From: Alphaproteobacteria bacterium
GTDB taxonomy: Bacteria > Pseudomonadota > Alphaproteobacteria > Micavibrionales > Micavibrionaceae
NCBI GenBank assembly: GCA_016125135.1
Contig: WGMJ01000018.1
Span: forward strand, 1 to 64,000
DNA length: 64,000 nucleotides
Reading direction: 5' to 3'
Numbering within the stretch: position 1 is the first letter of the stretch; every line of letters starts with the position of its first letter. The translations under genes and the position numbers were made by a program. Below the pieces are notes generated by a model. It was not told the origin of the DNA and made no database searches. It worked only from the letters and a program-made list of their open reading frames with translations. Shown one piece after another: positions 1-64,000 of this stretch.

Positions 1-71
1 AACGGCAGGACGCAAAAGATTGCTGTCCACCAGATCATGATAAAAACCATTATTGCTGTTAATACGCCCAT
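1..71 (-). CDS. DUF1467-like small membrane protein (N-terminal fragment)
   Basis: A reading frame begins at an ATG whose first base is 71 on the minus strand and runs off the window edge after 23 codons. It starts MGVLTAIMVFIMIWWTAIF, a hydrophobic helix with a WW pair. This matches the start of the short two-helix DUF1467 membrane proteins that often lie downstream of rnj in alphaproteobacteria (family knowledge). It follows rnj by 19 bases and is probably cotranscribed with it. Function is unknown. Only the first helix is visible, so the call leans on that motif and on context. Confidence 0.55.
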   Translation of the reverse strand, partial: MGVLTAIMVFIMIWWTAIFCVLP

Positions 72-90
72 GCTTTTATTCTAGCAAAAA

Positions 91-1761
91 TCATACCTGA
101 AGGATATGGACATTCACGAGCGGCTTGAACCCGAAAAGCCTTTGTAAATACTTGCGAATTTCCTTCCGTAGCTCTTCTTCCAGCCACGGCACGTCTTGCC
201 GCTCCTCGGCATCAATATCCATCATGATGTCGGAAATTTCTTCCTGAATGTCTTTTTGCAGGTTCATATCGCCGTCATATTCAGGGTCAACAAGCCCGAT
301 AATATCAATACGTGGGCGCGGCAGAAAATCACCACGCGCTGTCATGGCAAGAGAGATATGCACCGCTCCCGAATATTGCAGCTTCCGCCTTGCGCGTAAC
401 GCCTCATGGTCGGTTGCAATGACGCGGTTCGGTTCCACAGCCAAATGGCCTGTCTCAACTTCACCAACGAGTTCAGCGCCGTCTGGTGTAATACGAATAA
501 CAGAACCGTTTTTCGGGATAACAACATGTTTTACGCCACACTCGCGCGCGATATCGCCCTGCGCTTCCAAATGCATACGTTCACCATGCACAGGAATAAC
601 AGCCTTCGGCTTTGTAAAGCCGAACATATCACGCACTTCATCTGCATAAGGATGACCAGATGAGTGGATTTTATATTTTGTATCATCGGGCGTAATAATA
701 CGGACCTTTGAAGCTGCCAGCATATTTTTAACAGCGTTAATTTCTTTTTCATTGCCGGGGATCGCGCGGGCCGAGAATATAACTGTATCGCCTTTGCCTA
801 GTTTAATGCCTTCATAGTCACCGCGGGCAATACGCGCCAAGGCCGATTGCGGCTCACCTTGCGAGCCCGTAACCACCAGAACCGTTTTGTCAGCAGGTAA
901 GTATGAAAGATCATCCTCATCAATGAACTCTGGCATATTGCGCAAGTAACCTGTTTCGTAGGCGCAACCAATCATACGGTGAAGAGAACGGCCAATAACG
1001 CACACGCTTCTATTATCCTTCTGCGCGGCTTTCATAATGCTTTGAATACGCCCGATATTCGACGAGAACATGGTAATGGCAATACGCCCTTGCACTTCTG
1101 CAAAAAGCTTTTCAAGCCCTTCCTCAACTGCCTGCTCGGACGTGCCACGGCCTTGCACATTGGCGTTTGTTGAGTCCCCTATATAGGCCATAAGCCCTTG
1201 CTCGCCTGCTTTTACAAAAGGTGCTTTATCAAACGGTTTGCCGATAACAGGTGTGGCATCCATGTTCCAGTCGCCACTATGCAGAACCGTGTTGCCTTTT
1301 GGTGTTTCAATAAAATATGAAGCTGATTCAGGGATCGAGTGCGTCACAGGTACGGGGTGAATTTTGAACGGGCCGATAGAGAAAGTTTTGTAAGGCTCTA
1401 CCTCTATAATCTTGTAGCCTTTGCCGCTTTCTTTCTGGTCATTGAATTTATGGCGTAATACAGCTGCGGTAAAAGGCGTGCAATAAATAGGGCATTGTAA
1501 ATGTTTCCATAGATACGCGACTGCGCCGATATGGTCTTCATGCGCGTGAGTGATAATCATGCCTTTTAAATGCTGTTTACGTTCACGCAGGAAAGTCGGG
1601 TCAGGCAAAACAATATCGACGAGCGGCAAATTATGGTCAGCAAAACCGATGCCGCAATCAATTGCCAGCAAATCACCATTCCATGAATAAACGTTCAGAT
1701 TTGTTCCGAATTCTTCCGAGCCGCCAAGGGGAATAAAATAAAGCTGGTCTTGTTCAAACAT
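91..1761 (-). CDS. rnj: Ribonuclease J
   Basis: Cytoplasmic metallo-beta-lactamase/beta-CASP ribonuclease, with 5'-3' exonuclease and endonuclease activity in RNA decay and maturation. The 556 residues match the usual length. The metal motif HAHEDH is at residues 72-77. The later motifs HSGDWN, GSQGEP, SGHPY and PVHGE follow in the family order, and a C-terminal domain covers roughly residues 460-556. It lies one base downstream of birA and just upstream of a DUF1467 gene, a common alphaproteobacterial arrangement after nuoN. It is the distal part of the nuo transcription unit or has an internal promoter that I could not see. Confidence 0.95.
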   Translation of the reverse strand: MFEQDQLYFIPLGGSEEFGTNLNVYSWNGDLLAIDCGIGFADHNLPLVDIVLPDPTFLRERKQHLKGMIITHAHEDHIGAVAYLWKHLQCPIYCTPFTAAVLRHKFNDQKESGKGYKIIEVEPYKTFSIGPFKIHPVPVTHSIPESASYFIETPKGNTVLHSGDWNMDATPVIGKPFDKAPFVKAGEQGLMAYIGDSTNANVQGRGTSEQAVEEGLEKLFAEVQGRIAITMFSSNIGRIQSIMKAAQKDNRSVCVIGRSLHRMIGCAYETGYLRNMPEFIDEDDLSYLPADKTVLVVTGSQGEPQSALARIARGDYEGIKLGKGDTVIFSARAIPGNEKEINAVKNMLAASKVRIITPDDTKYKIHSSGHPYADEVRDMFGFTKPKAVIPVHGERMHLEAQGDIARECGVKHVVIPKNGSVIRITPDGAELVGEVETGHLAVEPNRVIATDHEALRARRKLQYSGAVHISLAMTARGDFLPRPRIDIIGLVDPEYDGDMNLQKDIQEEISDIMMDIDAEERQDVPWLEEELRKEIRKYLQRLFGFKPLVNVHILQV

Positions 1762-1762
1762 A

Positions 1763-2464
1763 TTACATACCGAATATCTCGCCCGAGGTAATTAATTTTT
1801 CTGCGCCATCGGGCAGGCGCAGGGCCAAAGCCCCTTGTTCATTAATATTGGTGAATATGCCTTCTATCGTGCTCTCAGGCAAGCGCACCTTGATATTTTG
1901 GCCCAGAAAAGCTGCATATTGCAGCCAGCGCGTACGCACAGTTGCAAAACCTTCTTTGCGTAGTATGGCAATATTGTTGCCAAGCGCGGTATAGAGAACG
2001 CGCTGAACAGATGTAAAACCAAGCGTCTCTGATGTTACATCCTGCAGCCCGATACCTGCTTCAGGCGGACTTGCAATATTCAGCCCGATACCAACAATAA
2101 TATTTTCATCATGCGCTTCAAGCAAAATACCGGCAATTTTCTTACCGTTCACCAATACATCATTGGGCCACTTTATCTGGATAAATTCTGCCGCTGGCCC
2201 CAGCTCTTTTACTGTATCAAAAACAGCAAGGCTGAGGGCAAAACCGTACTGACCCCAATCCGTTTTTGGCTCACGGGGCTTCAGCAAAAACGATGTATAA
2301 AGATTACCCGTTTCAGAAACCCATTTATTGCCGAAGCGGCCCCGCCCTTTTGTCTGGCGTGCGGCTGACACACTATAACCTTCTACAGCGTCTGGTTTTG
2401 CACGGACAAGATCCTGCGTGCTTTCAACTTCTTCATGGAATTCGAATTGCCAGCTAATCGGCAT
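1763..2464 (-). CDS. birA: Biotin--[acetyl-CoA-carboxylase] ligase
   Basis: Joins biotin through biotinyl-AMP to the carrier lysine of biotin enzymes such as acetyl-CoA carboxylase. The biotin loop GRGRFG is at residues 40-45. The catalytic segment KWPND begins at 98 and KKIAG lies at 108-112. A short C-terminal SH3-like part ends the protein. At 233 residues it lacks the N-terminal helix-turn-helix of E. coli BirA, so it is a group I ligase with no repressor function. Its ATG shares a base with the nuoN stop (TAATG), which implies translational coupling. Confidence 0.93.
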   Translation of the reverse strand: MPISWQFEFHEEVESTQDLVRAKPDAVEGYSVSAARQTKGRGRFGNKWVSETGNLYTSFLLKPREPKTDWGQYGFALSLAVFDTVKELGPAAEFIQIKWPNDVLVNGKKIAGILLEAHDENIIVGIGLNIASPPEAGIGLQDVTSETLGFTSVQRVLYTALGNNIAILRKEGFATVRTRWLQYAAFLGQNIKVRLPESTIEGIFTNINEQGALALRLPDGAEKLITSGEIFGM

Positions 2465-3921
2465 TAACGGGCCGGAAGTGCCAGCGCATCACGCGCGAAA
2501 ATAAAGATATGATCAGGCGCGAATACAAACCCTGCAATAACCGCAAGTGTAACTACCAGTACAAAGCAGGCCGAAAGCGAGCGCAATATTGCTACATGGT
2601 TTTCTGCCGTTTCAAAATACATGACCTTGATAATACGCAGGTAATAATAAGCCGCTACAACGGAAGTCAGTACACCGAAAATCGCCAAAGCAATATGGCC
2701 GGATGCAACAGCTGCATTGAACACCACCATTTTACCAAAGAACCCGGCGAGCGGAGGAATACCGGCAATCGAGAATAGAACCAGCGTAATAGCAAGAGCA
2801 AAAACAGGGTAGCGTTTGCCCAGCCCTGCGAAATCCTCAATTTTTTCAATAATGACACCGTCTTTATAAAGCTGGAGGATCACCGCAAACAAACCTGCCG
2901 TCATCACCATATAAAGCAGCATATAAACAAGCGTGGCCGACATACCGGCTTGCGTACCTGCGATAATACCAAGCAGCGCATAACCCATATTACCGATAGA
3001 GCTATAGGCCAGCAGGCGTTTGATATTTGTTTGCACAACCCCCGCAACCGCGCCCACCAGCATGGAAGCACCGGCAAGGAAGATAAGGATTTGTTGCCAT
3101 TCGGAAACGGCTAGTGCCAGCGGCTCGGAAACAAGACGCATGATCAGGATAATCGCTGCAATTTTAGGCACCATGGCAAAAATAGCGGTAATGGTTGTTG
3201 GCGCACCTTCGTACACATCAGGTGTCCACATATGGAACGGCACCGCGGATATTTTGAACGCAAGACCCGCCAGTACAAAAACCAGCGCCAGTGTGAGCGC
3301 AATATCCTGTACCGGATTTTTCGCAAGGAACATCTCGATATATTCATAATCGGTAGAGCCTGCAATACCGTAAAGCAATGAAATACCAAAGAGCAGCAAG
3401 CCAGATGATAACGCGCCCAGCACGAAATATTTCAAGCCCGCTTCTGCGGCACGAACATTGTCACGGCGGATTGCAGCAAGCACATACAAGCATAATGACT
3501 GCAACTCAAGCCCGACATAAAGCCCCAGCAAGTTTGAAGCCGAGATCATCAGCATCATGCCCGTACCAGCCAGTAAAAGCAGCACAGGTACTTCAAAACG
3601 GGCAAAGCCTTCATGCTCGGCTGATTTGTTCATCAGAAGCAGTGAAAACAATATACCGGTAATCACCAGCAACTTGCCTGACTGCGTCAGGTTATTGATT
3701 GTCAGGAAGCCATTGAAAAGCTCCTGCGGGTTCACCCCGATACTCTTGATACAAAAATAGGCAGTTGCCGCAACCAGCAAAACAGAAAGCGAAAGAACAA
3801 AACGATAGGCTTTCGGCTCTTTCATAAAAACGCCGATAACAAGCAGCAACATGGCGCCGCAAGCCATCAGCAGCTCGGGCCAGATAAAACCTAATTCATA
3901 TTGGTGGAAAACAGGGGTCAT
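2464..3921 (-). CDS. nuoN: NADH-quinone oxidoreductase subunit N
   Basis: Antiporter-like membrane subunit of respiratory complex I, one of the three proton channels (L, M, N). At 485 residues with about 14 hydrophobic segments it has the usual size. The Proton_antipo_M core is visible, including [20 protein letters not shown] with its conserved lysine, and a [14 protein letters not shown] segment. The start ATG overlaps the nuoM stop in an ATGA arrangement, so the two are translationally coupled. It is the last nuo gene; birA follows directly. Confidence 0.96.
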
Positions 3922-5438
3922 CTTTCTTTTATGTCTCCTTCAACACCAGCGAGCGATGGCCGCTGCGGGATCAGGTTTTGGCCGGCAGTCACCTGCGTTG
4001 TCAGTTTTTGCAAGGTTGGCTCTACACGCTCCATAACATAAGCAGGCGAAACGCCGAGCCAGAAGACAAGAATGAGAAGCGGCAGGAAAATAAAAATTTC
4101 AAGTTTGTTTGCATCTTTCATGGCGGCCGCATCGGCATGTTTTTGTTCACCGAATACAACAATGCGGTAAAGCCGGAGCATATAAGCCGCCCCCAACACA
4201 ACACCGATGGCTGCAAGGAATGCAACCCATGTATTGGCTTTGAATGCACCGAGTAGCGACAGGAATTCACCCACAAAACCTGATGTACCAGGCAAGCCTA
4301 CAGAACCCAACATAAAGATCATGAACAAGGTTGCGTAAACAGGCATGTTTTTCGCAAGGCCGCCATAGCGGTCAAGATCACGCGTATGTAAGCGGTCATA
4401 CACAACGCCCACACAAAGGAACAATGCACCGGAGATAAAGCCGTGGCTGATCATCTGGAAGAGTGCACCGGAAATACCTTCGATATTGAATGTGAAAATA
4501 CCCATCGTCACAAAACCCATATGCGCAACGGATGAATAGGCAATCAGCTTCTTCATGTCTGTCTGCACAAGCGCAACCAGCGATGTATAAATGATGGCAA
4601 TAATGCTCAGCGCAAATACAAGTGGTGCAAAATATTCGGAGGCTTCGGGAAACATGGGGAGCGAGAACCGCAAGAAACCATAGCCCCCCATTTTCAGCAA
4701 AATACCCGCCAGAATAACCGAGCCAGCTGTTGGCGCTTCCACGTGCGCATCAGGCAACCATGTATGCACCGGCCACATTGGCATTTTGACAGCAAAGCTT
4801 GCGAAGAAAGCAAGCCAGAGCCAGATCTGCACTTCACGCGGGAACGGGGTGGCGATGAGTGACGGGATATCGGTCGTCCCTGCTTTACCATACATATAAA
4901 GTAGTGCAATCAGCATCAGCACAGAGCCAAGCAAAGTATAGAGGAAGAACTTGAAGGCCGAATAAACGCGGCGCTTGCCACCCCAGATACCAATAATAAG
5001 GAACATCGGGATAAGAACACCTTCAAAGAAGACGTAGAACAACATGGCATCAAGCGCCACGAAAGAACCAATCATGAATGTTTCGAGCGCGAGGAAGGCG
5101 ATCATATATTCCTTCACCTGCATATAAATACTGTTCCATGAGGCAAGTATACAAAGCGGAACCAGAAGCGCTGACAGCACAACAAAGAAAATAGAGATGC
5201 CATCAACACCAAGATGGTAGCTGATATTCAGGCTTGGCAACCATTTGAAATTCTCGACAAACTGGAAGTCGGCATCACCCTTGTCAAAACCCAGCAGCAA
5301 ATAAACAGACAACCCGAATACAAGCGTGGAAACGAACAGGGCTAACTGGCGTGACGCAGAGGGCCGCACAAATAACAGCGCAATTGCACCAATGAGCGGC
5401 AGGAACGTAATAAGCGAGAGTAACGGGAAGCCTTCCAT
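3918..5438 (-). CDS. nuoM: NADH-quinone oxidoreductase subunit M
   Basis: Second antiporter-like subunit of complex I, in the distal membrane arm. I start it at the ATG at 5438, giving 506 residues beginning [16 protein letters not shown] strong GGAGG lies ten bases upstream at 5449-5453, inside the end of nuoL. A frame continues 13 codons further up but has no better start. The core motif [20 protein letters not shown] and the [14 protein letters not shown] segment are intact. It lies one base after the nuoL stop and overlaps nuoN by four bases. Confidence 0.96.
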
Positions 5439-5439
5439 G

Positions 5440-7533
5440 TTATGCCTGCCTCCAGTAAATCCAGCTAATAAGAACAATAACGCCGATAATCATAACGAAT
5501 GCGTATTGATAAACGAAACCTGACTGGAACCGGCTGAGGACTCCCGCAGCATCTTTTGTTCTTGCAGAAATACCGTCTGGCCCAAGCCCGTCAATCGTTG
5601 CCTGATCACCTTTTTGCCAGAAGAACTTGCCCAGCCAGAAAGATGTTTTGACAAAGAGCACGTCATACAACTCGTCGAAATACCATTTGCGGAAGAAGAA
5701 ATTATGGATCGGTGCAAAAATACGCACACATAGTGCAGGCAGTTGCGGCAACCACATAAAGAAAACATACGCAAGGAAGATCCCCGCGGCACCCATGATA
5801 ATAGGCAAAACCTTGACCCATTTCGGTACATTGTGCGCAGCTGCAACAGTATCGTTCTCGGGCAGAATGTGCAGACTGTTGCCAAAGAAGCGGTCACGCG
5901 TCATTTCTTTATGGTGCGCATCTTTCGATGCTGAAGCAACGTCACCATGATGTTCCGTTGTTGAAATTTCATGTTGGCCAGCAGGCGCATGATGCGGTGT
6001 TCCGGCGAAAGCATTATAAAGCCATGCACCCGAGAACAAAGCGCCGATTGCCAGCACAACAAGCGGCAATAGCATAACCGGCGGAGATTCATGCGGCTCG
6101 TGATGCCCGTGGTCATGATGGTGGTCATCATTGGCGTGGTGCGTGTGTGCATGATGATGATCGTCATGTGCATGTTGCCAGCGTGGTGCGCCGTGGAATG
6201 TCATGATAATCAGGCGCCATGAATAGAAGGCTGTTAGCAGGGCTGCCACAATGCCGATCCAGAATGCAAAGTTACCAAACCATGTATGGTCGGCAAAAGC
6301 TGACTCGATAATAAGATCTTTTGAATAGTAGCCCGCGAAGAACGGCACACCGGCAAGCGCTAAACTGCCGATCCACATCAGCACATACGTCACCGGAATT
6401 TTATTCCAGATGCCGCCCATTTTGCGCATGTCCTGCTCGTGATGCATTGCGTGGATAACAGACCCAGCCCCAAGGAATAAAAGCGCTTTGAAAAACGCGT
6501 GTGTTACAAGGTGAAACATAGCAGCAGAGTAAGCTGATACACCAAGTGCAAAGAACATATAGCCAAGTTGCGACATTGTTGAGTAAGCAATCACGCGCTT
6601 GATATCAAATTGCGTCATACCGATTGTCGCCGCCACAATAGCTGTAAGCGCCCCCACAACTGTCACAACCATGAGCGCATCGGGCGCGTATTCGAAAACA
6701 GGCGAAAAACGTGCGACAAGGAACACGCCAGCAGTCACCATGGTTGCAGCATGGATAAGGGCAGAAACCGGCGTCGGGCCTTCCATCGCGTCAGGCAGCC
6801 ATGTATGCAACCCAAGCTGGGCCGATTTACCAACCGCACCCACAAACAAAAGCAAACAAACAAGTGTAAGCGCATGCACATCATAACCAAGGAAATTGAA
6901 AACGGCTGTGGCTTTGGCTGGGGCTTGCGAGAAAATCGCATCGAACTGGATACTGCCGAACAAAATGAAACAGGCAATAATGCCAAGCGATAAGCCAAAA
7001 TCACCTACACGGTTAACAATGAATGCTTTGACAGCGGCGGCGTTTGCCGAATTTTTCTCGAACCAGAAACCGATAAGCAGATAAGAAGCCAAACCCACCC
7101 CTTCCCAACCGAAGAAGAGCTGCAGCAAATTGTCAGCCGTTACCAGCATCAACATGGCAAAAGTAAAAAGGCTGAGATACGCCATAAATCGCCCTTTGGA
7201 TGGGTCTTCACTCATATAGCCGACGGAATAAACATGCACGCAGGATGAAACGATTGTAATGACGTTCATCATAACAATTGAAAGACTATCGAGCCGCAAT
7301 GCCCATGACACGTCGAAATTGCCGATCTTGATCCATTGCAAAACAGGGAGAGTGCGTGGTTCGAACTCACCGAGGCTTAAATCGAGAAACAGCCGCATGG
7401 AAGCAATAGCCGCCAGAATAACACCAAAACATGTAATCAGCTGGCAGCCACGATACCCAATAATGCGGCCGAACAAACCTGCAATCAGGAAGGCAACGAA
7501 AGGAGCAAAAACGGCGGCGTAATCAAGAAACAT
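5440..7533 (-). CDS. nuoL: NADH-quinone oxidoreductase subunit L with a histidine-rich loop
   Basis: Largest antiporter-like subunit of complex I (697 residues), including the long lateral helix region at the C-terminus. Core motifs such as [20 protein letters not shown] and [14 protein letters not shown] are present. Odd feature: residues about 451-482 form a loop made mostly of His, Asp and Ala, with about 16 His in roughly 32 residues, followed by HEPHESPP. This interrupts the segment between late membrane helices. The rest is a standard NuoL. It lies between nuoK and nuoM in the operon. Confidence 0.96.
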
Positions 7534-7546
7534 ACTTTACCCTCAT

Positions 7547-7855
7547 CTACCCCTTCAGCTCCGAAATATCTTCAACGGCAATCGAGCCCTTATTCCGGAA
7601 GAAGACAACAAGAATGGCAAGACCAATTGCAGCTTCAGCGGCAGCAACGGTAAGAATAAACAATGTAAATACCTGCCCGTTGATATCATTGAGCCATGTC
7701 GAAAAAGCAACAAAGTTAATATTCACAGCAAGCAACATCAGCTCGACCGACATAAGAATAACAATCACGTTTTTGCGGTTCAAAAAGATACCGAAAACAC
7801 CCATCGTAAACAGGATGCCGGCAAGAATAAGATAATGGGAGAGTGCTATTTCCAT
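7547..7855 (-). CDS. nuoK: NADH-quinone oxidoreductase subunit K
   Basis: Small three-helix complex I membrane subunit (102 residues, usual length) related to MnhC/MrpC. The two membrane glutamates essential in the family are visible at about residues 38 ([11 protein letters not shown]) and 74 ([10 protein letters not shown]). Its start codon overlaps the end of nuoJ by one base, and nuoL begins 13 bases after its stop. It acts in proton transfer at the junction between the membrane arm and NuoJ/N. Confidence 0.95.
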
Positions 7856-8451
7856 CAGCCAATCCCTTTGCCTGTTGGTATTTTTTCAATGCTGATAACA
7901 TCGGCCTGCTTGCGCGATACTTGCTGGGCAATTTTCTGGCGGCGCACACCTTCACGCTGGCGGAAGGTCAGTACAATCGCGCCAATCATAGCGACAAGCA
8001 GCACAAGGCCGGAAACCTGAAACGGCAACACGTAATCTGTATACAGCACCTGCCCCAAATGCACTGTGTTTGTTACATTTGCCATTGGCAAAGCTTCAAC
8101 TGGCGGCTTGGCTGGCCATGCCATGTAAAGCGTGACGAGTTCGGCAAGCATCAAACCGCCAATCAGAATACCGAGTGGTACATATTGCATAGCGCCTTTG
8201 CGCAAATCGGCAAAGCTGATATCGAGCATCATCACAACGAACAGGAACAACACGGCAACAGCACCGACATAAACAATCACCAAAATCATGGCGATAAACT
8301 CGGCACCCAATAAAACAAACAAACCGGCAGCATTAAAGAATGCGAGAATAAGAAAGAGAACAGAGTGCACAGGGTTACGCGCCGTGATTACGCACAGCGC
8401 ACTGAGCAGAAGCACAGCAGAGAAGAAATAAAAGGCGATTGCAGTAATCAT
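7855..8451 (-). CDS. nuoJ: NADH-quinone oxidoreductase subunit J
   Basis: Complex I membrane subunit of 198 residues with five predicted helices. The family signature around [14 protein letters not shown] and the preceding [13 protein letters not shown] stretch, which contains the pi-bulge helix region, is clear. The C-terminus is basic and cytoplasmic. It abuts nuoK. It is separated from nuoI by about 470 bases that contain one unknown small gene, which departs from the usual direct I-J junction. Confidence 0.95.
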
Positions 8452-8557
8452 AGAGACACGTGAATCAGATAAACAAAATACGTAATTTGTTCTATAACTT
8501 TAAGGGGTTAACCGCAAGGGCAATGGGACATAACTGATGGTATTATCAGCGTGAATA

Positions 8558-8836
8558 TCACCAGAATTTGAAGGCATTGTATATGTAGCTGCGCACGCCA
8601 GGTGAAACCGCAGAAGCAGCTAAAATAGCGCCAACCACCATACCTGTCGTTGTATTGGCGTAAGGATCTGTGCCATCGGGCGCTGTTACGATTGCTGTAT
8701 GATATCCTACATAAAGGCCACCAATGGCAGGTACGCCTTTTTTAACCACTTGCTCGAAGGCGCGGCCAAGAAAGCTCAGTACCGAGCTCTCCTTTTTAAA
8801 TACGCGCGAAAGACCTTTTTGACGTCCTCTCACCAA
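8558..8836 (-). CDS. Small hypothetical membrane protein inserted between nuoI and nuoJ
   Basis: I do not recognise this 92-residue protein. The first 30 residues are basic (MVRGRQKGLSRVFKKESS). Two hydrophobic segments follow: about residues 34-50 (GVPAIGGLYVGYHTAIV) and 63-80 (TTGMVVGAILAASAVSP). The start is TTG at 8836 or GTG at 8833; an AGGGA-like ribosome site fits TTG slightly better. It lies on the nuo coding strand between nuoI and nuoJ, so it is probably cotranscribed and possibly a lineage-specific inner-membrane accessory. That role is inferred from position only. Confidence 0.55.
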   Translation of the reverse strand: MVRGRQKGLSRVFKKESSVLSFLGRAFEQVVKKGVPAIGGLYVGYHTAIVTAPDGTDPYANTTTGMVVGAILAASAVSPGVRSYIYNAFKFW

Positions 8837-8919
8837 GCTGAACTTCCCTGTTCGTGTTTTTTAGCTTTTTCTTGTTTCTATGCTCTTATGGCATATTTTC
8901 GATAACGATTCAAAGGAGA

Positions 8920-9408
8920 TTAACGGTATGGGGCCTCTTTTACAAGGTTTGCCGCTATCTGGGCTTCCCATTTATCCCCGTTTTCAAGCAATTTTGCTTT
9001 GTCATAATATAATTCTTCGCGGGTTTCCGTGGCATACTCGAAATTCGGCCCCTCGACAATGGCATCCACCGGGCAAGCCTCTTGGCACAAACCACAGTAA
9101 ATGCATTTGGTCATATCAATATCGTAACGTGTTGTGCGGCGGCTGCCATCTTCGCGTGGTTCGGCTTCAATAGTAATGGCTTGCGCAGGGCAAACAGCTT
9201 CACACAACTTACAGGCAATACAACGTTCTTCACCATTCGCATAACGGCGCAGAGCATGTTCACCACGAAAGCGCGGAGAGAGAGGCCCCTTCTCATGCGG
9301 GTAATTGATTGTTACGCGCGGCACGAAGAAGAAATATTTCAGCGTCAGCCACATCCCTTTCAGAATTTCGACAAGAAGAAAACTACGTGCGGCAAAAAAT
9401 AAATTCAT
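8920..9408 (-). CDS. nuoI: NADH-quinone oxidoreductase subunit I
   Basis: Peripheral-arm subunit carrying the N6a and N6b [4Fe-4S] clusters that pass electrons to NuoB. The two ferredoxin motifs are [12 protein letters not shown] (Cys 63, 66, 69, 73) and [12 protein letters not shown] (Cys 102, 105, 108, 112). I start at the ATG at 9408, giving 162 residues, the usual length. This ATG overlaps the nuoH stop as ATGA. A longer frame 15 codons upstream would extend into nuoH and is unlikely. Confidence 0.96.
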
Positions 9409-10412
9409 ATACGCCCCATATATAGCAGTGTGCCTGCAATAACGACAACCCATATCAAGCTGAGCGGCAAGAAGATTTTCCAGCCCAAACGCATCAACTG
9501 GTCATAGCGGTAGCGCGGGAATGTTGCACGTGTCCATAAGAAGAAGAAAAGAACAGCACAAACTTTTAAAACAAACCAGATAATGCCGGGAACAAACGCC
9601 AGCGCCTGAATTTCAAACGGTGGCAACCACCCGCCCAAAAACAGAATTGTTGCCATGGCTGACATCAAAATCATATTCGCGTATTCACCAAGGAAGAACA
9701 TGGCATAAGCAAAAGCGGAATATTCAACCATAAAGCCGCCTGAAAGTTCTGACTCACCTTCGGGCAAGTCAAACGGTGCGCGGTTTGTTTCGGCAAGAAT
9801 AGACACAAGGAAAACGACCAACATAGGCAACAGTAGAATTTGCAACCATACAGGGCGTTCGGCCGTTACAATTTCGCTGAGGTTCATTGTGCCTGTAGCA
9901 AGGATCACGCAAACAATAACCAAACCCATAGATACTTCATAAGAAACCATTTGCGATGCAGAGCGCATACCACCCAAGAACGCATAGCGGGAGTTGGAAG
10001 CCCAGCCCGCCATAATAACGCCGTAAACACCCATTGATGAAATGGCAAACAGGTACAGCACACCAACATTAATATCGGCAATCACAATTTTTGCACTCAC
10101 CGGAATAACGGCCCACGCTACCAGCGCCAGCGAGAAAAGCAGCATTGGTGCAAGAAAGAAAACAGGCTTGTTGGCTTGGGAAGGAATAATTGTTTCTTTT
10201 GACAGTAGCTTTATACCATCAGCAATTGGCTGCAACAAACCAAACGGGCCCACTGTAGTCGGGCCTTGGCGGCGCTGCATAGCGCCCTGCACTTTACGCT
10301 CGGCATATGTAAGGTATGCCACTGAAAAAATAACCGCGCCAATGGTAATGACAATTTGCAAAACCATAAACAGAAAAGGCATACCGTAATCGTTCCAGAA
10401 ATCAGGCGTCAC
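9405..10412 (-). CDS. nuoH: NADH-quinone oxidoreductase subunit H
   Basis: Complex I membrane subunit that forms the quinone-entry chamber (335 residues, eight helices, usual length). Signature motifs are [15 protein letters not shown] near the N-terminus and [20 protein letters not shown] in the middle. The acidic funnel residues lie in these segments. It overlaps the nuoG stop by four bases and the nuoI start by four bases, so it is tightly coupled in the operon. Confidence 0.96.
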
Positions 10413-12469
10413 GCGGCTTTCCTTTCATCATTCTTCGAAAGGAATTTTTCAACGCAGGCCGTCATCACAGCAGAGGCTTTTGTAATGACGTTTGTTTTGT
10501 AGAAATTGCGCACGGCATTGTGGAACGGCTCCATTTTCACCGCGCCCGCTTGGCCAAATTGCTTCCACGGCGCAACAACCCGAACATCAGGCGATGCAAT
10601 ATGCGGAAATTCTTTGGCAATGCGCTGGCGTAGCGTGCCGAGATCATCATAAGGCAATGGTTTGCCAAGCGCTGTTGAAAGCGCACGTAGAATTTTCCAG
10701 TCCTCGCGTGCTTCACCCGGCGCATAGACAGCACGTTTTGCAATTTGCGCACGGCCCTCCATGTTCACGTAAGTTGCCTCTTTTTCTGTATAGGCCGCAC
10801 CCGGCAAAATAACATCAGCATGCGCTGCGCTACTGTCACCATGGTGGCCTTGGTAAATAACAAAAGCATTATCACCAAGCGCACGTGCAAAATCTGCGTT
10901 TAGCAAGAAAAGCACATCAACCTTGCCGTTTTCAGTGCCTTCAACAATATGCGCGAAATCCATACCGTTTGTCGCTGGCGTAAAGCCCACATCAAGTGCA
11001 CCAACGCGCCCTGCTTCTGTATGCAATATATTAAAGCCGTTCCAGCCATCTTTTACAAAGCCCATCTTCTCGGCGAAATCATGTAACTGCGCATGCAACG
11101 CAAGACCATCGGCACGTTGGAATACGCCCATACCAACAATCATGACAGGATTTTTAGCATTCTTGATTTTCTCGGCAAATGAATGCTGACCGCTGGCGAG
11201 CGCTTGTAAGCTGTCCGGCCCGACACCGATATATGTATGTTTGTATGTCAGATCTGCAGGTTCGCCAATCAAACCAACAGGCAGGCGCTTCTCAAGCCAT
11301 GTTTTACGGATACGCGCATTCACAAGCGTTGCCTCAACGCGCGGGTTTGTGCCCACTAATAAAATACAATCCGCCTGCTCGATATTCGCAATGCCTGTAT
11401 TGAAAATATAACCGGACCGTGTAGAGGCATCGAAATGTGCACCGTCAATACGGCAATCACGGTGCGGTGTGCCAAGATTATCAAGAATATCCTTCAGCGC
11501 GACAACAGATTCAACATCACACAAATCACCGGCAAGTGCCGCAATTTTGTTTTTATCTGTTTGCGCAATTTTAACAGCGATTGTTTCAAGCGCTTTTTCC
11601 CATGAAGCTTTTTCAAGCTTGCCGGTTTTGGCATTGCGTACATAAGGCGTATCAAGACGGCCTTTTTTGAGGCCATCAATTGCATAGCGGGAACGGTCAT
11701 TAGTCCATTCCTCGTTAATTTCTTCGTGTAAGCGTGGTAGCACGCGCATCACTTCACCGCCACGCGCGTCAACGCGGATATTGCTGCCAACAGCATCATG
11801 CACATCAATTGTTTCTGTTTTGCGCAGCTCCCATGAACGGGCTTTAAAGGCATAAGGCTTGTTTGTAAGTGCGCCAACAGGGCAAACATCAACAAGATTG
11901 CCTGACAGCTCGGAACCGATCATTTTTTCAACAAGCGTTCCAATTTCGGCATCCTCACCACGATTCAGCAATCCAAGGTCAGGCGTGCCTGCAATTTCAT
12001 CAGCAAAGCGCACACAGCGTGTGCATTGGATACAACGTGTCATCACTGTTTTTACAAGCGGGCCAAGCTCTTTATCTTTAACAGCGCGTTTGCTTTCGTA
12101 ATAACGCGAGCGGTCATAACCGTAACCAACTGCCTGATCCTGCAAATCACACTCGCCGCCCTGATCACAGATCGGGCAATCAAGCGGGTGGTTAATAAGG
12201 AGAAACTCCATTACACCTTTGCGCGCTTTATGGACCATTTCTGTGCCGGTGAATACTTCCATATTTTCACCTGCCGCCATGGCACATGAGGCAACAGGCT
12301 TGGGCGCGCCCTTCACTTCAACAAGACACATGCGGCAATTGGCAGGAACGCTCAGTTTGTCATGGTAACAAAAGCGCGGAATCTCGTAGCCCAACATTTC
12401 GGCAGCCTGTAAAATAGACGTGCCTTGCGCGACTTCAATTTCAGTATCGTTGATTTTTAACTTTGGCAT
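10409..12469 (-). CDS. nuoG: NADH-quinone oxidoreductase subunit G
   Basis: Large iron-sulfur subunit of complex I (686 residues). An N-terminal [2Fe-2S] domain has Cys 34, 45, 48 and 62. The His-Cys3 cluster motif is at about His 94, Cys 98, 101 and 107. A [4Fe-4S] motif CIQCTRC (146-152) with Cys 196 follows. A molybdopterin-oxidoreductase-like domain fills the rest without cofactor residues, as usual for alphaproteobacterial and mitochondrial types. It is separated from nuoF by a small secreted protein gene. Confidence 0.96.
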
Positions 12470-12500
12470 GATTTGACTTGTTTATACCCTATTCGCGCCT

Positions 12501-12914
12501 TTAACGGAATACGCCGAAATACTGGCATGATTCACGTCTGTTCGCATCATTCAAATAATCCTGCATCACCTTACGCTCGGCCCCTGTGGCATATAGAATT
12601 GCCTGCGTATCGCTAGGGTTATAGGTACCCGAGCCAAAATAACTCTGGCTGAATTTTAATACCTGCGCGCCGCCGAATTGCGTAAATAAGGTGCGGCCCA
12701 GACATAAGCATGCGTCCTCTGTATGCTTCTTCAGCCGCGGGATCTGGTCTTGCCGTAAAAGCCCTAACTCGAAATCCTGATAATACTGGTCTTTGCAGCC
12801 ATTCATAAACACATAAAGCGAGTAATTATTCGATGATGATTTATCAAGTTTTACCGCAGCATTTGCGCCGAACGCCATGAAACATAATAGAAAAATGGCG
12901 ATCAGAAATTTCAT
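12501..12914 (-). CDS. Hypothetical exported cysteine-containing protein between nuoF and nuoG
   Basis: Unrecognised protein of 137 residues with a clear signal peptide ([19 protein letters not shown], cleavage likely after ANA). The mature part has four cysteines (in NGCKDQYYQ, ACLCLG and ESCQYF), which fits a disulfide-bonded periplasmic protein. The start ATG at 12914 shares one base with the nuoF stop (TGATG); a GTG one codon upstream is also possible. Translational coupling to nuoF suggests expression with complex I. A periplasmic protein here is unusual and its role is unknown. Confidence 0.65.
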   Translation of the reverse strand: MKFLIAIFLLCFMAFGANAAVKLDKSSSNNYSLYVFMNGCKDQYYQDFELGLLRQDQIPRLKKHTEDACLCLGRTLFTQFGGAQVLKFSQSYFGSGTYNPSDTQAILYATGAERKVMQDYLNDANRRESCQYFGVFR

Positions 12915-14191
12915 CACGCAGCCATTTTCCGGTATTCAAGAATGCGGCGCTCGACCTCGGGGCGGAAATGGCGCATAAGGCCCTGAATAGGCCAAGCCGA
13001 CGCATCACCATGTGCGCATATTGTATGGCCTTCAATCTGCTTCGAAACTTCCAGCAGCATATCAATTTCTTCCAGCTCGGCATGGCCCTTCACAAGGCGC
13101 TGCATTGTGCGCCACATCCAGCCTGTGCCTTCACGACACGGCGTACATTGGCCGCAGCTTTCATGCATATAAAAATATGAAAGACGCGCAATCGCATAAA
13201 CAATATCGGTTGATTTATCCATCACGATAACGCCTGCCGTGCCCAAACCACTTTGCACGGCGCGTAGTGAGTCAAAATCCATTGTTACTGTGTCACAAAT
13301 TTCTTTTGGCAAAAGTGGCGTTGATGAACCGCCCGGAATAATTGCTAAAACATTATCCCACCCGCCGCGAACGCCGCCTGCGTGTTTTTCAATCAGCTCT
13401 TTCAGCGGAATGCCCATTGCTTCTTCAACGTTGCAAGGCTGGTTTACGTGGCCAGAAATACAGAAAAGTTTCGTGCCCGTATTTTTCTCGTTCGGGCCAA
13501 TCTTGCTGAACCACTCACCGCCACGGCGCATAATTGCAGGCGCACAGGAAATTGTTTCAACGTTATTGATTGTTGTCGGGCAGCTATAAAGGCCCGCAGC
13601 TGCAGGGAATGGCGGCTTGTTGCGTGGCTGGCCTTTTTTACCTTCAATACTTTCAATGAGGGCTGTTTCCTCGCCGCAAATATAAGCGCCACCACCACGA
13701 TGTAAAACAACATCATAGTCCCAGCCGCTGCCTGCTGCATTTTTACCCAGCAACCCGTTCGCATAGGCTTCTTCAATTGCTTTTACAACAGTTGAACCTT
13801 CGTTGCAGAATTCGCCACGGATATAAATGTAACAACGGTTTGCACCAATCGCAAAACCGGCAATAAGCGCGCCTTCTAAAAGCTTGTGCGGTTCGTTGCG
13901 CAGAATATCACGGTCTTTACATGTACCCGGTTCTGACTCGTCAGCGTTAATCACAAGGTAACAAGGTTTGTCGGATTGCTTGGGCATGAACGACCATTTC
14001 ATACCAGTCGGGAAACCCGCGCCACCACGGCCACGCAGGCCCGATTTTTTCATCTCTTCGATAACCCAGTCGCGGCCCTTCGCGATGATGTCTTTGGTAT
14101 TATTCCAGTCGCCACGCTTGCGGGCGTACTCAAGGCTCCAGGGCTCCTGCCCATAAATATTGGTAAAAATCCGGTCTTTATCGTCCAGCAT
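12914..14191 (-). CDS. nuoF: NADH-quinone oxidoreductase subunit F
   Basis: Binds NADH and FMN and carries cluster N3 (425 residues, usual length). The FMN/NADH glycine-rich segment [10 protein letters not shown] is at residues 51-60, and the second motif [12 protein letters not shown] at about 165-176. Cluster cysteines are 346, 349, 352 ([13 protein letters not shown]) and 392. It is the first nuo gene in this run. Upstream on the same strand is a sodium:solute symporter, so nuoA-E are not adjacent as they usually are. Confidence 0.96.
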
Positions 14192-14227
14192 ATTGATTCT
14201 CTTAGTTTTACTCGGCCCTATTTAAGC

Positions 14228-15589
14228 CTATTCAGTTACTTTTTTATAGAGCCAAATATTAGACGTAATGTAGATAAATGTACAAATAACCAGTGCGGGG
14301 GTAAATGTTGCCTCCCACTCCAACATTGTGGCCGTGATTGTTATCAGCGTTCCGGCGATTATTGTAATAAGCCCAGCTAACGGTGATGTACGCTTCAGCC
14401 AAAGCCCTGCGATAATCGTCACCACCAGCCCTGCTGCGCCGAAGGTGGATGAAAGCTCGATCAGCCCGAATATATTCTCCCCGCTCGTCGCTATAAAGAA
14501 AACCGCAATGGCTGAAAGAATAACGATAAGACGATCGACCATCACCTTTTTCTTCTCGTCGGTTTTGAGCAGCGGGTGAATAATGTTATGGCCAAGCAGC
14601 GCCGACACAGCCAGTAAGGTACTATTTACGGTCGACATGATAGCCGATACAAGCGCGCCGATGAAAATAACGTAAGCCGGGTAAGGCAGAATATTTTCTG
14701 CGAGTTTTGGAAGGAACCCGTCGCTATCATCCCCCGCCTGAATAAAATTATAAGCGAACAGGCCCACAAGCACAGGCATAAGCCCGACTGTGATATAAAG
14801 CCCAGCAGCACCGAAGCATGATTGCCGCGCAACTGAAGGTGATTTTGTAGCAAGAATACGCGAAATTGCTTCTTGCGCCATCAGCGAGCCCACAATAGCA
14901 ATCATCCATGTATCAATTTGTGCCATCAGGCTTTCATCGGGCGCGATGAGTGAAAGTCGCACTGAAGAAAGCGCATGGCTCACATCAATTGTATGGCCAT
15001 GCTGGATAAAAACAAAAAGCAGAATAAGCCCGAGGCCCACCGCCATCACCACGCCTTGAATAAAGTCGGTAACGATATCTCCCATCATACCGCCAAGCCA
15101 AGTGAGTACCATCACAGCGCCAAGACCGGCCAGAATAGCGTGCGTTAAGTCCACACCCAGTAGAGACGAAAGAATATGCCCAAGCGCTAATATCTGCGCT
15201 GCCGCCCAAAACAGCGAAGTCGGTGTCATAACAATGATAGAAAGGATTTCTGTTGCGCGGCCGTATTTATCGCGGAAGAAATCACCGAGAGTCATATAGG
15301 CTTGCGCACGCATTTTATAGGAAATCAACAAGCCGAACAGAATAAGGCAAATCGTATAGCCAAACGGGTCAGCCCGACCACCAGATAATCCTTGCGCAGC
15401 AACAGCCCCTGATGAACCCATTACTGTTTCAGCGCCAAACCATGTGGCAAATAATGAAAATGACGCAAGCCAGAAGCCAACCTGCCGGCCGGCGAGAAGG
15501 TAATCACTCTCTGACTTGATGCCGCGCGAGATATAAAGCGAAATAAAAAACTGGATTGCGAGATAGGCGATAAGAATAGCTATCGTCAT
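14228..15589 (-). CDS. Sodium:solute symporter family protein
   Basis: Inner-membrane transporter of the SSS (LeuT-fold) family, 453 residues and about 13 hydrophobic helices. The early GxxSxxATWFGAETVMGSSG type segment, the AYMTLGDFFRDKYG motif and the later SAIMSTVNSTLLAVSALLGHN segment are typical of the family. The substrate cannot be read from the sequence; the set includes sugars, amino acids, proline, pantothenate and sensor-linked members. Its ATG overlaps the stop of the preceding metallo-beta-lactamase-fold gene as ATGA. nuoF follows 36 bases downstream. Confidence 0.85.
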   Translation of the reverse strand: MTIAILIAYLAIQFFISLYISRGIKSESDYLLAGRQVGFWLASFSLFATWFGAETVMGSSGAVAAQGLSGGRADPFGYTICLILFGLLISYKMRAQAYMTLGDFFRDKYGRATEILSIIVMTPTSLFWAAAQILALGHILSSLLGVDLTHAILAGLGAVMVLTWLGGMMGDIVTDFIQGVVMAVGLGLILLFVFIQHGHTIDVSHALSSVRLSLIAPDESLMAQIDTWMIAIVGSLMAQEAISRILATKSPSVARQSCFGAAGLYITVGLMPVLVGLFAYNFIQAGDDSDGFLPKLAENILPYPAYVIFIGALVSAIMSTVNSTLLAVSALLGHNIIHPLLKTDEKKKVMVDRLIVILSAIAVFFIATSGENIFGLIELSSTFGAAGLVVTIIAGLWLKRTSPLAGLITIIAGTLITITATMLEWEATFTPALVICTFIYITSNIWLYKKVTE

Positions 15590-16368
15590 AGCGTAAATTC
15601 CAACCCGTCATAGGCGGGGGCATAGCCTTGCGGCAGTTCCTTCAACAATGTTTGGTAATCCTGCCCAGCTGTGAGGTGCGTCAAAAATACTTGTTTAGCC
15701 CCTATCCGCTTATTCAGGTCAATCACGCGGCTGTAAGATGCATGAACAGTAATCATATCATTCATACCTGCGCCGCCATCAACAATCCATGTATCGATCC
15801 CTTTAAGCGCTTCAATAGATGCATCAGCAAGGTTCGTCATATCAGTTGAATAACCAATATTGCCAAAACGAAAGCCAATTGATTCAATATTGCCATGCTG
15901 CTGCGGGAACGGCGTGTATATAATATCACCGATTTGCTGTTCATTATAATAAGCGTCCTCATCCCAAACTTGCGGCGCGACAAGCACAGGGTAGAGCGGA
16001 TCAGTTTCAACAAGTACATAATTGAAGCGCCGCATCAACTCGTCATAGGTTGCCTTGTTCATAAAAGCAGGCATTTGCTTCTTGGCGCGGAAGGTATAAG
16101 GCCGCACATCATCAATACCGTTTACATGGTCGCTATGCGCATGTGTATAAAGAACTGCATCAAGCGTTTCGATTTTATATTTTACCGTTTGCATACGGAA
16201 ATCCTGCCCCGTATCAACAATTATGGAAGTCGTATCTGATTTCACCCAGATGCTCGGCCGCATACGGAAATTTTTTGGCTCGTTCGGGTCACAGGCGCGC
16301 CAGACATCCCCCACCAGCGGAACGCCCATTGAGCCGCCACAGCCAAGTATAGTTAGCTTTGTTGCCAT
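15586..16368 (-). CDS. MBL-fold metallo-hydrolase, PhnP-like
   Basis: Metallo-beta-lactamase-fold protein of 260 residues. The metal motif HAHSDH is at 76-81 and followed by DDVRPYTF. The N-terminal TILGCGGSMGVP segment and the late conserved histidine in LTHLTAG are typical of the PhnP/RNase Z-like branch, which hydrolyses cyclic phosphodiesters in known members. In alphaproteobacteria such genes commonly follow tatD, as here (16-base overlap), which hints at a linked nucleic-acid or nucleotide role. The exact substrate is unknown. Confidence 0.85.
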   Translation of the reverse strand: MATKLTILGCGGSMGVPLVGDVWRACDPNEPKNFRMRPSIWVKSDTTSIIVDTGQDFRMQTVKYKIETLDAVLYTHAHSDHVNGIDDVRPYTFRAKKQMPAFMNKATYDELMRRFNYVLVETDPLYPVLVAPQVWDEDAYYNEQQIGDIIYTPFPQQHGNIESIGFRFGNIGYSTDMTNLADASIEALKGIDTWIVDGGAGMNDMITVHASYSRVIDLNKRIGAKQVFLTHLTAGQDYQTLLKELPQGYAPAYDGLEFTL

Positions 16369-17159
16369 GTGTCCTGCGCTTTCGGGAACAGCTTGAAAAA
16401 GTTTTCGGTTGTAATGCGAGCAAATTCCTTTTCTTCAATGCCCAAATGGTCTGCCAGAAATTTACCTGTATGCGAAACAAATGCAGGCTCATTCGTTTTG
16501 CCGCGCATTGGCTCTGGCGCCAAGTACGGTGCATCGGTTTCAACGAGAATACGATCCAGCGGAACAGTTTTTGCAATTGCACGTAGCTCGTCTGCATTTT
16601 TAAACGTCACCATGCCGGAAAAAGAAATATAAAAACCGAAATCAAGCGCTTCTTGTGCCATCCATGCGGATGAGCTGAACGAATGCATAACGCCCGTTAC
16701 TGTGGTTCCTGCACCCTCTTCCTTCAGCACCTTGATAATATCCTCATCTGCTTCGCGGGCATGAATAATAACAGGCAGCTTTGTTGCACGGGCAACAGCC
16801 AGCTGCTTGCGGAAGGCAACAAACTGATCATCCCGTGGGCTGAAGTCATAATGGTAATCAAGCCCCGTTTCGCCGATGGCGATAATTTTACTATTTTCAT
16901 TTGCTTTATTGATAAACCAGTCAGCGCTCAGCTCTTTCTCGGCATGTTTGCCACTATCATGCGGGTGTGTACCAAGTGACATCCAGATATTCGGCTGCTC
17001 TATAAGTTTTTCAAGTACTGGCAGCTCTTCCGTCGGGCGGCAGCTGATTGTCAGCATGGCATCCACCTGATGCGCTTCGGCTTTTTGTATTATTTCAGCC
17101 AGCGCACCTGCTTCTTGCAGCTTCGGATGGTTTAAATGGCAGTGAGAGTCAATCCACAT
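16353..17159 (-). CDS. tatD: TatD family metal-dependent hydrolase
   Basis: TatD-type amidohydrolase-fold DNase, 268 residues. Metal ligands are visible: His 6 and His 8 in DSHCHL, Glu 97 in GETGLD, His 133 in IIHAREA, His 159 in MHSF and Asp 209 in VETDAPYL. Family members are 3'-5' exonucleases or YcfH-like enzymes. It lies between the EamA gene and the MBL-fold gene, downstream of metG, a widely conserved order. Confidence 0.93.
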   Translation of the reverse strand: MWIDSHCHLNHPKLQEAGALAEIIQKAEAHQVDAMLTISCRPTEELPVLEKLIEQPNIWMSLGTHPHDSGKHAEKELSADWFINKANENSKIIAIGETGLDYHYDFSPRDDQFVAFRKQLAVARATKLPVIIHAREADEDIIKVLKEEGAGTTVTGVMHSFSSSAWMAQEALDFGFYISFSGMVTFKNADELRAIAKTVPLDRILVETDAPYLAPEPMRGKTNEPAFVSHTGKFLADHLGIEEKEFARITTENFFKLFPKAQDTWQQS

Positions 17160-17166
17160 AACCGCA

Positions 17167-17622
17167 TCAACTCTTTAGAAAGATAAAGGTGACACCCGCA
17201 ATGACGAGAAGCCCCCCGATTGCAATTCCAAGGTTGATTTGCACTTCCTTGAACAAGAGCCAGCAAAATAAAAACGTGAATAATGGATATGATATTTCTA
17301 TCATACTTGAGATAGTCGCGTTCTTTTCCTTGATACTGTTATAGATAAGCAAATCGCCAGCCATGTAGCAGAACAACGCTAAAAGAAAAAGTAAGAGCAC
17401 CGTCTTGCTGTTTAAAATGATATTAATCTGGCCCATAACATCATCCTTTTGCAGATAGGCAAGCACTGCAAAAAAGATTGTTAATAAAAAGCTGATCAAC
17501 AGCATATAGACGGTTGGCGATACACCCGCCTTCATAATTTTTTCGGAGACTGCATAAACAAGCCCCCATACAACAGAGGCCCCCACCGCAAGCCAAAACC
17601 ATGTATGGGTGGGTGTAAACAT
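17167..17622 (-). CDS. Single-domain EamA family transporter
   Basis: Integral membrane protein of 151 residues with five hydrophobic segments, matching one EamA (drug/metabolite transporter) repeat instead of the usual two, so it probably works as a dimer. The C-terminal pattern PLFTFLFCWLLFKEVQINLGIAIGG..LVIAGV is the family hallmark. Substrate is unknown. It is packed between metG (2 bases away) and tatD (7 bases away), so cotranscription is likely. Confidence 0.8.
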   Translation of the reverse strand: MFTPTHTWFWLAVGASVVWGLVYAVSEKIMKAGVSPTVYMLLISFLLTIFFAVLAYLQKDDVMGQINIILNSKTVLLLFLLALFCYMAGDLLIYNSIKEKNATISSMIEISYPLFTFLFCWLLFKEVQINLGIAIGGLLVIAGVTFIFLKS

Positions 17623-17624
17623 AT

Positions 17625-19157
17625 TTACGCCGCAGCCTTTTCTTCCAGCCGCGGGAAAATTCCCTCGGGCTGAGCAATCACAGTGCCTGCTTTCAAATGG
17701 TTTGCAATATTTACAAAACTTCTTTCGTTTGCAGGGATCACAAGCTGGTCAAGCAGTTTGCCCGCAGCCGTGGGAATAACAGGCTGTAACAAAATTCCCA
17801 GACAGCGTATAACTTCACAAAGAACATAAAGCACTGTTCCCATGCGCGCTGTATCTGTTTTCTTCAATGACCATGGCGCCTGTGTATCAATATAGGCGTT
17901 TGCATCATTCACAACACTCCAGATTGCTTCGAATGCTTTGTGGAAAGCCTGATTATCTATTTGCTCGCGCACATTAATGATGGCGTTATGTGCCTTTGTT
18001 AGTAAAATTGTATCATCTTGTGTGTATTCGCTTGGTGCAGGAATTTTTGCTTCGCAATTTTTGTAAATAAATGAAAGCGTGCGCTGCGCGAGGTTGCCTA
18101 AACCATTAGCAAGGTCATTATTGATACGGTTAATAGCCTGTGAATGGCTGAAATCACCATCATTGCCAAATGGCACTTCGCGTAGCAGGAAGTAACGTGA
18201 GGCATCAACACCGTAACGCGCGACCAGATCTTCCGGCGCAATAACATTGCCGAGAGATTTTGACATTTTCTCGCCTTCAATTGTCCACCAGCCGTGGGCG
18301 AACACGCGTTTTGGCGGTGCAATGCCAGCTGCCAGCAAAAATGCAGGCCAGTAAACAGCATGGAAGCGCAAAATATCTTTGCCGATCATGTGCAGGTCAG
18401 CAGGCCAGTATTTCGAGCAATCATTCGGGTAACCGGCTGCTGTTAAATAGTTTGTCAGCGCATCAATCCAGACATACATCACATGTTTGCCATTGCCAGG
18501 CACTTTCACGCCCCAGTCAAACGTTGTACGGCTCACAGATAAATCTTTCAGCCCGCCCTTTACAAAGCTTTTTACTTCGTTGAAGCGGCTTTCAGGCATC
18601 ACAAAATGTGGATTCTCGTTATAAAATTTCAGCAGCTTGTCTTGCCACGCAGAAAGCTTGAAGAAATAGCTTTCTTCAACCATCCACTCAACAGGGGCCC
18701 CTGTGGGGGCCAGCTTTTTACCGTCCGGCCCATCTTTTAATTCTTCTTCGTCGTAATAGGCTTCGTCACGCACGGCGTACCAGCCCTCATATTTGCTCAG
18801 ATAAATATCACCTGTTTCAACAAGTTTCGTCCAAAGCGCTTGGCATGCTTTTTTATGGCGCTCTTCCGTTGTGCGGATAAAATCATCATTCGTGTATTGT
18901 AGAAGTGGTACAAGGTCGCGGAAGGTTACCGATACTTCATCGGTGAATTGTTGCGGGGTCATCCCTGCTTTTTCGGCTGATTGTTTTACTTTCAGCCCGT
19001 GCTCATCAGTACCTGTAAGAAATTTTACATCAAAACCATCGAGCCTTTTAAAACGTGCCAGCACATCGCATGCAATTGTTGTGTAGGCATGGCCTAAATG
19101 CGGCTTGTCGTTCACATAGTAAATCGGCGTTGTGACGTAATAGGTATTTTTCGACAT
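17625..19157 (-). CDS. metG: Methionyl-tRNA synthetase
   Basis: Class I aminoacyl-tRNA synthetase, 510 residues. The HIGH-type motif is HLGH at residues 20-23 and the KMSKS motif lies in GEKMSKSLGN. The connective segment around EEELKDGPDGKKLAPTGAP lacks the zinc-knuckle cysteines, so it belongs to the zinc-free type. It lacks the C-terminal tRNA-binding extension of the long E. coli form. Its ATG shares a base with the holB stop (TAATG). Confidence 0.96.
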   Translation of the reverse strand: MSKNTYYVTTPIYYVNDKPHLGHAYTTIACDVLARFKRLDGFDVKFLTGTDEHGLKVKQSAEKAGMTPQQFTDEVSVTFRDLVPLLQYTNDDFIRTTEERHKKACQALWTKLVETGDIYLSKYEGWYAVRDEAYYDEEELKDGPDGKKLAPTGAPVEWMVEESYFFKLSAWQDKLLKFYNENPHFVMPESRFNEVKSFVKGGLKDLSVSRTTFDWGVKVPGNGKHVMYVWIDALTNYLTAAGYPNDCSKYWPADLHMIGKDILRFHAVYWPAFLLAAGIAPPKRVFAHGWWTIEGEKMSKSLGNVIAPEDLVARYGVDASRYFLLREVPFGNDGDFSHSQAINRINNDLANGLGNLAQRTLSFIYKNCEAKIPAPSEYTQDDTILLTKAHNAIINVREQIDNQAFHKAFEAIWSVVNDANAYIDTQAPWSLKKTDTARMGTVLYVLCEVIRCLGILLQPVIPTAAGKLLDQLVIPANERSFVNIANHLKAGTVIAQPEGIFPRLEEKAAA

Positions 19158-20311
19158 TAATTAAAAATCCTTTCGAAAATCTGGAGAACCCCTGCCCTGC
19201 GATCAAGCGTTGCAAGGCGTATGTCATTCAATAGCCCTTGCACTTCTTCGTATTTGGCAAGCATCGTAAGCTGGTTATGCCCTTCTGCCAGCGTAGCAAG
19301 GCCAGCATCCTGCATCGGGCGCGGCAATGCTTCACCGCGGGCTAGCGTTGAAAGCAATGCCTGATAGGTGAATGAAATAATCGTTTCAAAGAATGTATAT
19401 TGTTCTTCGTTTTCAGCACGGCCTATACGCTCGCCAAGCTGGTGAATAAGGCCATAGTCAGGCTTGCCGCGCATCGCCATAAAACTCCAGATCTCTTGCA
19501 GGAAAGCCAGCTTCTCGGCTTCTAGCAATTCATTGATAGCCGCAACAGACCCACGCGCATACATGAAGAGTAATTCTTTTTGCGAAGCAGGCAGCGATAA
19601 GCCATAGGCGCTGAATACACGCTCGATATCATTCTGCACAAGCGCATCAAAATGGAATACACGGCAGCGCGAACGGATTGTAGGGAGCAATGACGCTAAC
19701 CTGCTGGTCACAAGCATCAGGATTGTACGCGGTGGCGGCTCTTCTAATGTTTTTAAAAGCGCGTTTTGCGAAGCCTCGTTCATTGTATCGGCATCATCAA
19801 TAATCACAATCCGCCAGCCATTTTCTTCGCTCGGCTTATTTTGCAGGAATTTCGGGATATCGCGGATCTGATCGATCTTTAGTACCGTGAATAAGCGGCC
19901 CTTGCTTTCATCATATTCACGTTCAACAAAACGAAAATCAGGGTGGCCACCAGCACTCAGTTTTCTGAATATTTCATGGTCAGCCGGTAACCTAAAATTC
20001 AGCCCCGTGCTTTCCTGCGCCGGTGCAGGGCCAAATAAGCCACCATCATCTGCTGCATTCGCGCTATCTGCAAAAATTGCGCGCGCCAAGTGCCATGCAA
20101 AAGTGCCTTTGCCCACGCTACGCGGGCCAGCAAGAATAATACCGTGCGGCATTCTGTTGGCTGCATAAAGCTTACTGATAAGTTCTATTTGCCTGTCATG
20201 CCCGAACAGGAACGGATTATCGCGCGCAAGCGGAAGCTCGGCCGCAGCTTGAATACCGCTATCGGCTTCAAAAAATTCGTCTTCTTCAATGGCTTCTTCA
20301 AAAAGTGACAT
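19157..20311 (-). CDS. holB: DNA polymerase III subunit delta prime
   Basis: Clamp-loader AAA+ subunit that helps load the beta sliding clamp. At 384 residues it carries a P-loop-like GPRSVGKGT near residue 62, the acidic Walker B-type IIDDADTMN, and SRC motif-like RSRCRVF after the DALLKTLEEPPP-type segment (here NALLKTLEEPPP). The N-terminal roughly 40 residues are acidic and extend the usual start. The order metG, holB, tmk, dacC is common in alphaproteobacteria. Confidence 0.92.
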   Translation of the reverse strand: MSLFEEAIEEDEFFEADSGIQAAAELPLARDNPFLFGHDRQIELISKLYAANRMPHGIILAGPRSVGKGTFAWHLARAIFADSANAADDGGLFGPAPAQESTGLNFRLPADHEIFRKLSAGGHPDFRFVEREYDESKGRLFTVLKIDQIRDIPKFLQNKPSEENGWRIVIIDDADTMNEASQNALLKTLEEPPPRTILMLVTSRLASLLPTIRSRCRVFHFDALVQNDIERVFSAYGLSLPASQKELLFMYARGSVAAINELLEAEKLAFLQEIWSFMAMRGKPDYGLIHQLGERIGRAENEEQYTFFETIISFTYQALLSTLARGEALPRPMQDAGLATLAEGHNQLTMLAKYEEVQGLLNDIRLATLDRRAGVLQIFERIFN

Positions 20312-20338
20312 TCACGCATTTCCTGCAAGGAGAAGCTG

Positions 20339-20965
20339 TTATATACCAGCTTTTTCTATAATTTGCCTAGTAATATCATCCATATTCTGGAGGGCATCAA
20401 TAACCACAAAACGCGCGGGATACATTTTGGCAACTTCCAGATAGCCCTGGCGCAATTTCTCGAAATAAGCCAAGCCCTTATTCTCGAAACGGTTCTCGCC
20501 GCTTTGCGTTTCCGCAACCCTTTTACCACAGCGCGCCAGCCCAACATCGGCAGGCACATCCAGCAGAAACGTCAAATCAGGTTCGAAATCACCAATCGCC
20601 AATTCCTTTAATGTATTCACCCATTCAAGCCCCAACCCACCTGCAAAACCCTGGTAGGCACGTGACGAGTCAGCAAAGCGGTCAGAGATTACAATTTTTC
20701 CTGCAACGAGTGCGGGTTTGATTAAATTCTCGACATGGTTTTGCCGGGCGGCAAAAAGTAAAAACGCCTCAGACTGCGGTGACCAGTTACCACCATCAAC
20801 ATTTGCAAGCAACGGCCTTATATTCTCGGCTTCCGGTGTACCGCCCGGTTCACGCGTTACAACAACATCGTGCCCTTTGCTGCGCAGATATTCGGCAAAG
20901 CGCTTCACTTGCGTGCTTTTACCCGAGCCATCACCGCCTTCGAACGTGATAAATTTTCCGGCCAC
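20339..20965 (-). CDS. tmk: Thymidylate kinase
   Basis: Phosphorylates dTMP to dTDP with ATP. The protein has 208 residues, the usual length. The P-loop EGGDGSGKST is at about residues 9-18, the substrate motif TREPGGTPEAE at about 38, and the DRFADSSRAYQG motif at about 95. It lies between dacC (its ATG shares the dacC stop position) and holB, 27 bases apart. Confidence 0.96.
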   Translation of the reverse strand: MAGKFITFEGGDGSGKSTQVKRFAEYLRSKGHDVVVTREPGGTPEAENIRPLLANVDGGNWSPQSEAFLLFAARQNHVENLIKPALVAGKIVISDRFADSSRAYQGFAGGLGLEWVNTLKELAIGDFEPDLTFLLDVPADVGLARCGKRVAETQSGENRFENKGLAYFEKLRQGYLEVAKMYPARFVVIDALQNMDDITRQIIEKAGI

Positions 20966-22074
20966 TATTTGCGCCCAAGCCCTAACGCTGTAGAAACTGC
21001 ACGCATAAAGAAGCCCATACGCTCAACATTTTCAGCAGCAACCAGCGGGAATTTTTGTACCGGCATATCAGGCACAATAACCTCAAGCTCGCCAATAGCA
21101 TCACCCAGTTTAATAGGCGCCAGCACTGGCTCTTTATAAACAGCCTTGAACTTCACCTTCTGCGCTGACATTTTTGGCAATGTTAGTGTTTTTGTTTCGT
21201 TCATCGTCACTGAAACTTCAGGCACTTTTCCTAAAACAACAGGCACTTTGAAAAGCGTCGGTTTGTTTTCAGCCAGCTTCAGGTTTTCAAACGAGCGCAT
21301 ACCCCAATCCAGTAACTTAGCCGTTTCATCGGCACGCTCCTGCATGCTTGTCATGCCGGTAGCAACCATAATCACACGGCGGCCGTCACGAATACCCGAA
21401 CCGATAAGCCCATAACCAGCTTCTTCTGTATGGCCCGTCTTCACGCCGTCAGCACCGATATTGCGGTAGAGTAGCGGGTTACGGTTTCCTTGCTTGATAC
21501 CGTGATATTCAAATTCTGTTTCTGAATAATATTTGTAATAGTCGGGGAAGTTATTGATTAGCGCACGCGCAAGCGTCGCAAGGTCACGCACCGTTGTGTA
21601 ATGTTCAGGGTCAGGCCAGCCACTGGCATTCGTGAAGTTACTGCCAGTCATACCCAGCTCTTTGGCTTTTATATTCATCGCATCGGCAAGCCCCTCTTCT
21701 GTGCCTGCCAGACATTCCGCCAGAACAACAGTGGCATCATTACCAGATTGAATAACAACGCCGCGAATAAGATCTTCAACCGCGATATTATTACCAAGCT
21801 CGACAAACATCTTCGAGCCTTGCATGCGCCATGCCTTCTCGCTCACGGGGCATGTCTGATCCAGCTTCATGCGACCATTTTTCAACGCATCAAACACCAT
21901 GTAAATCGTCATGGTTTTGCTCATCGAGGCGGGCGGCATCCGTGTATCGGGGTTTTTCTCGAATAACACCGCGCCTGTTTCGGCATCCAGAATAATCGCT
22001 TCGCGCGCAACTGTTTCCAGCGCGAAAGCCGGCGCGGAAATCAGGAATAAACTAATGAACAGTAATAAGCGCAT
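20965..22074 (-). CDS. dacC: D-alanyl-D-alanine carboxypeptidase (PBP5/6 type)
   Basis: Periplasmic penicillin-binding protein that trims the terminal D-Ala of peptidoglycan stem peptides. A signal peptide covers residues 1-18. The catalytic motifs are SxxK at Ser 50-Lys 53, SGN at 110-112 and KTG at 212-214. The C-terminal beta domain and a basic amphipathic end for membrane docking complete the 369 residues. Its start overlaps the end of rlpA by 23 bases. The gene symbol is by family; dacA or dacD would be equally acceptable. Confidence 0.93.
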   Translation of the reverse strand: MRLLLFISLFLISAPAFALETVAREAIILDAETGAVLFEKNPDTRMPPASMSKTMTIYMVFDALKNGRMKLDQTCPVSEKAWRMQGSKMFVELGNNIAVEDLIRGVVIQSGNDATVVLAECLAGTEEGLADAMNIKAKELGMTGSNFTNASGWPDPEHYTTVRDLATLARALINNFPDYYKYYSETEFEYHGIKQGNRNPLLYRNIGADGVKTGHTEEAGYGLIGSGIRDGRRVIMVATGMTSMQERADETAKLLDWGMRSFENLKLAENKPTLFKVPVVLGKVPEVSVTMNETKTLTLPKMSAQKVKFKAVYKEPVLAPIKLGDAIGELEVIVPDMPVQKFPLVAAENVERMGFFMRAVSTALGLGRK

Positions 22075-22867
22075 CTCTATGTCCTTTGCTGGTTACTTCC
22101 CACAATATCTTATCGGCCTCATCGACCCTTGCAATCGGCCCGATACGAACGCGGTAAATTGTTTGGCCATTAACGGCGGCTTCATACACGCGTGCCGCAC
22201 GGATAGAACTCATACGTGCTGCAAGCGCTTGTGCATTTTCCATCGAGCGGAACGCACCAAGTTGCACATATATATTGCTTGGTACAACCGGCATTTGTTT
22301 TACAACAGGGTCAGGGTAGAACACACCTGTTTCAGACACATGGCCCGGCACCTGTGGTAACGCGCCACCACGTTTTGCTGCGCTCGCCAGCCTGAAGCTT
22401 TCATCAGCCAGCAACTGCACTTTAACCTTGGCAGTCCCCGTACCAATCATACCCAATAATTCCGCCGCCTTTTGCGATACGTCGATAATGCGGCCCTTGC
22501 TAAAAGGCCCGCGGTCATTTACACGCACAATAACCGACTTCCCGTTATCAAGGTTCGTCACGCGCACCAATGATGGCATTTGCAATGTGCGATGTGCGGC
22601 TGTTAGCTCGCGCGTGTTGAAACGCTCACCACTTGCTGTGCTCTTGCCGTGGAAGCCCGGCCCGTACCATGAGGCAATCCCCGTTTCCTCATAGCTATAA
22701 GTTTCACGCGGATAATAGGTTGTGCCGTCGATAGAATAGGGTTTGCCCACTTTGAAATTGCCGGCAGAACTATCAGGCGGTGCATCTTTTGTGAAACTGC
22801 CTAAAAATTCCATTTCGGAACAGGCAGAGAGCAACAACAAAACAAATAAACAAAGTAGAATACGCAT
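22052..22867 (-). CDS. rlpA: RlpA family septal ring lytic transglycosylase with SPOR domain
   Basis: Outer-membrane lipoprotein acting on denuded glycan strands at the division site. The lipobox ends at Cys 16 (LLLLSAC). A double-psi beta-barrel domain follows (GIASWYGPGFHGKSTASGE through VRVNDRGPFSKGRIIDVS). A C-terminal SPOR domain covers about 197-271 (YVQLGAF through YRVRIGPI). The catalytic-site Asp of the barrel is in VNDRGP. It sits between mltB and dacC with overlaps, a wall-enzyme cluster. Confidence 0.93.
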   Translation of the reverse strand: MRILLCLFVLLLLSACSEMEFLGSFTKDAPPDSSAGNFKVGKPYSIDGTTYYPRETYSYEETGIASWYGPGFHGKSTASGERFNTRELTAAHRTLQMPSLVRVTNLDNGKSVIVRVNDRGPFSKGRIIDVSQKAAELLGMIGTGTAKVKVQLLADESFRLASAAKRGGALPQVPGHVSETGVFYPDPVVKQMPVVPSNIYVQLGAFRSMENAQALAARMSSIRAARVYEAAVNGQTIYRVRIGPIARVDEADKILWEVTSKGHRDALITVH

Positions 22868-23826
22868 TAACGGATACCTTCCATCAATAGCCCCACTGAC
22901 GTGGCGAAATAGGTTGATCTATTCCATTTCATGATGGTTTTAAAATTATCGGTTACCAGATAACCCGATTCAGGCGCCTCATCAAACACTATTAGTGATA
23001 AATATTTACGCGGGGATATGCTGATATTTTTTGCACGTGGCCTGATACCCAGCGCACTCCATTGCGCGTAGGTTTTTCCTGTTTTCAAACCCTTCATATA
23101 TTCGGGCATAATGCCGGGCATCGTGACGGGAATTAAAATCGGGTCACCATATTGCCAGCCATTCATGCGTAAATAATTTGCAGTTGATGCAAAAACATCA
23201 GCTTTGCTGCCCCAGATATTTTTATGGCCATCCCCATCGAAATCCACCGCATAACTCAAAAAACTGCTTGGCATAAACTGGTTCTGGCCCATTGCACCCG
23301 CCCATGAGCCACGCATTTCATCCGCTGCTATATGCCCTTGGTCTATAATTTTAAGCGCGTTGAGAAGCTCTTTGGTGAAAAACTCGCGGCGGCGGCCTTC
23401 ATAAGCCAATGTCGCAAGCGCTGATATAATGGAATAACCGCCCGTGTTCTGCCCGTAACTTGTTTCCATACCCCACAGCGCAACAATAACAGCAGGGTCA
23501 ACAGCATATTTTGAAGCGACCTTGCCAAGAAGCGTGCGGTAATCACGCACATGCGATGCCCCTTTTGTATAGCGATCGCTGTTTAGCACATTCTTTTTAT
23601 ATTGCGTGAAATTCAGTTTTTTCTCGGGCTGTTTTTTATCAAGCGCAATCACTTTAGGCAGAAAAACCGCATTGCTGAGTGCAACTTCAATCGTGCGTGG
23701 TGAAATGCCTTCGGTTTGCGCTTGCGCTTTGAAACTATCAAGCCATGCTGCGTAATCGGCCTGCGCCTGAAACGAAAACAGACATACAAGCGCGATCAGA
23801 AGTTTCGGGACAATTTGTAAACCCAT
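22867..23826 (-). CDS. mltB: Lytic murein transglycosylase, MltB/SLT2 family
   Basis: Cleaves the glycan strand of peptidoglycan with formation of 1,6-anhydromuramic ends. A signal peptide lies at residues 1-23. The catalytic glutamate is in the ALWGMETSYGQNTG motif, followed by GAMGQNQFMPSSF and the calcium-loop-like DFDGDGHKNIW. At 319 residues without a C-terminal peptidoglycan-binding domain it is the compact form. It abuts rlpA and overlaps the YdcF-type gene by 31 bases. Confidence 0.93.
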   Translation of the reverse strand: MGLQIVPKLLIALVCLFSFQAQADYAAWLDSFKAQAQTEGISPRTIEVALSNAVFLPKVIALDKKQPEKKLNFTQYKKNVLNSDRYTKGASHVRDYRTLLGKVASKYAVDPAVIVALWGMETSYGQNTGGYSIISALATLAYEGRRREFFTKELLNALKIIDQGHIAADEMRGSWAGAMGQNQFMPSSFLSYAVDFDGDGHKNIWGSKADVFASTANYLRMNGWQYGDPILIPVTMPGIMPEYMKGLKTGKTYAQWSALGIRPRAKNISISPRKYLSLIVFDEAPESGYLVTDNFKTIMKWNRSTYFATSVGLLMEGIR

Positions 23827-24578
23827 AGGCCGGCAATCTCCTTGAAGGCCACATCAAGCTTGTACACATTGTCGAGCAGCTCGGGCCTTGGTAACCAACG
23901 ATAGTCGCCATGGGTTTGGTAGTCCACAGGGTAAGGCACAACTTCCAGCCCGTTATCCCTGAAAATACTGAGCGCACGCGGCATATGGTAGGCAGAAGTC
24001 ACGAGCATCCATGCCCCTTTGCGCTGCGAGCCATTAATTATCTCTTTGATATTATTTACATTTTCTATGGTGTTGCGGGATTCACGCTCGAAAATCACGT
24101 TTTTTAAAGGAAATCCCAGCCGCTCAAGTAATTGTTTTGCATAATCAGATTCCTTGTCGCGCTGGTTGCTAACACTGCCAGAACCGCCTGCATAAATGAT
24201 TGTTGATTCCCTGTATTCCCTCTCTAACGCCATAAAGGCAAACAGGCGCTCGGCCGAGCTGTTGATGGCAATGTCATCACCCTTGCCTACACGGTTTGCA
24301 CTAATGCCGGGTTCAATTGCCCCGCCCAGTACAATGATACCCGCCACCTGCTGCGGCATTTCTTGTGGTGCCTGTACGCGGTTTTCAAGCCATGACATTA
24401 AATTATAGCCCAGCGGCGTAATGCCGCTAAGAATAAGCCCCGTAAAGCCCAGCACAAGCGCAACCCGCGATGCCTTCACAAAGCGCAATTTGCGCAGAAT
24501 TGCCCCCAAAACCAAGCAAAACAACGTTAAATGAAACGGACTGAAAAGAATTTTCAGCATTTTCGAAAGCAGGAACAT
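23796..24578 (-). CDS. YdcF/ElyC family (DUF218) membrane protein
   Basis: Inner-membrane protein of 260 residues. Two or three N-terminal hydrophobic segments (residues 1-65) precede a DUF218 domain that begins IIVLGGAIEPG, continues with SAERLF and IIYAGGSG, and ends with VTSAYHMPRALSIF. E. coli ElyC of this family affects peptidoglycan assembly, which fits the neighbouring wall enzymes. It is the first gene of the minus-strand block. The upstream 160 bases hold the tRNA-Ser leader. Confidence 0.85.
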   Translation of the reverse strand: MFLLSKMLKILFSPFHLTLFCLVLGAILRKLRFVKASRVALVLGFTGLILSGITPLGYNLMSWLENRVQAPQEMPQQVAGIIVLGGAIEPGISANRVGKGDDIAINSSAERLFAFMALEREYRESTIIYAGGSGSVSNQRDKESDYAKQLLERLGFPLKNVIFERESRNTIENVNNIKEIINGSQRKGAWMLVTSAYHMPRALSIFRDNGLEVVPYPVDYQTHGDYRWLPRPELLDNVYKLDVAFKEIAGLWVYKLSRNF

Positions 24579-24660
24579 GGAAAGAGGATAAGAACTTATT
24601 GATTTTATATCAATAAAATGATTAATCTTTCGATCTCAAACGCCCCCACATAAAAGATAC

Positions 24661-24693
24661 ACAGGTGGCAGAGCGCCCGTTTGCGAAGCAAAC
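24661..24693 (+). repeat. Partial tRNA-Ser(UGA) 5' copy followed by a hairpin
   Basis: Bases 24661-24675 (ACAGGTGGCAGAGCG) repeat bases 24741-24755 of the downstream tRNA-Ser exactly, 80 bases upstream. They are followed by CCC and a perfect 6-bp hairpin with a GAA loop (GTTTGC at 24679-24684, GCAAAC at 24688-24693). Further on, GCGCTC at 24708-24713 could pair with GAGCGC at 24671-24676. The same arrangement precedes the other tRNA-Ser in the window. It cannot fold as a complete tRNA. Whether it is a decayed tRNA, a small mobile element or a leader structure is open. Confidence 0.6.
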
Positions 24694-24738
24694 AATTGAA
24701 TTAACAAGCGCTCTCTGCTAAACGGTTGTTTCAAGTAC

Positions 24739-24828
24739 GGACAGGTGGCAGAGCGGTTGATTGCAGCGGTCTTGAAAACCGCCGTGGGTTCACGCCCACC
24801 GTGAGTTCGAATCTCACCCTGTCCGCCA
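24739..24828 (+). tRNA. tRNA-Ser(UGA)
   Basis: The acceptor stem GGACAGG (24739-24745) pairs with CCTGTCC (24818-24824), followed by discriminator G and an encoded CCA. The anticodon stem GCGGT/ACCGC (24766-24770 and 24778-24782) closes a 7-base loop with TGA at 24773-24775. A long variable arm (GTGGGTTCACGCCCAC) and a TTCGAATC T-loop confirm the class II serine type. It reads codon UCA and related codons. A perfect terminator hairpin begins at the CCA end. Confidence 0.97.
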
Positions 24829-24866
24829 TTATAAAAACGCCCCTTTATGGGGCGTTTTTATAATGG
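24826..24866 (+). terminator. Perfect terminator hairpin after tRNA-Ser(UGA)
   Basis: An 18-bp perfect stem (24826-24843 with 24849-24866) closes a TTTAT loop. Its GC core GCCCC/GGGGC is flanked by A5 and T5 runs, so it can end transcription in both directions. It includes the encoded CCA of the tRNA. Confidence 0.9.
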
Positions 24867-25024
24867 GTCGTATGGTGAAGTCACACACGGTGCGTGAGTT
24901 CGACAATTTTTCTTAACGCGCCGAAGGCAAGTTTAGAAAATTGCCACTTTGCAAGCAGCTTTAGATGCGCAGCAAAGTAATCTCACTAACATTTATGCTT
25001 TTTTGTAGACGCAGGATAATAATA

Positions 25025-25378
25025 ATGAAAATAAACAAAATATTTGTTCTTACTTTTTTGCTGACGCTTTCCACGTCGGCATTTGCAATAGAGCCTACTA
25101 AGAGCCCCCTAATATCAATAACAATTAAAGAGTTTTTGCAATTGCCAGAGAACCACCAATCCATTTATGTCGCAGGAGCGATTGATGGAATGACCTTTGT
25201 TACCTATGGCTATGCTTTAGGCGAGCACGATCAATTAGTCGATTGTTATAGAAAGCAATCCTTGGGAGAGCTAACTAAAAAAGTTACAGATCAAGCAAAA
25301 AAACTACAAGAGTTAGATGAAGGTATGGCAATGGTTGTGGCAAAAACTGCAGGTAGCCTGTGTAGAGAAAAACAATAA
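25025..25378 (+). CDS. Hypothetical exported protein, possibly Rap1a/Tai-like
   Basis: Small protein of 117 residues with a signal peptide (MKINKIFVLTFLLTLSTSAFA). The mature part contains YVAGAIDGMTFVTYG, then a cysteine in DCYRKQSLGEL, and ends with AGSLCREKQ. This layout of a helical domain with two spaced cysteines recalls Rap1a/Tai immunity-type periplasmic domains, but the match is weak and no effector gene is adjacent. I chose the internal ATG at 25025 because the signal peptide begins there. The gene is more A+T rich than its neighbours. Confidence 0.6.
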   Translation: MKINKIFVLTFLLTLSTSAFAIEPTKSPLISITIKEFLQLPENHQSIYVAGAIDGMTFVTYGYALGEHDQLVDCYRKQSLGELTKKVTDQAKKLQELDEGMAMVVAKTAGSLCREKQ

Positions 25379-25399
25379 GAAAAAATATAGATAAGAATT

Positions 25400-25900
25400 A
25401 TGGTAGAAGCGCTCACCATCAATAAAAACCTGTCGAAAGCGGAAATATACGAAGAGATATTACCGCAGATAAAAGCAATTACAGAAGGCGAGGAAAATCT
25501 TGTCGCAAACCTTGCGAATATCGCCGCTATTCTAAATGAAGCATTCGGGCATTTGTGGACAGGCTTTTATTTGCGTGACGGCAAAACGCTTGTGCTAGGC
25601 CCATTCCAAGGCCCCCTCGCCTGCACACGCATTCCGGTTGAACCAGTCCCGCGCGGGGTATGCGGCACGGCAGCAGTAGAGATGAAAACACTCATTGTAC
25701 CTGATGTTGAAAAATTTGCCGGCCATATTGCTTGCTCGTCCCTCTCGCGTTCCGAGATTGTTGTCCCCCTTATTCATAATGGCCGCACAGAGCTCGTGCT
25801 TGATGTCGACAGCATCAATACAGATATGTTCGACGAAACGGACCAAAAATATTTAGAGCAGTTGATGGCAGTAATCAGCAAAAATCATTTCGTTCAGTAA
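25400..25900 (+). CDS. msrC: Free methionine-(R)-sulfoxide reductase (GAF domain)
   Basis: Cytoplasmic enzyme reducing free methionine-R-sulfoxide, an oxidative repair and salvage step. The GAF-domain protein of 166 residues has the family motifs GPFQGPLACTRIP, GVCGTAA and AGHIACSSLSRSEIVVPL, which hold the three cysteines used in catalysis. VLDVDS and FDETD close the domain. The insertion VEPVPR before GVCG replaces the usual short GK-type loop. It ends one base before the convergent DUF1275 gene. Confidence 0.92.
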   Translation: MVEALTINKNLSKAEIYEEILPQIKAITEGEENLVANLANIAAILNEAFGHLWTGFYLRDGKTLVLGPFQGPLACTRIPVEPVPRGVCGTAAVEMKTLIVPDVEKFAGHIACSSLSRSEIVVPLIHNGRTELVLDVDSINTDMFDETDQKYLEQLMAVISKNHFVQ

Positions 25901-25901
25901 A

Positions 25902-26558
25902 TTACACTTTTAATCTACGCTCACGCCCATAAACGGTAAGTGCCATCAGGAAGCATGCGGCTGCGGCAAGTCCTACTCCTGCCAGCCCGACAGAGCTAAA
26001 CATAAATGCGCCTAAAAACCCGCCGCTAATGAATCCGCACCAGAGCAGTAAAGGCTGCACCCAGCCATAATGCTCGATGCCAAGCAGCGATGAAGCAATT
26101 TTCTGTCCCACACGCACCAATGTACCGGTCATATAGGTGAGGCCCACACGGACGTTACCGTCACGCTGAAACAGTGCATTCTCGGATGACATCGCCAGTA
26201 CCATCAATATAACAGCAGCATGCATAAGGCCGAACACAGAAAGTATTGAAGCGCCGCTAAGTAAAGCGCCCACAATACATAAAATAATCGTGCGGCGGAA
26301 ACGTGTCGAGAAATGGCTTATCAGTGCGCCTGCCATTGACCCGAAAACAAATACGAGAATGATAGCGAGAATAAAAAGCGCATCATAATTTCCCGCTTCT
26401 GCGAATGATGCTGCAAGCCGTGTGGAATTCCCCGACATGAACGAAACAAAATAACCACCCAGTTGAATAAACCCCAGCACATCAACATAGCCTGCCAACG
26501 CTGACAGACAAATTGCAAGAGCCAATGCAGGTTTACTCAGGGTTTTCATTACAGTCAT
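25902..26558 (-). CDS. YoaK family (DUF1275) membrane protein
   Basis: Integral membrane protein of 218 residues with six hydrophobic segments. The family hallmarks are ALAGYVDVLGFIQLGGYFVSFMSGNSTRL near the N-terminus and ALFQRDGNVRVGLTYMTGTLVRVG in the middle. Function in the family is unproven; a small-molecule transporter is assumed. The start may be the ATG at 26558 (MTVMKTL) or three codons later. The 16 bases at the start recur at the start of another gene in this window. Confidence 0.85.
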   Translation of the reverse strand: MTVMKTLSKPALALAICLSALAGYVDVLGFIQLGGYFVSFMSGNSTRLAASFAEAGNYDALFILAIILVFVFGSMAGALISHFSTRFRRTIILCIVGALLSGASILSVFGLMHAAVILMVLAMSSENALFQRDGNVRVGLTYMTGTLVRVGQKIASSLLGIEHYGWVQPLLLWCGFISGGFLGAFMFSSVGLAGVGLAAAACFLMALTVYGRERRLKV

Positions 26559-26615
26559 TATATACCGAGTCTTAAACGGTTCACATTCCCTCTTTACTGC
26601 TTTACAATTGACTGC

Positions 26616-27878
26616 ATGAAAATATTGCAGCAGAGATTATGGCTTAAAATTCTTGTTGGTATGGCGCTGGGTGCGTTGCTGGGCTATGCACTGGCCCCTG
26701 CGGGGCTGGCTGTCGTTGCCGAAAACACAGCACATCATATTGGCAGTTGGCTGGCGTTACCGGGTGCTGTATTTCTTGGGCTTATCGGCATGGTTATCCT
26801 GCCGCTTGTTGTGTGCTCTATCATTACAGGTATTGCCGGCAGCAATGATGCCACTTTTGTAAAAGATCTTGCTATTCGCTTAATCCCCTACTTTCTTCTT
26901 ACAAGCCTGATTGCGGTTTTTATAGGCCTTGGCACAGCGCACCTTATAAAGCCGGGTTTACAAAATAATGAAGCACGTGCACCGGTTGAAATAATTGCAC
27001 CTGAAACAATGATCGAGAACCCGACTATCCCCGAGCGTATTCAAAATATTATTCCTAAAAATCCAATCAAGGCGGCGGTAAACCTCGACCTGCTGCAAAT
27101 TGTTATTGCCTCTATCATTATCGGGCTCGCGTGCCTTGCTATTCCGCATGCAACCATCGAGCCTTTTATAAAACTTTGTCAGGCTGGTCAAAGTATCAGC
27201 ATGAAGGTCATTGAATGGGTCATGGCCATTGCGCCGCTTGCCGTATTCGGCATGATGGCCGATATGGCGATTAAACTGGGCCCCGAAGCCTTTATCGGGC
27301 TTGGCGGCTATGTGCTCAGCGTGCTGCTCGGCTTGCTCACGCTGCTGGCTTTTTATTTGTTGATTGTCTTTTTTGTCGCAGGGCGTAACCCGTTTTCATT
27401 CTTGTCATCGGTACGCGCTGTGCAGTTATTAGCGTTTTCAACCTCAAGCTCGGCTGCTGTTATGCCGGTGACATTACAAACCGCCGAAGAACGTTTGAAT
27501 ATCCACCCTGATACAGCGCGCTTTGTTATTCCGCTCGGCGCAACCATTAATATGGACGGCACAGCCATGTATCAAACAGCGGCAGCAATATTCCTGTGCC
27601 AGTTTTTCGGCATTGATCTTACCTTCACCGAAATGATGTTACTTGCCTTCACACTTGTGGGGGCCTCTGTTGGCGCACCGGCCATGCCAAGTGCAGGCAT
27701 TGTTATTCTGGCTGCTATTGTTGCAGGTTTAGGCGTGCCGCCCGAGGGGATCGGCATGATCCTTGGTGTAGACCGCATCCTTGATATGTGCCGCACAACA
27801 GTAAATGTGTCAGGTGATCTTACCGCCGCAACCGTTATGGAGCGTTGGCTACACCGGAGCAACAAACAGCAGAGTTAA
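26616..27878 (+). CDS. Dicarboxylate/amino acid:cation symporter (DAACS family)
   Basis: Sodium- or proton-coupled carrier for glutamate, aspartate or C4-dicarboxylates, inner membrane, 420 residues. The serine-rich re-entrant loop is FSTSSSAAVMPVTL, followed by PLGATINMDGTAMYQ and the substrate/cation site DRILDMCRTTVNVSGD. These are the glutamate-transporter-fold motifs; Cys in DMCRTTVN resembles amino-acid members more than DctA. It converges on the DUF3309 gene with a 4-base overlap. Confidence 0.92.
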   Translation: MKILQQRLWLKILVGMALGALLGYALAPAGLAVVAENTAHHIGSWLALPGAVFLGLIGMVILPLVVCSIITGIAGSNDATFVKDLAIRLIPYFLLTSLIAVFIGLGTAHLIKPGLQNNEARAPVEIIAPETMIENPTIPERIQNIIPKNPIKAAVNLDLLQIVIASIIIGLACLAIPHATIEPFIKLCQAGQSISMKVIEWVMAIAPLAVFGMMADMAIKLGPEAFIGLGGYVLSVLLGLLTLLAFYLLIVFFVAGRNPFSFLSSVRAVQLLAFSTSSSAAVMPVTLQTAEERLNIHPDTARFVIPLGATINMDGTAMYQTAAAIFLCQFFGIDLTFTEMMLLAFTLVGASVGAPAMPSAGIVILAAIVAGLGVPPEGIGMILGVDRILDMCRTTVNVSGDLTAATVMERWLHRSNKQQS

Positions 27879-28033
27879 ACGGCCCCTGTCAGCGCCAGAA
27901 TAATTACAATTACAAGCACCAAACCCAACCCACCGCTAGGGAAATAGCCCCAGTTGCGGCTGTAAGGCCAGCTTGGCAAAGCGCCAATAATCATAAGCAG
28001 TAAAAGAACCAGTAAAAGTGTCGAGACTGTCAT
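27875..28033 (-). CDS. DUF3309 family small membrane protein
   Basis: A 52-residue protein starting MTVSTLLLVLLLLMIIGALP. The centre WPYSRNWGYFPSGGLGLVL is the DUF3309 signature seen in many alpha- and betaproteobacteria. Two hydrophobic helices are separated by the WPYSR loop. Function is unknown. I start at the ATG at 28033, preceded by GGA at a suitable distance; a frame seven codons longer has no support. Confidence 0.85.
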   Translation of the reverse strand: MTVSTLLLVLLLLMIIGALPSWPYSRNWGYFPSGGLGLVLVIVIILALTGAV

Positions 28034-28107
28034 AAGAATGTCCTTTCTTTTAAACACCCCAGACTACAAATGATTGAAAAAGCAGGAAGTTCGTGTTTAA
28101 TACCTAT

Positions 28108-28479
28108 ATGAAAAAACATTATCTCTCTTCTGAAATCACAAAAGGGCCCTATTCGGGCGCATGGGAAGCAAATGGCTTCGTTTATGTTTCGGGCCAGATA
28201 CACCAGAACGAAAAAGGTGAAGTGATTGGCGAAACGATCGAGGAAAAACTCGACCTCATCATGACAAACATCAAAAAAATTCTGGCTGAAGCAAACCTGA
28301 CGCTTGCCGATGTTATACGCGTGCATGTTTTTATTACCGATATCAGCCAGCTGCCCGCCATGAACGCAGCTTACATGACGTACTTTAATCACCCGCTCCC
28401 TGCGCGTACGGCAATCGGCGTTTCTGCATTACCGCGTGGTGCGAGCCTTGAAATTGAGGCAATTGCTGTAAGGTCATAG
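28108..28479 (+). CDS. RidA family protein
   Basis: RidA/YjgF enamine-imine deaminase-type protein (123 residues), which hydrolyses reactive 2-aminoacrylate in known members. The key segment PARTAIGVSALPRGASLEIEAIA holds the conserved Arg and Glu. The N-terminal GPYSGAWEANGFVYVSGQI is typical. An earlier GTG at 28093 with an AGGAAG just before it is a possible alternative start. The 3' end overlaps the convergent lipase-like gene by six bases. Confidence 0.9.
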   Translation: MKKHYLSSEITKGPYSGAWEANGFVYVSGQIHQNEKGEVIGETIEEKLDLIMTNIKKILAEANLTLADVIRVHVFITDISQLPAMNAAYMTYFNHPLPARTAIGVSALPRGASLEIEAIAVRS

Positions 28480-29322
28480 CAGAGTAGGCGCAGGTTGTGG
28501 GCCTTGAACTTGCCTGCTTACAAACGCGGATTCCTGAATGGCTTCCTGATAAACAGCAGGGCTATGTATACTTTCACTTCCTTCAGGCGCTTCCAATTGT
28601 GTAATTTGTCCGGCCTGATTATATGAAGGAGCGCCCAGCAATGTTAGCGGCCGCCATGCCGGCCCCAGGATCCCTGTAATGCCATCGCCCGCCACATTTA
28701 CACTAACAATATTTACATCTGCATTTTGCGCAGCACCTTCATAGGCTCTTACAAAATCCCTATCCCCTACGGGTAAAGAACCAAAGGCATACACATTATC
28801 AAGCCTTATATCGACACCCAACCCTTGCTCCCTTAACGGAAATCCTTCTGCCAGCCACTGGCCTGCCGCGACATGCGCCATGGCACCACCACGCGAGAAC
28901 CCCGTTATATTCAGAGAAACATCCCTGCCATAGTTCTCTGCAATTTCTGTTACACGATCACGCACCTGATCCAGAAAAATACCATCACCATTCTCACGCA
29001 TAACAGAGTGCCACATGCCGGAATGCACATCCCCACCGATGGCATGATCATGATTCCAGAAGCGCATATCATCACGTCGGTCGGCAGCCTCGTCAGAGCC
29101 ATCAAAAGCAACTGTAATTTCACCAGTGTTTTCATCAAGAAGAATAATCGCCGTTGAATTCTGAACTCTTACAATGTCAACCGACATATGTGGCGGCAGG
29201 GAGTCCCTGAGCGTTTGCAAAGCGTCATCATGACTGGCACCAGCGACAAGCGCCTGCTCGTAAGCAATCGGCATGGCGGCTATATCCATAAAATAGGCGG
29301 CTTGTCCCTGCTGATAACCCAT
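28474..29322 (-). CDS. Lipase class 3-like alpha/beta hydrolase
   Basis: Protein of 282 residues with no signal peptide. The nucleophile elbow is GFSRGGAMAH, a GxSxG motif in a setting typical of fungal-type class 3 lipases. AGDGITG probably supplies the acid and SIHSPAVY the histidine. The N-terminal third (DENTGEITVAFDGSDEAADRRDDM) matches the lid and strand region of this family. The substrate is unknown; intracellular phospholipid or a secreted role by another route are both possible. Confidence 0.75.
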   Translation of the reverse strand: MGYQQGQAAYFMDIAAMPIAYEQALVAGASHDDALQTLRDSLPPHMSVDIVRVQNSTAIILLDENTGEITVAFDGSDEAADRRDDMRFWNHDHAIGGDVHSGMWHSVMRENGDGIFLDQVRDRVTEIAENYGRDVSLNITGFSRGGAMAHVAAGQWLAEGFPLREQGLGVDIRLDNVYAFGSLPVGDRDFVRAYEGAAQNADVNIVSVNVAGDGITGILGPAWRPLTLLGAPSYNQAGQITQLEAPEGSESIHSPAVYQEAIQESAFVSRQVQGPQPAPTLL

Positions 29323-29382
29323 CCCATAATGATAAGGGCGCGCTTGTTAGTAGAGTATTAAATTAACTTTTGATTAATAAAA

Positions 29383-30111
29383 TTAATGGTGATGCGTACC
29401 CATACTATGCTTTTTCTCAGATACTTTATGATGCCCCTTATGGTTCATATGCTCCATACCATAAATAGGAGAAGCCTTCACCTTATCGGCGTCACCTTTA
29501 TATTGCCCGATTATCTCTTTCATCAGGCCGATTTCCTGTGACTGATCACGCAAAATATCCAGACACAACAAACGCAAATAACCATTTTCTGCATGCGGGT
29601 TATCCAGATATCCCTGCGCCATAACGAGCGCGCCCTCATGGTGAACAATCATGGCCTTGGCAAAAGCCACATCACGGGCTGAAACTTCACCATCATCATT
29701 CCATCGGTCAATAAACCCACCTGGCGCAGGCATTTTTACAAAACGCCATTTCTGTGCAAGCCCCTGCTTGGCAATAATCTCGTTCTCCCCTTTTGCATCC
29801 TTCAGCGTTTTTTCCAGATTATTCATCATATCAATTTCAAATTGCTGGTTATGAATGATGCCCTTCGCCAGCTTCTGCAAAATAAGGCTTGAAGCTTTTT
29901 TGCTGCCCAGATATTCGCGTGACATCGGCAAGGCTCCCTCATGGTGCGGGCGCATGCCTTTTATAAAATCAAGGTCAGCCTTTAAATTCTCGGCCTGTGG
30001 GCTGGCAATCCAGTAGTTCAGCGCAAACGGCTCATCGGAGTTATAACTTTTTTCCACTTCTGCAAGCGCAGGAAATGAAACAAACCACAATAAAAGCAAT
30101 AAACGTATCAT
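29383..30111 (-). CDS. Exported two-repeat DUF305 protein with His/Met-rich tail
   Basis: Periplasmic protein of 242 residues with a signal peptide (MIRLLLLLWFVSFPALA). Two ferritin-like DUF305 units are visible: FIKGMRPHHEGALPMSREYL and AKAMIVHHEGALVMAQGYL, each with the HHEGA metal-binding signature. The last 25 residues are rich in His and Met (MEHMNHKGHH, SMGTHHH), which suggests copper binding. DUF305 proteins are often linked to copper tolerance; no other copper gene is adjacent. Confidence 0.88.
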   Translation of the reverse strand: MIRLLLLLWFVSFPALAEVEKSYNSDEPFALNYWIASPQAENLKADLDFIKGMRPHHEGALPMSREYLGSKKASSLILQKLAKGIIHNQQFEIDMMNNLEKTLKDAKGENEIIAKQGLAQKWRFVKMPAPGGFIDRWNDDGEVSARDVAFAKAMIVHHEGALVMAQGYLDNPHAENGYLRLLCLDILRDQSQEIGLMKEIIGQYKGDADKVKASPIYGMEHMNHKGHHKVSEKKHSMGTHHH

Positions 30112-30183
30112 TCTTTAAATATAACACTTGTCACCAATAAAAATAGCCCTTGCGTCTGCAAAATTTTGCGGTAAATAGATGGC

Positions 30184-30525
30184 ATGACCTTTGTCGTAAC
30201 CGATGTTTGTATAATGTGTAAATACACTGACTGCGTAGAAGTATGTCCTGTCGACTGTTTCTACGAAGGCGAGAACATGCTGGTAATCAATCCCGATGAA
30301 TGCATCGATTGTGGCGTATGCGAGCCTGAATGCCCGATTGAAGCCATTGTGCCTGACAGCCATGAAAGTGCAGAAAAATTTTTAGATATAAATCGCCAAT
30401 ATTCTACTGGCCCTTGGCCTGTCATTACACGGCAAAAAGAGGCGCTCGCAACAGCCGACGAATATAAAACGATACACGACAAGTTTGAAAAATTCTTTTC
30501 ACCCAACGCCGGTGAAGGTGATTAA
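30184..30525 (+). CDS. fdxA: 7Fe ferredoxin FdxA
   Basis: Small electron carrier with one [3Fe-4S] and one [4Fe-4S] cluster, 113 residues. The N-terminal motif [21 protein letters not shown] and [16 protein letters not shown] are near-identical to the FdxA family. The C-terminal extension includes [11 protein letters not shown]. It converges on the Nudix operon with a 4-base overlap. Confidence 0.95.
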
Positions 30526-31715
30526 GCTGGCTTCGCAACAGGTGCGACTAACTGCTGTTTCGCCATAATTCTTTCATTTGTTGCATCTAAATGCGCTTCT
30601 GCGCTTTTAATATATTGTTCTATCTGCGCAACAATTTCTGGCTCGGCAGCAAGTTCAGGGTTCTTTGTTAGCACCGTTGCAAGGCTAAAAAGTAAGAACA
30701 AGCCTTGGCTCCCAAACATACGCTGCGAGTCAATATCAGCCAAATCATAAAGCTCTGGCTTGCCTATCTCGTCCGATCCATCCAGCGCGAGGTTGTGTTC
30801 TTTCAAAAGGCGATCGAGCGCATCCATATCAAACAAACCCGCATAAATATGCACGAAAATCTGGCGGCTACAGGCCCTGCCCGCACCTTTAGCAAGCGCC
30901 TCGTAAGAAGACGAGAGGCTTTCTTCTAATAGGTTTGAAAGTTTCGTAATAAATTCAGAGTCGCGATGTTTTAGTATCTCGAACTTGAACTCGGGCATTG
31001 CCGGCTCATTGAAAATAGAAACATCAAGGTCGTATTTATCGGCAATCGCCTGCAAATTTTCTGGGTGATCCTCGCGCTCATCGAAAGCCTGCTTAAGATC
31101 TTCCTCAATTTCAAAAGAACGGCTAACTGCCTCTTCAAAAAATTCGCGCATTTGTGAATAACGCGGCGTTTCACCCTTCCCCACAAAGCCGCCCAGCATC
31201 GTGAACACAAATATATCTTCGCCCGAAAGCGGTTTACGTTGGCCCAAAAGCAATTTTAACCGCTTGCCAATTTTTGCAAATCCTGCAAAATCCGCGCCTT
31301 CTGTTACAGGTGTCGGCTCACCCTTTTCGTTGTACCCTACGCCCATAATGCCGGGGCCTTCTGCGCCGTTTTTTGGCAGGCCCACATAACCATCTGCGGT
31401 TTTGATGACTTCATAAAAGTTGGAAACAACGCCGTTTATTCTCTCGGTGATGGTAAAGCGCTCGGGCCCCTCGGCCAGGAGCCGCTCATCCGACATGTTC
31501 CACGGCGCGTTGGCAATATTTGCAGGTACATCCCAAAAGGGCGGGTTATTTATATCGCGCGGCAAATGCGCAAATTGTTTGGGTACGCTCACAATCAGCG
31601 GGTTCGCAAGCGCCGCTTCAAGATCACGGCCCGTTTGTATCAAACGCGCAGCAAGGCTTTCCGCTAAAGCGTTTGGCGATGAAATATTGCCAAAGTCAGG
31701 CGTTAGATCTGTCAT
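30522..31715 (-). CDS. NUDT9-like Nudix protein, copy 1
   Basis: Protein of 397 residues. A Nudix box fits GX5EX7REUXEE: Gly 176, Glu 182, Arg 190, Glu 191, Glu 194, Glu 195; the trailing EEXGU glycine is missing. The preceding segment [20 protein letters not shown] and the late [15 protein letters not shown] then SQ..LFLLF parallel conserved blocks of the third gene in this operon. The likely reaction is hydrolysis of ADP-ribose or a related nucleotide, if active. Its ATG overlaps the stop of copy 2 as ATGA, so this is the last gene of the operon. No signal peptide. Confidence 0.7.
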
Positions 31716-32551
31716 GGTTCTTGTCTCATACCTAATTCGGCTGAAAGATAGCCCGTAACAAGAAGTTTGGCACTACCTTGAAGCTCGGGTGAAGCACGCG
31801 CAATATCGTCTTTCCGCTCAAGCAGACTGGTATAAAAGCTTTCAGGCAACTGATTATCAACACCCGCCAGTTCAGTTGCCTGCACAAGCATTTCAGCATG
31901 GTCTTTAATACTAAATAAATTTGCGTTTGTAATTGTTGAGAGAAGCACCCAGCCAGCTCCTGCCGCATCATCACCGGCCTGAATCCCATCATGCACATTT
32001 TCTTCGACTATAATAATTGCAGCGGTTGATATTGCCGTGATGTCTCCTAATTCAACACCTTCCGCACGGTCGTTTCCATTTTTTACACGCACATCACCAG
32101 CAACGGGATGGCGATCAATTTTATATTTCGCTATTAGTTTGCCCTTTTTACTTTTTGCTTCTTCGGAACCTTCACGCTCTGCTGCAACTTCATCTGACTC
32201 GCCTTCGTCTTTACGGCCACCTGCAAAAGCGGCAAGCCCCATCCCAGGATCTTTCTTCCGCACAATAAGCTTCACGTAAGCTTGGCCATCATCATTAATA
32301 CTGATTTGAATTTGATCAACTGCTTTATGTTCGAATACTGAATGGCCTTTATACTCACCGATTTTGATTAAGGATGCACCATCAGAGTCAGCAACGCCAT
32401 TTTCAATGGCATGCCTCAACATTTTGCTAACGATTTTTAAATCTTCACCGTCAAGCATATCGTCTCCCGATGGATTGCCAGCCGTTGCATAAGTCTTAAG
32501 TTCGTTATTCTGACCAAAAGCCTGCTGAAGTAGCTTTGAAATCATTTGCAT
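31712..32551 (-). CDS. NUDT9-like Nudix protein, copy 2
   Basis: Protein of 279 residues. The Nudix box runs from Gly 112 (AGGRKDEGE) to Arg 126-Glu 127-Gly-Ser-Glu 130-Glu 131, complete for the metal-binding glutamates but with Gly in the usual hydrophobic position. Downstream, QAGDDAAGAGWVLLS then LFSIKDHAEML matches the AGDDA and SH blocks of NUDT9-type ADP-ribose pyrophosphatases. The N-terminal 60 residues are unlike the family. The ATG shares a base with the stop of copy 3 and an AGGAG lies 8 bases upstream within that gene. Confidence 0.7.
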   Translation of the reverse strand: MQMISKLLQQAFGQNNELKTYATAGNPSGDDMLDGEDLKIVSKMLRHAIENGVADSDGASLIKIGEYKGHSVFEHKAVDQIQISINDDGQAYVKLIVRKKDPGMGLAAFAGGRKDEGESDEVAAEREGSEEAKSKKGKLIAKYKIDRHPVAGDVRVKNGNDRAEGVELGDITAISTAAIIIVEENVHDGIQAGDDAAGAGWVLLSTITNANLFSIKDHAEMLVQATELAGVDNQLPESFYTSLLERKDDIARASPELQGSAKLLVTGYLSAELGMRQEP

Positions 32552-33861
32552 TACGGCACTCCTGGTGAAGGCTCAACTTTACTATGGACAAGCGGCAGCA
32601 AGAACCCCTCTTCCTCGAAATAACGCTCGATCGTTTGGTATTGTGCAACAATATCAGGCCCTGTATCTGCGTTTGTCAGCAAATCATACGCCGCAATAAT
32701 CGAGAAAATCATACCGTGGCTTGCAAACGCGCCCTTAACAAGCTTTGCATCAAGTGGAATTTCCTGAATAGAACTTGCATCATCCCCTGCTGCCCATTCA
32801 TACTTGAAAACGCCGTTACCGGAAACATCAAGCACTTCGCGCTGAAGATCTTCCGCCTCAATAACCTTCAGGCGCGTTTCAATCCAGGCTTTATCAGTCG
32901 TTCTGTTATCGCACTGGCATGGGCCTTGATATAAATATTCCTGCTCCGCATCCTGTAGATCGTTCTTCATCAAAAATTGTATCAAGCGTGGAAAAAATTC
33001 AGGGTCATGCTGCTTAACTTTCTCCACTTTTCTTTCAACAAGCGCCTGAACACGGAGTTCATCTGCCGCATGGGCATCAAGCTCACCGTCAATACCTGCC
33101 TCGCATTGGATAATTTCCAATATCGCGCGCTGTTTTGCCTCTTCTAACTCATCTTCATTTAGCGGCACGGAATTACTGATCATTTCCTCGAATAATTCCA
33201 TCGCCATGGCTTCATAAACCTGCTTGGGGCTTGAGTTAATGGAGCCATCGCGGTTAATTGTATATTTTTCGAAGCCACCGGCAACAGCAAACTGATGATT
33301 ATCATGCGCGCGTGTAATGGCTGTCACAAGCGAACGCACTTGCTTACCTGTTGCGGGGTCAATAGAAGTGCTTCTGATCGCAAGGTCAACGGCACGGTTT
33401 GGCCCGTAAAGGCCTAGCGTACCGCGGCCTGTTATACCTGTCCCATTCGCAAAAAACGGATTGATCGGCAGGCCATCTTTACCCAGCCCGTAAATAATCC
33501 CCGATAACGATGCACGTGCATCCCTATTCCAGATCTGTGGATTTTGTAAAACAGTGTCTGTTACATCGGCCCATGAAGCGCCTGCCATTTTTATATCTTC
33601 ATAAAAAGCCGGATTCTTTTTATCGCGTACGAGCGGTATTTCCTTTCCGCTTTCATCAGGCTGCGTGTATCTGAAGCCCACCTCAAGATTTTCAGCCTTG
33701 CGCATATCCATGATCTTCGCACCTTCAATAAGACGCGCGGCCAGCATTGCATGCGGATTACCCTCTGCAATTTCCTGCGCCAGCAATTTTTCAACATATT
33801 TAAAATCGCCCGGGTGCGCGCGTTGGGCGGCAAAAGCCGAAAAATCTGAGTTAATTTCCAT
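32551..33861 (-). CDS. NUDT9/TRPM2-type Nudix protein, copy 3
   Basis: Protein of 436 residues starting at the ATG at 33861. GITGRGTLGLYGPNRAVD at 142-159 is the signature upstream block of NUDT9 ADP-ribose pyrophosphatases. DNRTTDKAWIET at 318-329 matches the family DPRNTDNAWxET block. AGDDA (358-362) and ASH (380-382) complete the series. The Nudix helix is AMAMELFEE (Arg of REUXEE is Met, acidic residues kept), and a long insertion separates it from the GG strand at 195-196. Function: probable ADP-ribose binding or hydrolysis. It is the most family-like of the three. Confidence 0.75.
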   Translation of the reverse strand: MEINSDFSAFAAQRAHPGDFKYVEKLLAQEIAEGNPHAMLAARLIEGAKIMDMRKAENLEVGFRYTQPDESGKEIPLVRDKKNPAFYEDIKMAGASWADVTDTVLQNPQIWNRDARASLSGIIYGLGKDGLPINPFFANGTGITGRGTLGLYGPNRAVDLAIRSTSIDPATGKQVRSLVTAITRAHDNHQFAVAGGFEKYTINRDGSINSSPKQVYEAMAMELFEEMISNSVPLNEDELEEAKQRAILEIIQCEAGIDGELDAHAADELRVQALVERKVEKVKQHDPEFFPRLIQFLMKNDLQDAEQEYLYQGPCQCDNRTTDKAWIETRLKVIEAEDLQREVLDVSGNGVFKYEWAAGDDASSIQEIPLDAKLVKGAFASHGMIFSIIAAYDLLTNADTGPDIVAQYQTIERYFEEEGFLLPLVHSKVEPSPGVP

Positions 33862-33905
33862 ATTCAAGATGATATGCCAGATAAACCGCAATAACAAGTA
33901 TTATC

Positions 33906-34733
33906 TTAAGCCGGAACTTTTCCTTCTTTTTCAATGGCTTCAATATAGCGCCGAAGGTCCGACATCTCGTGGAATCGTACCTCCCCCTCGCCAACCCGTT
34001 TCAGGACTTCGCTCAGGTCCTTCTCCATATAGGCCATTATCTTGTCCAGTTCATCGCCCGGATATGGCTCCGAAACAACGTAAGAGAGCGAAAGCTCCAA
34101 GGTCTTTTGCTGGTAGGCAAACTTGAATGGCTCGGCCTTCAGTGTTTCTTTTACACGGTGCATAAAACGTGTACCACCATCCTGTGATGAATGGCTCAAG
34201 ATTGCATAAAAATTCAGACCATAGCCTTGAACGCCGAAATCGTATGGGCGCAGTGCTTTTTTAAAAGCGCCTGCCACACGCTGGCGGATACTCAAACGTG
34301 TCTCTGCCGACAACGTTTGCCCATTGCATATCAACCCGTTAACGCGCGCCATCACAAAGGCAAACGGAACATTATGGCGTGAGCGACGCTCCAGCTCATT
34401 CTCCAGCATTTCCATGAGCTTGGAGTGATGTCTTAATCCTGTTTGTTCATCAATGCCGTGCCGTGCCATGGTGTGGTCAAGCCAGAAAATCTGGATCTTC
34501 TCGAGGGCTTTGAATACCTCACCATCAATAGCTGTTTTTTTGTTTTCTTTTAATGCATTAATGTAATTTCTTAATTCAAGAATTGCATGTTGCAATTCGA
34601 TGTTTCGCGTCGGCCCAAGCGTATTCAGCTGCGCCATGTCATTTTGCCATGCCTGTAATGCTTCCTCCGGAAACTTGGGGGGAAGTTCACCGGACAGGAC
34701 AGATGAAAGCAATGACGGAAAATCCTGAGTCAT
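33906..34733 (-). CDS. Degenerate GGDEF-domain protein
   Basis: Protein of 275 residues beginning MTQDFPS. Residues about 95-250 follow the diguanylate-cyclase fold: DEQTGLRHHSKLMEMLENELERR (the DxLTGL start), PFAFVMARVNGL (first strand), and YDFGVQGYGLNFYAIL, where the GGDEF active-site turn should be. That turn reads GYGLN, so catalysis is not expected. The N-terminal 90 residues look helical. It lies 44 bases upstream of the NUDT9-like genes on the same strand and is probably the first gene of that operon, perhaps as a nucleotide sensor (inference). Confidence 0.65.
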   Translation of the reverse strand: MTQDFPSLLSSVLSGELPPKFPEEALQAWQNDMAQLNTLGPTRNIELQHAILELRNYINALKENKKTAIDGEVFKALEKIQIFWLDHTMARHGIDEQTGLRHHSKLMEMLENELERRSRHNVPFAFVMARVNGLICNGQTLSAETRLSIRQRVAGAFKKALRPYDFGVQGYGLNFYAILSHSSQDGGTRFMHRVKETLKAEPFKFAYQQKTLELSLSYVVSEPYPGDELDKIMAYMEKDLSEVLKRVGEGEVRFHEMSDLRRYIEAIEKEGKVPA

Positions 34734-34810
34734 CCCTCCCATTTTAGCGATTAAAGGTTGCTGAAACGTGACTTGATTAGGTAAATATTTATTGGCATAT
34801 TAAATAAAAA

Positions 34811-34830
34811 TGATTAAGGTTCTTTAATCA
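34811..34830. promoter_or_regulatory. Palindrome between divergent genes, possible operator
   Basis: TGATTAA at 34811-34817 and TTAATCA at 34824-34830 form a perfect inverted repeat with a 6-base spacer. It lies between the divergent GGDEF-like gene and the gene starting at 34850, so it is not a terminator for either. A repressor site or a leader hairpin are the two options; no matching regulator can be named. Confidence 0.35.
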
Positions 34831-34849
34831 ATTTTTAGAGGCCACAAAC

Positions 34850-35245
34850 ATGTCAAAACCTAGCGAATATATAGTACCCAATATAGACCAGTGTCTGGAC
34901 GCTGTGGGAGAAGCACACAAGCTTGATTCGCTCAAAGGTGCCCGCGCACAGGCCAGCTTTACATCTGTACAACTAACGCGCGCCTTTACCTGCTTTAGTG
35001 GCATGGCCGCCATTAACATTGGCGATGCAGTAAAATCACTTATAACTGAGCCAGAAACCGTAAATGCCTTAGCCAACATGAGCGCGACAGATACAATTGC
35101 TTTTATTACAGGTACCCTGCTTTCCACAATTGGGGGCCTCTCTATAATCTTCGCCGGTGCCAGAATGGGCGTAAGCCAATACAATGCCAGCAAAGGCAAT
35201 GTGGACAATACCATGCGCCGTAATTACATTGAAAACAATGTCTAA
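34850..35245 (+). CDS. Hypothetical membrane protein
   Basis: Unrecognised protein of 131 residues. Two hydrophobic segments are visible: about residues 43-62 (AFTCFSGMAAINIGDAV) and 85-105 (TIAFITGTLLSTIGGLSIIFAG). Both ends are hydrophilic, and the C-terminus is rich in Asn and Arg. It stands alone, divergent from the GGDEF-like gene, with a palindrome 20 bases before its start. No function can be given. Confidence 0.6.
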   Translation: MSKPSEYIVPNIDQCLDAVGEAHKLDSLKGARAQASFTSVQLTRAFTCFSGMAAINIGDAVKSLITEPETVNALANMSATDTIAFITGTLLSTIGGLSIIFAGARMGVSQYNASKGNVDNTMRRNYIENNV

Positions 35246-35261
35246 CTGGATATTTGAAATC

Positions 35262-35639
35262 TTAGCCTATCTTACATTCAATATTTCTATCAATTGACTG
35301 TCTTGGAGTCACTATCTCTACGCGCCCCCCTTGGCTAACATAAGCGATTTGCTCTTCGTCCGGTGCCGCTGGCATAGCTGTGTGTTCGAAGACTAGCCGC
35401 GCACAAGGGAATCGCTGGTCGCCCCTTGAAATATAGCCCGGAACCGTCGACATCACACCTTCAGCCGCCACAATATTTGCTTGTCCTGAAGTTGGCTGTC
35501 TAAAAACGATCTCTGCACCACCTGCATTATCAATGTAACTTCTATAATCATTATCATACGCTGCATCAGTAGCCACTGCTGCAATACAAACCCCTGCTAA
35601 AATAAACCCTGCACATCGAGCAACAGTTGTAAGTTTCAT
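35262..35639 (-). CDS. Hypothetical exported protein
   Basis: Unrecognised 125-residue protein. An N-terminal signal peptide is likely (MKLTTVARCAGFILAGVCIAA, cleavage near AVATDAA). The mature part of about 100 residues includes one cysteine pair (FPCARL and NIECKIG at the end) that could form a disulfide. It lies between two other unknown genes. No function can be given. Confidence 0.6.
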   Translation of the reverse strand: MKLTTVARCAGFILAGVCIAAVATDAAYDNDYRSYIDNAGGAEIVFRQPTSGQANIVAAEGVMSTVPGYISRGDQRFPCARLVFEHTAMPAAPDEEQIAYVSQGGRVEIVTPRQSIDRNIECKIG

Positions 35640-35674
35640 TTTTTGTCCCCTGTATAAGGATTGCCAAGAACTTC

Positions 35675-36253
35675 TTAGGCAAAAGAGACGCGCGGCATAC
35701 TTGCTCTTATGGCACCTAACTCACGTTGCACATTCCCCCAGAATGAGAGGCGATTTTGCATCATCCGGTCAATCTGCCTATCGATTGCGAATGAAACAGA
35801 TTTAGCAGCATGAACTGCCAAAGCCTGATCCCCATTTGAACGGCAAAGATCTGTTCTGTGATCTTTTCCAAACACCTTGGCTGTAAAACGTACTGGCAAG
35901 GCTTTCTGGTCAGCATTCATTAAGCCATCCAGCTCCTCTCCTAGCTCTACAAGCGCTTCACGCACTGCAAGCTTGAGCGCTGCATCATCTTTCTGCTTCA
36001 TCTCGTCAGAAATACGGATCTCTGCATCCATATGAATGCGATATTCAGGCTTTTCGGCCATGTTGCGTCTAGGGCTTTCGTTCGGCTTTTCGCGCATTGG
36101 CACTGCAACACATGGTTTTGCTGTAAAAGTTATTTCAGCACCATCAACTGCAAGCTTTCTCTCAAGAATAGCCTCGCCAAATCTGTCTTCTAAAAAATAT
36201 ACTGTCTCTTTAAATGCGCGACCAAGGTCAATATAACTACATTCCATACTCAT
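35675..36253 (-). CDS. Hypothetical protein
   Basis: Unrecognised protein of 192 residues. It is hydrophilic with no membrane segment or signal. The middle is charged and helical (AEIRISDEMKQKDDAALKLAVREALVELGEELDGLMNADQ), and the end has many Arg and Met. I start at the ATG at 36253, with GGAG seven bases upstream; a later ATG at 36247 is possible. It probably forms its own unit or leads the gene at 35262. Confidence 0.6.
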   Translation of the reverse strand: MSMECSYIDLGRAFKETVYFLEDRFGEAILERKLAVDGAEITFTAKPCVAVPMREKPNESPRRNMAEKPEYRIHMDAEIRISDEMKQKDDAALKLAVREALVELGEELDGLMNADQKALPVRFTAKVFGKDHRTDLCRSNGDQALAVHAAKSVSFAIDRQIDRMMQNRLSFWGNVQRELGAIRASMPRVSFA

Positions 36254-36329
36254 CACACCTCTCCTTATTATTTATGTTTGCTTTGGTATAGCTGATTTAT
36301 AACATTACGTCAAGTAAATGCACCGGCCC

Positions 36330-37568
36330 CTAGCCCTCCAGCCAGGATTTTCGCAGTTTTTCAATGGTTCCGCCCCTAATGGCCTCACGGATCTCGCGGA
36401 AAAGCTGCACCATGACCCGCATATTATGCTGACTGATAATCTGCAAAGCCAGCATCTCCTCGGCTTTCAGCAAATGGTGAATATAGGCGCGCGTATAAGG
36501 CACAGCATCTGAAAGCGGTGCCATGTCCTCGCGGTATTTTTCATTGCGCAAATTCAGGCGGCCTTTCTCGGCCCCCTTCTCAAGTGCCCAGCCATGGCGC
36601 GCAATACGTGTGGGGTGCACACAATCAAACGTATCAATCCCCATTTTCACACCGTGGAAAATATCATCGATAAAACCAACACCCAGCAAATGCACAGGGC
36701 GTTCGGATTTGATGCGCGGCAAACACCAGTCAATAATCTGCCACAGGCTTTGTTTACTATCGCCAAAACAGCCGCCAACCGCTGTTGCAAAGAACGGGCG
36801 GTCATTCGTCCAGTCAATGGATTCCATACGCAAATCTTCGTAAATACTGCCCTGAATAACACCATACATGGCCTGCATATCGGTTTCTTTGGCTTTTAAG
36901 GCATGCAACGATCGGTCGCCCCAGCGCGTACTCATGCGCATTGAATAGGCTGTATAATCATAGTCATGGTGCAGCGCTGTGCATTCATCCATCTGCACAA
37001 GCAAATCAGCGCCCAGCTTATGCTGGATATCAACCGACATTTCAGGCGTAAGTGATAAAGCTTGCCCGCCGCGATATGATTTAAAGACTGCGCCTTCCTC
37101 GGAAATTTTCACGGCGTTTTCATTGCCGAAATTACGTCCGCGTGATTGCAGCTCGTCTGCTTCCGTGCCCGCACCCATCGAGAATACCTGAAACCCGCCA
37201 CTGTCCGTAAACATCGGGCCGTCCCAATTCATGAATTTGTGAAGCCCGCCATGCTTGGCAATAATATCAACCGCGCCCAGAACATACATATGGTAGGTAT
37301 TCGCCAGAATAATATCGGCCCCCGCTTCTTTCGCCTGATGCGGGTGCAGATTCTTGAGAGAGCCCTTTGTGCCCGCATATATGTAATTAGGTGTTTCGAA
37401 GCTGCCATGCGGCGTTGTAAACGTGCCCACCCGCGCGCGTGAATCCTTGGCCTGCGCCGTCACAGTAAAGCCGAATTTCGGGTATGTCAGGCCTTCAGGC
37501 GCCCCTGGATTTTGGTGTGGTGCGAATCCTTTTTCTCGTCTAAACTTTTTAAGTGCCGGGTGCTTCAT
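36330..37568 (-). CDS. tgt: Queuine tRNA-ribosyltransferase lacking zinc cysteines
   Basis: Exchanges guanine 34 for a queuosine precursor in GUN-anticodon tRNAs. The 412 residues carry DSGGFQVFS (Asp 122), MDECT (Asp 194), the GVIQGS turn and GIDTFDCVHPTR with the presumed nucleophile Asp 312. The usual zinc site CxCxxC before RAYLRHL is absent: PLSDAVPYTRAYIHHL replaces it, while the later His (SQHN, His 381) remains. An N-terminal extension of about 30 residues precedes the usual start. It is divergent from the outer-membrane barrel gene. Function may be normal with a rebuilt fold, or altered. Confidence 0.88.
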   Translation of the reverse strand: MKHPALKKFRREKGFAPHQNPGAPEGLTYPKFGFTVTAQAKDSRARVGTFTTPHGSFETPNYIYAGTKGSLKNLHPHQAKEAGADIILANTYHMYVLGAVDIIAKHGGLHKFMNWDGPMFTDSGGFQVFSMGAGTEADELQSRGRNFGNENAVKISEEGAVFKSYRGGQALSLTPEMSVDIQHKLGADLLVQMDECTALHHDYDYTAYSMRMSTRWGDRSLHALKAKETDMQAMYGVIQGSIYEDLRMESIDWTNDRPFFATAVGGCFGDSKQSLWQIIDWCLPRIKSERPVHLLGVGFIDDIFHGVKMGIDTFDCVHPTRIARHGWALEKGAEKGRLNLRNEKYREDMAPLSDAVPYTRAYIHHLLKAEEMLALQIISQHNMRVMVQLFREIREAIRGGTIEKLRKSWLEG

Positions 37569-37612
37569 CCCGATTCTTCTACACTATTCTTCTTTATCAA
37601 GGAACCATTATT

Positions 37613-38326
37613 ATGAAATATGCAGCTCTTATGGCGACCTGCGCCAGCCTTGCTATCGTTTCACCAGCACTCGCCGGTGGTGGCGGCAAGGGCGAAGCCA
37701 ATATGCTTGATGATGCCCGCTTCATGAAAGTCGAGCCAGCGCCTATCGTCGCGCCAGTTGCGCCTACTCTGCCACCGCCTGTTATCGAGCGCACAATTAT
37801 GACTGAAAAAATTATCCGCGATAAATTCGCAGGCGCTTATCTCGGAGCAGCACTTGGTTATTCTTTCGGTGAAGTTGCTATCAATGTTGCCGGTGTTGAT
37901 CTTGATACCGATGTAAAAGGCATTAGCGGCAGTGCTTATGCCGGTTATACAATGCGTACACTCGGTGGTTACCTCGGTTTTGAAATTGCCCATGAATGGA
38001 GCGGTGCCGACGGTGACGTTGTTGCCGGCGTTACAATTGACCGCGACACAGCTTGGAGCCTCACAGTACGCCCTGGTTTTGCGATTGGTGAAAACACATT
38101 GGCCTACGGTATTTTAGGTTACAGCCGCGCCACTTACGAAGGGCTTGGTAGTGATGAAACCTTCGGTGGTGCTATCTTCGGTCTTGGTGCCGAGTTTGCA
38201 ACAGGCACGCCGCTGCGCGCACGTCTTGAATATACTTACACCGACTACAGCGAAGAAACTGTTGGCGGGGTAGACTTCGAACCGGTTGATAACGCTATTA
38301 GATTAGGCCTTCTCTACCGCTTCTAA
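37613..38326 (+). CDS. Outer-membrane beta-barrel protein, copy 1
   Basis: Protein of 237 residues with a signal peptide (MKYAALMATCASLAIVSPALA). A Pro-rich linker (VAPVAPTLPPPVIE) leads to an eight-strand OmpA-like barrel from about residue 75, beginning AGAYLGAALGYSFGE and ending with the classic aromatic C-terminus GLLYRF. The start ATG at 37613 has AAGGAA upstream. A related gene follows directly. Role is probably structural or surface-related; no ligand can be named. Confidence 0.85.
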   Translation: MKYAALMATCASLAIVSPALAGGGGKGEANMLDDARFMKVEPAPIVAPVAPTLPPPVIERTIMTEKIIRDKFAGAYLGAALGYSFGEVAINVAGVDLDTDVKGISGSAYAGYTMRTLGGYLGFEIAHEWSGADGDVVAGVTIDRDTAWSLTVRPGFAIGENTLAYGILGYSRATYEGLGSDETFGGAIFGLGAEFATGTPLRARLEYTYTDYSEETVGGVDFEPVDNAIRLGLLYRF

Positions 38327-38348
38327 CCTGTTGCATATATACAACAGG
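38327..38348 (+). terminator. Hairpin after the first barrel gene
   Basis: CCTGTTG (38327-38333) pairs with CAACAGG (38342-38348) around an 8-base loop, then T-rich TATTTTCT. It begins three bases after the stop codon. Probably a weak terminator or attenuator between the two barrel genes. Confidence 0.5.
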
Positions 38349-38450
38349 TATTTTCTATCTTCCCCCCCGCCCTATTAAAACAGGAACAATCGCGCTCTCC
38401 TGACGTTGTCCCCTTGTCTGTTAGTTAAACAAACTACAAAGGAACAGGTC

Positions 38451-39191
38451 ATGAAAAACTATCTTTACGCAAGCGTTGCCGCTTGCATTCTTTGCGCTGC
38501 CACTATGCCTGCGCATGCACAATCAAACTATAATAATGTTAAAGGTGATACCAATACCACAAGCGATATGCGCTATATGAATGATCAGCGCCCGCTTGAG
38601 CAAACATCAAGTATCGAACGTACAGAAACAGTCAACACAATTGAACCTGCTGCTGGCCGTCCGGATAGTGATTTCGATGATTTTACAGGCTTCTACTTCG
38701 GGGGCGATGTGGGCTATGGCATCGGGACCGCCGATGTAGGGGGTTTGGCCACCAGCACAGATGTAGGGCTTGATGGCGCCAACGGCAGTTTGTTACTGGG
38801 CTATGGCTTCGAACATAACTTTAGCTGGCTTGGCGGTTATGCTGGAATCGAACTTGCCTACGAATTCAGCGGACAAGATGGTGAAGCTGGCGGTGTTGAT
38901 TTTGAAAAAGACCATGCATGGAATATTTCGTTCCGCCCTGGTCTAACCATGTGGCAAGACACACTGGGTTACGCCATTCTTGGTTATAGCCGTGCGGAGT
39001 ATAACGGCGCAGGCGACGACGAAGACTTCAACGGCTTCATTGCCGGTGCCGGTGCCGAATTCGATACAAACACAGCCTTTAAAACACGTATCGAATACAC
39101 TTACACGAATTACGGTGAGGAAGACTTAGGCGCAACCTCCTTCGAGCCGCAAGAGAACAACGTCAAGCTTGGTTTTCTATTCAGATTTTAA
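38451..39191 (+). CDS. Outer-membrane beta-barrel protein, copy 2
   Basis: Protein of 246 residues with a signal peptide (MKNYLYASVAACILCAATMPAHAQ). It is a paralogue of the preceding gene: AWNISFRPGL, YAILGYSRAEYNGAG, FKTRIEYTYTNYGEE and GFLFRF align with AWSLTVRPGF, YGILGYSRATYEGLG, LRARLEYTYTDYSEE and GLLYRF. The middle holds a Ser/Thr/Asn-rich linker. The start at 38451 has AAAGGAACAGG before it. A strong terminator follows at 39202. Confidence 0.85.
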   Translation: MKNYLYASVAACILCAATMPAHAQSNYNNVKGDTNTTSDMRYMNDQRPLEQTSSIERTETVNTIEPAAGRPDSDFDDFTGFYFGGDVGYGIGTADVGGLATSTDVGLDGANGSLLLGYGFEHNFSWLGGYAGIELAYEFSGQDGEAGGVDFEKDHAWNISFRPGLTMWQDTLGYAILGYSRAEYNGAGDDEDFNGFIAGAGAEFDTNTAFKTRIEYTYTNYGEEDLGATSFEPQENNVKLGFLFRF

Positions 39192-39201
39192 CCCAGGCAC
39201 A

Positions 39202-39229
39202 AAAAAGGCCGCTTAATAGCGGCCTTTTT
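39202..39229 (+). terminator. Terminator after the second barrel gene
   Basis: A 12-bp stem (39202-39213 with 39218-39229), GC-rich in the middle (GGCCGC/GCGGCC), with A5 before and T5 after. It is bidirectional in form and can also serve the convergent rpmB gene. Confidence 0.9.
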
Positions 39230-39250
39230 ATTTATTAAACTCTCCAAGCA

Positions 39251-39544
39251 TTAAGCAGATGCTTTTGCGAGTGCTTTTTCGATTTTTGCTTTGTAAGGAC
39301 GCAGGCTTTCATCAAGCTTTGTCTTTGCCGTGTCGGCAATGTAAGCATCAATGCCGCCTTTGTGGTCAAGCGTGCGCAGGCCCGCTGGCGTTAGCTTCAC
39401 TTTAATGTTACAGCCCAGCGCTTCGCTATAAAGCGTTGTTGTTTGAATGTTCGGGCGGAACGTCCGGCGGCTTTTGTTTTCAGCGTGTGAACGCGTGTTG
39501 CCGAAGGTCGTTTTCTTGCCTGTAATTGCACATTTGCGGCTCAT
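39251..39544 (-). CDS. rpmB: 50S ribosomal protein L28
   Basis: Large-subunit ribosomal protein of 97 residues, the usual size for alphaproteobacteria. The start [27 protein letters not shown] and [36 protein letters not shown] are family motifs. It carries no zinc CxxC pair beyond the single C, so it is the zinc-free form. It stands alone on the minus strand. Confidence 0.96.
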
Positions 39545-39648
39545 GGTCTCTACTCCAAATAATCTAGAATCTTGTCAAAAAGGCGGTTTCCGCCCAAATC
39601 GAAGGCAAAACATAAGGGAATCAGGGGTTACAAGTCAATAAATAAAAC

Positions 39649-39670
39649 GGCCGGATGGGTGAAATCGGCC
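39649..39670 (-). terminator. Hairpin downstream of the gene at 39674
   Basis: GGCCG (39649-39653) pairs with CGGCC (39666-39670) around a 12-base loop. Read on the minus strand it is followed by GTTTTATTT, which fits a modest terminator for the small gene ending at 39674. The plus-strand side is followed by TTTTT, so it may work both ways. Confidence 0.4.
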
Positions 39671-39673
39671 TTT

Positions 39674-39928
39674 TTAAGCCATTGCAAGGATTTCACGCGG
39701 AGAAGAATTTCCCGCTATAACCGCTTCAACTTCATCCATTGCATTTAAAACACCCCTTAAAGCTGGCACAGTACCGTTAATGAAATAGCGGCTAGGCACA
39801 CGTGGGCACGCTTCGATTTCAAACTTGTTCGAAAGCCTTGCCTGCGCAGCAACGCCTCTTAGCCTGTCAGGGAACCCTTCAAAATCAGTTCCGACGCCTA
39901 ACAATACTGTCAGATTAATACCCGCCAT
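39674..39928 (-). CDS. Hypothetical small protein
   Basis: Unrecognised protein of 84 residues beginning MAGINLTVLLGVGTDFEGF. It is soluble with a mixed pattern and ends SSPREILAMA. The frame continues four codons upstream to a GTG, but the ATG at 39928 is the likelier start. It lies between rpmB and another small gene on the same strand. No function can be given. Confidence 0.5.
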   Translation of the reverse strand: MAGINLTVLLGVGTDFEGFPDRLRGVAAQARLSNKFEIEACPRVPSRYFINGTVPALRGVLNAMDEVEAVIAGNSSPREILAMA

Positions 39929-39999
39929 ATTACACAACACTCTTTTTTATTTTATTTATTTGAAAGCAGCTTAGAAGCTTGCTTGCGTATATGTCAACC

Positions 40000-40194
40000 C
40001 TATTTAGGGATGATCATTCTGACTCCGGGTATAACATCGGGAATGGCATCAACAGCGCTCTGCTGATCTGCCGGATACTCCAGCTCTAACACGCCATCAT
40101 GCTCGCCATCTGTGCATGGCCCGAACTCGCTCGAGAGTCTTTGTTTTACTTCACCAGCCTTGGCACGGCTTGTAATTATATAGCATCCCGACAT
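40000..40194 (-). CDS. Hypothetical small protein
   Basis: Unrecognised protein of 64 residues starting MSGCYIITSRAKAGEVKQRL, with an acidic middle (EFGPCTDGEHDGVLELEYP). A good GGAG ribosome site lies before the ATG at 40194. The upstream 107 bases to the next gene are A+T-rich and may hold its promoter. No function can be given. Confidence 0.5.
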   Translation of the reverse strand: MSGCYIITSRAKAGEVKQRLSSEFGPCTDGEHDGVLELEYPADQQSAVDAIPDVIPGVRMIIPK

Positions 40195-40301
40195 TTCCCG
40201 CTCCTTATACGCATTAAAAGCTCAATTGGTATTATAAACCGGAATTACATCCAGCAACAAACCCGTAGATACTATAGCTTTAATTGCGTTATGTCAATAC
40301 A

Positions 40302-41402
40302 TTATAGCATTGTAGCCGCGGCCAACAGGCCAATAAGCCCGAGCCAAGCGATAAAAATCATCATTGCAGCTTGTCGCAAATGGTTGAGATTTCCCTGTGC
40401 CGACGCGTTTTTCGGGCCTATCCACGCTGTACGCCGCGGAGCGCCGGAGGGCCCAATCATCGGGCCGCCCAACACAGTGTTATTCGCATAAGCCATTATT
40501 GTTAAAGGCATTCCACCCTCCCCGTATGATGCGCCGCGCTTGCCAGCAGCCAAACCACCGATCGCGCGAATCACTGACACACGTGAAACAATTAACGATG
40601 AAAAAATCAATAACAAAGTCAAAATTATATGCGGAATTGTTCCAGTAATTCTTTCAAAGAAAATCGGGACCGCGGCGATCGTGTAAGGCGGGTTATCACG
40701 CCCTATCCGCCATACCAGCCAACCCAAGGCCGAACACAGGAATGCCCCCATCAGGTCGAGCAGCAGATAACCAAAAACCGGCAGCAGCACGCAGCGGGCG
40801 AATTGCGTAGAAAGCCAGTAAATCGAGAGCCTGATGCGGCCTGATTCATCCAGCTTGCTCAGGTGCACACGCGTGGCCTTTTGCAAAAACCCGAAATCAG
40901 GGTCTCTTGCCAGCAAAAGACGGGCAGATTGCGGCCCCGCTATACAAAGCAATAGGCCAAAACCTTCTATAAGTTGGCGATAGGCTGGAAAGAACCCTTG
41001 TGATAGCCAAAATATTATATAAATCAATAAGATAAAAACAATTATTAAAGTTAAAATTAAACCGCCGCGGAAGAACAAAGCCCCTGCTGTACGGCTGAAA
41101 TTATCCGCTTTCTCGACAATCCGGTCAAAGACCTTGCGCAGCAGCTTCCAGAGCGGGGGAATATGGGCGTTGAAATGAGCCGGCAGTAGAAATCCTATGA
41201 CAAATACAACCAGAAGTGTAAACAAAGCAACTAACGGTCTATCTGGGCTGTAGTCGAAATTTATGGCAGGCAGATGTATATCGCCAATCTCGGGGATTTG
41301 GATCCGCGCCAGAAACTGCCCTGCAGGCCCGTTTTTAAAGTTGAGCTGCAGGTCGTGCCATAATTGTTGAACGATATCGAGAATCTGGAAATTCATAGAC
41401 AT
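40302..41402 (-). CDS. CobD/CbiB-like integral membrane protein
   Basis: Membrane protein of 366 residues. The first 60 residues are soluble, then about six hydrophobic segments follow. The late block YGEGGMPLTIMAYANNTVLGGP then PRRTAWIGP resembles the CbiB/CobD block in which GWPEAAMAGALGVRLGGP precedes a WxG motif. The segment RIRLSIYWLSTQFARCVLLPVFGYLL parallels the CbiB ARAAIESLAEN...PLF block, but the conserved ESxAEN is lost. So it is a divergent relative of adenosylcobinamide-phosphate synthase, perhaps without that activity. No cobalamin genes are adjacent. Confidence 0.4.
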   Translation of the reverse strand: MSMNFQILDIVQQLWHDLQLNFKNGPAGQFLARIQIPEIGDIHLPAINFDYSPDRPLVALFTLLVVFVIGFLLPAHFNAHIPPLWKLLRKVFDRIVEKADNFSRTAGALFFRGGLILTLIIVFILLIYIIFWLSQGFFPAYRQLIEGFGLLLCIAGPQSARLLLARDPDFGFLQKATRVHLSKLDESGRIRLSIYWLSTQFARCVLLPVFGYLLLDLMGAFLCSALGWLVWRIGRDNPPYTIAAVPIFFERITGTIPHIILTLLLIFSSLIVSRVSVIRAIGGLAAGKRGASYGEGGMPLTIMAYANNTVLGGPMIGPSGAPRRTAWIGPKNASAQGNLNHLRQAAMMIFIAWLGLIGLLAAATML

Positions 41403-41503
41403 TTCAATATTTTAGCAATATTTACCTCTTCTTCATAGAGTTGTGTAATTGTTAAAATCGTGAAAGAATTTCCAAGAAAAACAAAGTATTAGGCAGAAAA
41501 CCA

Positions 41504-42880
41504 ATGCTCTACCAGCTTTACGACCTACAGCACGCTTTGCTTACACCGGCCCGTATTATGGCGGAACTCACCCGCACAACCTACCAGAACCCGTTCAACC
41601 CCGCCTCGTTCACACAAGTAGGCCGCACAGTGGCCGCTGGCGCTGAAGTATTCGAGCGTATGACACGCCGCTTCGGTAAACCTGCTTTCGGCCTTGATGT
41701 TACGCTCATCAACGAGAAGGAAGTCGAAATTGAAGAAGAATTCATTCTCGAGAAACCATTTTGTAATCTGCTACATTTCAAGCGCAAGGTAAAACGCAAA
41801 GACCCGAAAGTTCTTATTGTCGCGCCAATGTCGGGCCACTTCGCAACACTACTGCGCGGTACTGTTGAAGCATTGTTACCGCACCATGATGTTTACATCA
41901 CCGACTGGATGGACGCACGCCAAGTGCCGCTCAGCGAAGGCCGTTTTAATCTTGATGATTATATGACTTACGTGATGGAATTTATCCGCAAGCTCGGCCC
42001 CGATGTACACGTTATTGCCGTGTGCCAGCCCGCTGTGCCAGTGCTTGCCAGCGTTGCACTTATGGCCACAATGAATGACCCGAAACAACCTCTGTCGATG
42101 ACGCTTATGGGCGGGCCGGTTGATGCCCGCGTTTCAAAAACAGCCGTGACAGAACTCGCAGAAAACCGCCCGCTTTCATGGTTTAAAAACACGGTGGTGG
42201 ACCAAGTGCCATTCTATTACCCCGGTGCTTTCCGCAAAGTTTACCCCGGCTTTATCCAGCTTTCGGGCTTTATGTCGATGAACCTTGATCGCCACGTTGG
42301 CTCGCATCTTTCATTCTTCAAACACCTCGTACAAGGTGATGGTGATAACGCACAAACACACCGTAAATTCTACAATGAATATATGGCGGTGATGGACCTT
42401 GATGCCGGCTTCTATTTGCAAACCGTACAAACAGTGTTCCAGCGCTTCTTATTGCCAAAAGGCGAAATGAAATGGCGCGACCCCGCAACAGAACAGCTCG
42501 TTGACGTGCGCACGCAGGATATTAAGCACACCGCCCTGCTTACGATTGAAGGCGAGCTTGATGATATTTCGGCGCACGGCCAAACAACGGCTGCACACAA
42601 GATATGCGCAAACTTGCCTGCCCATAAGCAGTATCACCACTTCCAGCTTGATGTCGGCCATTACGGTATCTTCAACGGGAAACGCTGGCGCAACGAGATT
42701 ATGCCGCGCATCCGCCACTTCATTCGTCATTTCGACAAGGGCGTTGACCCTGTACCCGCAGATGATCTGGCCCTCACAAAAGACAAAGCCCCAGAGCAAT
42801 ACCGCGAGGAAAAACACGGGATTGAAGCCGTGCGGGAGTTTGTAAAGACCCGTAAATCACACGCCAAAGACCCAGAATAA
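41504..42880 (+). CDS. phaZ: Intracellular polyhydroxyalkanoate depolymerase
   Basis: Mobilises stored poly(3-hydroxybutyrate) granules in the cytoplasm. The 458 residues start MLYQLYDLQHALLTPAR, a family hallmark. The nucleophile is Cys 174 in the lipase-box-like AVCQPAVP. Asp in EGELDDIS and His in VGHYGIFNGKRWR complete the triad. Several family blocks (APMSGHFATLLRGTVEALLPHH, DVYITDWMDAR) are intact. It is a single-gene unit, and no phaC or phasin lies nearby. Confidence 0.95.
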   Translation: MLYQLYDLQHALLTPARIMAELTRTTYQNPFNPASFTQVGRTVAAGAEVFERMTRRFGKPAFGLDVTLINEKEVEIEEEFILEKPFCNLLHFKRKVKRKDPKVLIVAPMSGHFATLLRGTVEALLPHHDVYITDWMDARQVPLSEGRFNLDDYMTYVMEFIRKLGPDVHVIAVCQPAVPVLASVALMATMNDPKQPLSMTLMGGPVDARVSKTAVTELAENRPLSWFKNTVVDQVPFYYPGAFRKVYPGFIQLSGFMSMNLDRHVGSHLSFFKHLVQGDGDNAQTHRKFYNEYMAVMDLDAGFYLQTVQTVFQRFLLPKGEMKWRDPATEQLVDVRTQDIKHTALLTIEGELDDISAHGQTTAAHKICANLPAHKQYHHFQLDVGHYGIFNGKRWRNEIMPRIRHFIRHFDKGVDPVPADDLALTKDKAPEQYREEKHGIEAVREFVKTRKSHAKDPE

Positions 42881-42905
42881 AAGGCATCCTTTTACAGCTT
42901 TTTCG

Positions 42906-42934
42906 TTGACATGGCCGCCCCCATTAGTTACCAT
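42906..42934 (+). promoter_or_regulatory. Sigma-70-type promoter for the gene at 42966
   Basis: TTGACA at 42906-42911, a 17-base spacer, then TACCAT at 42929-42934. The predicted start would lie about 25 bases before the ATG. Confidence 0.55.
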
Positions 42935-42965
42935 AACTAATTAATAAAAGGTTAACGGGTGTTCT

Positions 42966-44606
42966 ATGAGTGACGACGCACAAGCATTGCCTGAAGCTAA
43001 CGGCGAACAGAAGCCGCAAAAGCAAACATTAAGCCAGATATTTGCTTTCGCAGGTTCCGTTGTTGCGGCGCCATTTACCAATAAATTTGTTGGTAGTGCA
43101 ACGGCTCTCTCCGGCATCGGCCTTGCTACCTATCTGGAGCTAAACGGGGCTACAGTTGCTGCCGCCCCTGTTGCTGCTGGATCAGCAACATTATTCTGGC
43201 ACCATGCTCTGAACGAAATAACTGAATCGATTGAAGATGGCTCGCTGGCCAAACTTATCAAAGAGCGCGTCCCTGAAAAGGAACAGGAAAAACTTTTAAA
43301 ACTCATTGAAACAGACTTCTTTAAAAACAATATAGAATTGCTTTTAACACTTGGCGCTTCAAAACTTGCAGGTGCAAGCAATGTTGGCGGCCCTGCAATT
43401 TCATCAATGACCTCGGCAGCGCTCGCTACATACGGCCTTGTGAAAAGCAGTAATGCGTTCAGCAACCGCCTTGACCAGATTATCGAGCGTAATAACTTGC
43501 CGAAATGGGTTGCGGGCCCTCTTGCGGGTATGGCGTCTTCCAGCCCTGAAATTGCTTCATCTGCCATTGCTGCAAGCGCAGGACAAGCGGGTTATGCAGT
43601 AACAAATGTCTCGACATCCAACATTTCAAACCCGCTGATTGTTTCAGTTTTAATGCTGATATTCGGCAAAAAAGCGCTTGATGCGGCGGGTGATGCTAAA
43701 AAACAAGCGGCCATTGCCCTTGGCGCAACAATTTTCAATATGGGGGCTATTGCGGTTGCAGCCACTTTTGGTGGGCCGCTCACAGCATTTGCAGCAGGGG
43801 CCTTGCTAATAGGCATTCCGCTTGCCGCCAAGCATCATGAGAAAATTAAAAACTTTTTTGTAAAAACAATTCCGGACAAGGTAAAAGAAAGTCTGAAGGC
43901 AAGTCGCGATGGTATTGCCAGTTTTTGGAAGTCGAAAGAAAAAATAAAAATGCTCGGGCGTGGTTTAAGCGCCGTTGCAAATCTTGGCATTTACCTTGTT
44001 TCAACACCGGGCAAACTATTTTCACAAAAAACACGCGCTGAAATTTCCGATGCCATTCCTGCCTTTGCCCGCGACTTTACGAAGGCCGCAGAAAATATAT
44101 GGCAGCCACGTATGGATAAACTGGGCGAGACCATATCCCGCAACATCATGCCCGTATCGGGTAAATTAGCTGCCCTCACGCTGTTGGTGGCCTTTGCTGA
44201 CCAGATGGTTGAGCAAGCTATCGCCTGCGGTGAAGGCTTTGGCCTCTCGGAAGCCGTTGTAGGTGGCATCGGCGGCCTGCTTACAAACGCACCTGAAGCT
44301 GCCATTGCAACGGGTTATGCACTTAAAGGCGATTTCCAGACGGCTTTTGCAAGTACAATTTCGTCTAACACAGTAAATGTCCTTATGGCGGGTACACCTG
44401 CTTTTGTATTAAGCCCTGATGGTATTCCTCAAGATTTCAGCCCCGTTGCAAACCCAGTCAAGTTTGCACTTGCCGCCGCAGCACCCGCTGTAGCAACCGG
44501 TATGGCAGCCGCAAATCTGAATAGCGAAGACCACCCGCGTTTACGTGCAGCGGCAACCGCTGGTGTGAGCATGGCCTCGCTTGGCGCATGTATGCACTAC
44601 CTATAA
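42966..44606 (+). CDS. Divergent CaCA (Na+/Ca2+ exchanger-like) membrane protein
   Basis: Protein of 546 residues, largely hydrophobic and Ala-rich. Two blocks resemble the inverted alpha-repeats of cation/Ca2+ exchangers. The first (about 185-230) has ASSSPEIASSAIAAS and TSNISNPLIV. The second (about 432-475) has LTNAPEAAIATGYAL and ISSNTVNVLMA. Each keeps the PE and the SN..N of the family. A long soluble loop (about 290-400, basic and helical) separates them. The N-terminal 180 residues are extra. It probably moves cations; ion and direction are unknown. Confidence 0.5.
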   Translation: MSDDAQALPEANGEQKPQKQTLSQIFAFAGSVVAAPFTNKFVGSATALSGIGLATYLELNGATVAAAPVAAGSATLFWHHALNEITESIEDGSLAKLIKERVPEKEQEKLLKLIETDFFKNNIELLLTLGASKLAGASNVGGPAISSMTSAALATYGLVKSSNAFSNRLDQIIERNNLPKWVAGPLAGMASSSPEIASSAIAASAGQAGYAVTNVSTSNISNPLIVSVLMLIFGKKALDAAGDAKKQAAIALGATIFNMGAIAVAATFGGPLTAFAAGALLIGIPLAAKHHEKIKNFFVKTIPDKVKESLKASRDGIASFWKSKEKIKMLGRGLSAVANLGIYLVSTPGKLFSQKTRAEISDAIPAFARDFTKAAENIWQPRMDKLGETISRNIMPVSGKLAALTLLVAFADQMVEQAIACGEGFGLSEAVVGGIGGLLTNAPEAAIATGYALKGDFQTAFASTISSNTVNVLMAGTPAFVLSPDGIPQDFSPVANPVKFALAAAAPAVATGMAAANLNSEDHPRLRAAATAGVSMASLGACMHYL

Positions 44607-44649
44607 ATTAATAATTGGAATTAAACCACTACAGGCGCAGGCCCTTCTT

Positions 44650-45510
44650 CTATACGGCTAATTGCGGTGTAACAATTTGTTGCAGCTTTGCAGGGTCATT
44701 GCGCCAATATACGCTTGCAAATTCATAGGCCTCTTGCGGGAAGGGAATATCTGTGCCGCGGCATATTTCGGGCGATGAAATCCATTTAATCCATTTATCC
44801 GTCGCTGCGCGGCGCTCTTCAGGTGTTTGTGCATGGTCGCATTCACTGTGGAATTGCATCATAAAAGCTTCAACTTCGTTATAACGTTGTCGCCAGATCT
44901 CGCGCCATTTCTCATTAGAGCTGTTAAAGCTTTGAATCCACGCTTCCGCAGGGTCATTTGCCTTGCCTTTCAACATCGTATTACGACGGTGCAAAAAGAT
45001 TTCATCAATCATATGTTTGGGGTTCGCCTCCCAGAATTTATGATAGTGCGGGTCCTGTAAAAACCGGTCAGCATAAATAACGCCGCCGCCAAAGGCCGTT
45101 GCCGTATGCGAGCGTAAACCCGGCATAGCAAAATACGAAATAATTTCAGAATAAACAGAAGCATCATCCTCGCTGTCCTGCATTTTACGGGCGAAGCCGT
45201 CAAAACAAAGATCGGAAATATAAATAATTTTACCCGCGTGCTTAATTTCATGCAGCAAATACAGGTCATGCACAAAGTCGTTGTCGTATTCGCGGTTCTG
45301 GATCATTCCCCACCACGGCGAGAAATGCGCCTTCTCGGCAGTCGCGTCGGTTGGGTCAAAAAAGGCTTTCGGGTAACGAGCAAATGCTTCAACAATTTCA
45401 TGCACAAACCCGCCTCTTAAATGACTGTCACGGAAAAGCGGCGTTTTCCAGCGGGCATACATATACTGATGAATTTCCTCAGGCGTATATAAAACTTCTA
45501 TATTCTTCAT
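44650..45510 (-). CDS. Hypothetical protein with HExxH motif
   Basis: Unrecognised protein of 286 residues, no signal or membrane segment. HEIKH at 87-91 is an HExxH zinc motif, and Glu 122 in VYSEIISY lies where a third ligand could sit, so a metallopeptidase-like fold is possible. The sequence is rich in Trp, Tyr and His. I start at the ATG at 45510, which overlaps the stop of the upstream PLP-enzyme gene as ATGA, so the two are translationally coupled. A shared pathway is inferred, not shown. Confidence 0.6.
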   Translation of the reverse strand: MKNIEVLYTPEEIHQYMYARWKTPLFRDSHLRGGFVHEIVEAFARYPKAFFDPTDATAEKAHFSPWWGMIQNREYDNDFVHDLYLLHEIKHAGKIIYISDLCFDGFARKMQDSEDDASVYSEIISYFAMPGLRSHTATAFGGGVIYADRFLQDPHYHKFWEANPKHMIDEIFLHRRNTMLKGKANDPAEAWIQSFNSSNEKWREIWRQRYNEVEAFMMQFHSECDHAQTPEERRAATDKWIKWISSPEICRGTDIPFPQEAYEFASVYWRNDPAKLQQIVTPQLAV

Positions 45511-46517
45511 GGCCCTGTTCTTTCTTGCTTGAGGATCTTGTCCATCATTGGCGTTAAACATACACGAATAAGGTCACCACGGCGAAAATATTCTTGTTCT
45601 TCCGTTGGGTTATCCGGCATTTTTGCCGTTGCCACCAGAAATACATCGCTCACCTGCAGATCAACACCCAGCACTTTGCTTATACGGGCAGCGGCCTCCT
45701 CCTGAACATGCGCATATTTGCGGGGCAATTCGCCAGCCTTGTATGCATTCATAAGCTCTGTGCCAAACCGCAGAGACCCTACATTTTTAAACCACATATT
45801 ACCCCACAAGCCACCCATTTCCTCGCGACTAAACACACCGCCAATACGGTGATAATATACGCCGAATGGCTTGCTGAGGCTAAACACAACATGGGAAATA
45901 TTGGGGTAGTCTGCCTTGATATCAAGCGCCGGCTTCACGCCACCAACGTAGGTTAAATCGAGAATAACTTTTGCGTCGGGGCGCTTATCATCCAGCATAC
46001 GCATAAAAATATCGTAATCTTCCCATACGTTACCATCGATTGCAGATGGTTGGCTCAAGAAAAACAGGTCATTTTTACCAAGTGTTTCTACTGCTTCCCG
46101 CCAGTTCTCACGCTTATGTGTAACAACTTTTACATGGGCATTGTCTGCATAGGCTTGGTAACCTTCATACTCACTTTCAAAAACATGTATCACCGGCTCG
46201 AAATTGCCCGCACGTGCATCATTACCGTACTGCTGGATTATTTCACGCAGGCTTTCACTTGCGCCGCCTGTCGGATATGCATGCGGAAACTGTGCAGTGT
46301 CAAAATGAATTGAATCAGAAGTCCATTGTATCCAGGTATCAAAAAATTCGCGGTGCATTGCATCCTGTTTTTGTGTCCATGAATCTTCGAACATGTCGTG
46401 AAACCCTTCGCGATCGTCCAATACAGTATTAATGACCGCTTTCGTCTCGGGCATATTATTAAAGGCGTAAATTGTCTTAGAGGCCCCTATTGCCGCAAAT
46501 TTTGCTTTTAGATCCAT
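45507..46517 (-). CDS. PLP-dependent aminotransferase-fold (type I) protein
   Basis: Protein of 336 residues. The cofactor lysine is Lys 216 in VVFSLSKPFGVYYHRIG, and Asp 187 in KVILDLTYVGG would bind the pyridine nitrogen. PTGGASESLREII fits the phosphate-binding turn. At 336 residues it is shorter than usual class I/II enzymes (about 380-400). The substrate is not clear. It is the first gene of a two-gene unit with the HExxH protein and is divergent from the sigma region 4 gene. Confidence 0.75.
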   Translation of the reverse strand: MDLKAKFAAIGASKTIYAFNNMPETKAVINTVLDDREGFHDMFEDSWTQKQDAMHREFFDTWIQWTSDSIHFDTAQFPHAYPTGGASESLREIIQQYGNDARAGNFEPVIHVFESEYEGYQAYADNAHVKVVTHKRENWREAVETLGKNDLFFLSQPSAIDGNVWEDYDIFMRMLDDKRPDAKVILDLTYVGGVKPALDIKADYPNISHVVFSLSKPFGVYYHRIGGVFSREEMGGLWGNMWFKNVGSLRFGTELMNAYKAGELPRKYAHVQEEAAARISKVLGVDLQVSDVFLVATAKMPDNPTEEQEYFRRGDLIRVCLTPMMDKILKQERTGP

Positions 46518-46565
46518 AGCATTATGTCTATTTATATCGCCCCCATAAGTCAATTTAAAAAAAAA

Positions 46566-46594
46566 TTGACATATTTCATATTTATTGCTAAATA
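46566..46594 (+). promoter_or_regulatory. Sigma-70-type promoter for the sigma region 4 gene
   Basis: TTGACA at 46566-46571, a 17-base spacer, then TAAATA at 46589-46594. It lies 22 bases before the ATG at 46616, which has AAGGAG at 46605-46610. Confidence 0.7.
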
Positions 46595-46615
46595 CCCTCC
46601 ATGCAAGGAGCTACT

Positions 46616-47212
46616 ATGAATTCTGCGCGGCTTGGCCATGCACGTTCAACAACTAAACTGGATGAATATCTGCCACCAGTTGCTGAAGCCATGCGTGAAC
46701 AAGGGATTTTATCCCTCATGGAGCTTTATCAGGCCTGCCAGCAATTCCCCGATTATCAATCTATTGCCCGCGCTGCACGCGGCGCGCGTGACCTCTGCTT
46801 TACAAGGGAAGATTACAGCATCGCAGCCATATCAATTGCCGCCGCTTTAAAAAGGGAACCAGAAGAACTTTTCGGCCCTCACCCAAAACTGAAAAGAGAA
46901 CTAATTGCAGCAGGCCATTACGCGCACGAAAGACCATTTGATGATGAATCATATTTTGATTCCGAAACTCCAGATTTTTTAATACAAGATAAAATTTCAA
47001 AAGCACTGCTAACCTTAACACCAAAAGAAGAGCGTGTTTTAAGAATGCGCTTTGGCATGGCTGCAGACGGCTACGAATACACATTACGAGAAGCTGCCGA
47101 TTTACTTGCTGTTAGCACCGAACGCATAAGACAACATGAAGCTCGCGCGTTGCGTAAGCTGAAGCATCCTTCGCGTGGCCGTGACCTTCGCCAGCTTTGT
47201 CAAACGCCTTAA
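46616..47212 (+). CDS. Stand-alone sigma-70 region 4 protein
   Basis: Protein of 198 residues. Residues 126-194 closely follow region 4 of RpoD-type sigma factors: LTPKEERVLRMRFGM, then a helix-turn-helix TLREAADLLAVSTERIRQHEARALRKLKHPSR. Regions 1 to 3 are missing. Residues 1-100 are helical and could hold a second DNA-binding or adaptor domain (IAAALKREPEELFGPH has the look of an XRE-type helix end), but this is weak. So it may bind -35 elements or RNA polymerase without being a full sigma factor. It is divergent from the PLP/HExxH operon. Confidence 0.75.
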   Translation: MNSARLGHARSTTKLDEYLPPVAEAMREQGILSLMELYQACQQFPDYQSIARAARGARDLCFTREDYSIAAISIAAALKREPEELFGPHPKLKRELIAAGHYAHERPFDDESYFDSETPDFLIQDKISKALLTLTPKEERVLRMRFGMAADGYEYTLREAADLLAVSTERIRQHEARALRKLKHPSRGRDLRQLCQTP

Positions 47213-47297
47213 TTACCCAATAAATCCCATATATCCTGTAAAATTGTTGCGCTGCATTACCACCTGAAGCCGCAGAATCGTTATAATTTTTGCCATA

Positions 47298-48350
47298 ATG
47301 GGAACTATAAAACAGGGATTAGGCTTACAAGGTGGGGGCGTTTTAGGCATTTGGGAAGCCTATGCGCTTATCGCGTATCTTGAATCCGACCCTGTTCGCT
47401 CAGGCAAAATCGAAATTGAATTTGTAACGGGCACAAGTGCCGGCGCTGTAAACGGTGCCCTCCTCACCTATGCGTTAAATAAAGCCAAAGCCGAAGGGCT
47501 CAACGGCCCTGAATATGCCGCAAAAGTTTTAAAAGATTTCTGGGATGATATTATTCAACAAAATGAGCTTGCCTACTGGTGGGACTACGCAAATCCAAGT
47601 ACACGTGACTTTGCTAACAAAGGCCCGCATATTCCAGCCATGCCGCTTAACGTGGCAGTCGTTGACGCGTTCACGCAAGCGAGTGGCTTCCACTTATCTC
47701 TGCTAAAAAGAACACTTGGTAGTCATATCAAGCCAGCGGAATGGCGGTATGTGAAGAATGGCCCTGTGGCGTTTTACGCAAATGCGGTTGAAGAACAGCC
47801 TGACGGATCATTACAGCCCAAGCTGTTTACAGGCAAAGAAATAGGCATTAACACGGTGCTTGCCTCGTGCGCCTTGCGCGAACTTGGTGGGCATTACGTA
47901 GGCCATAAACTTCATTACGATGGCGCATACCATGCCAATCCGAACCTTGATCCTGTTGTCGATCATAAAATAGATGACCTGTTTATAATCAAGCTGCATG
48001 GCAAACCGTCTGAATTCACTTCGACACAGCCACGTATGTTAAAGGAAATTGACGCGGGTATCGTAGGCGTTGAAGTACAGCATGATATTTTAGAGTTAAT
48101 GGAAGACCCAGACCGCGACTATAAAGTGCACGGGCTTTGCCTTGAGCCCGGTAGCGGCTGGAGCCGTAAATCACGCTTTTTCTCAACCCCGAACTGGTTA
48201 CGCTGGCTCGCCAAAGATGGTTATGCGCAAGGAAAAGAATGGCTGGAGCTCCGCCAGAATGACTTTGGTGTACGCGATAGCTATGTCGAAGACAACCACC
48301 CCAACACACGCGGGAAAACCTTCCGCCCCGCTGACAGACGTATTGCTTAA
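47298..48350 (+). CDS. Patatin-like phospholipase
   Basis: Patatin-fold lipid acyl hydrolase of 350 residues with no signal peptide. The oxyanion hole GLQGGGVLG is at residues 9-17, the catalytic serine is Ser 47 in GTSAGA, and the dyad aspartate is Asp 208 in YDGAYHANP (DGA in place of the commoner DGG). The C-terminal 100 residues are lysine- and arginine-rich. It is followed by a pair of inverted palindromic repeats. Confidence 0.85.
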   Translation: MGTIKQGLGLQGGGVLGIWEAYALIAYLESDPVRSGKIEIEFVTGTSAGAVNGALLTYALNKAKAEGLNGPEYAAKVLKDFWDDIIQQNELAYWWDYANPSTRDFANKGPHIPAMPLNVAVVDAFTQASGFHLSLLKRTLGSHIKPAEWRYVKNGPVAFYANAVEEQPDGSLQPKLFTGKEIGINTVLASCALRELGGHYVGHKLHYDGAYHANPNLDPVVDHKIDDLFIIKLHGKPSEFTSTQPRMLKEIDAGIVGVEVQHDILELMEDPDRDYKVHGLCLEPGSGWSRKSRFFSTPNWLRWLAKDGYAQGKEWLELRQNDFGVRDSYVEDNHPNTRGKTFRPADRRIA

Positions 48351-48357
48351 CTACCTA

Positions 48358-48425
48358 CGTCATTCCCGCGAAAGCGGGAATATTTTCATTATTTGCAAGA
48401 GATCCTCGCTTCCGCGAGGATGACA
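48358..48425. repeat. Inverted pair of REP-like palindromes
   Basis: Two palindromes in opposite orientation. The first has an 8-bp stem ATTCCCGC/GCGGGAAT (48362-48369, 48374-48381) with a GAAA loop after GTC. The second has ATCCTCGC/GCGAGGAT (48402-48409, 48414-48421) with a TTCC loop and then GAC. Read outward each is GTCATnCCCGC-like. They are of the widespread GTCATTCCCGCGAAAGCGGG type. They may act as terminator for the patatin gene. Confidence 0.8.
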
Positions 48426-48440
48426 TGGTAAAAATTACCC

Positions 48441-49118
48441 ATGAGCTTTGATAACCTCAAAATAGAGCGCAACAGGCGCGCGCGGCGTATCGCTTTAAGG
48501 CTGGACGTTAAAGAGCGCGTCATGCGCCTTGTGTTGCCCATGCGCGCCAGTATGAAGGCAGGACTTGAATTTGCCGAGCAACATGAAGCATGGATTGCCC
48601 AAAAGCTTGCCGAACTGCCTGAAGAGCGTTTCGTCACGGATGGTTCTGAATTTATATTTCTGGGTGAAGGTTTAACGTTGCGCGTTCATTATGATACCGC
48701 GTTAAAATCAACACGCTTTATCAAAGAGAACGGTGAACTGAAAGTTTTCACCAATCAGGAAAATATATCGCTACGCCTCACACGCCACCTTAAACGCGAA
48801 GCCGAAAAATATTTCATGGTAAGGCTGCAGGAAAAAGCAGCGCGTATCGGCAAAAAAATAGCGCATTTAAGTATACGTGATACAAAATCACGCTGGGGCA
48901 GCGCGGGGCCTGATGGCAAAGTATCACTGAACTGGCGCCTTGCCTTTGCCCCGTTCGAAGCCTTCGATTACGTTGTCGCGCACGAGGCCGCCCACTTGCT
49001 CCATCCCGACCATTCCCGCGCTTTTTGGCGTACTTGCATGGAACTTTCGGAAAATTACCGCGACGGCCACCGCTGGATGAAGCAACACGGCGAAAAATTA
49101 ATGGCATATCGCTTTTAA
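48441..49118 (+). CDS. YgjP family (DUF45) metal-dependent hydrolase
   Basis: Zincin-like protein of 225 residues. The metal motif is VVAHEAAHLLHPDHSRAFW (His 181, Glu 182, His 185, His 191). The preceding TKSRWGSAGPDGKVSLNWRL is the family hallmark. It is related to SprT/WLM-type metalloproteases. Function in bacteria is not settled. It starts a plus-strand run of genes that includes two RNA methyltransferases. Confidence 0.9.
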   Translation: MSFDNLKIERNRRARRIALRLDVKERVMRLVLPMRASMKAGLEFAEQHEAWIAQKLAELPEERFVTDGSEFIFLGEGLTLRVHYDTALKSTRFIKENGELKVFTNQENISLRLTRHLKREAEKYFMVRLQEKAARIGKKIAHLSIRDTKSRWGSAGPDGKVSLNWRLAFAPFEAFDYVVAHEAAHLLHPDHSRAFWRTCMELSENYRDGHRWMKQHGEKLMAYRF

Positions 49119-49136
49119 AAACAGTATGTTGCGGCC

Positions 49137-50000
49137 ATGGCTGATCTTATTACACAAGGCTGGGACGAATATCGCCTCATTGATAGCGGCGACGGGCGCA
49201 AGCTTGAGCGCTACGGCAAATTCACAATCGATAGGCCCGAACCGCAAGCTATGTGGTCGCGCCAGTTACCGGATCATGTCTGGCAAAACGCTGATGCCAT
49301 TTTCGCTGGCGACCAAGATGCTGATGAAGGAAGATGGAATTTTAGCGGCAAAGCCGTGCCTGAAAAATGGGAAACAAATTATAACGGCACTAAATTTTAT
49401 GGCCGCTTAACACCGTTTCGCCATGTCGGGTTTTTCCCCGAGCAATGTTCACACTGGGACTTTGCCGATGCACAACTGAAAAAAGCTGAAAACCCGAAAC
49501 TGCTGAATTTATTTGCTTATACTGGCGTTGCGTCATTGCTGGCAGCGAAAGCTGGCGCGCAAGTAACACATGTAGATGCCTCGAAAAAGGCCATCGGCTG
49601 GGCGCAGGAAAACCAACAACTCGCACGTATGGAAGATGCCCCTATTCGCTGGATTTGTGAGGATGCACGCAAGTTTGTGGCGCGTGAAGGCCGTCGCGGT
49701 AATAAATATAACGGCATTCTACTTGACCCGCCAAAATTCGGGCGCGGCGCTAACAAGGAAGTCTGGAACCTGTTTGATGATTTAAAAGAAATGACAGAGC
49801 TTTGCCGTGATATTCTAGCGCCTGAAAATTCATTCCTTATTCTTACAACTTACGCTGTGCGTGCCTCGCACTATGCGCTTTACGAGCTATGCCGCGAAAT
49901 ATTCCCCGAAGCCAATGTTGAAAGCGGTGAACTGGTACTGGAAGAAGAGAAAAGCGGCCGGAAACTTTCGACGTCCCTTTTCTGCAAGGTTATCCGCTAA
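49137..50000 (+). CDS. Class I SAM-dependent methyltransferase, RlmI/COG1092-like
   Basis: Protein of 287 residues. The SAM motif I is LNLFAYTGVASLLAAKAGA, motif II is VDASKKAIGWAQEN, and LLDPPKFGRG is the DPPxF-type motif typical of the 23S rRNA C5-cytosine (RlmI) group. The usual N-terminal PUA domain is short. It ends where the next gene starts (TAATG, one base shared), so the two rRNA-type methyltransferases are coupled. Confidence 0.88.
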   Translation: MADLITQGWDEYRLIDSGDGRKLERYGKFTIDRPEPQAMWSRQLPDHVWQNADAIFAGDQDADEGRWNFSGKAVPEKWETNYNGTKFYGRLTPFRHVGFFPEQCSHWDFADAQLKKAENPKLLNLFAYTGVASLLAAKAGAQVTHVDASKKAIGWAQENQQLARMEDAPIRWICEDARKFVAREGRRGNKYNGILLDPPKFGRGANKEVWNLFDDLKEMTELCRDILAPENSFLILTTYAVRASHYALYELCREIFPEANVESGELVLEEEKSGRKLSTSLFCKVIR

Positions 50001-50782
50001 TGTTCAAGCAGGTTACCTCCCGCGCAAACCCCGATATCAAGCGTATTAAAGCCCTTGCCATGCGCAAATACCGCGAGGAAGAACGTGTATTCGTCGCTGA
50101 AGGTGTGCGCCACGCTTTGGAAGCCGCCGAAGCAGGCTGGGAGTTTGATACAATCGTTATACAGAGTGAATGGCTTGAAAAGCCGCCCGTGCAAAAGCTG
50201 CTATCACTTCTCGAAAAACAGAAAATCAACAGGCTTGAAGTCACAGCCGATATCATGGAGAGCCTTGCAAACCGCGATAATGCACAAACAGTTCTTTCTG
50301 TTATCAAACAGCGCTGGCATACGCTGGATGATGTAAAAAGCGGCAGCTGGGCCGTGCTTGAGGAAATCCGTGACCCCGGCAATCTTGGTACAATTATCCG
50401 CACATGTGATGCCACAACATTTGACGGTGTTATTCTTATCGAGAAAACCTGTGACCCCTACTCGCTTGAATCAATCCGTGCCTCTATGGGCTCCTTCCCA
50501 CATGTAAAGCTTGTTCGCTGCACGCGCAATGAGTTTATAGAGTGGTCAAAAACATCAGGTTTTACGCTGGTCGGCACGCATTTGAAATCCGCCAAAGATT
50601 ACCGCGAAATAGAATATAAAAAGCCGCTCGCCATTGTCATGGGTAACGAACAAGCGGGCATGACAGATACGCTTGTTGATGCCTGCACGGCCATTGCCAA
50701 AATACCGATGCTCGGCAAGGCAGACTCGCTCAACGTGTCCGTTGCCACTGCAATTATGCTTTATGAGGCTGTCAGAAATTAA
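50000..50782 (+). CDS. SpoU/TrmH family RNA 2'-O-methyltransferase
   Basis: Knotted SPOUT methyltransferase of 260 residues. Motif 1 is RDPGNLGTIIRTCDA, motif 2 is VMGNEQAGM and motif 3 is IPMLGKADSLNVSVATAIMLYE. The N-terminal domain (EERVFVAEGVRHALEAAE) is the substrate-binding SpoU_sub_bind type. It probably methylates a ribose in 23S rRNA or tRNA. It converges on the gene at 50779 with a 4-base overlap. Confidence 0.92.
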   Translation: MFKQVTSRANPDIKRIKALAMRKYREEERVFVAEGVRHALEAAEAGWEFDTIVIQSEWLEKPPVQKLLSLLEKQKINRLEVTADIMESLANRDNAQTVLSVIKQRWHTLDDVKSGSWAVLEEIRDPGNLGTIIRTCDATTFDGVILIEKTCDPYSLESIRASMGSFPHVKLVRCTRNEFIEWSKTSGFTLVGTHLKSAKDYREIEYKKPLAIVMGNEQAGMTDTLVDACTAIAKIPMLGKADSLNVSVATAIMLYEAVRN

Positions 50783-51474
50783 AGTTTATTCAGCTCCAGC
50801 CGCGCAGCTTGGCGTACCCACATTGGCGGCGCTTGCTCACCCTGCTGAAACCCACCTGCTGCTAGGTTCGCGAACACATCAACCAGATCGTTACGGCCTT
50901 TGGGCGTTACAATCGCTGTTATTTCATCCATCTCGAAATCACAAACGCAACCATCAGCCGGCAATTTATCATGGGCAATAACCCTTACTGCATAAGGCTC
51001 GGCTTTACTAACACGCGCTGTTTTAAAAAATGATACCGATACAGGTGCAATAGTTTGTTTGGTTTCCAGTTCCAGCGGATAGGCAAACACATAGTCATTC
51101 AGCGTTTCATCAAAGGCTGCCCTGTCTTGTGCGGGCACCCACTCTTTGAATTGCCGTAGCATATTCTGGATATCGATATATTGCTTGAGGTAGTGATTGA
51201 TAAAAACACCATTGCCAAGAATATGGTCTTCCAGAAAACCTTTTCTGTGCCTTTCAGGAACGTTATCGATGATCTCCTGCAAATCCATCAGTAACTCGGT
51301 GGCATGGTCGGCGACAAAATCCATCGTAACGCCATTCTGGCTGAATACGCTTTCTGCGTTCTCAATCAGCGCATCACCATCAGCGTCAACGCCATAGAAG
51401 TTTTGCAAAATCTTCTTTTCAAACGCATCTTTGTTAAAGCCAAACAACGGTGTGGGAAATCTCATTACAGTCAT
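50779..51474 (-). CDS. Hypothetical protein
   Basis: Unrecognised soluble protein of 231 residues. The first half is helical and acidic (DADGDALIENAESVFS, EIIDNVPERHRKGFLEDH); the second half looks beta-rich, including VSVSFFKTARVSKAEPYAVRVIAHDKLPADG. No signal peptide. The start is the ATG at 51474 or the one at 51465. It is divergent from the PRMT-like gene (59 bases apart). No function can be given. Confidence 0.6.
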   Translation of the reverse strand: MTVMRFPTPLFGFNKDAFEKKILQNFYGVDADGDALIENAESVFSQNGVTMDFVADHATELLMDLQEIIDNVPERHRKGFLEDHILGNGVFINHYLKQYIDIQNMLRQFKEWVPAQDRAAFDETLNDYVFAYPLELETKQTIAPVSVSFFKTARVSKAEPYAVRVIAHDKLPADGCVCDFEMDEITAIVTPKGRNDLVDVFANLAAGGFQQGEQAPPMWVRQAARLELNKL

Positions 51475-51533
51475 TATGGAATATAAGCATATATTCGACG
51501 TGATTTGCCAGTAAAATATGATAGATATTCCCC

Positions 51534-52442
51534 ATGCTAATTGAATATCACCGTACCATGCTGGCCGATAAAGCGCGGAATGATGCGTTTTACGAGGCCT
51601 TGAAGCGCGTTATCAAACCGGGCGAAACGAGCGTGGCCGATATTGGCTGCGGCACAGGCTTGCTGGGCTTTATGGCGGCAAAGCTAGGCGCAAAGCAGGT
51701 TTATATGTATGAGCAGGCAAGCATTGGCGCTGTTGCGTTCCAGCTTGCGAAAGACAACAAAATTAAAAACGTCAAATTTTTCGAAGGCTCGTCACTGGAA
51801 GATGATAACCCGCCGCAGGTTGATGTGGTTGTATCAGAAACACTCGGCAATTATGCATTCGAGGAACATATCATCCAGACGCTCAATGATGCGCGCCAAC
51901 GCTTCCTGAAAGCAGACGGCGTTATTATGCCACAAGGCGTGAAGCAGTTTGTGGCCCCTGTTGTAACAAGGCGTTTATACAATGAACTCGCCGTGTGGGA
52001 CCGTGTGGGCTATGGCCTGAATTTCGACCTCTGCAAAACCATGAGCATGAATAATATTTATGTGCGCTCGTTTAACGAGAGTGATTTGCTTGAAGCGCAG
52101 CAATGGGACGCAGTGACGTTTGATAAAGAAAACACGTCAAACCGCAAAGGCAATGCCGCGTGGACAGCCGCGCAGGATTTAACCGTCTATGGTTTCGCCG
52201 TATGGTGGGAATGTGAGTTGGTAAACGGCATTTCTATTTCAACAGGCCCTGCCTCGCCCGTTACACATTGGGAGCAGCTTTATTTCCCCGTTGAAAAACC
52301 GGTGGATGTAAAACAAGGCGAGAAATTCACCTGTACCCTCTCCTCCCAAACCACACCCGAAACTGGCTCCATCATCAAATGGCAGCTAGAACACAAGGGA
52401 ACCCGCCAGAATATGACGCTGGAAAAAGGTTATCTAGACTAA
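51534..52442 (+). CDS. PRMT-like class I SAM methyltransferase
   Basis: Protein of 302 residues. Motif I is VADIGCGTGLLG (35-45), with Glu 60 at the end of strand 2 (YMYEQ). SETLGNYAFEEHII at 101-114 corresponds to the double-E loop of protein arginine methyltransferases. THWEQLYFP at 244-252 matches the THW loop of that family. After it a short beta domain ends TLEKGYLD. So it has a PRMT-like layout, rare in bacteria, but the target may be another small or protein nucleophile. A 3' fragment of a second copy lies at 53466. Confidence 0.8.
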   Translation: MLIEYHRTMLADKARNDAFYEALKRVIKPGETSVADIGCGTGLLGFMAAKLGAKQVYMYEQASIGAVAFQLAKDNKIKNVKFFEGSSLEDDNPPQVDVVVSETLGNYAFEEHIIQTLNDARQRFLKADGVIMPQGVKQFVAPVVTRRLYNELAVWDRVGYGLNFDLCKTMSMNNIYVRSFNESDLLEAQQWDAVTFDKENTSNRKGNAAWTAAQDLTVYGFAVWWECELVNGISISTGPASPVTHWEQLYFPVEKPVDVKQGEKFTCTLSSQTTPETGSIIKWQLEHKGTRQNMTLEKGYLD

Positions 52443-52481
52443 CATTTTCTTGTAAGCGAGAGCGCGTCATAAACTTTACAA

Positions 52482-52847
52482 TTAATTTTCTTGCTCTTTG
52501 TCAATGGAGTACGCACCTAATAGCCATTTAAGTAGATTGTTTTTTTCGCGGATATCTTTAGCACTTTGCTTTTGTGTATCTTTCAAAATCACAGCACTTA
52601 CTGCTTGAGAACGCTCAAGATTTTCTGCCGCATCTTCCTGTGACAGCTTTAGCGCAGACGCTGCCCTTTCCTGACTTTCGCGTAAAGTCTCGGCAGTATC
52701 TATTTCCTGTGCTGCTTTTAAATAGGCAGCATCCGAAACCTGATTGCGCTTCAAACGTGCGGCTTGTTCCTTTTGTGTATTCTTAAGAATGTCAGCACTG
52801 TTTTGCTGCATCTGCGCTTTTGTAATGTCTAGAATATTATCGTCCAT
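52482..52847 (-). CDS. Hendecad-repeat coiled-coil protein
   Basis: Protein of 121 residues starting at the ATG at 52847. From about residue 17 it contains eight repeats of nearly 11 residues each, with a pattern of Ala-Ala, Leu-Lys and Gln at fixed places (for example AARLKRNQ, AAYLKAAQ, AASALKLSQ, AAENLERSQ). The Q-to-Q spacing is 11, with one step of 12. Such hendecads form right-handed or near-straight coiled coils. The C-terminus (LLKWLLGAYS) is short and hydrophobic. Binding partner is unknown. Confidence 0.7.
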   Translation of the reverse strand: MDDNILDITKAQMQQNSADILKNTQKEQAARLKRNQVSDAAYLKAAQEIDTAETLRESQERAASALKLSQEDAAENLERSQAVSAVILKDTQKQSAKDIREKNNLLKWLLGAYSIDKEQEN

Positions 52848-53173
52848 AATAGAGAGTCTTTCATAAAGGGTTACAAAGAAAATTTCGTCTTTGTTCAAGC
52901 AGAAACTTCTGTAAGTACGTGTAAGAAGACAGGAGAAACTGAGGATATAGGACAATTATATACTATTTTGCTGCATAAGTGTGAAAAACATTAAAAGTAA
53001 TAATAAAGCTGGCTATTGTAATGCTTCTCGTCTATACTCCTTTTATTCAATATCTCGTACCGCTTGTTTATGCGCTAAGGCCTTCCTCAAGACATCGCTA
53101 TGTTCGAATACAGCCGCGCAATGGTTGCGCGGCGCTCATGCACGCGAGTGCTTTATAAAAGAAGGAGACCAAT
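52848..53173 (+). promoter_or_regulatory. Gene-free region holding the cspA leader
   Basis: No coding region is visible in these 326 bases. Near the end, GCCGCGCAA (53113-53121) pairs perfectly with TTGCGCGGC (53125-53133) around a 3-base loop, about 40 bases before the cspA ATG. A second small hairpin GCAC/GTGC (53140-53151) follows. Long structured leaders are typical for cold-shock genes and control mRNA stability and translation by temperature (known for cspA). A role here is inferred. Confidence 0.5.
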
Positions 53174-53380
53174 ATGGCTCAACAAGGAAAAGTAAAATGG
53201 TTTAACCCCGAGAAGGGCTTTGGATTTATCCAGCCGGCCGAAGGCAACGCAGATGTGTTTGTTCACAGAAGCGTTGTAGAGAAAGCGGGATTACGTACTC
53301 TTAATGAGGGACAAGTTGTTTCTTTTAACATTGAAAAAAGAAACGGAAGAGATTCAGCATCTGATCTTTACGCACAATAA
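53174..53380 (+). CDS. cspA: Cold-shock domain protein
   Basis: Single cold-shock domain of 68 residues. RNP1 is KGFGFIQP and RNP2 is VFVHRS, both intact. It begins [22 protein letters not shown] lies just before the ATG. It binds single-stranded RNA/DNA as a chaperone, often at low temperature or in stationary phase. The symbol is by family only; the paralogue cannot be told. Confidence 0.94.
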
Positions 53381-53411
53381 AATCCTGTAATTTTATAGGA
53401 ATTATTATAAT

Positions 53412-53440
53412 AGCCGGACATTAAAAACGTCCGGCTTTTT
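53412..53440 (+). terminator. Terminator after the cold-shock gene
   Basis: AGCCGGAC (53412-53419) pairs with GTCCGGCT (53429-53436), followed by T-rich sequence. Confidence 0.88.
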
Positions 53441-53465
53441 ATTCAATAGAGAAGCAGGAACATTT

Positions 53466-53564
53466 TCTGAAACCACGCCCGAGAGCGGCTCTATCATCAA
53501 ATGGCAGCTGGAACATAAGGAAACCCGCCAGTATATGACGCTGGAAAAGGGTTATTTGGATTAA
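53466..53564 (+). pseudogene. 3' fragment of a second PRMT-like gene
   Basis: Thirty-two codons plus a stop encode SETTPESGSIIKWQLEHK, then TRQYMTLEKGYLD, almost identical to the last residues of the PRMT-like protein at 51534, with synonymous and a few replacement changes. No start or upstream part remains; the preceding bases are the cold-shock terminator. It shows a former duplicate copy, with about 1 kb between the ends. Confidence 0.85.
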
Positions 53565-53567
53565 AAT

Positions 53568-54032
53568 TTAAGAAGGTGTAAATGCCTGCTTTACGCGCGC
53601 AAATTCTTCAGCACTTCCGCCTGCACGTTCGTAAGCTGTTGCTGCATCTAGCCCATATTTCTCTTGTGCACGCTGTACATAGTCCGCCGCTTTATTAAAC
53701 ATGTCTTGTGCAAAGTTACGCTCTGGCTCATCACGTGCGACTTCAAAATAATAACGCGCTGCATTCATCATGCACATTAAAGATTGTTCAGCGAATGCTT
53801 TCTTATCAATGCCAAAAGCTTCCATATACCCTTCTTCAGGTATCGGGTAATGCATACCAACCGATTGTACTGGCACCTGCTGGCCGGATAAGACATGGTA
53901 ATGCTTGCCAAGATATTCTTCTGCAATGAGCATCTGGTCCATGACAGGGCCCCAGAATTCTATGTCGGCCTTTTCAATCCGCTCTGAGGCTCTTTGAAAA
54001 GCCAGTTTGGCCCAGCCTAAATATTGCGTCAT
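53568..54032 (-). CDS. Hypothetical protein
   Basis: Unrecognised soluble, largely helical protein of 154 residues starting MTQYLGWAKLAFQRASERIEK. Several aromatic and Met-rich helices follow (LMCMMNAARYYFEVARDEPERNFAQDMFNKAADYVQRAQEKYG). A GAGGA ribosome site precedes the ATG at 54032. It converges on the PRMT fragment. No function can be given. Confidence 0.6.
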   Translation of the reverse strand: MTQYLGWAKLAFQRASERIEKADIEFWGPVMDQMLIAEEYLGKHYHVLSGQQVPVQSVGMHYPIPEEGYMEAFGIDKKAFAEQSLMCMMNAARYYFEVARDEPERNFAQDMFNKAADYVQRAQEKYGLDAATAYERAGGSAEEFARVKQAFTPS

Positions 54033-54148
54033 CTTTCTATCCTCTAAAACCGCCTCAATTTACAATATGTAAATTATTAATGCAAGCTTTATAATTGCTA
54101 TATGTGCCAATATTAGCTATAAAATGGTAAATGGCTGTAGGAGGCTTC

Positions 54149-54325
54149 ATGTCAAAACTAGAAAAACTGGGACAATCCCTTAAAGACGGTCTAAAAGATG
54201 CAATTTTTGGCAGGCCCTATGTCAGAACGTCGGGATTTGCTATTGTAAGTAGCCAGACTGGCGCCGAATACACCATTGCAAGAGATAAAAACGGTGAGCG
54301 TCAATTAGTACGCAAACACGGCTAA
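54149..54325 (+). CDS. Hypothetical small protein
   Basis: Protein of 58 residues starting MSKLEKLGQSLKDGLKDAIFG. A strong AGGAGG lies just before the ATG at 54149. The first 20 residues could form an amphipathic helix. It overlaps the convergent ruvX end by four bases. No function can be given. Confidence 0.5.
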   Translation: MSKLEKLGQSLKDGLKDAIFGRPYVRTSGFAIVSSQTGAEYTIARDKNGERQLVRKHG

Positions 54326-54756
54326 ACCCTGCCCAAGAACCATTGCAAGATCTGCTGGGCGGCAAGTTTATCCACCACTTGTCCCCTGCGTTCACGAGAC
54401 ATATCCACAGTGTTAACCAGAAAGTTATCCACAGAGGCTGTGGATAACCTCTCATCCTGCCAGTAAATAGGTAAATTAATAACTTTAGCCAATTCGGCGG
54501 CAAAATCCCTCACTGACTGCACCCGCCGCCCCTCTGTCCCGTCCATATTCAGGGGCAGGCCAACCACGAGCGCTGTGACGTTATATTTTTTAATCACTTC
54601 CTGCAGTTTTAACGCGTCTTTCTGGAATTTCGTGCGCTCGATCGTTTCAAGCGGCGTTGCCACACCAGCAACGGCAATGCCCAGCGCAAGGCCGATGGTT
54701 TTCGAGCCCACATCAAGCCCCAGATAGATATGATTTTGTTGCGCTTGCGAAGTCAT
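54322..54756 (-). CDS. ruvX: Holliday junction resolvase-like protein RuvX (YqgF)
   Basis: RNase H-fold nuclease, 144 residues when started at the ATG at 54756. LGLDVGSKTIGLALG is the first catalytic strand (Asp), VVGLPLNMDGTEG the second block, and WQDERLSTASVDNFL holds the late acidic residue. Family members process 16S rRNA ends (YqgF) and may resolve recombination junctions. It is divergent from gatC, 40 bases apart. A frame upstream of this ATG overlaps the gatC region and was not used. Confidence 0.93.
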   Translation of the reverse strand: MTSQAQQNHIYLGLDVGSKTIGLALGIAVAGVATPLETIERTKFQKDALKLQEVIKKYNVTALVVGLPLNMDGTEGRRVQSVRDFAAELAKVINLPIYWQDERLSTASVDNFLVNTVDMSRERRGQVVDKLAAQQILQWFLGRV

Positions 54757-54796
54757 GGTGCTAACTCTATAGGCATTAGAAAAAGAGTAAAGAGCC

Positions 54797-55084
54797 ATGT
54801 CCCTAGACCCTGCAACCGTTAAAAAAGTCGCCAATCTTGCCCGCCTCGCGCTGGATGAAAAACAGCTCGATTTTTACGGCAACCACATGAACAATATTCT
54901 CAAGTTTATCGACCAGTTGAACGAGGTTGATACCGAGGGTGTTGAACCACTTTCAAACGTGTCCGACATCGCCCTGCGCCTGCGTGATGACGTGGTGAAT
55001 GATGGTAACAAGCAGCAGGATATTCTCGCGAACGCCCCCGAGCAAACATCGGGTTTCTTTGTTGTTGGCAAAATTGTTGAATAA
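54797..55084 (+). CDS. gatC: Aspartyl/glutamyl-tRNA amidotransferase subunit C
   Basis: Small subunit of the GatCAB complex that converts Glu-tRNA-Gln and Asp-tRNA-Asn to the amides; it stabilises GatA. The 95 residues are of usual length. The start MSLDPATVKKVANLARLALDEK and the ending QTSGFFVVGKIVE are family motifs. It is the first gene of gatCAB, nine bases before gatA. Confidence 0.95.
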   Translation: MSLDPATVKKVANLARLALDEKQLDFYGNHMNNILKFIDQLNEVDTEGVEPLSNVSDIALRLRDDVVNDGNKQQDILANAPEQTSGFFVVGKIVE

Positions 55085-55093
55085 GAGACTGAA

Positions 55094-56572
55094 ATGACCA
55101 AACTAACTGATTTGAACATTGTTGAAGCTGTAGCTGCGCGGAAGAAAAACGAATTCTCATGCGTTGACATGGTAAAAGAATATATCGCAGCGATGGATAA
55201 ATTCCGTGGCCTGAATTGTTACATCACCGAAACGCCTGATCTTGCCATTAAGCAAGCCGAGGAAAGCGATAAAAAATATGCCGCTGGTACAGCAGGCGCG
55301 CTGGAAGGTATGCCACTCGCGCAAAAAGATATGTTTTGTACCAAAGGCGTACGCACAACGGCTGCAAGTAATATTCTCAATAATTTTATCCCGACATATG
55401 AGTCCACAGTTTCTGACCAGATGAACAAGCAAGGCGCTGTACTCCTTGGTAAAACAAACCAAGACGAATTCGCGATGGGTGCGTCGAACACAACAAGCTT
55501 CTTCGGCAATGTAATTAACCCGTGGAAAGCAAGCGGCGCACGTTCAAACCAGCAGCTTGTGCCGGGTGGTTCATCAGGCGGCTCTGCTGCTGCTGTTGCT
55601 GCGCATTTGTGTATCGCCGCTACAGGAACAGATACAAACGGTTCATCACGCCAGCCAGCCAGCTTCTGCGGTGTTGTGGGCATGAAGCCAACATACGGCC
55701 GCGCTTCACGCTGGGGCATTGTTGCGTTTGCGTCTTCGCTTGACCAAGCGGGTATTTTCTCGCGCACAGTCACTGACAGTGCATTACTAATGGAACATAT
55801 GTGCGGCTTTGATCCGAAAGACAGCACTTCCGCCAACCTGCCTGTACCGAAATGGTCACAAGAAGTTAGCGGTAGCTTGAAAGGCAAAGTGATTGGCGTT
55901 CCAAAAGAATTCCGTATCGACGGCATGCCGCAAGAGATTGAAGATATCTGGGAAAAGGGCGCGCAGTGGTTGCGTGATGCCGGTGCAGAAGTAGTCGAGA
56001 TCTCCCTCCCCCACGCGAAATACGCGGTACCCGCCTATTACATTATCGCACCTGCTGAAGCGTCATCAAACCTCGCCCGTTATGACGGTGTGCGTTACGG
56101 CCTGCATGTTGATGGCAAGGATTTGAACGAGAGCTATAAAATGTCACGCGCGCAAGGGTTCGGTGCCGAGCCAACACGCCGTATTATGATTGGCACTTAC
56201 GCGCTATCTGCTGGTTACTATGATGCTTACTATTTAAAAGCTCAAAAAGTGCGCCGCAAAGTTGCGAATGACCATGTGGAAGCCTTCAAAAAAGTTGATG
56301 CCATCCTTACACCAACTGCGCCTTCATCTGCTTTTGCGATTGGCGAGAAATCGGATGACCCTGTGCAAATGTATCTATGCGATATCTTCACAAGCCCTGC
56401 GTCATTGGCAGGGTTGCCGGGCATTTCCATTCCCGTCGGGCTGGATAAAGAGAATTTGCCACTTGGCCTTCAGGTGATTGGCAAGCCATGGGATGAAACA
56501 ACAATGTTTCAAGTTGCTTGGGCGCTGGAGCAAGCCGCAAATTTCAAAGCACTTCCACAGGAGGTCGCATGA
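55094..56572 (+). CDS. gatA: Aspartyl/glutamyl-tRNA amidotransferase subunit A
   Basis: Amidase-signature glutaminase subunit, 492 residues. The Ser-cisSer-Lys triad is visible: Lys in [10 protein letters not shown], and the two serines in [42 protein letters not shown] follows. It supplies ammonia to GatB through a tunnel. The stop overlaps the gatB start as ATGA. Confidence 0.96.
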
Positions 56573-58026
56573 GCTACATATTGCAAGGACAAACAGGTGA
56601 CTGGGAAGTGGTGATGGGCCTTGAGGTTCACGCACAGATCACGGCTGATTCAAAACTATTCTCGGGCGCAGCGACTGACTTTGGTGCCGAGCCAAACTCG
56701 CAAGTCAGCCTGGTTGATGCCGGCTTCCCCGGTATGTTGCCAGTGCTGAATAAAGTGTGCGTTGAAAAAGCCGTTAAAACAGGCTTGGGCTTGAAGGCCG
56801 AGATCAACCCCGTTTCTGTTTTCGAACGTAAAAACTATTTCTACCCTGATTTGCCAACAGGCTACCAGATTTCACAATATCTGCACCCGATTGTTGGTAA
56901 GGGCGTCATTGAAATTGACCTTGCAGATGGCAGCACACGCCAAATCGGCATTACGCGTCTGCACCTCGAGCAAGATGCGGGTAAATCCATCCACGACCAG
57001 CACCCGACAAAATCTTACGTTGATTTAAACCGTGCCGGCTGTGCGCTGATGGAAATTGTGTCCGAGCCTGATTTACGCTCGCCCGAGGAAGCCGCTGCTT
57101 ACCTCAACAAGCTCCGCATGATTTTGCGCTATCTTGAAACATGTGACGGCAACATGGAAGAAGGCTCGATGCGCGCTGACGTAAACTTGTCAGTCCGTAA
57201 AGTGGGCGTGAAGGAATACGGCACACGCTGCGAGATTAAAAACGTAAACTCTATTAAAGCCGTTACAATGGCGATTGAATATGAAGCACGCCGCCAGATT
57301 GAAGTAATTGAAGGTGGCGGAAAAATTAATCAGGAAACACGCCTGTGGGACCCTGTTAAAGGCGAAACACGCTCAATGCGCTCGAAAGAAGATGCGCATG
57401 ACTACCGCTATTTCCCTGACCCTGATTTGTTGCCACTTAAGCTTGAAACAAAGTGGATTGAAGAAATCAAGCAAACATTGCCTGAACTGCCTGATGAAAA
57501 GAAAAACCGCTTCAAAGGCGAGTATGGCCTGCCGACTTACGATGCAGGTGTACTTGTCGCCGAGAAAATCCGCGCGGATTACTTTGAAGAAGTCGCGAAA
57601 GGCGCTGATGCAAAACTGGCTGCCAATTGGGTTATCAACGAGCTTTTAGGCGCGTTGAACAAAGACGGCAAAACGCTGGAAGAAACACCGGTAAAAGCCG
57701 TGCAGCTTCGAGGCCTTATTGCGCTCATTAGCGACAACACAATTTCAGGCAAAATTGCAAAGGATGTTTTTGCTGAAATGTTTGTGAGTGGCAAAGAAGC
57801 CGCCGCTATTGTGGAAGAAAAAGGCCTGAAGCAGGTGACTGACACAGGCGCGATCGAGAAGATCATCGACGAAGTGATTGCCGAAAACCCTGACAATGTT
57901 GCCGAATATCGCTCGGGCAAAGACAAGCTGTTCGGTTTCTTCGTGGGCCAGGTCATGAAGAAAATGCAGGGCAAAGGTAACCCCGCCGCTATTAACGATA
58001 TTCTGAAGAAGAAATTGTCCTCTTAA
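56569..58026 (+). CDS. gatB: Aspartyl/glutamyl-tRNA amidotransferase subunit B
   Basis: Kinase/amidotransferase subunit of GatCAB, 485 residues from the ATG at 56569 ([24 protein letters not shown]). The GLEVHAQ motif, [12 protein letters not shown], and RADVNLSVR are hallmarks. An AGGAGG lies just before the ATG. A longer frame 17 codons upstream runs inside gatA and is not used. The C-terminal helical tail domain ends [10 protein letters not shown]. Confidence 0.96.
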
Positions 58027-58064
58027 ACGATATCAATTAATTGATTTTATTGTAGATTTTTGGC

Positions 58065-58093
58065 TTGACATTTTTTTGTATTACGTATATAAA
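58065..58093 (+). promoter_or_regulatory. Strong sigma-70-type promoter for the gene at 58128
   Basis: TTGACA at 58065-58070, a 17-base T-rich spacer, then TATAAA at 58088-58093. It is close to consensus and lies 34 bases before the likely TTG start. Confidence 0.8.
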
Positions 58094-58127
58094 TTATGTC
58101 TAATAAATCATTCGCGCGAGATATAGT

Positions 58128-58745
58128 TTGGAACAATCACTCAGCACACAAGAGCTTCTACGCTCATTTAGCCTAACCCAAGACTGCACAATTGCGGAAT
58201 TAAGAGAAGCATTTCGTAAGAATTTGAAATTGGCCGCACTCATTCAAAAAGCGGATGACCAGACTCTGCGGAAAATCATCGCAGCGTATGAGTGCTTGCG
58301 ACAAAACCATCCTCAAAATGACATTCAATATACCAATGATCCGCTCATTGATACCGCGCTCGAAGTAAATGATATATTTGAGAACATCCATTTCTCAGGC
58401 GAGATTGGCCCACTAAAGAACATCTTCGAAAAAAGAATTGCAAATATTATAAAAGATAAGCTTTTTACAATTGCCAGTTTCTACCCTGAAGCAGCTGAAA
58501 AATTAGCAGAACTAGAATCTCTAATACATCAACCACAATCAACAAAATCTAGAGACGCTACAGCATCACTGGCCGCAGCCGCACTCGCTGCTGCAATACT
58601 TAAACCCCTTGTTGAAAAAGACCTCGTGGAAATAGGCCTGAATAAATTTGAAGAAATCCGTACACAAGGATTTAGCGTTCATATGGCCACTGATAATAGC
58701 AGTCCAGCTGCTGTTAATAATGTTTTGAAGAAAAATCTTTCTTGA
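58128..58745 (+). CDS. J-domain-like protein lacking HPD, paralogue A
   Basis: Protein of 205 residues with a TTG start (no in-frame ATG nearby). Residues about 8-55 follow the J-domain pattern: QELLRSFSLTQDCTIAELREAFRKNLKLA, then a region where HPD should be but reads AALIQKADD, then LRKIIAAYECLRQ. Without HPD it should not stimulate Hsp70 ATPase. HPQNDIQY and LIDTALEVNDIFE form a second conserved block shared with the gene at 59610. The rest is helical with Ala-rich stretches (SLAAAALAAAIL). Role is unknown. Confidence 0.65.
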   Translation: MEQSLSTQELLRSFSLTQDCTIAELREAFRKNLKLAALIQKADDQTLRKIIAAYECLRQNHPQNDIQYTNDPLIDTALEVNDIFENIHFSGEIGPLKNIFEKRIANIIKDKLFTIASFYPEAAEKLAELESLIHQPQSTKSRDATASLAAAALAAAILKPLVEKDLVEIGLNKFEEIRTQGFSVHMATDNSSPAAVNNVLKKNLS

Positions 58746-58822
58746 CAAGATTAACAGCCCCGCCAGAAGAGACAACGTTACTTATACAAAACAACCCAAG
58801 GTCGCATATTAGTGTTGCCGGG

Positions 58823-58844
58823 TACCCGCCTTCGCGGGTATGAC
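58823..58844 (-). repeat. Single REP-like palindrome
   Basis: TACCCGC (58823-58829) pairs with GCGGGTA (58834-58840) around CTTC, then TGAC. Read on the minus strand it is GTCATACCCGCGAAGGCGGG, the same family as the pair at 48358. Confidence 0.7.
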
Positions 58845-58850
58845 ATTGAT

Positions 58851-59498
58851 ATGAAATTAGGAACAGCCCTCCTCGTCATCGAATTTACCCTGCTCTGTGT
58901 CGCGTTGCCCGGCTATATTATTGCCACACGCAGTGCAGCTTATATGTTTTTCTTTTTGTGGCTGGCAACGCTTTATTGCTTCTTTATTTACCGCTACACC
59001 CATTTTGAAAGCTGGCACAAACTCTGGGGCTGGGGCGCGGTGACATGGCAGAATTTGAAACCCATATTGCTGCGCTTTGCCGCTGTATGCGTTTTCCTTG
59101 TTGCCTTCACTTACTTTTATGACCCTGAGCGTTTTTTCTTTCTTGCTAAAGAAAAGCCGGAAATTATCCCGCGTATTTTCCTGCTCTACCCCCTCTTATC
59201 AGCGCTGCCGCAGGAATTTATTTTCTGTACGTTCTTTTTTGCCCGCTATGCAGTGTTTTTCAAAGGCTGGGGCCTGATACTGGCAAGCGCGCTTACCTTT
59301 GCCTATGCCCATGTACTGTTTATCAACCCTATCGCCCCTACTTTTAGCTTCGCGGCCGGTGTTATCTTTGCTCTCACCTATATGAAGCATAAATCCCTTG
59401 CCCTTGTCACAATCGAGCACGGGCTTTACGGCAATGCCCTGTTTTTAACGGGGCTTGGCTGGTATTTCCACGGCGGAGATGTTGAAACTTTAGCATAG
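58851..59498 (+). CDS. CPBP family intramembrane metalloprotease-like protein
   Basis: Membrane protein of 215 residues with about seven hydrophobic segments, started at the ATG at 58851 (MKLGTALLVIEF), because upstream codons would lie in a palindromic repeat. Late motifs follow the CPBP/Abi pattern: QEFIFCTFFFARY (in place of EExxxR), FAYAH, and IEHGLYGN. The first glutamate is Gln here, so activity may be altered. It lies between the two J-like paralogues. Confidence 0.65.
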   Translation: MKLGTALLVIEFTLLCVALPGYIIATRSAAYMFFFLWLATLYCFFIYRYTHFESWHKLWGWGAVTWQNLKPILLRFAAVCVFLVAFTYFYDPERFFFLAKEKPEIIPRIFLLYPLLSALPQEFIFCTFFFARYAVFFKGWGLILASALTFAYAHVLFINPIAPTFSFAAGVIFALTYMKHKSLALVTIEHGLYGNALFLTGLGWYFHGGDVETLA

Positions 59499-59560
59499 AC
59501 CCATTGCCCTTAGATTTTCTAACCTATTGATTCATTTCAATAGTTTTGGTCGACCCATGC

Positions 59561-59589
59561 TTGACATTGGTCTCTTATGTCTATACGTT
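59561..59589 (+). promoter_or_regulatory. Possible promoter for the gene at 59610
   Basis: TTGACA at 59561-59566 followed 17 bases later by TACGTT at 59584-59589; a TATACG at 59582 with a 15-base spacer is an alternative. It lies just upstream of the ATG at 59610, like the promoter of the paralogue. Confidence 0.45.
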
Positions 59590-59609
59590 ATGTATGAATC
59601 GGGGCCTCT

Positions 59610-60227
59610 ATGGGACAAGCTTTAACATCAGATTTCTCACAAATTTCAGCAATGCAATTGCTCGATCTTCCCTTTGGCTTCAGTATTAAAGACTTAAGAG
59701 ACGCGTTCCGCAAGCAACTTAATCTTGCCACTTTCAAACAGATCCGGCGTTACAACCCAGAATTAATAATACTCGCATACGAAACACTACGCGATGCACA
59801 TCCTGGCAATGATATCAAATACAAAGGTAATGTACTTATTGATACAGCGCTGCGTATTAATGACTTGCTTGAAAGTGCAGAATTCGAAAACCAACCTGAC
59901 AGTATAAAGAAGATGTACGCAAGAAAAATAACAAACTATATGAACAGTAGACTCTTAAAACTCGGCGAATTTTCGCTAGAAGAAGGCGCTTTCTTGCTGG
60001 GAGATAGAACTGCACACAATACTATAGCGCAGGCTATGGCAAAAATATCCTTAAAGTCCCCTAACCCGGGTATACGACATAGGGCAAAGCTGCAAGCCGC
60101 TCTCAGTTTTGTAAGGTTGAAAGATTCACAAGAAAAAATTGTGCAACAAGGGCTTGCCAAGTTATCAAAATTGAAAGAAGGCGGCTTTCATACGGCCACA
60201 ATTTTGCCATTCCAACGCCCTGCGTGA
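59610..60227 (+). CDS. J-domain-like protein lacking HPD, paralogue B
   Basis: Protein of 205 residues, same length as the paralogue at 58128. AMQLLDLPFGFSIKDLRDAFRKQLNLA, then FKQIRRYNPELIILAYETLRD, keeps the J-domain helices II and III but has no HPD. HPGNDIKY and LIDTALRINDLLE form the shared second block. The C-terminal half differs (helical, then a His/Phe-rich end, LPFQRPA). It is an A+T-leaning gene with its own promoter. Confidence 0.65.
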   Translation: MGQALTSDFSQISAMQLLDLPFGFSIKDLRDAFRKQLNLATFKQIRRYNPELIILAYETLRDAHPGNDIKYKGNVLIDTALRINDLLESAEFENQPDSIKKMYARKITNYMNSRLLKLGEFSLEEGAFLLGDRTAHNTIAQAMAKISLKSPNPGIRHRAKLQAALSFVRLKDSQEKIVQQGLAKLSKLKEGGFHTATILPFQRPA

Positions 60228-60236
60228 CCATGCATC

Positions 60237-60614
60237 ATGGGAGAGAGAATTGGCGTTCACTTCAGGTTTAAAACAGGCACGTTAAGCCTGCGTTCGCTGC
60301 ATCCGCGCACGGGCAGCTTGCAGGCTGACCTTGGCACATGCAAACGCCAATTTCTTAAAGCTGCTGAATTCCGTATGGATACAGCAAAACGCGCAAAATG
60401 GCTGGCAGGCAACGTGCACGCGCGTCAATTTGCGGAAGTTACAGGAATTCCTATTGCTACACGTCCCCGCGGTTGCATCAAAAAGCCTGTTATATTACTG
60501 CCAAAGAAATCTCCGCACTTTTTGATGGACGACAAACCTGTTACAAATGCAGACTATGTTGAAATTATCGGCGACGGGAAAAACAGACAGATATTCGCTT
60601 ATTTCAGGGCATGA
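60237..60614 (+). CDS. Hypothetical basic protein
   Basis: Unrecognised protein of 125 residues, strongly basic (many Arg and Lys, for example GTCKRQFLKAAEFRMDTAKR). No signal or membrane segment. Its last 68 bases overlap the next gene in another frame, an unusually long overlap, so a frameshift fusion was considered, but the N-terminal part does not look like the start of a PLP enzyme. No function can be given. Confidence 0.55.
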   Translation: MGERIGVHFRFKTGTLSLRSLHPRTGSLQADLGTCKRQFLKAAEFRMDTAKRAKWLAGNVHARQFAEVTGIPIATRPRGCIKKPVILLPKKSPHFLMDDKPVTNADYVEIIGDGKNRQIFAYFRA

Positions 60615-61221
60615 AATTAAAGGCGGGCTGAAACAAGCAGCGCTTGAACGCTGGCTCCCTACTCTTAACCAAAACCATTTTGAATATGCAGGCAGTGTAT
60701 ACGGCCTTGGGGGCTTGGCACTGGCGCATGCTTGTAACACGCTGGGTTTTACATCAACCCTGCATATTGCGGAAGGCAAATACAAACCTAAATGGCTTGA
60801 AACTTTGCCTGCGCTAAATTGCAAACTTGTATGGCACGCAGCCAAACCTGTTGAAGATATTCACAAGCAGCTGAGCAAACCGTTGCCGCTTGGTTTTGAT
60901 GATGCAGGCTTTATTAATGCAATGGCAGAAACAATAAAGCAGGATGCCGAAGAAATCTGGTTCCCAATCGTCAGCGGCACAATTGCCAAAGCTGTTATAA
61001 AAGCATCTCCGCGTGCGCAGCTGCACGGTGTGAAGGTGGCAAAGTTTACGCCCGATTTTGAAGGCGTAACATTGTACCAAGCACCCGAGAAATATCACCA
61101 AGTCGCCCTCACACCGCCACCCTACCCTGCCTACCCGTTCAGTGATGCTAAAATATGGCAGTTTTTTCAACAGAACGCAGGCGAAAATGCCGTTATCATT
61201 AACACGGGTTTTGCATTATAA
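60547..61221 (+). CDS. Short fold-type II PLP-dependent enzyme-like protein
   Basis: Protein of 224 residues. SGHEIKGGLKQAALERWL gives a candidate cofactor lysine. YGLGGLALAHACNTLGFTSTLHIAEGKYKPKWLE follows the fold-II pattern in which the small domain binds the substrate carboxylate (as in ACC deaminase and cysteine synthase relatives). IVSGTIAKAVIKASPRAQLHGVKV is like the phosphate-binding block. At 224 residues it is about 100 shorter than usual. It may be a minimal enzyme or a truncated one. The overlap with the upstream gene is odd. Confidence 0.5.
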   Translation: MQTMLKLSATGKTDRYSLISGHEIKGGLKQAALERWLPTLNQNHFEYAGSVYGLGGLALAHACNTLGFTSTLHIAEGKYKPKWLETLPALNCKLVWHAAKPVEDIHKQLSKPLPLGFDDAGFINAMAETIKQDAEEIWFPIVSGTIAKAVIKASPRAQLHGVKVAKFTPDFEGVTLYQAPEKYHQVALTPPPYPAYPFSDAKIWQFFQQNAGENAVIINTGFAL

Positions 61222-61239
61222 TTTCCTCAGGAGAAAAAC

Positions 61240-61464
61240 ATGCCACAAAAATACGAATATAAAGTCGTTTTATACCGCGAGCCGCTTTTAGGTTCTATCT
61301 TCCTTGGCGGGTCGAAAGTGGACCCTGAAAAATATTCAAACTTCCTCAACCGCAACGCCGAACAAGGCTGGCGCGTCAAAACAATGGAACGTGAAATCCG
61401 CCGCGAGCTTCTATTCTTCAAACGTGAAGCTTTTATCACCATTCTTGAGCGTGAGGTCGCATGA
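61240..61464 (+). CDS. DUF4177-like small protein
   Basis: Protein of 74 residues: MPQKYEYKVVLYREP near the start, then LNRNAEQGWRVKTMERE and FKREAFITILEREV. The YEYKVV, NAEQGWRV and FITILER segments match the DUF4177 pattern (small alpha-beta domain, function unknown). CTCAGGAG precedes the ATG. It overlaps the next gene as ATGA, so the pair is coupled. Confidence 0.75.
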   Translation: MPQKYEYKVVLYREPLLGSIFLGGSKVDPEKYSNFLNRNAEQGWRVKTMEREIRRELLFFKREAFITILEREVA

Positions 61465-61883
61465 GCGAAATAATGCAAGACCGTAAATTCCGTTTTCTGG
61501 GCCTCGGGCTTATTGGCATCGGTGCGCTTGTTGTTGTGTCATTACTTCTGTTCATGTGGACAGATACCATCGGCGGTAGCTTGCTGTGGGATATTCTACT
61601 CACAGCGGCCGTGCTGGGGGGCTACCTCGGCTTTCTGGTGATGGTGAAGTTCGACGCGCCGGGAACGCGCTACCCTATCGGCCTTAAAATCCTCGCCGTT
61701 TTTGCAACCCTCCTGACCCTCACCCTCCTCGCCGAGATCTGGACGGACGCATTCACCGTAACCACATTCAGTAAAATGGTCTTTTCCCAACTCCTTGTTA
61801 TCGGGCTTATCGCGCTGATAATCGTAATAAAAGAGGATGTTTTGCAGGCCAAACGCATGCGGGACGAGAATTACCTCGACTAA
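61461..61883 (+). CDS. Hypothetical four-helix membrane protein
   Basis: Unrecognised protein of 140 residues with four hydrophobic segments (about 12-32, 40-60, 74-94, 104-122) and a charged C-terminus (KEDVLQAKRMRDENYLD). It is translationally coupled to the DUF4177-like gene. No function can be given. Confidence 0.65.
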   Translation: MSEIMQDRKFRFLGLGLIGIGALVVVSLLLFMWTDTIGGSLLWDILLTAAVLGGYLGFLVMVKFDAPGTRYPIGLKILAVFATLLTLTLLAEIWTDAFTVTTFSKMVFSQLLVIGLIALIIVIKEDVLQAKRMRDENYLD

Positions 61884-61935
61884 TTTATTGACCTAACCCG
61901 TTAATATGTTTATCAATTTGGATCTATAGAGATAG

Positions 61936-61966
61936 GGCCGAGTGGCTGCCCGCCTGCGCAGCAGGC
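61936..61966 (+). repeat. Partial tRNA-Ser(GCU) 5' copy followed by a hairpin
   Basis: Bases 61936-61948 (GGCCGAGTGGCTG) repeat bases 62016-62028 of the downstream tRNA exactly, 80 bases upstream. They are followed by CCC and a perfect 6-bp hairpin with a GCA loop (GCCTGC at 61952-61957, GCAGGC at 61961-61966). Compared with the hairpin before tRNA-Ser(UGA) (GTTTGC/GCAAAC), two T-A pairs become C-G pairs, a compensating change. This supports a structured element rather than random decay. Confidence 0.6.
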
Positions 61967-62007
61967 AAAATAAAAACAGCCTTCAGCCTTTCTCAGTATT
62001 TTACGCT

Positions 62008-62099
62008 GGAGACGTGGCCGAGTGGCTGAAGGCGGCGGTTTGCTAAACCGTTATACGGGTAACACTGTATCGGAGGTTCGAATCCTCTCGTCTCCGCCA
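62008..62099 (+). tRNA. tRNA-Ser(GCU)
   Basis: The acceptor GGAGACG (62008-62014) pairs with CGTCTCC (62089-62095), followed by G and encoded CCA. The anticodon stem 62035-62039 with 62047-62051 closes a loop with GCT at 62042-62044. A long variable arm follows (ATACGGGTAACACTGTAT), then a TTCGAATC T-loop. It reads AGC and AGU. An integrase gene starts 152 bases downstream, so the 3' end is a candidate attachment site. Confidence 0.97.
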
Positions 62100-62139
62100 T
62101 TATTCTTCCTAGAAAATCCAAAGAAGTTCTTATGCACAA

Positions 62140-62167
62140 AAAAGCGTCAATAAACATTGACGCTTTT
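62140..62167 (+). terminator. Terminator after tRNA-Ser(GCU)
   Basis: AAAAGCGTCAAT (62140-62151) pairs perfectly with ATTGACGCTTTT (62156-62167) around AAAC, a 12-bp stem, then ATT. Confidence 0.85.
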
Positions 62168-62250
62168 ATTCCATGCCTGCTAGTGAGGTTCTATAGAAGC
62201 CAGAGAAAGCGTGCGTATAAACGTGCGTATATTTTTTTACTGGAGGAAAT

Positions 62251-63471
62251 ATGACACTTACACATAAACAAATAGAAAGCCTGCAACCTAAAGCGAAGCC
62301 CTATCGCAAAACAGATAGCGGTGGGTTATGTATCGAGGTAAGCCCTACAGGAGGAAAGCTATGGCGGTGGCGTTATAAATTTAATGGTAAATCGCAACTA
62401 GCATCTTTAGGAAAATTCCCTCTAATTTCCTTACAGAAGGCACGAGAACTAAGAGATGAAGTCAAACTCATAAAAGAGAGCGGAAAGCACCCTACCCGCT
62501 TCAAAAAGGCACAGAAGCTAAAACAAGCGACTGAAGGCGGAAACACTTTCAAAGTAATTGCAGAGCGGTGGTTAGAAGAAAAAGGAAAAAGGCTTAACCA
62601 AAAATACCATACACAAACAATCGCCCGTATGCGCCAGCACGTATTTCCAGCCATAGGCAACCTTCCACTTACGGAAATAACAGTTCCTGACATTGTTAAA
62701 GTGGTAGACCGAATAGCGGATCGCGGCACTCTCGAAACTGCTAAGCGTATGGGGCAAATGATTGGACAGGTTTTTCGGTATGCTACCAGGCGTGGCTTGT
62801 GCCTTCATAATCCTGCCGCCGATATGAGAGGTTTAGTTGCAACACCACAAGAAAAACACCACCCTTGCATATCACCAGTAGAAGCACCTGCCTTATTACA
62901 AGCCATAGACAATTATGGCGGTGGTGATTTTAGCAAAGCTGCCATGAAACTAATGGCCTTAACTTTTGTACGCACTCAAGAATTGATTGGTGCAAAATGG
63001 GACGAAATAGATTGGCAGCGACAGGAATGGCATATTCCAGCAAGTCGCATGAAAATGAAACGCCCTCACTGCGTACCATTATCAAAACAAGCGGTGATGA
63101 TCCTAAAGGAAATACAAGAATTAACAGGCGATAAAGAATTTATCTTCTTTAGTGCAGCAAGCAAGTTAAAGCACATGAGTAATGGTTCAATACTTATGGC
63201 TTTACGCCGCATGGGTTATCAGGGGCGCATGACAGGACACGGTTTTAGAACACTTGCTTCTACGATACTAAACGAAAAAGGCTATTCGCGTGACGCTATT
63301 GAAAGACAGTTATCACATGAAGACAGCGATAAAATTCGTAGTGCCTATAACCGCGCCGAATATATGACTGAACGCAAAAAGCTAATGCAGGATTACGCAG
63401 ATATTTTAGACCGCCTCAAAGAGGGAATAGATTTTGACAATGTCATTCAATTTGGTAGGCAAAATGTATAA
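62251..63471 (+). CDS. Tyrosine-type integrase (P4-like, DUF4102 N-terminus)
   Basis: Site-specific recombinase of 406 residues. The N-terminal arm domain is the DUF4102 type (MTLTHKQIESLQPKAKPYRKTDSGGLCIEVSPTGGKLWRW). The catalytic set is Arg in TFVRTQELIGAKW, HGFR in the middle, and the late His in QLSHEDSD with Tyr in SAYNRAEYM. Such integrases insert islands into tRNA 3' ends, and this one sits just after tRNA-Ser(GCU), pointing away from it. GGAGG lies before the ATG. The far end of the element is beyond the window. Confidence 0.95.
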   Translation: MTLTHKQIESLQPKAKPYRKTDSGGLCIEVSPTGGKLWRWRYKFNGKSQLASLGKFPLISLQKARELRDEVKLIKESGKHPTRFKKAQKLKQATEGGNTFKVIAERWLEEKGKRLNQKYHTQTIARMRQHVFPAIGNLPLTEITVPDIVKVVDRIADRGTLETAKRMGQMIGQVFRYATRRGLCLHNPAADMRGLVATPQEKHHPCISPVEAPALLQAIDNYGGGDFSKAAMKLMALTFVRTQELIGAKWDEIDWQRQEWHIPASRMKMKRPHCVPLSKQAVMILKEIQELTGDKEFIFFSAASKLKHMSNGSILMALRRMGYQGRMTGHGFRTLASTILNEKGYSRDAIERQLSHEDSDKIRSAYNRAEYMTERKKLMQDYADILDRLKEGIDFDNVIQFGRQNV

Positions 63472-64000
63472 ATATAATCCCATAAAATACATTATGGATG
63501 AATTTGGTGTAATTCAAACAGAAGCCATGCTTCTCCAAGAAGGCTTAGACCAAGCAAAGGCTGAATACGATAGCCTCGAAGACTATCGAAAAACTTTACT
63601 GCCTATCAAAGAGTATGGAAGGGAGATAGAGATTGCTAATAATGCCCTTAAGCGGCTCAACAAAGCCCTTAAAAGATTAGGCCATAATCATTTACACACA
63701 CTAGATACAATTTACTTCGCAGCAAATAATAAAGATCAATTTATGACAGTAACGGTGTTTGAAAAATACCCCGATGAGAGACATAAATCTGGCATTCAAG
63801 TAATTTGTGAAAAATTAGAGAACACAATGGAGTTTTCTTTAGAAGAAGTGGCAACACCTGGTAGAGGAAATGCACGTAAAGAAGGAAAGAAATATATTCC
63901 AGCTATTAAAGTACTAGAAAGATATTTCAGATCAGCTTTACCAATGAATAAAATATCATCAAGCCAAACAAGTAAATTTTATAAATATGTTGAGATATGG
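63464..64000 (+). CDS. Hypothetical protein of the integrated element (3' end cut off)
   Basis: A reading frame of at least 179 codons opens with the ATG at 63464, overlaps the integrase stop by eight bases, and runs to the window edge without a stop. It begins MYKYNPIKYIMDEFGVIQTE, with a charged helical first half (EGLDQAKAEYDSLEDYRKTL) that may form a coiled coil. Codons are A+T-rich compared with the rest of the window, which fits acquired DNA. Not recognised. Confidence 0.6.
   Translation, partial: MYKYNPIKYIMDEFGVIQTEAMLLQEGLDQAKAEYDSLEDYRKTLLPIKEYGREIEIANNALKRLNKALKRLGHNHLHTLDTIYFAANNKDQFMTVTVFEKYPDERHKSGIQVICEKLENTMEFSLEEVATPGRGNARKEGKKYIPAIKVLERYFRSALPMNKISSSQTSKFYKYVEIW

Follow-up and report, generated by a model that had tools for sequence, protein, structure and literature searches.

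Partial self-copies and a covarying hairpin precede tRNA-Ser genes in one family of α-proteobacteria

Introduction

As far as we know, the system nearest to the arrangement considered here is the tyrT locus of Escherichia coli, in which 178-bp repeats contain the 3' end of tRNA-Tyr (rtT RNA). In both cases tandem units lie beside a tRNA gene and each unit contains a piece of that tRNA, but in tyrT the 3' end is repeated, downstream of the gene, whereas the units described here carry the 5' end and lie upstream, possess a covarying hairpin and are found at the tRNA-Ser genes of several genera. T-box leaders, which precede genes for aminoacyl-tRNA synthetases or amino-acid genes and bind tRNA in trans, resemble our units in being cis leaders with alternative pairings that would involve tRNA sequence; they differ in that the leader here precedes the tRNA itself and carries its copy, and Rfam scans of the two units first analyzed (E up to 1) gave no T-box match. 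Rickettsia palindromic elements and REP/RAYT sequences are dispersed along the genome and share their sequence. As with these, we deal with short, imperfectly palindromic non-coding insertions, some of which lie in RNA genes, but here it is mainly the plan that is common and a single tRNA family that provides the site. In 7 genomes the pattern GTTTGCN{3,4}GCAAAC has 1-3 sites each, which is not the distribution of a dispersed repeat. Tandem tRNA duplications and tRNA pseudogenes likewise place extra tRNA sequence next to a gene, whereas our units retain just the first 11, 17 or 21 nt of the tRNA, with set end points, attached to a structured cassette. A search of the open-access literature, at the level of titles and the beginnings of abstracts, returned no earlier description of the unit, and Rfam gave no credible match for the two units scanned. 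The unit has the appearance of a type of tRNA leader not described before.

Results

Two Units in the Window

The DNA analyzed, hereafter called the window, is a stretch of 64,000 nucleotides from contig WGMJ01000018.1 of a member of the Micavibrionaceae. The initial annotation had reported a 15-base self-copy followed by CCC and a 6-bp hairpin upstream of tRNA-Ser(UGA), together with a stretch complementary to the copy, and all of these elements are indeed present (table 1). The copy, ACAGGTGGCAGAGCG, constitutes the 5' arm of the unit and lacks the first two bases of the tRNA. Predicted folds pair the region of the antisense stretch with the end of the copy, and six of its bases (CGCTCT) also complement nt 12-17 of tRNA-Ser(UGA) itself. 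The spacing of exactly 80 bases, which had been emphasized before, is correct as an offset in the window but is not a property of the class, since the copy plus insert varies between 59 and 88 nt among 21 units. The proposed likeness of TGCTAAACGGTT to the anticodon arm of the other tRNA-Ser looks accidental, because it is absent from the tails of other units.

Table 1. Positions in the window of the features of the units preceding its two tRNA-Ser genes
Locus	Feature	Position	Strand	Basis or remark
tRNA-Ser(UGA)	Weak promoter-like site TTGATT ... TAATCT	24599..24628	+	Script score 7/12; 32 nt 5' of copy
tRNA-Ser(UGA)	Copy ACAGGTGGCAGAGCG of tRNA nt 3-17	24661..24675	+	Exact match to 24741-24755
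tRNA-Ser(UGA)	CCC after copy	24676..24678	+	Sequence
tRNA-Ser(UGA)	6-bp hairpin GTTTGC-GAA-GCAAAC	24679..24693	+	Fold; covariation over 18 units
tRNA-Ser(UGA)	A-rich single-stranded stretch	24694..24707	+	Sequence; mostly A-rich stretch at same place in other units
tRNA-Ser(UGA)	Antisense GCGCTCT	24708..24714	+	Complement of AGAGCGC 24670-24676 (copy end and first C)
tRNA-Ser(UGA)	Tail, from antisense to tRNA	24715..24738	+	Sequence; conservation between units absent
tRNA-Ser(UGA)	Intact tRNA-Ser(UGA)	24739..24828	+	ARAGORN and Rfam
tRNA-Ser(GCU)	Promoter-like site TTGACC-17-TATCAA	61888..61916	+	Script score 9/12; 11 nt 5' of copy
tRNA-Ser(GCU)	Copy of tRNA nt 1-21	61928..61948	+	17/21 identical
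tRNA-Ser(GCU)	CCC	61949..61951	+	Sequence
tRNA-Ser(GCU)	Hairpin GCCTGC-GCA-GCAGGC	61952..61966	+	Covariation
tRNA-Ser(GCU)	A-rich stretch	61967..61978	+	Sequence
tRNA-Ser(GCU)	Antisense GCCTTCAGCC	61979..61988	+	Complement of tRNA-Ser(GCU) nt 17-26, across the end point of the copy
tRNA-Ser(GCU)	Intact tRNA-Ser(GCU)	62008..62099	+	ARAGORN and Rfam

The class is broader than the initial annotation had recognized, for it includes the second tRNA-Ser gene of the window, tRNA-Ser(GCU), which is preceded by the same plan with a different hairpin. Its copy is exact over nt 9-21 (61936-61948) and carries four changes in nt 1-8, and the 10-bp complement formed by GCCTTCAGCC was equalled in length by 0/300 shuffles of the tail. 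The CGA and GGA tRNA-Ser genes of the same genome show no such copy within 105 nt upstream. Taken alone, the unit before tRNA-Ser(UGA) folds no better than shuffled sequences (z of -1.24, with 24/200 shuffles equalling its energy, and z of -0.76 in a second folding computation), so that the case rests on the comparison between genomes; in its own genome this unit has one full match.

Distribution among Related Genomes

Searches of differing design, based on the hairpin, on the copy or on the nt-21 form, yielded 21 units that could be tabulated from 17 genomes. All precede tRNA-Ser genes, all four isoacceptors are represented, and every accepted unit belongs to the family of the window. The recurrence of the same plan before tRNA-Ser in other genomes indicates that the observation in the window is more than chance. 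The table of 21 units leaves aside G003 (copy to nt 13 and imperfect hairpin), G098 (no called tRNA), the decayed cases of G002, G121 and the GCU gene of G104, a possible and decayed case in G016, G080 (no tRNA after it in the stretch read) and one of the two identical units of G028.

Among 142 genomes of the order, CCCGTTTGCN{2,8}GCAAAC occurred at 17 sites, each in a different genome, versus 7 sites for the control; eight of these sites follow a copy of the start of a downstream tRNA (seven tRNA-Ser and one tRNA-Thr-like, in G098), and the other nine show no context of this kind. Searching independently of the hairpin, for a repeated GTGGC before tRNA-Ser, gave matches in 38/142 genomes, many of them due to chance, and revealed extra units with other hairpins, for example in G001, G099, G104 and G075. 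The nt-21 form was found at 10 sites in 9 genomes versus 1 control site, and nine of these sites (8 genomes) precede the start of a tRNA-Ser, the exception being G080; the nt-17 form was found in 3 of the 142. No comparable repeat was seen in any of the 142 genomes at tRNAs with a TAGCNCAG start.

Outside the order we searched for the nt-11 form alone. In combination with the GTTTGC hairpin it produced six records in genome_contigs (84,980 species), of which five are α-proteobacterial genomes already found (G004, G011, G036, G118 and G119) and the sixth is a planctomycetotal sequence without a called tRNA, and there was no match to this combination in viral contigs. A class-wide draw of 385 genomes, 381 of them outside the family of the window, gave 3 sites of the nt-11 form versus 9 control sites; one candidate from this draw (L246 of G187) has no clear hairpin and was not counted. 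On the basis of these searches the nt-11 form appears to be confined to the order of the window.

The frequency of the unit was estimated with a strict self-copy detector in 126 tRNA-Ser genes from 56 of 58 relatives, a sample drawn mostly but not wholly blind to the unit, given that the GCU gene of G001 came from the repeated-GTGGC search. Twelve genes were flagged, compared with a mean of 1.5 (maximum 5) in shuffled controls and 4 when the later part of the tRNA was used. We judged nine of the flags to be true and three false, namely G047, where the copy is a neighboring whole tRNA gene, and G025 and G006, which we attribute to chance. True units thus precede 9/82 tRNA-Ser genes of the window's own family versus 0/44 from other families, with the detector missing G003 and G002, both of which lie within the sample. 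Given such patchy presence within the family, the unit is not needed for tRNA-Ser. A looser self-copy scan was rejected, being swamped by chance (36/134 Ser genes against 7-23 in shuffles, and 9/38 non-Ser genes).

One case lies outside tRNA-Ser. Near a contig end, locus L079 of G098 presents the same kind of unit plus a second GTTTGC hairpin; the sequence that comes next begins like tRNA-Thr but is not called as a gene by ARAGORN.

Anatomy of the Unit and Covariation of Its Hairpin

From 5' to 3', a unit comprises the copy of the tRNA start, CCC, the hairpin, an A-rich stretch, often an antisense stretch, and a tail leading to the intact tRNA. The copy runs from approximately the first base of the mature tRNA to nt 11 (ten units), nt 17 (three) or nt 21 (eight). 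It is followed by CCC or a close variant, in which the first C is invariant and the other two are present in at least 90% of the 18 aligned units, and then by a hairpin of 5-7 bp with a loop of 3-4 nt; the hairpins of G075b and G099 contain a mismatch as aligned. The possibility of a decayed tRNA, raised in the initial annotation, fits these features poorly, since in all 21 units the copy stops at nt 11, 17 or 21 and then gives way to a hairpin in which pairing is kept. The Rfam tRNA model, moreover, does not reach either unit of the window.

Covariation was scored on the hairpin helix over 18 of the 21 units, omitting G104a as well as G001 and G005, which had been misplaced in the first alignment (G005 has 5 bp). 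In the hairpin columns 97.2% of the cells are paired, versus 24-44% in slid controls; cells changed on both sides number 21 versus 6.2 in shuffles, and the covariation score is 0.542 versus 0.215. Each of these three values was reached by 0/500 shuffles. Two further measures gave no clear excess: the hairpin pairs with two-sided change (4 versus 2.9, reached by 40/500 shuffles) and the further pair types (6 versus 7.4, reached by 484/500). Hence, on three of five measures, the hairpin shows compensatory change above shuffled and slid controls, as would be expected of a conserved, structured cis-acting RNA. The shuffle and permutation tests ignore the relatedness of the genomes, and so particular weight falls on the one genus with visible orthology, where G117 and G118 have alignable, orthologous nt-21 units whose hairpins differ at the base by G-C versus T-A. 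To judge from these alignments, the pairing of the hairpin is maintained by changes on both sides. The initial annotation had named absence from relatives, or a lack of covariation, as the outcome that would speak against the arrangement; relatives do carry the unit and its hairpin does covary.

Copy and Antisense in Relation to the Local tRNA

Over its first seven bases the copy matches the local tRNA at 6.5/7 positions on average, as compared with 4.9 for the tRNAs of other units, a difference reached by 0/20,000 permutations among 7 different acceptor sequences (19 of the 21 units, those with a full-length copy, the first units of arrays being compared with the next repeat). G118 and G010 illustrate this, for their acceptors differ and each copy agrees with its own tRNA. 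Such identity would mean that the copy is renewed from the tRNA, undergoes conversion or is required to remain identical. There is also a slight likeness between the 5' flank of the copy and the tail before the tRNA (4.4 versus 3.5 of 12 positions, with 125/20,000 permutations as high), much of which is due to G104a (12/12).

The sequence after the hairpin has a longest perfect complement averaging 6.0 nt to the start of the downstream tRNA versus 4.6 nt to the copy, the stretch of tRNA offered for comparison being the longer of the two. Its length surpasses that in shuffled versions of the sequence (p at most 0.05) in 9/21 units for the tRNA and in 4/21 for the copy. In nine of the 21 units, not all of them among the nine that are significant for the tRNA, the longest complement crosses the break point, and in several others, for example G075a, G117 and G028, the antisense is weak or missing.

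Predicted folds of unit plus tRNA were compared in 13 of the 21 units. On average, the 3' acceptor strand was paired with the copy at a probability of 0.59 and with the real 5' strand at 0.30, versus 0.64 and 0.16, respectively, when the insert was scrambled; this division indicates that the copy and the real 5' strand do compete. The natural insert clearly favors the real acceptor over scrambles in 4/13 units (G036, G099, G104b and G028), while scrambles are at least as good in G118b (59/60) and G119 (51/60). The idea that the insert neutralizes the copy by protecting the real acceptor pairing is consequently supported in 4/13 units only, and the mixed outcomes establish the unit neither as always harmless nor as always blocking.

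Promoter-like Sites and Turnover of Units

Promoter-like sites with a score of at least 7 lie upstream of the copy in 16/19 units and within the unit in 3/19, the scan having covered somewhat less sequence inside the units than upstream. Ten of the 16 sites before the copy end 5-30 nt from it. For comparison, such sites were found at 69/119 tRNA-Ser genes without the element and in 26/119 shuffled upstream regions. The simple reading of these positions would be that the former tRNA start survives in the copy, still next to its promoter, and that the unit forms an internal part of the precursor. The site before the first unit of the window is a match to consensus only, and a stricter scan reported no forward promoter at either locus of the window, including the two sites of table 1, so we take promoter-like sites as support and not as proof.

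Within one genus (G010, G119, G118 and G117) the promoter region can be aligned, and here G118 contains two units in succession, an nt-11 unit that G010 and G119 also have and then an nt-21 unit also present in G117. Whole units therefore differ at one locus within the genus, and the modules have apparently been gained or lost as a whole. Tandem units are found also in G028, which has two identical copies of 80 nt, and in G104, where two diverged units of ~65 nt form a duplication that includes 14 nt of 5' flank. A short terminator-like hairpin, GGCCC-loop-GGGCC followed by T residues, lies between promoter and copy at loci L101 (G010) and L081 (G119); neither G118 nor G117 has it in the alignment.

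Possible Origin and Function of the Unit

We tentatively favor, with confidence that stays somewhat short of even, a structured leader of pre-tRNA-Ser that arose by duplication plus insertion of a cassette and affects maturation through competing pairings. A cassette formed by CCC, a short-loop hairpin of 5-7 bp, an A-rich stretch and often an antisense would have come to sit after nt 11, 17 or 21 of a tRNA-Ser, with duplication of the sequence 5' of it, up to approximately the mature 5' end. With the 5' part present twice, the tRNA downstream would be left intact and the original 5' end would persist as the copy beside the promoter. We infer that the unit is transcribed and functional: it would form a 5' leader of 60-90 nt, longer when doubled, in which one 3' acceptor strand is contested by the copy and the real 5' strand, and the antisense has a choice of partners, the copy or the real D arm. 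The leader would thereby set the share of pre-tRNA-Ser whose fold permits maturation by RNase P. Units could be multiplied or removed through recombination between the duplicated starts of the tRNA.

The main rival is a tiny, non-autonomous palindromic mobile element with no function for its host, which we regard as somewhat less likely. Such an element would insert in the D arm of tRNA-Ser, with target duplication keeping the tRNA whole, and its hairpin and antisense would serve recognition or keep the insertion harmless. The patchy presence of the unit, its insertion at few points of one tRNA family, the tandem and neighboring units, the inclusion of 5' flank in the G104 duplication, and the recurrence of the GTTTGC hairpin sequence at genes for four Ser isoacceptors and, once, ahead of a tRNA-Thr-like start would all suit mobility. 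Yet this hairpin without a tRNA occurs at about the frequency of controls (9 versus 7 control sites in 142 genomes), and different places of one genome have different hairpins (G000, G075 and the two units of G118), with sharing limited to the tandem pairs of G104 and G028. Furthermore, the aligned units of related genomes compensate to keep their pairing, which a dead insertion would not need. The two other options of the initial annotation, a palindromic element targeted to tRNA and a leader folding against the copy, each contain part of the answer.

That the unit is a by-product of replication errors seems to us quite improbable. Tandem duplication or template switching would leave the copy, an inverted piece and the gene, with hairpins produced by fold-back and remnants that drift; a double template switch does yield a copy, an antisense piece and a gene in a row, matches of the antisense to the intact tRNA often extend across the break, and in G023 a tRNA-Ser gene is preceded by a plain, truncated copy of tRNA-Ser. 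The near-constant CCC plus hairpin and the covariation would remain unexplained, as would the bias to tRNA-Ser, since none of the 142 genomes has the repeat at TAGCNCAG-type tRNAs. The direct repeats of a part of the tRNA that flank the unit also recall the attachment site left over from an integrative element using the 5' part of tRNA-Ser, but units of 59-88 nt have no space for a gene between the repeats, and no integrase-bearing element was found there. Considering further that the copy follows each host's own tRNA instead of one fixed attP, and that the nt-11 GTTTGC form, the one searched, has no match in viral contigs, this origin is very improbable.

A more specific version of the leader reading, which we consider unlikely, is a switch at the tRNA level, with the leader acting as a decoy of the tRNA's own 5' strand so that pre-tRNA-Ser flips between two folds. 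In the fold competent for maturation, the real 5' strand would pair with the 3' acceptor strand and the antisense with the decoy; in the blocked fold, the decoy would occupy the 3' acceptor strand and the antisense the real D arm. The number of tandem units would then be a setting that evolution can change quickly. Should such a switch be real, we know of no earlier cis-acting, self-mimicking control of tRNA maturation in bacteria. Serine tRNA synthetase reads the long variable arm and the acceptor, not the anticodon. A unit active in the precursor would mean that in these bacteria a leader mimicking the tRNA itself sets the tRNA supply, and does so almost exclusively for serine tRNAs; a mobile unit would be a very small targeted insertion and would illustrate repeated invasion of a tRNA gene that nevertheless stays unbroken. 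On either reading the class has a clear signature that can be searched.

Other Features near tRNA Genes

A near-perfect inverted repeat of 18 bp lies directly 3' of tRNA-Ser(UGA) in the window (24829-24865) and is probably its terminator. On another contig of the same genome (locus L058, contig C20), a decayed tRNA-Leu-like copy is located ~180 nt upstream of tRNA-Leu(UAA); its start and anticodon region are recognizable and its acceptor arms are still complementary, with no T arm seen. The truncated tRNA-Ser copy of G023 (L027) spans approximately nt 1-43 and ends ~10 nt before tRNA-Ser(UGA), with its anticodon stem lengthened to 7 bp; it possibly reflects a different form of the process behind the units.
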